Shown in pieces: positions 1 through 21,676 of a stretch of DNA of 21,676 nucleotides. Under the pieces are notes generated by a model. It was given only the letters and a program-made list of their open reading frames with translations. It was not told the origin of the DNA and did no database searches. A program made the position numbers and the translations under genes. Numbering within the stretch: position 1 is the first letter of the stretch; each line of letters opens with the position of its first letter. The DNA comes from Globomyces pollinis-pini (Eukaryota > Chytridiomycota > Chytridiomycetes > Rhizophydiales > Globomycetaceae). Location: contig MU621374.1 in assembly GCA_025399215.1 (NCBI GenBank), positions 1 to 21,676 on the forward strand. The letters run 5' to 3'.

Positions 1-191
1 TGTATTTTCCGAATTTTCCATTTCTTCTAATTTCTCCGTTCTTGGACACAAACGCGAATATCAGTCGCTTCAAAGAGTATATACTATTAAAACCTGGGAA
101 TAATACAAGTTCATTTGATTTGACAGAAGTTCCAGCTTATGTTGTAAACAAAACTCAATGGATTTATGGTTATGAGTTGAGGAGCGAATAA
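1..191 (+). CDS. 3' end of an unrecognised gene (partial)
   Basis: A reading frame (frame 3) is open from the window edge to TAA at 189-191, giving about 62 C-terminal residues. They include two N-glycosylation-type sequons (NNTS, NKTQ) and end in KTQWIYGYELRSE. The sequence is aromatic-rich and reads like ordinary protein, but I do not recognise the family. The gene would be convergent with SPRY copy A, whose stop lies about 30 bp away, in keeping with the tight packing elsewhere in the window. An exon boundary inside this stretch cannot be excluded. Coding status is moderately likely and function unknown. Confidence 0.5.
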   Translation, partial: YFPNFPFLLISPFLDTNANISRFKEYILLKPGNNTSSFDLTEVPAYVVNKTQWIYGYELRSE

Positions 192-222
192 GGTCAAATA
201 TAAATTTTCTAATTGTTTATTT

Positions 223-2000
223 CTAATGCAAGCTCTCAGGCGCAAATGCCGTGTGTAATAGTCCAAATACTACTTCAACTTCACAACCACTACGGCTTCC
301 AATCGATGGTTGAATCAATGTAGTATCCATATTCTCCAATATATATTCGCGTTCATAGCGTTTCATTTCAAAAGTCAAGTAAAAATGAACATTCTTGAGT
401 GTTGAGTCCGGGTTGGTGTCAATTTCAGTAGGGGGTTGAAGGTAATAACCAATACCAAGTATATCTCCTTCATAGATTTCAATTTCGGGAAATGGAATAG
501 ACTCTCCGCAAAATCGTACAGTACTGTCGTGGCAGTGAAAAGCAATTGATTTATCACACATCCCAGGTAGTCGGAATGGTGGATATAACCCTGTTACAAA
601 TCCAATAGCCAAATTAGGGCTGTTATCTTCTAGCGTCACAATCCTCACTTGATAAAAGCATTCCAAGTGTTCATTACTGGAGTCAATAGAGTTGAAGGCT
701 GGAGGTGGAAGTTGATCATTTTCCAATGAATTATTATGTATTGATGTATCTTATATCTGGGAACGAGTGATGAATTGCACTGTACGTTACATTCTATTCC
801 ACCCGTAAATTTCACCATTTGCGTTCCAGATTCATCAATTTCTCCAATTTCCACCACTGGTAATACATCACCGAAACAATCAATATCAGCTATAACACGA
901 GGAGGAATCATTGAAATAGCAAGGACATGATCAATCATTGCTTGGGGGAGCAAGGCGGTGACCTTGTCCAATTCTCTTGATTCAACGGACCCTATAGGAT
1001 ATTTCTGGTAAAAAATCTCTAATCTCGACTTGAATGGTGCTTCGTGTAATACTTTCATTTCTATATCATTGTTAGATTCCTGTAACTTTGCTATTTGAAT
1101 TCCTGCAAAGAGAACAACCAAAATAAAGAAAATAAACAAAAGGCAAAATGAGAATAAAAAATTGGAACTTTTCATATTTGAACTAGCAGCGACAATAGTT
1201 GTGGTACGTGGTGGACTACTTGAAGTAGAAGTTGCAATTAAATCCAATACATCATTAGGACAAGATTCATATTTATATGATACTTGGGACCTGTCGATTA
1301 TTAAATTAGGCAGTCGGGCCTTGCTGATTATTAAATTAGTATTAGATTCGGTAACTAATTCTGTATTTAGCAACTGTATAATTGAATCCGATGTTGTTTG
1401 AACCAACAAGAACTTGTCGCTTTTTTTGGTAACCCGAAAAGAACGGATATTGTTGCGATTAACCATCACATTTGAGGAAGTTACATTAAATATACCGTCT
1501 AGTTTTGACTTGACTGATATCCTTGAAACTGTCGAAACATTTGGGCACAGAAAAGTTCCATCTAAATCTATATCATTTGTATTGTTAGTAAAGTCCAATC
1601 GCGCAGTTCCAGATTGGAGAGCCATATATAGGTAGTCATACATGTCACTGTCCACATTCAATCCTTTTTTCAATCTCTCTGTCAAATTGTTTCCATATTT
1701 CAAGTCTCCTGTTAAATTTATCGGCTGATAATCCATTGTTAAAGTTGTCATCGTTAGTTTTCCTGTAAACAATAATTTCCCAACTGAGGTAGTACTGTCA
1801 GTATTAGGAATAAATTTAGCACAATTCATGGTACGATTGTGATTGTTTAAGAGACGAATGATTGTATTTATCTCATATGGAGTTTGGTATAGGAATGAGC
1901 TAGAGTCTAGAATATGGAAAAAATTAAAACTAGTTAAAGAACAACGAATGAACTGAAGAATCAGAACTGGCAGGATCCATCGTATCATTAGGAATGCCAT
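223..2000 (-). pseudogene. SPRY-domain membrane protein, copy A (frameshifted)
   Basis: Same architecture as copy C: a hydrophobic N-terminus (MIRWILPVLILQF, start at 2000 or at the second Met, 1986-1988), a luminal/extracellular domain with many NxT/S sequons and the family motif DYQPxNLT...NLTExLKxG, a Ser/Thr-rich stalk, a TM segment (about FLFSFCLLFIFFILVVLFAG), then a cytoplasmic SPRY-type domain (AIGFVTGLYPPFRLPG). The frame is broken between about 727 and 761: copy A has 34 nt where copy C has 35, so the sequence after VPR shifts frame and the rest of the SPRY domain (223-726) lies in another frame. Codons downstream of the shift still align well with copies B and C, so the lesion is recent or is a sequencing error. 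The N-terminal part alone would give a membrane protein lacking most of the SPRY domain. Confidence 0.72.
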
Positions 2001-2197
2001 TTGTAAAGAATTAAAGTGTTGGTTTCGTGTCCATAATTGGGTTGCCTGGATCGGGTCTTTCCTAATTAGAATAGCCCGGATAAATTGAAAATCAAAACCA
2101 CTCTCTTCTTAATTCAAATCGCGTTCACAATACAGGTTTTGAAAAGAATATATTGGAACTGGCAAATCGATGACGGTTTGGTTGGTTTTTTATCCCC

Positions 2198-2280
2198 TTT
2201 AGACAATCTCAGTAGCAAATGCTGTATACAATAGTCCAAATACAACTTCACAATCACTACGCTTCCAACCGATGGATCAA
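2198..2280 (-). pseudogene. Relic of the C-terminal end of a SPRY-family gene
   Basis: About 80 bp closely match the last codons and stop of copies A-C. Shared landmarks are the run around the stop (tttagacaatctcag, compared with tttagacactctcag at copy C) and the following caaatgctgta...agtccaaatacaacttcacaatc. The relic has small deletions and the similarity ends near 2280, followed by unrelated AT-rich sequence. It is too short to encode anything. It sits between copy B (downstream side) and copy A (upstream side), so it is the tail of an additional, otherwise lost family member. Confidence 0.7.
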
Positions 2281-2620
2281 AAAGAAATACTCATAGTTTT
2301 ATATTGAAAAAAAAATCATTAACGGAAGAAGCTGATGGTTTCAGAAGCTAAGTTTTGGATTTTAGGACTCTGAAAATGTATAGAAAATGGCAAAGGCTTT
2401 ATTATTAATATATTGCTAGTTTGTCATTCTTTAATGCTAAGGTGTTTTGATAAACATCATCGATATAACTTTCAGATAAGTGCGAAGTTAAATATTTCTC
2501 TTTGAGAAATTACTCTTACAAGTAAATCGAGTAGGTAAAGTTAATCAGATCCGAACTCATTATGAATTTGATGAATTTGTAAAGTTCAGTGAAGCGATAA
2601 AAAATTCTAATTCTTTATTT
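2281..2620. other. Intergenic stretch downstream of copy B
   Basis: AT-rich, with no open frame of note on either strand. It holds a small inverted repeat (ATTTCTC-ttt-GAGAAAT, near 2493-2509) and the presumptive 3' end signals of copy B. No further family similarity was seen by eye. Confidence 0.4.
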
Positions 2621-4334
2621 CTAATGTATTCCCTCAAGAGCAAATGCCGTGTATAATGGCCCAAATACAACTTCAACTTCACAATCACTACGGCTTCCAA
2701 TCGATGGTTGAATAAGACCAATATCCATATTCTTCAACACAAATTCGCGTTCATACCGTTTCTTTTCAAATGTGAAGTAAAAGTGTACATTCTTGAGTGT
2801 TGAGTCTGGCTTCGTTTTTATTTCAGTAGGGGGTTTAAGGTAATAACCAATACCAAGTGTGTCCCCTTCATAAATTTCGATTTCTGGAAATGGAATGAGC
2901 TCTTCACAAAATCGTACAGTACTGTCTTGACAATAAAATGCAATTGATTTATCACACATCCCAGGTAGTCGGAATGGTGGATATAATCCCGTCACAAACC
3001 CAATAGCCAAATTTGGGTTGTTTTCCTCGGACGTCACAATCCTGACTTGATAGAAGCATTCTAATGGTGTATCAGCAGATTCGATGGTGTTAAAGGCTGG
3101 AGGTGGAAGTTGATCATTCTCCAATGTATCATTTGGTAATTCTGTATCTAATACTCTGGGTACGAGTGAAGAATTGCATTGTACGTTACATTCTACTCCA
3201 CCCGTAAAATTCACCATTTGCGATCCAGATTCATCATCCATTTCTCCAATTTCCACCACTGGTAATACATCACCAAAACAATCAAAATCGGCTATAACAC
3301 GAGGAGGAATCATTGAAATAGTCAAAATATGATCAATCATTGCTTGAGGGAGCAAAGCCGTGGCCTTGTCCAATTCTCTTGATTCAACAGACCCTATAGG
3401 ATATTTTACGTAAAATTTCTGTACTTTCGAATTTAATGTTACTCTATCAGCTACTCTTAATTCAGTTGCAGTCTCTGGCGGACTAGGAGGCTTTGTCCGC
3501 ATCCATTTTAAAACGCACAATAATATGAACATGACGGCTGCAACCATTACTTTCTGAACTAATATAGGTAATGGCGATTCACAAGCTTCGTATTTAAAAA
3601 CTTTTTCAGGTTCAAGCAAACCTGAACTATTTCGTTTAATCAAATTAACTTCTGATTATTGCTCTTGACGTAATTTTTAAATCCAGGTGCAATGCTGATT
3701 GAGTAGCAGAATAATTTCGTATTTGAAATAAGTCAAATTTGGCTTGGAGATACCGCTGCGCAGTAGACCACTCGGTTGTAGAGTTTGTTATCACTGTATT
3801 AATGAACATGGTTGAAGAGTTAGAAGAGTCGAAAACACCTCTTAAATTTAGATCATTGTTTGTAACGAAGAACTGTACAATTCCATTTTGAAATATCGTG
3901 TCCAAGTGCTTTGATACCTCTCTATCCGCGTTAAATCCCTTCTTCAAAATTTGTGTTAAGTTATTAACGATAATGAAATCATTTGTTAAATTTCGTGGTT
4001 CATAGCTAACTCTTAAGGTGTTTTGGACTGCCAAGTTACCAGTGAAATAGAGGGAACCAGCTCCTAAAAACCCTACTGCTGGTTGTTGTGGAATGAATTG
4101 AGCGCAATACGTATTGCGATCCGCCAAGATTTTAGAAGCTGATGTATAAATGTCAACAGGAAGGCGTAAGAATTCGTAAGAATTTTTGATTTCGAATTGA
4201 CGGCCATTAATTGGAATCGTGATTTGTCCATGGCAATTACTGAAGAGACAGAAATGATAGACCAAGACAACCAACGACCATCCAAGCATTTCTTTTCTTT
4301 TGGAAAGAATACTCGACGTAAGTTTCAGACACAA
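2621..4334 (-). pseudogene. SPRY-domain membrane protein, copy B (frameshifted before the TM segment)
   Basis: The N-terminal frame (3645-4334) encodes a signal peptide best started at the second Met (4287-4289, MLGWSLVVLVYHFCLFSNCHGQ) and a glycosylated ectodomain with the motif YEPRNLT...NNLTQILKKGFN. It ends at TAA 3645-3647. The second frame (from about 3655 down to 2621) continues with FKYEACES, a TM segment (about VMVAAVMFILLCVLKW) and a complete SPRY-type domain ending at TAG 2621-2623. The break lies at about 3645-3660 and corresponds to +1 or -2 nt relative to copy C. No GT...AG pair spans it, so splicing does not explain it. The SPRY half is nearly identical to copy C, while the ectodomain is strongly diverged. 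Either a young pseudogene or an assembly error. Confidence 0.7.
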
Positions 4335-4469
4335 AATGAAAGGAGGGACCTCATCTTAGTCTAAGTCCTGAAGTCATACTTTTTTTAAGCAATAGCAGGT
4401 TGGAAAGATTAATAAAGTGGTATCAGGTATACTGATGGAGTTATTCTCTTGTTTGGTAGCTCAAGTACA
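4335..4469. other. Upstream region of copy B
   Basis: AT-rich non-coding sequence immediately 5' of copy B on the minus strand, presumably its promoter or what remains of it. No TATA-like or other motif is convincing here. Confidence 0.3.
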
Positions 4470-4735
4470 GTTATTCAGAGCGGTTACCAAAAACAATTAG
4501 ATTCAACGATATCGTTGCCTCGGTTACTAATTTGAGAACCAAATTCAATTTTACATTTCTTTGTCCACTTTCAGTTCTTTTGTAATGTCTCTGTCAAACT
4601 GTTTCCGTATTTCAAGCCTCCAATTTTTTTCCGGTTGCCTGTTAAAGTGCTTGTCATTGTTAACTTTAAATAAAACATTTAATTTACAATAAGGTAGAAG
4701 TCACAGTAACTAAACACAATTCATTGTGTTTAGTT
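4470..4735 (-). pseudogene. Relic of the ectodomain part of a SPRY-family gene
   Basis: Degraded similarity to the ectodomain of copy A, in the same orientation. The clearest block is 4590-4618 (ctctgtcaaactgtttccgt...), matching about 1675-1702 of copy A, followed by gttaaagt...tgtcattgtta (compare 1737-1757) and a final acacaattcattg near 4713-4725 (compare 1818-1831). An earlier segment near 4478-4535 also resembles copy A around 1427-1475. The relic contains stops and indels and encodes nothing. With the C-terminal relic at 2198-2280 it brackets copy B, so the two could be the separated ends of one older gene. Confidence 0.55.
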
Positions 4736-4736
4736 A
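4707..4736. repeat. 30-bp near-perfect palindrome (14-bp arms)
   Basis: TAACTAAACACAAT, then TC, then ATTGTGTTTAGTTA: two perfectly complementary 14-bp arms around a 2-nt centre. It overlaps the end of the ectodomain relic and lies about 100 bp downstream of the stop of copy C. It could form a hairpin or cruciform. Role unknown. Confidence 0.9.
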
Positions 4737-4837
4737 TCATGGCAAATTCAAATCTACTACACAGTGTTTAATAACAATAAATTGAAACTGCCAAGTCAAT
4801 TCTGATATGCTTGATTTTTATTTCTATTTAATGTACT

Positions 4838-6529
4838 TTAGACACTCTCAGGAGCAAATGCTGTGTATAATGGTCCAAATACAACTTCAACTTCACAATC
4901 ACTACGACTTCCAATTGATGGTTGAATCATACCAATATCCATGTTTTCCAATACAAATTCGCGTTCATACCGTTTCTTTTCAAAAGTGAAGTAAAAGTGT
5001 ACATTCTTGAGTGTTGAGTCTGGCTTCGTTTTTATTTCAGTAGGGGGTTGAAGGTAATAACCAATACCAAGTATATCACCTTCATAGATTTCAATTTCTG
5101 GAAATGGAATAGACTCTCCACCAAATCGTACAGTACTGTCATGGCAGTGAAATGCAATTGACTTATCACATAGCCCAGGTAGTCGGAATGGTGGATATAA
5201 CCCTGTTACAAATCCTATAGCCAAATTAGGGTTATTCTCTTCTAATGCCACAATCCTCACTTGATAGAAGCATTCCAAGTGTTCATTACTGGAGTCGATA
5301 GAGTTGAAGGCTGGAGGAGGAAGTTGATCATTCTCCACGGTATCATTTGGTAATTCTGTATCTAATACTCTGGGAACGAGTGAAGAATTGCATTGCACAT
5401 TGCACTCTACTCCACCCGTAAATTTCACCATTTGTGATCCTAATTCATCATCTATTTCCCCAATTTCAACAACCGGCAATACATCACCGAAACAATCAAA
5501 ATCGGTGATATCACGAGGAGGAATCATTGAAATGGCAATGGGATGATCAACCATTGTTTGAGGAAGTAATGCCGTGACCTTGTCCAATTCTCTTGATTCA
5601 ACAGACCCTATAGGATATTTTACGAAAAAGTCCTCTGCTTTCAACTTTAATGTAGCTTCATCAAATACCCTCATTTCAATTCCATTCCAATTTGCTACAG
5701 GCCTTCTGCGAGTTTTTGGAGCCCATGAATTCAGAACCACCAAACCTATGACACATAACATGGCAAATCCCAAATTTGAATATAGGGAATTTTGAGATTG
5801 TCTAGTTAGTGAATCACAGGTTTCAAATTTGAAAATTTGTTCTGGTTTAAAATTGCTAAACTCTGGGGTGTCTGATGCATAGAAGTAAGCATTATTCAAA
5901 GTGATTTTGGACTTGGAAGCGATGCTAATTTGTAACCGGTCTTTGATTGCAATAGCTGAGAAATCTTGAATTTCAATCACATCTGAAGTCATATTTCTGT
6001 CTAATGAAGACCACAGTGACGAGTTTGACAGTTTCACGGTGGTTGTATTCAGGAAGAAGCGAGAATATGTTGGTAAAAATAAGGCTCCGAATAATTTCGA
6101 TTCATTGGTACTGTTTACAAACTTCAACCTTGCAGTTCCAGATTGTAAGGTGACATTCAAATACTCTGATATTTCTCTATTCAAATTGATCCCTCTCTTC
6201 AATGTCTCTGTTAAATTGGTTGCATAGTTCATATCAGCTGTTAGGTTTTGTGGTTGATAATCCATTGTTAAACTGTTGTTGACAGTAAAGCTACCCTGAA
6301 ACTCCAGTACCTCTCCAGTATTGACGAACGTTGCTCGCTCTGGTGTAAAAACAGCACAATCAATGCTTCGGCTCATCAGGATTTTACCAGCAGCTGAAAG
6401 GACACCATTTGGTAATGCTAATACTTCATTCGGGCCTTTAATTGTGAATTGACGGCCATCGACTGGAAATGATATTTGAGCATTGCAATGGCAGATGAGC
6501 AGCAGGGACGACAGGAACCATCGCAACAT
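4838..6529 (-). CDS. SPRY-domain single-pass membrane protein, copy C (intact)
   Basis: An intronless frame of 563 residues from Met at 6527-6529; the frame is open to a further Met at 6613, but the chosen start coincides with the signal peptide (MLRWFLSSLLLICHCNAQ) and with the starts of copies A and B. Order: signal peptide about 1-18; ectodomain about 19-248 with roughly nine N-glycosylation sequons and the motif DYQPQNLT; TM about 250-268 followed by a basic stop-transfer KTRRRP; a conserved juxtamembrane block (KYPIGSVESRELDK); a SPRY-type domain roughly from 355, with AIGFVTGLYPPFRLPG. That SPRY signature is closest to fungal Ssh4/Ear1 proteins, which recruit the Rsp5 ubiquitin ligase to membrane cargo in endosomes and vacuoles. 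I see no PPxY motif, so an Rsp5-adaptor role is not established. The large ectodomain is unusual for that family. Confidence 0.85.
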   Translation of the reverse strand: MLRWFLSSLLLICHCNAQISFPVDGRQFTIKGPNEVLALPNGVLSAAGKILMSRSIDCAVFTPERATFVNTGEVLEFQGSFTVNNSLTMDYQPQNLTADMNYATNLTETLKRGINLNREISEYLNVTLQSGTARLKFVNSTNESKLFGALFLPTYSRFFLNTTTVKLSNSSLWSSLDRNMTSDVIEIQDFSAIAIKDRLQISIASKSKITLNNAYFYASDTPEFSNFKPEQIFKFETCDSLTRQSQNSLYSNLGFAMLCVIGLVVLNSWAPKTRRRPVANWNGIEMRVFDEATLKLKAEDFFVKYPIGSVESRELDKVTALLPQTMVDHPIAISMIPPRDITDFDCFGDVLPVVEIGEIDDELGSQMVKFTGGVECNVQCNSSLVPRVLDTELPNDTVENDQLPPPAFNSIDSSNEHLECFYQVRIVALEENNPNLAIGFVTGLYPPFRLPGLCDKSIAFHCHDSTVRFGGESIPFPEIEIYEGDILGIGYYLQPPTEIKTKPDSTLKNVHFYFTFEKKRYEREFVLENMDIGMIQPSIGSRSDCEVEVVFGPLYTAFAPESV

Positions 6530-6613
6530 TCTATTTTTAGGCAAGTTGTAGAAACACGAATTCAGTGTCTGGGATTCACATGGTTTTGGATCAGGACCAG
6601 AACACAAACACAT

Positions 6614-7016
6614 TCGATATTAAAAAAGAATCCAATGATAATTCACGCATGGAGCATATGTGAAATGATGAAATGAAGAAGCATTTACAGTATTGAATGG
6701 CTTCTTAATTTTATCTGAATGGATAACAGTTTTACTTCACGTAGAATCAATACGCATCAACTGTAAGTATTGATAAATTTATCAAACTCAAACTTCTAAT
6801 TAAAGACGGTATTCTATGAGGTTTCTATAAGAGTTTGATAGGAATGTCATAACGTAAACATAAACTTTACTATCATAATAGACTAAAAGATACCGATTCA
6901 TTCATCCTTTTCCAATTCACTTTGGTATGAAATTCTCTGATTCCTAACTCAATTCCATTGGTTTTGTCATTGATACCAACATTTTGAATTGGGAAAATTT
7001 TGTCCAAACCAATTCA
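6614..7016. promoter_or_regulatory. Shared divergent promoter region: SPRY copy C and SNF2 gene
   Basis: AT-rich sequence between two divergent genes. It contains a perfect 10-bp inverted repeat, TATCAAACTC (6780-6789) and GAGTTTGATA (6831-6840). The frame of the SNF2 gene is open back to a stop at 6945-6947 but has no upstream in-frame ATG (the ATG at 6927 runs into that stop), so translation most likely starts at 7017. No clear TATA box. Confidence 0.4.
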
Positions 7017-10000
7017 ATGTTAGGAGATACGATACCTGAAAAAGACCAAGAGGAACAGGTAGAATTCATTAAGGAAACTCAGATTCTTCCTAATGATTCC
7101 GACTTGTTCATGATTTCAAGTAAACCTATCACTCATTCGGATACTTTAAAGAACACTCATTCAAAAACGATACCATCCTTGAATCAGTTGGAGAAAAAAA
7201 TGATATCAAAGAGTAACAAGATTGCTAATGTTCTCTATGCTGATGTACTGATTCTGGATTGCTCACCTTTAGAATACCAAATCTAAACAAAAGAAGAATA
7301 TTAAAAAGCCAGTGAATGTATGTACTGGTTTGCCTGATTATAGAATGATTCAGATGTCACCTTTGTAACTTCAAAATCAATTCATGGACAAAAGGTTTAA
7401 TTACCGTTCAAAACCTGACTGATAGAATTCCATCAGTATTGATAGTTTAACAAATGACATGTCTGCTGTTCGAATTGGTAAATCAATTGCATTGCCAAAG
7501 CAAACTGCTTGTAATTGATTGCTATTTTAAAATCTAGCCAGAAATCCTTTCTATTTTGAACCATCTTCAAAGAAAACTCCTTCATCCCCTTTTCCTTCTA
7601 GTAAATCAACAAGTAAATGATCGTTAATCAACCAACACCTTTTTAGATTCACATACCTCTCATGGAAAATTACCATTTGACTATACAGCAAAATTACCAG
7701 AGAAAAGTATATATAAAGATTCAAGAGCAAAAGAATTGTTACAATCAGTACCAATCAGGAAGAATAATTTTCATTCTTCTTTTATATCAAAACCCGCTGC
7801 GACAGTATTTACGGGTACTGAACAAGTTCCCCTAGATGTTGTACAAAATCTAATTGATTCTGTTGCAAATCCAGCTAATGATAATGACTTGCAAGTTGAA
7901 ATTCCAAAAGGACTTCAAGTTACGTTGAAGCCGCATCAGATTAATGGTATTTGTCGTTGCTAATTCTGATAGGATTGAATTGGCTGGTATCAAGAGAAGT
8001 TGGACTTACCAAAGGAGGTATATTGGCTGATGTAATATTCATTTTCTTAATCCCTTTAGGATATGGGTATATTGTATATATATTTCTGATATCCAGGATT
8101 GGGAAAGGTATGATTGCAAATCATTAACTTTTAATAGACTTTCCAAATGATTGCATTGATAGCATCTCAGATACCAAAGTCCGGGCCGAAAACGACTCTG
8201 ATTATAGTTCCACTGGCACTAATTGATCAATGGAAACAAGAGATTTTGTCAAAAGGGTTGAAAAATACACAGATATTGGTGTTTCATGGACCAAAACGAC
8301 AAGTACCTTATTTATTGATAACTCTATAGGAATTGGCATCAATCGATACTTTTGAAAGGATGGATATTGTGATTACGACATACAATGGTATCACATATGT
8401 AATAACCATTAGTGATCGCAAAGGAATATATTCCTTCAAAGAAAGGAGAGGGATCCTCAGAACAAACAAGTGCATTATTTCTCACAGACTGGCATCGTAT
8501 CATTTTAGGTAACAATGAAACTTTTTTAATGAGTTTAGATGAAGCACATGCCATCAAAAACCATACATCGAAATGTGCTAATGCTTGTTTTGAATTGAAT
8601 TCATCGATGCGATGGTGTATCACAGGGACACCTATACAAAATTCTATCGATGAGTTATATAGTTATTTCAAATTTCTAAGATTTAAATACTATTCACAAA
8701 AAGGTATTATTTAGAGTAGTTTATGTAGATATTTTCCGATTACGAATTAGTGGTCCAATTGACAAGAAAAAAGGAGACATGAACAAAGGTAATTAAATTA
8801 TGGTTATTTTACTAAAAAATAATAGCCATTCTAGAATTAAAGAGTATTTTTGAATCACTCTTATTGAGAAGAACCAAAACACAAATGATTGATGGTAATG
8901 CAGTCATTACTCTACCAAAATGTCATATCAAACTTGAAACGTTAACATTTTCTGATCATGAAAGAATTGTTTATGATAATTTATCAACAAAATTGAAATC
9001 AAAGATTGAAAAAGAATTGGAAATTCAACAAGCCAATATGGAAGGTTTTAATTCTTCCAAATTGAATATGATGGCTTTTCGCTTACTATTACGTTCTAAA
9101 CAATGGTACTTTTTTGTCAATTATACTCATATCAAGTTGTAATCATCTATCATTGGTCGGAATTGATCTCATTGGAAATGAAAATGATAAATTAGAGGAA
9201 GTTGATTCAATTGAAAATAAGAAAAATTTACTTGTTGAAGTAGATGATTCACAATATTCCAAATTATCAAAGTGTAATACAGATAATGATACCATTGATG
9301 ACTTGGCAAACCTAATTTCGAATATGGATATTAAACCCGATAATGATAGTGATATCATTACCAATAAGTGTATATGTTGTGGAAAAGAGTAAGTACAAAC
9401 CAAATATTTTAATTATTTATAGAATTAAACATGATGAATATCGATTAACCAAATGTCGAGATTGTCAACAAGTAAAAGAATTAAAATCTATAATCTATTC
9501 CACTAAAATTGATCGAGTAAAATCATATCATTTATTTATATTAGATGTTGGAAATTATAAGAGAAAATCAAAAAGATGGACAAAAAACAATTGTATTTTC
9601 TCAATGGACTAGTATGTTGGATGTTGTTCAAGTTGCTTTAAAAGATGAACGTATGAATTTTGTTCGATGTAATTCAAAAAAGTGTATTTATTTATTTAGA
9701 TGATGGTAAAATGAATATACAACAGCGTGATGATTGTTTATCGAAATTTCGTAAAGATTCTAAATGTGATGTGTTATTGGCTTCATTAATGTGTACTTCT
9801 GTTGGTCTCAATTTGACCGTTGCTTCTCGAATCATACTTTTAGATTTATGGTGGAACCCAAGTATAGAAGGTACTATATAAAATGAAATTTTTATATTAT
9901 AGATCAAGCAATTGGTAGAGTTTATCGTATGGGTCAAAAGAATGAAGTTATTGTGACAAGATTAGTAATTGAAGACACTATTGAACAAACTATCCTTGAA

Positions 10001-10144
10001 ATTCAAGAGACTAAACGGAATTTAGTTCAAACTACTTTAACTAAAAATGAATCTGATGCTAAAGCTGGAATATCTACCAACGATATCTTGAATGCTTTTG
10101 GAATTTCACTATCTCACATACAAAAAGAAAAATCAAAGAACTAA
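7017..10144 (+). CDS. SNF2-family DNA-dependent ATPase, ULS1/RAD5-like, 20 exons
   Basis: A spliced gene of 855 residues. Introns, all GT...AG and 25-37 nt: 7245-7272, 7318-7343, 7395-7425, 7511-7537, 7613-7646, 7947-7972, 8032-8059, 8067-8096, 8108-8137, 8303-8329, 8388-8412, 8509-8538, 8704-8728, 8789-8825, 9106-9136, 9389-9422, 9517-9544, 9669-9699, 9871-9902. Removing them leaves 2,568 nt with one continuous frame. Motifs: LKPHQINGLNWL; GGILADDMGLGKT (Walker A, about 276-288); IIVPLALIDQW; RIILDEAHAIKN (DEAH about 394-397); CITGTPIQNSIDELY; LLRRTKTQMIDG; CNHLSLVG; TIVFSQWTSMLDVV; DQAIGRVYRMGQ. These are SNF2 helicase motifs and best fit the ULS1/RIS1-Rad5-Rad16 group of nuclear chromatin translocases. 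The RING that these proteins carry between the helicase lobes is reduced to CxxC...CxxC (about 640-659). The N-terminal 230 residues are low-complexity and not recognised. HIRAN not seen. Confidence 0.88.
8032..8137 (+). other. Two microexons (7 nt and 11 nt) within the Walker A coding segment
   Basis: Three introns of 28, 30 and 30 nt (8032-8059, 8067-8096, 8108-8137) flank exons of only 7 nt (8060-8066, GATATGG) and 11 nt (8097-8107, GATTGGGAAAG). Spliced, they read GCT GAT GAT ATG GGA TTG GGA AAG ACT, which is A-D-D-M-G-L-G-K-T, exactly the conserved SNF2 motif I. The conservation of the encoded motif makes the splice model nearly certain. Confidence 0.92.
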
Positions 10145-10170
10145 AATATATATATTTCATTTTCATTTAT
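10145..10170. other. 26-bp convergent intergenic spacer
   Basis: Only 26 bp, almost entirely A/T, separate the stop codons of the SNF2 and polymerase epsilon genes. Both transcripts must therefore terminate or be polyadenylated inside, or antisense to, the neighbouring coding region. Confidence 0.85.
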
Positions 10171-13100
10171 TCAATTTTCTAATGTTAAACAAAATTCAAC
10201 AATATCTTCCAACATATACATCATAAAATATTTGGATAAATTCTTTAAAACCAATATTTGATTTAAAATCGATTTCTTCTTTATCATTGTTTTAAAATCT
10301 CCTGTACATTGAATACAATTCGAACGTAATTCTTCAGCTTTAATAAATCGACATTTGAGACATGTTAAATCTTGATTTTGCCATTTTAACAACAATAAAT
10401 GAACATGTTGTATTAATCGTTGTTCAATTTCTTCTAAATCGTATGCCATCATACAACCTTCACAGGTAAGGAAATGACTAGGTTGATTGATTTGTGAATG
10501 AATAGATTGTCGAGTTAAATCTAAATCACAGCAATGGTTACAATAACTACAAATGACTTGTGATAATACATATCGTTCACATGGATTTTGAAAAACAGCA
10601 TTCGAATTGAATTCTTTGATGTCAATCAGTTTCAATAAATCTCGTTTCAATACTCGTACATCATTTTCTAATCGTTGATCTAATGATAATACCATACAAA
10701 TCATTTTTATAAATTCCAATGCTGGATTAGTTAGTGGTCGACAAGATCCTGGTAAATTTGGAAACGTTAATTGAGATTCTCCAGTTTCTGGGTCTACCAA
10801 TCGATGATGGAAAATATCATTCGCAGCGCCAAATAGTTTTCTTTTCAAATCCATTGAAACAAAATCTTTCACAGATTGTAAAAATGTATCATTAGATTTT
10901 TCTTTGCATTGTTGTATAATATACAAATATTCTGCAATGATTTTTAAGAATATCGTTTGAACTTGATTTGGTAAATAATCAGAAATATTCCAAGTCAAAT
11001 CTATAATCGGAACCATAGAGTTCATATTCTCCATTAAAGATGTTACTTGCCCTTGAGGCTGATACAAAATACATCCAAAGTTATATGAATCATACCATAT
11101 CAAATGATCCCAGAAATGCAATGGTTTCAATTCAATATGTTTGAAATCGTTAAGTTTAGCAATTGCAGCCACTACGTAAGAAATATAACCAACCCCAGTT
11201 TGAATAGTTTTCTTACTCGTTGCCAAAATCAATTTATCAAAAGAAGCAAAGATAACTTGTGATCCTAGTTGGGTCAACTCTTCAAGTAATGCCAAAAACG
11301 TTCGCTTCATTAAACTAAAGAGATGTTGCACCAAGAGAATATCGTAAAAATACGCAGAACTAGTTGTTAACCACCGTTGTAAGTGCGATAGTAAATGAGA
11401 CGCAAATCGATTTCCTTTTCGAACCTCTTCATTCCAGCCTTTAATCATTTGTCGAATAATATTGAGGGCATTAATTGGTGTTTCGTCATTAAGACTGGAT
11501 AAAGATACAAGAGAAACTTTCTTGTCAGAGTCATCCTGGAAATGATCATCCAGTAAATGCTTGTTTCCGTTAATATTTTTGCTAATCATTGATTCCAAAT
11601 CTCCAGCTTGATCACTTGACTTCAATATTGTATTTAAACACAGATCCCACACCTCTAACTCAATACTAATTGTATCATACGTTCCAGGATTATTGATTTC
11701 AGGACATTTTAAGTCTTCTTGAGACGCCTTGTTATCATCTTGTTCACTTCCCCCCAGATCCGGTTTGACTGAATTTGAACACCACAATAATACGTCCATT
11801 TTTTGTAGCCTTCTAGCTAAAAATAGATCCGATAAGAAAATTGTATAATCTTGTTCAATATTACAAATAGGAACATTAGAATATCGAGATATTTCAATCC
11901 TTTCTGTCAGGAACGGTGTGAGATTAAATAAGTGTTCCAACATATGATTTACAGAGTATGTTTGCCATCCTAATGCTGGAAAATCAGAATCAGACTTATG
12001 ACTAGGAATCGATAGTATCGGGTATTCTCTGAACGACGACATTCCTGCATTTCTGAAATACTTTTGCGTTTTAGGCGATTGGAATAGCAATACTAATGGT
12101 TTTCCTCCTTGACCTTTATAATTCAATAAAATCTTATTGATAGCTGTGAACGTTTCTTTTTCTGTGGCATGCACATTGGTTGTTACATCTATCGCGTCTG
12201 CATATGTAATGAATTCGGATTCCTTGTCTAATTTCTTCTCTCTCATTTCACTATACAATCTTTTCATTGCAGGAATAGCATCACGATTGACACCTGGATC
12301 TACGAAGACGCAATGAAGGGCAGAAAGGAATGGTACAAATAAACTGAGAGTTTGTCGAGAGCCTGCTTGGGTGTGAAAAAAGTAGATGATATTGAATGTA
12401 CCGTTAGTTAAATAATTTGATGATGGTTGTCTTACGGGTTCAATTTTATCAATCTTCAATGGCTGAGAAGGATCAAAATAGTCAACTACTTTCCCAAATG
12501 TACCCAATTGTGTTAGTGCTCGAAATAGTAAAGGAACTTGAGATTCATACACTCCTTCAATATCTTTATGATTGAACATTGATGAAAACATGCTAGCATG
12601 GTTCCGATAAAACAATTCTGTCATTTTCATTTGATAAAGATGTAAGCATTTGTGATTTCTAGGTAACGTTCTGACGAGTTTTGTCATTTGAATTTCAGTT
12701 TGATCCAGAGTGGCATCAGCATCAGGTATTCGTGAGTTTACATAAATCACTCTTGGAACTTCAATATCAACAGACTCGATTTGCCCATTAACAATAGTCC
12801 ACAACCTAAATATACCTGGACTATCAGTTTCGGAGATTTGTAATAACTCCCAAGTTTTGCTGTAAAACATATCAGTAGTTGATACAAAATGATTTAAAAT
12901 CCCATTATTTGATTTTGGATTAATTCTTCGAGTATTTCTATTCGATTTCAATTTCAATTTCCAAAAAGTTCGTTGATGTGATAACCAAGCTGGATAATTC
13001 AGAAACGGATCATGTGGATTTTCAGAGTTAGGTTGAGAGTGCTGTTTGTACTGCTTTCGACCCTTCTTTTTCCCGATTGCTCTGGGTATGGGTGTTTTGA

Positions 13101-16100
13101 TATGACGTTTCCCATTTGGTAATAAAGGTCGGTTTGTCACAACGTCCTCAACATCGTCAATCGCCATTTCAACTGTTGCTTTAGGTACTGCTTCATGCAG
13201 TGATTCTATATCCATGATAGGTTGAATTGGTGCTTTTGCAAACATATCAGTGATACATACTTGTTTGTGTTTATCATTTTTGGCACTTATTCGTTTTCGC
13301 AACCAGTCAGGATGAATTATCCTTGGTATAGGATTTTCAACATCCTGAAATGCTGCTGGAATCGTTATCAATTTCTGAATGACTGCTCCGAACCTTTCCA
13401 AATAATACTCCCAATCAATCATATCCCGGATATTCACATCCTGAATGGAATGATCTTTAAGCCATTTCCGTAAATAGTATCTTGTAATGCTGTATGGTTA
13501 GCATTATGTTTCAATTACTTTGGCTCGGAGTAAAAAATCGCCACTGGAATTGCTCGTTTACTGACAGGTTCACCAAACGGTTTACTGACAATGACAAACT
13601 TACAATTCAACCCTTTGTCACGAACCATCTGATCACCCAAAAATTCTGCCAATCGTTTAGCAGTGGTAATTGCAGAAGATTTTTGATCTCCATAAGCACT
13701 TAAGGATTTGCTCATGCTTCGGTTTTCAGAGAGCAAATCAAACAATTCTGAATCTGTTAAATCACATCCTTTGGTGTATAAAATATCCAGCCATCTATTG
13801 CTCACATTTGCGACACTAGCATAGCACTCTTCTAATGTCTTGCCTTCCAAAAACACCTTAAAAATCGAACTCTGAAAGTTTTTCACCAGTTTTAATTCAC
13901 CTCGTCTTTTAACTTCAAATCCTTTCAATTCTGCCAATGTACCATCATGATTAAACACCGCATATCTCTTTTTTAACAATTTGTCCTCTTGTGTCGAAGC
14001 AGGCAGAATCATAGCTCGATAGGGACCTATTATAAACATACTTTTTTCTTACCATCAACTTCAAAGAAAATGGAATTCTCTTTTCTGGTCACATATTCCA
14101 AAGTCGTAGGGTCTTTCAATTCTTGATATTGATGATTAGTGAATTGATCGTGAACCAAATGATTTAACATCACACAAGGATAGGAAATCGTGTAAGATTT
14201 ACCACCCTTAAGTTTGAAAGTGAAATTCTCGGGAAAAGAAGCTGGTAGAGTACACCAAATACCATCAGTATCTAATTCTAATGGTCTGCCGATTTGCTCT
14301 ACTCTAAGTCGGGCCAATTGAATAATCTTGGCACCTGTTAAACATACAATCCCAGCCATCTCCATTGAATACCATCTTGCTCCTTTTCGCATCACGTACC
14401 CATAGAACGAATTCAAAATACATTTATGAGCTGTTTGCAAAGAATCAAAAATAGTGGTCATTTTCGAAGCTTCATCTTTGGCTGTAACGTCTTCCTGCTC
14501 AATTGCTTGTGCCAGTTTTTTCTTCCAAGTCTTCAACAAAGCTTTATATTCATACCGTCTATCACGGAATGCACGTACAGTGTTAATGTAAAATGGATTC
14601 TCACGTTGACATACGATCGATTCTTTTTGAATCACCTTTGTTTCGTATGTTTTTCCATATACTTTTCTAGTATAGTCTGATATTCTTTTCTTTAGTAATG
14701 CATCTTGTTCGGAGTGTGATAAATCATGAAAAGCTCGTTCAGGCATATCTGGTGCTTTTGGTGGATGCTTTTCAGATTCCAATTGATTTTTGACCATATT
14801 ATATTCACCTCTGGTGGAGACAAAATATTCCCCTCTCCAAGACCATTCCATTTTTCGTTGACAAGAGCTGCCTGGCCCTTCATTAAAATCACAAGAAGCA
14901 CAGGTACTATCAGTTACAATAGCATCTGGTTGTAACCGATTAGTCAAGATGATATTCGGATACCTAATGGTAAATAAAAAGGAATTACATGGCTCCTACA
15001 TCCAAATGGTAGATGGAAGGGTTCTCAGTCCGATTAGGGGTATCTCTCAATCCACTTAAATCTTGTATCAATTGGTTTTTAACCTAGATAGGAAGCAATA
15101 AGTAAACTTTATCTTACCTCATCATAGTTTTCAATGTCATCCAGAGAATGACCTCCTTCTTGAGTGATAGTGAAAGTCAATGCCTGATCCACTTCATCAA
15201 TCAACTATTTAATTAAGTAACAGAGATGCAATAACCTGTTGAAAGGCTGCTGGGGATAGTTTAAATTTCATTGGTATATCGCTTCGGAATATTCCGGCCT
15301 CTAAGGCTTCCACATGGCCACCCACATAAGTTTCTGAATCAATTAAATGTCCTTCGAAGAAATGTCCTCCTTTATCCACATGTTTGTTTGGCATAATCAC
15401 ATTTGCTTTAAATGCTTGTACCTATATGCTATTAGCTAACCATAACTAAAAACCATCAATAAATTTTCACACAACGTCCCAGAGCCTTTTCTTAGCACAT
15501 CATCAGGGTTCATAGGAATAATATTACAGAGTGAAAAGGTAAACGGATGAACATATTTCATATAGAGGTAGTATGTAGCTACAGCATCGGACACACTGTA
15601 CTGGGCAAGTATTTGTGGTTTCTCTGCCGCATATCTTCTATTAAAATAAATTTACATACCTTGTCATGTCCTCAGGATCCAATTCTACTGGATTATAACC
15701 AAGCTTGTATGTGGCCACAGCCTGAATGGTGTTAGTGAGTTGAAAGACGTACTTTAAGACCTTGACTACCTTGAGGCAAATAACTATCTCGCTTCACCCA
15801 ATAAAAGCAATCCATATGGCTTCCATACGAAGATAGGTAAATTCCGCTTTTATCTGCACCAACATGTCGTTCAAATCCAATCAGCTAATGATGAGACAAT
15901 TGAACTCCTACTTCTTTCATGTCCAAACCATGCACCTTAGATCGTGCTTCAATGAATGGCCAATCAAAAAAATCACCGTTATAAGTGACAAAAACCGTTG
16001 GTTTGGTCAATATAATATGATCAAAGAATCGCTTTAGGAGTGCCAACTAAGGTAAGAAAATATATATCAAATACCTCATTTTCTTCATTGAAAATTGTGA

Positions 16101-17289
16101 ATGATCCTTGGTATTCGGGTTTAGGTGTAAATTCAAAATCAGATATATCAGATGACACAATGTCACGATTGGTGATTAAATAACCCTTGAAAATCAATCT
16201 TTATGAAAACTTACCTCTCCATCAATCATATATGAAATCATCATAATTGAATCAATCGCTGCATCTGGAAACTTTAATGGAAGTTTTGTCGTTTCAATGT
16301 CAAAAGCAAAAATAACGGGATCCGGACGCTTGACCAGATCCAATCGTGGTTCTAAAACTATGGTACCTTTGAAGAATCAATAACATATTAATATACCTTG
16401 AATGGCTTTTACATTATACCAGAGCCCAACTCTTAAATCTAATAATGAGCAATAAGATAAATTTACCTTGGTCAATGGTAACTCTGGTGTAATATGTAAT
16501 ATCGTGCTCACGTAACTCCAAAATATGATCCTGGGTATTCTGACTAGTTTTCGGTTGAACATGTCGGTCTGCAGTTCTATATCGTTAGTTTTTGGAATGA
16601 TGAAGCAATTTTAAATAGATACATGTATGATGAATTTTTGGAATCAAAATGGGTTTAATGATGCAAAGAGAAACATACTCAAATATGTGATTGAAATCAG
16701 AGTTTGATTTCTGGTTTTTCAAGTTGCGTTCAATGATAGGAAGCAAAGACTGTCGAACAGACTTTAGTTGAGTCATATTGTGAAATGTGAGTTTCAAGGC
16801 AGTACATTTAATACCGACAAGATGATTAGGCTATGGTGAGTAAAGGATATATACCAATGATAAGTCATCCTTCTGCACAATTTCTACGGAGGCTAATTTT
16901 TTCTTGTAAAGACGTCTGAGATAGTGATCAACATCCGAGACATAGGTAGCATTGGTGAGTACGTAGAAATAAGGTTGGTGGATAATAGTAGCCTTAAATG
17001 ACTGTCCATCCTCCATCAGAAAGTACAGATCGAGTGCAGCGCGTCCGTTAACCAAACCATCATCAACTAGGGATTCATGCATGTTGACTAACCAACCTAG
17101 CTTAGGATCCCCTTCAACAAAGCAAGCAAACCCCATGGTATTATCGATGGCATTTGTTTTTACCACTGATTGTAAAGTAAGTTTGTCGTCATTGCTAGTA
17201 GCATTTTCAGTAGTATCATTCGCCTTTGGTGTATTATTGGCTGCGTTGTTGGTGAAGTTCTGGTTCAATGATGCCCATTTGCCATCCAT
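10171..17289 (-). CDS. POL2: DNA polymerase epsilon catalytic subunit
   Basis: A spliced gene of 2,205 residues, the usual length (about 2,200-2,300). Introns (plus-strand coordinates): 13490-13518, 14027-14052, 14964-14988, 15084-15117, 15205-15235, 15422-15453, 15635-15659, 15722-15752, 15885-15911, 16047-16074, 16186-16214, 16367-16396, 16439-16466, 16577-16678, 16831-16854; the remaining 6,618 nt form one frame. Start is ATG 17287-17289. Exonuclease motifs: FDIETTKLP (about 269), [11 protein letters not shown] (about 357) and [13 protein letters not shown] (about 460). Polymerase motifs: [17 protein letters not shown] (about 627), [16 protein letters not shown] and [10 protein letters not shown] (about 858). 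All catalytic acids are present, so proofreading leading-strand synthesis should be functional. CASC...SSC...VCQRE at about 648-745 matches the epsilon CysX metal-cluster cysteines. The C-terminal half is one intronless exon (10171-13489) ending in two CxxC...CxxC zinc modules. The gene is convergent with the SNF2 gene, with 26 bp between stops. Acceptor 15635 could alternatively be 3 nt further 5' on the transcript. Confidence 0.96.
16577..16678 (-). other. Outlier 102-nt intron in the polymerase epsilon gene
   Basis: GTATG donor, CTAAC branch-like sequence 8 nt before the terminal AG. No internal AG exists, so it cannot be split into two of the usual 24-37 nt units, and removing the whole 102 nt is needed to keep frame (GA|A, giving NHIFE-TADRHVQ). 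All other introns in this gene are 24-34 nt. Confidence 0.75.
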
Positions 17290-17963
17290 TGAAAGTTGTA
17301 AAGAAATTCAATCGGACAAAGTTGCACTCAAGGAGGATTCCTTGCGAACGAAACAGCAGAAAACTCATGATCAAACTGGATGATGTTGATTCTCAGTCAA
17401 ATAGACTCTTCAATTGCTTAAACTCTATATTGTATTGTACCGATGCTGGTATTAATTACACCACTAATAACCAATCATAGAATAAGCGCAATTACATATA
17501 TATAACAATTGATAATCACTGTAACTGTAACGCGCTACTCTATAGATGGTATAGACCCTATACCATTTGGTAAAAAGATTTAATGCACCAGTTCATTACT
17601 ACTGGAAGTAATTGGTAACTTTATAATTTTGATAAAGGTATTCCACCCAAAATAAAATTGCAATAGTACGAAATGAATTCAAAGTTTGGTTATAGTGGGA
17701 GCTTAAGTCGCGTTACTGGTAAGAAAGATCCAACGAGATATGAACATTACGAATTAGTTGGCTATTAACTATAAATATCCGCCAAGAGTGATTATGAATA
17801 ACACCAACAACCCATGTATCAGTGACAAATACCTAACAATCAATTACGTCATACAGTAGACACTTATTCTAATAATTGCTCTTATCCTTTCACTCATAAT
17901 CCCTTTCATCGAATTATCTCGGCCATCAACTAGTCTCATTTCAATTTACCATATTAGACAAGC
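17290..17963. promoter_or_regulatory. Divergent promoter of polymerase epsilon and the 457-residue gene
   Basis: About 670 bp without a supported gene. It contains GTAACGCG (17527-17534) and its inverse CGCGTTAC (17709-17716). Both hold ACGCG, the core of the MluI cell-cycle box that drives G1/S transcription of DNA-replication genes, including POL2, in budding yeast. A 21-bp inverted repeat, ATGGTATAG-acc-CTATACCAT, lies at 17546-17566 next to the first motif. The motifs are seen directly; their role is inference from fungi in general. Confidence 0.4.
17546..17566. repeat. Inverted repeat with perfect 9-bp arms in the divergent promoter
   Basis: ATGGTATAG (17546-17554), spacer ACC, CTATACCAT (17558-17566). 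The dyad symmetry could be a site for a dimeric regulator; there is no independent support. Confidence 0.6.
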
Positions 17964-20208
17964 ATGACCGAAATAAGTAGACCCACAAGGTCTTTTGCAC
18001 ACCATACCCATCTTATCCATCTTTTGAAACAAGATAAAATAGATTTGGCTAATTTGCCAAATGATTTGAAGGTTATGATAATGGAACAGTCTATTGCACG
18101 TCTTCAGCATTATGATCCGCTCAAGGTCATTACCCGTTCAGATCATAAATACTCTGTCTTGGATGCCAAGCAAATTACAGCGCTAAAAAAGAAACGGCTA
18201 GAGGTATTCTTGCTACTTTATGTTTTGTCTTTCATTAACTTCTACATTCTCCTATACAGTTCGACTTTTTCTTTTTCCAGTTTAATCTTACCATTCATTA
18301 TGTTCTTTACTCGTTCAGTACATAAAGACGCTCTCATAAAACTTCCAACATTGTCTCTAACCAGTTACAGGTAAGAGTTCATTCAGATTAACAATTCTAA
18401 AGGTATCGGTTATAATAATCTAATCAAAAGAGTATCTACAATCGCGGGTTTTATTCCGATCCTAAAGAATTGTACAAACCATTAGGTATGTCACATAACT
18501 CTTATACCTAGGGGACCCCGCTTTGGACACAGAAACGCTGCTCTATGATACCCTACAGATTGATACTAAAGGATTAAAGTAATTAAAATGTTATTGACAT
18601 TGGTGTTCAGTAAAAACAATAAATTTGAGTCTGAAGCTCAAAAAGATGCTACACAACAGAAGAAACAGCAAGCTAAAATGAAAATGAAATTTAGAGGTAT
18701 AAAAGTAGCAATAATTGAATTATAGGTGTGGTCTTAAACATTTAATTCTATAGGTATAATCGAACTGCATTAACTTTCAGGTATCGGTTACTTTATAACT
18801 CTATTCAATAGGTACGTTAAATTTTATTGATCTTAGGTAATTGAATAAATATTAATATGTTAGAGGTTCCAAAACGACATACTAATGGCTTCAAATACAT
18901 CAAAGAAAAACTGGCAAAATCCAACAATCGAATAGGATCTGTGAAGGTAAATCAGAAATAATTTAGCTCTAGTTTGGTGTACCGTTCACAGATGTTTGTG
19001 AATTAGACAATCGGGACCACACTTATGACACAACTGATCAACCAAAAAACGAAAACCGAAACAGTTTTTAAATTTATCTAATATTTAGTTGATTGGAATA
19101 ATTTGGAAATAGATGAGGATCGGAAGACATTTTTTCTAAACATCTACAATAAATACCTTACAGCACAAAAAGGTATAAATTCTTAATAATGACCACTTTC
19201 ACAGAACCAGAAGATAAGCCAAAAGCTCTTAAAACACCTCAATCAAAAAGAAATGCCAAATCACCTATTTTGTAACGACCATTCCAAATAACGTAAAGGC
19301 AAGATCCAGGAACAATCAAACTGAGTAGAAAACAAATCGAAACTGCCTTGCAAATAAAACGCGAAGATCATACTGCTGATACCACCGATCGTGTAAGCTA
19401 TGTTCTATTCACCCTTAGTTTTTTACCACCAGGGACAATTTTTATGAACAGCGAACCAGATTAAATTACCGACTTGCTGAAGATTTAGATAGGTATCAAC
19501 AAATTTAGATGCTTCTTATCAATCTAGGTATTGTTCTGGCAATCATTGATGTTAGGTTTCCTCTTCTAAAAAGTTAATTAATTTTAGGTATATTCTAAAG
19601 CCATAAATCAAAAAATAGATTGGATTTTGAAAGAAAAATAAACTTCCAGCGTAAAGTGAGGGTATTTGAATTATCGAAGGCATGCAAATTATTCCTAACA
19701 ATAAGAAAGGACAATGTATTGATGATTTAACCACTATGAGATGCAAAGCAAATGAAGAAAGAAGAAATAATAGAAAACATTTGATCGATTCTCATCCGTG
19801 GTATAATGAACTAATCAACAAAGTCGTGGTGTTGAATGGTGTACAACGTGAAGTCACACCACATGAATCGGTCATTTTAGAGCATCTCAGAGGGTAAATC
19901 AATGATGCTAATTATTATAGGTATCAATTAACACCTATTTAATCGATAGGTTAATTGAAGATCAAGTTCGTTTCACAAAACATACATTCTTGCATCTTAT
20001 TCGGTTATTACCCACACGAGATTTTCTCAAAGATGAAGTGCAACGTATCATTCGTTTTGTTAAATCTCATGAAACTATTACTGAGCGTGACTACCTCGAA
20101 ATCGTTGAACAAGCAGGACATAGTATGCGAAATTTTTTATTTATACTTTGTAGGTGTTACTTTTTGAGTTGTACCTTTTCAATAATAAACTTAGAATGCG
20201 ATTATTGA
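17964..20208 (+). CDS. Unrecognised 457-residue protein, 14 exons, with chained introns
   Basis: Exons: 17964-18203, 18431-18485, 18512-18578, 18611-18696, 18864-18946, 18973-19063, 19089-19172, 19205-19271, 19299-19392, 19419-19492, 19619-19650, 19680-19893, 19950-20122, 20195-20208. They sum to 1,374 nt in one frame, ending at TGA 20206-20208. The protein is hydrophilic and charged, with Lys/Gln-rich stretches (QKKQQAKMKMKF), a block FGVPFTDVCELDNRDHTYDTTD, a probable helix LNYRLAEDLDR, and a conserved-looking C-terminal segment (LIEDQVRF, FLHLIRLLPTRDFLKDEV). I do not recognise a family; no TM segment or signal peptide. The first 80 residues, the spliced central exons and 19680-20122 are convincingly coding. 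Two uncertainties: 18204-18430 is treated as wholly intronic, which joins CTA GAG to AGT ATC in frame, and the last exon could be wrong because reading through 20123-20153 is also open. It is divergent from the polymerase epsilon gene. Confidence 0.72.
18204..18430 (+). other. Long intronic segment ending in two abutting intron units
   Basis: 227 nt from GTATT (18204) to AAAAG (18430). The last part consists of two head-to-tail units, 18371-18402 (32 nt) and 18403-18430 (28 nt), the second with an in-frame stop. The first 167 nt (18204-18370) contain several AG sites. A frame is open through them, giving a very hydrophobic stretch unlike the rest of the protein, but no exon model within it preserved the reading frame convincingly. 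Confidence 0.5.
18697..18863 (+). other. Chain of six abutting tiny introns (zero-length exons)
   Basis: Six units lie end to end: 18697-18725 (29), 18726-18753 (28), 18754-18780 (27), 18781-18811 (31), 18812-18836 (25), 18837-18863 (27). Each begins GTA or GTG, ends TAG or CAG, and is followed at once by the GT of the next. Their lengths match the isolated introns of this genome. The flanking exons read AGA G|AG GTT CCA AAA only if all 167 nt are removed (167 is not a multiple of three). Apart from splice-like ends the units share little sequence. Confidence 0.82.
19493..19618 (+). other. Chain of four abutting tiny introns
   Basis: Units 19493-19527 (35), 19528-19555 (28), 19556-19587 (32) and 19588-19618 (31), each AG directly followed by GT. 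The exons join as GAT AG|A TTG GAT TTT. The block is 126 nt, a multiple of three, but contains stops, so retention would truncate the protein. Confidence 0.78.
19894..19949 (+). other. Pair of abutting tiny introns
   Basis: Units 19894-19920 (27) and 19921-19949 (29). The flanking exons join as AGA GG|G TTA ATT GAA GAT, restoring a long open frame on both sides. Confidence 0.8.
20123..20194 (+). other. Probable pair of abutting introns near the 3' end
   Basis: Units 20123-20153 (31) and 20154-20194 (41). Joining gives ...GGA CAT A|AA TGC GAT TAT TGA. The first unit has no stop in the incoming frame, so a single-intron alternative (only 20154-20194 removed) is also possible and would change the C-terminus. 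Confidence 0.5.
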
Positions 20209-21070
20209 ATTCCTATCCGGTAATATTCCAATATTTATATTGGTACATTTTGTAATGTACATTGAATGATATTCACACAGTGACCAATGAATTCGTAATA
20301 AAATTTCACGCTTACTTTCTTTTTAATGTATCTATTTGGTAATGGACCTCAAACTGACCTTCATTTGTAACAATCACCAGAATGATTATTTTAAATCACC
20401 TCAACCAGATTACACGCTGTTGATGAAATTACGTCACGGCTTCCAAGGTCAACTACCAAGAGAACTAATGACTTCATTTTACGTTCTTGGTGGAACTCCT
20501 CACGAAACGTTTCACAAAAAAAGCATTACCTCATTTACAGTTAGGGGATCTGCAGAAAAAGTCACAAATACTTGAAAATTGTAGATTATTATTCACTGAT
20601 TATTTCTTATAAAGCAGTTTTGAGCAAGGAATAATAATTACTTCCGAACGGTGACCTCTTTTACAATTATTTCTTCATTGAAATTCAAATACAGTTTAGA
20701 TAGTAAATGCATTCTTTCAGATTGATGATCTGATCTTTAATACAACTATTTTCCATAGTTCTAGTTTCTGTTTCTTGTGTCCAATTGAAACCAAACCTCT
20801 GAAAGTTTTTTGTGGCTCACCCTAAAGACACAATTTGGCATTGTAATTTCACAGGAAACAACCGTATCAACATTTCAAAAACATCCTGTTTGTTGTGCTG
20901 AAATACTACATTCTACCATCAAAACCATAGTGCCAATCCTATCAAAGTAAGGGTGTTATTAGACAGAAACGCGTAAGGCTCTACTATGACTTCATCCGTT
21001 TCGTTTCACTGTAGCGTCTCAAAGTAAAGTTTGCCTCTTTGAGCCTTGGAAGAGGCTCTCTGGCTCAAAC
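20209..21070. other. Intergenic region with one doubtful small ORF
   Basis: Mostly AT-rich non-coding sequence. A 77-codon frame from ATG 20342 to TGA 20573-20575 (contains YTLLMKLRHGFQGQLPRELM) has fairly protein-like composition, but there is no recognisable family, upstream motif or splice context, so I do not call it a gene. The remainder (20576-21033) shows no supported feature. Confidence 0.4.
21034..21069. promoter_or_regulatory. Nested inverted repeats upstream of the secreted-protein gene
   Basis: CCTCTT (21034-21039) pairs with AAGAGG (21050-21055), and TTTGAGCC (21038-21045) with GGCTCAAA (21062-21069); GGCTC also occurs at 21054-21058. The cluster ends 6 bp before the TATA box, so these could be activator sites. 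Confidence 0.4.
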
Positions 21071-21074
21071 CCTC

Positions 21075-21082
21075 TATATAAG
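21075..21082 (+). promoter_or_regulatory. TATA box
   Basis: TATATAAG lies 39 bp upstream of the start codon at 21114. With the usual spacing of about 30 bp, transcription would begin near 21105, leaving a 5' leader of around 10 nt. It is the clearest core-promoter element in the window. Confidence 0.7.
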
Positions 21083-21113
21083 TCATACAATTCTCTATTG
21101 CATTTCATTAAAA

Positions 21114-21676
21114 ATGTTCATATCACATCTTCTTGTTGCTACTTTATCTATTGCTGTATATGCCGAAGAAGCTGCTGCTCCAGCCCCTGCTGCTGAAGGA
21201 GCTGCTCCTGCTCCAGCCGCTGAAGGTGCTCCTGCCCCAGCCGGTGGTGCTCCTGCTGCTGGTGGTGCTCCTGCAACGCGCCCAGAAAGTACCAGTATTT
21301 GTGACTTCTACACTCAAGCTGTATTTGGAGAAAATAACGAAGCAAATCAACTTAAATTACTCACCACTGTTGTCAATCGTGTGGTTGGTGGTAACTTTAC
21401 CGCTACTCCAGATGGTGTTCCAGTCACTGGTATTTTGGCTAAAACCAACTTCAACGGTGAAGCGATTGATCTTCTCCCAATTTTCACTGGTCAAGCTGGT
21501 CCTGTAATCAATGAAGGTGGGACCCCAACAGCTGTAAATTTCTTGGATGGTGGTGGTGCTGAACCACTTAAAGAAGGAAAAGCTTCAAATAACCCTGCTT
21601 CTAGACAAGAATCTTTACTAAACCATTTGTATCAATTGTTTGGATCACTTCTCAAATGTGGAGCTCAAGGAGGTCA
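21114..21676 (+). CDS. Secreted Ala/Pro-rich protein (5' part, runs off window)
   Basis: ATG 21114 opens a frame that continues to the window edge (187 complete codons). A signal peptide (MFISHLLVATLSIAVYA) is followed by a low-complexity linker built from repeated APAPAAEGA / APAGGAP units (about residues 21-55), then a globular part starting RPESTSICDFYTQAVFG that is rich in Gly, Asn and Thr, with at least two cysteines (SICDF, LLKCGA). Codons are mostly GCT, GGT, CCA, AAC and TTC, clearly less AT-biased than the neighbours, which together with the TATA box suggests strong expression. No intron is apparent in the visible part. The globular domain seems related to small secreted proteins of early-diverging fungi, but I cannot name a family. 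Likely extracellular or cell-wall. Confidence 0.82.
   Translation, partial: MFISHLLVATLSIAVYAEEAAAPAPAAEGAAPAPAAEGAPAPAGGAPAAGGAPATRPESTSICDFYTQAVFGENNEANQLKLLTTVVNRVVGGNFTATPDGVPVTGILAKTNFNGEAIDLLPIFTGQAGPVINEGGTPTAVNFLDGGGAEPLKEGKASNNPASRQESLLNHLYQLFGSLLKCGAQGG

Follow-up and report, generated by a model that had tools for sequence, protein, structure and literature searches.

Abutting mini-introns without exons between them in the chytrid Globomyces pollinis-pini: a six-unit chain probably spliced one unit at a time

Introduction

Recursive splicing at ratchet points, described in Drosophila and mammals, removes large introns consecutively from the 5′ end; in the same account the consensus is (y)nncag|gtaagt, and the term zero-length exon is used (PMC2773006). 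A study of human lariats reports recursive splicing over a wider range of intron sizes (PMC10156609). In ascomycete fungi, stwintrons are removed by consecutive U2 splicing reactions, and in Hypoxylon the intermediates have been confirmed by RNA reads (PMC9024468). Introns can also be gained by multiplication. In Cryptococcus this has occurred through expansion of a DNA tandem repeat of about 107 nt that includes exon ends (PMC2395259), and introner-like elements are introns that multiply (PMC8469720).

Here we analyze a locus in the chytrid Globomyces pollinis-pini (order Rhizophydiales), for which an 18.5-Mb assembly of 459 contigs is available. The window, by which we mean the whole stretch of 21,676 nt that was analyzed, is contig C285 of that assembly. 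It carries a gene with a gap of 167 nt that we read, with a probability of about three in four on the sequence evidence, as six complete spliceosomal mini-introns of ~28 nt with zero-length exons between them, removed one by one.

Results

A chain of six intron-size units

A first-pass annotation of the window had placed six tiny introns head to tail between two exons, and on re-reading its coordinates, its five AG|GT junctions and its six unit lengths are all correct. When the AGGT sites are listed, the 167 nt from 18697 to 18863 are found to consist of six abutting GT...AG units with 0 nt between them. The first unit starts at 18697, internal AGGT junctions follow at 18726, 18754, 18781, 18812 and 18837, and the last unit closes with TTAG at 18863. 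The host gene and the units are:

17964..20167, forward strand: host gene, hypothetical protein BC833DRAFT_217378 (P0049, 458 aa), from spliced alignment with the stop codon taken from the sequence
18697..18725, forward strand: chain unit 1, 29 nt, GTA...TAG
18726..18753, forward strand: chain unit 2, 28 nt, GTG...TAG
18754..18780, forward strand: chain unit 3, 27 nt, GTA...CAG
18781..18811, forward strand: chain unit 4, 31 nt, GTA...TAG
18812..18836, forward strand: chain unit 5, 25 nt, GTA...TAG
18837..18863, forward strand: chain unit 6, 27 nt, GTA...TAG

All six units thus have the GTA or GTG start (five and one, respectively) and the TAG or CAG end (five and one) that had been claimed for them.

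P0049 fits the window at every residue, with 13 gaps and, when no gap is subdivided, 14 exons. The alignment allows GT and GC donors; it minimizes the number of gaps, and cannot itself separate one intron from six. P0049 was used as an annotated protein sequence alone. The alignment places one gap exactly at 18697-18863, between FR and EVPKRHTNG (KFR|EVPK in P0049), bearing out the earlier statement that the flanking exons are in frame. This junction is ungapped in all eight aligned chytrid proteins, comprising P0049 and seven others (8 of 14 matches to the predicted focal product). There are stops in the chain if it is translated straight through, and four of the six unit lengths are not multiples of three. 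The annotated P0049 and its relatives support the view that the 167 nt would be absent as a whole from the mature product.

A random model with a similar spacing of AG|GT by chance had been named as grounds for refuting the chain. When the gap was resampled 5,000 times under a first-order Markov model, not one resample could be divided into GT...AG units of 21-38 nt, and the genome-wide ladder counts (214 against 27 and 6) and the shuffled gap interiors, both given below, agree with this.

Other gaps in the host gene

Nine of the 13 gaps in P0049 are 25-32 nt long and ladder-free, as expected from the claim that the units match single introns elsewhere in the window. The other four, of 227, 167, 126 and 56 nt, all contain AG|GT junctions, and three of these were not part of the chain described in the first-pass annotation. 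The gaps of 167, 126 and 56 nt split completely into units of intron size. Besides the focal chain, the gaps, all on the forward strand, are:

18204..18430, forward strand: mixed gap, 227 nt, of which 167 nt ladder-free and then units of 32 and 28 nt
19493..19618, forward strand: second full chain, 35+28+32+31 = 126 nt, ends fixed by P0049
19894..19949, forward strand: two-unit chain, 27+29 = 56 nt
18486..18511, forward strand: plain single intron, 26 nt
18579-18610, 18947-18972, 19064-19088 and 19173-19204, forward strand: further single introns
19272-19298, 19393-19418 and 20123-20153, forward strand: further single introns
19680-19705, forward strand: GC-AG intron, 26 nt, fixed by P0049

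The 126-nt gap was divisible in the same manner in 5 of 5,000 resamples. The mixed gap could contain nested introns, or represent a long intron to which two units were added.

A near-identical orthologue from Globomyces sp. JEL0801 (P0050) was compared as protein. The deposited sequence lacks three stretches that are present in P0049, and these adjoin chains or short introns of the gene encoding P0049; their absence is perhaps an annotation artefact.

Two further features of the window are:

223-6613, reverse strand: several reading frames in tandem, 167-591 aa long, which by eye are evidently related and resemble one another towards the C terminus; two of these submitted to Pfam matched no family
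21114-21676, forward strand: beginning of an Ala/Pro-rich protein that looks secreted and contains repeats of 24-27 nt; the contig ends within it

Ladders and chains across the genome

How general are such chains in this genome? We searched for three-junction ladders with a pattern that uses no gene finder, i.e. AGGTR, 19-28 free bases, YAGGTR, 19-28 free bases and YAGGTR, corresponding to a spacing of 24-33 nt. There are 214 genome-wide, against 27 for the reversed pattern. A wider ladder (39-48 free bases, spacing 44-53 nt) gives just 6, two of them from the array on contig C68, against 38 reversed, and because of this last disparity the reversed pattern is an imperfect baseline; it is probably enriched for coding words. 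One hundred of the 214 ladder places were listed, representing 69 separate spots, among which some will be chance. The one-unit pattern occurs 1,335 times against 1,500 in the control, so that single AG|GT spacings are uninformative and the ladders alone carry information. The spectrum of AGGT spacings in 173 kb of contig ends is noisy and has no peak over the reversed control, with 18 pairs in the 25-34 nt bins against 23 reversed and 5.3 shuffled.

Ten loci (L022-L031) were fetched for their long ladders, and each resolves into one or two chains, 4-12 units long, within a predicted gene, though L023 is ambiguous:

L030 (contig C102, about 3679-4043): 12 units, MARK-like kinase, inside the DFG motif
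L022: 10 units, PhyH gene
L026: 9 units, GDSL gene
L024: 7 units, MCM gene
L025: 7 units
L023 (C68:15902-16041): 6 units, SDR gene; possibly a coding repeat
L027: 5 units, SAMHD1-like gene
L028: 5 units
L029: 4 units
L031: 4 and 4 units, WD40 gene

The twelve units of L030 form the longest chain met in the genome, exceeding the six of the focal chain. Pfam families were matched by seven of nine proteins (a set without L025 and L029), the focal protein and that of L028 having no match. In four genes the residues flanking a chain are contiguous in comparison with solved relatives: VKIT|DFGLSN in the kinase, YY|VY in the SAMHD1-like protein, IFK|QP in the PhyH protein (aligned with PHYHD1), and CIQ|IWD at one of the four-unit chains of the WD40 protein, where the repeat alignment is weak. 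Of three records of chytrid relatives of the kinase, one is contiguous at the junction and two have large gaps around the site.

L023 is possibly a coding hydrophobic repeat, because its units are 27 nt long and units 2-6 have no in-frame stop. It was kept in the 73-unit splice-site set, in the arrays used for junction changes and as two of the 153 motif units (all below), and excluded from the recount with the retrained gene finder. The L023 array, on contig C68, lies ahead of the SDR gene (L023 1378-1539), and by eye it reads as GILFVVLML-like repeats.

Lengths of introns, units and gaps

A gene finder given a flat length prior at the start converged by itself on an intron mode of 27 nt. It over-called, however: in pol epsilon, sequence that is coding by eye was marked as a chain of two units and as several single introns. 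For this reason the counts were repeated with a retrained gene finder. The false chain, at 16367-16419 on the reverse strand of the window, has a first 'unit' that encodes WYNVKAIQ (by eye), and was dropped after retraining. With the retrained version, 13 gene regions yielded 103 single introns of 20-40 nt, counted on coding strands only, which measure 27.9 ± 3.1 nt, and 68 units in ten chains besides the focal one, L023 excluded, have a mean of 28.9 nt. The two gene finders agree on chains of at least four units in the focal gene and in eight of the ten fetched loci. Compared with the first, the retrained version has one more unit in L022, eleven in all, which conflicts with the alignment to PHYHD1; it begins the chain of L025 10 nt earlier, and loses one two-unit chain in each of L027 and L030.

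In the same 13 gene regions there are nine ladder-free single gaps of 43-189 nt, among them a 102-nt gap in pol epsilon. Since such gaps exist, the spliceosome of this organism may be able to take out 100-170 nt in one step, though part of them may be gene-finder errors.

In a sample drawn without regard to chains, comprising the 58 genes predicted in the first 10 kb of 20 contigs, 430 gaps were called. Of these 384 are no longer than 45 nt, a single one falls in the 45-49 nt bin and 21 lie at 50-64 nt; 28 gaps above 45 nt are ladder-free. Among 25 gaps of 46-72 nt, 16 have an AG|GT flanked on both sides by 20-40 nt; in 1,000 shuffles of the interiors this placement was found in 1.3 of the 25 gaps on average and in 6 at most. 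Zero-length exons were called 19 times, and exons of 1, 2, 3, 4 and 5 nt on 1, 3, 0, 1 and 1 occasions, respectively. The length and donor models of the gene finder somewhat favour such calls, and the figures from the sample are therefore weaker than the pattern counts.

Intron-like signals within the units

The third base and the acceptor base of 73 chain units agree with those of single introns, and within chains the outer and inner splice sites are of similar quality. The single introns used here and in the comparison with 153 units also included calls on both strands of L022-L031; a recount on coding strands gave the same picture.

We take the sequence YTRAY to be the branch site here, an assumption from the general fungal consensus. 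With its A at 6-14 nt from the 3′ end, a distance window chosen post hoc after inspection of the positions, it is found in 74 of 153 non-redundant units from the pattern listing compared with 25.4 after shuffling. The pattern search made no use of this motif, which is scarce in the 5′ half of the units (16/153). In the calls of the retrained gene finder it is present in 23 of 48 internal chain units (7.6 shuffled) and in 43 of 103 single introns (16.4 shuffled), and it occurs in four of the six focal units, against 1.2 shuffled, a count of four being reached in 8 of 500 shuffles. About half of the chain units are without it. Taken together, the units look like introns rather than slices of a single intron.

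In three tandem arrays one of 18 sites at +3 and –3 has changed, compared with 34 of 196 interior positions, numbers too few to speak of selection on the junctions. Of 89 units from 15 chains, 81 would shift the frame or introduce a stop if retained singly; the other eight are 3n in length and stop-free, and five of these belong to L023. By the same measure the count for predicted single introns on L022-L031 is 55 of 64; chain units and single introns are thus alike, and the measure does not separate the hypotheses. RED is needed for the splicing of short introns, according to the title of one report (PMC6692369). The RED_N domain (PF07808) was undetected in this genome and equally in every control genome, so that its absence says nothing. 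The DBR1 domain was found in the genome, with no signal from any control genome.

Origin of the chains

Neighbouring units are clear copies of each other in L022, L029 and part of L030, with z up to 9.4, and also in the ambiguous L023. Some chains thus look like products of local tandem copying. Neighbouring units are not recognizable as copies in the focal chain or in L024, L026, L027 and L028, and z for adjacent units in the focal chain is –0.3 to 1.6. A copying origin can only be conjectured for the focal chain, because its units show no similarity. One unit from the array on contig C12 and one from that on C68 were searched genome-wide with up to three mismatches and gave two and three matches, all within their own array. 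Since these units are unmatched elsewhere, the two arrays look local.

Exact copying of one intron could proceed by slippage or unequal exchange at the AGGT repeat, or by reverse splicing into a junction. The downstream exon starts with GT in 6 of 11 fetched chains, compared with 82 of 744 single introns called by the first gene finder; in the focal gene this is so for one of four. Such exons fit a start driven by the repeat, in a small sample.

Discussion

A chain removed unit by unit would work as follows. The units carry a donor and an acceptor each, with a branch-site-like motif in four of the six, and could be recognized by a spliceosome acting by intron definition that excises them singly. 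Every excision would join the upstream YAG to the downstream GT, keeping the ends of the remaining units intact. As YAG|GT is recreated at each join, the next unit would be ready and the order of removal immaterial. Neighbouring units share one AG|GT, which we infer makes their simultaneous handling unlikely. The excision of each individual unit, and its order, are inferred from the statistics of splice and branch sites and from recurrence in the genome. It seems likely, in addition, that chains of up to twelve units are serially spliced at many loci and that they lengthen locally as introns are copied as exact units, with stages from near-identical to fully diverged.

The same gap might instead be excised in a single step, the donor at 18697 pairing with the acceptor at 18863 and the inner sites being unused relics of multiplied introns. 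Ladder-free gaps of at least 100 nt seem to exist, and the outer sites match the inner ones in quality, as such an excision would have it. Yet the focal units share no recognizable similarity while all five of their internal junctions are intact, branch-like motifs are equally common in internal chain units and in single introns, and neither the trough at 45-49 nt nor the ladders in the 46-72 nt gaps would be expected if inner sites were free to decay. The argument from decay is tempered in two ways: detection by junctions under-counts decayed chains, and a chain built from inserted unrelated introns would have had diverged units from the outset. On balance we consider one-step excision of the focal gap unlikely. 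A reading that overlaps with our own is that units leave singly, in pairs or in blocks, any donor pairing with any downstream acceptor. The sites are alike in quality and every pairing gives a clean junction, but the narrow length range of single introns favours pairing of the nearest sites; we hold such mixed removal to be possible, though short of probable.

Two further explanations are chance or artefact and a coding minisatellite. At least one chain of two units, that in pol epsilon, was an invention of the first gene finder, and one-unit spacings are no more frequent than in the reversed control, so AG|GT might have fallen by chance in an AT-rich 167-nt intron or been produced by the gene finder. 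The excess of ladders was obtained without any gene finder, and for the focal ladder the resampling and the annotated protein, which fixes the outer ends, refute both chance and artefact; we regard them as very improbable. A coding minisatellite mistaken for introns is possible at L023. At the focal chain it is refuted by unit lengths, by the stops on reading through and by the missing stretch in the protein, and its probability is negligible. Removal of the six units one by one remains our preferred reading.

If each unit is spliced, successive cycles of the spliceosome take place on one short stretch, with sites ~28 nt apart and shared junctions. This would test the minimum size and the crowding of introns, and whether a length ceiling imposed by intron definition forces long gaps to consist of short units. 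The chains also offer a natural series for the exact multiplication of introns without exon material. Finally, gene models may fail at chains, and P0050 may serve as an example.

Comparison with known systems

In the open-licence PMC literature covered, and in those portions of it that were accessible, we found no description of comparable chains in which introns abut. The resemblances to described systems are each partial. The stwintron is a complex intervening sequence with consecutive splicing, as is proposed for the chytrid chains. Its internal intron interrupts the donor, branch site or acceptor of the outer one and must leave first, whereas the units of a chain abut and are uninterrupted. 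The focal chain is therefore not a stwintron, since it consists of six complete GT...AG units with none nested in another. In a stwintron of Lipomyces starkeyi the donor elements abut, but according to that source the units are still nested (PMC7138796).

As in Cryptococcus, extra introns would come from the expansion of a repeat, but the copied unit here is the intron alone. In contrast to introner-like elements, the two units tested, from C12 and from the ambiguous array on C68, have no dispersed near-identical copies. In size the focal units, at 25-31 nt, fall within the range of ultra-short introns (roughly 20-35 nt, GT-AG, like the single introns of this genome), and resemble those of Paramecium and Nyctotherus, at ~25 bp (PMC5014332). 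Chains lacking exons are not described for ultra-short introns in the accessible portions of two reports (PMC5014332, PMC12862383).

The chains would work like recursive splicing, which the first-pass annotation had proposed. Its core stands on sequence grounds, in that the introns abut with zero-length-exon junctions; a strict 5′-to-3′ order is unnecessary, as each unit is complete. The host gap of 167 nt falls outside the large host introns of recursive splicing as first described, and the steps of ~28 nt, several in succession and at many loci, in an order that need not matter, set the chains further apart. What the two have in common is the combined acceptor-donor AG|GT. It is present at five of five internal junctions of the focal chain as a fusion of the ratchet type, and its rebuilding after each step follows from the sequence.
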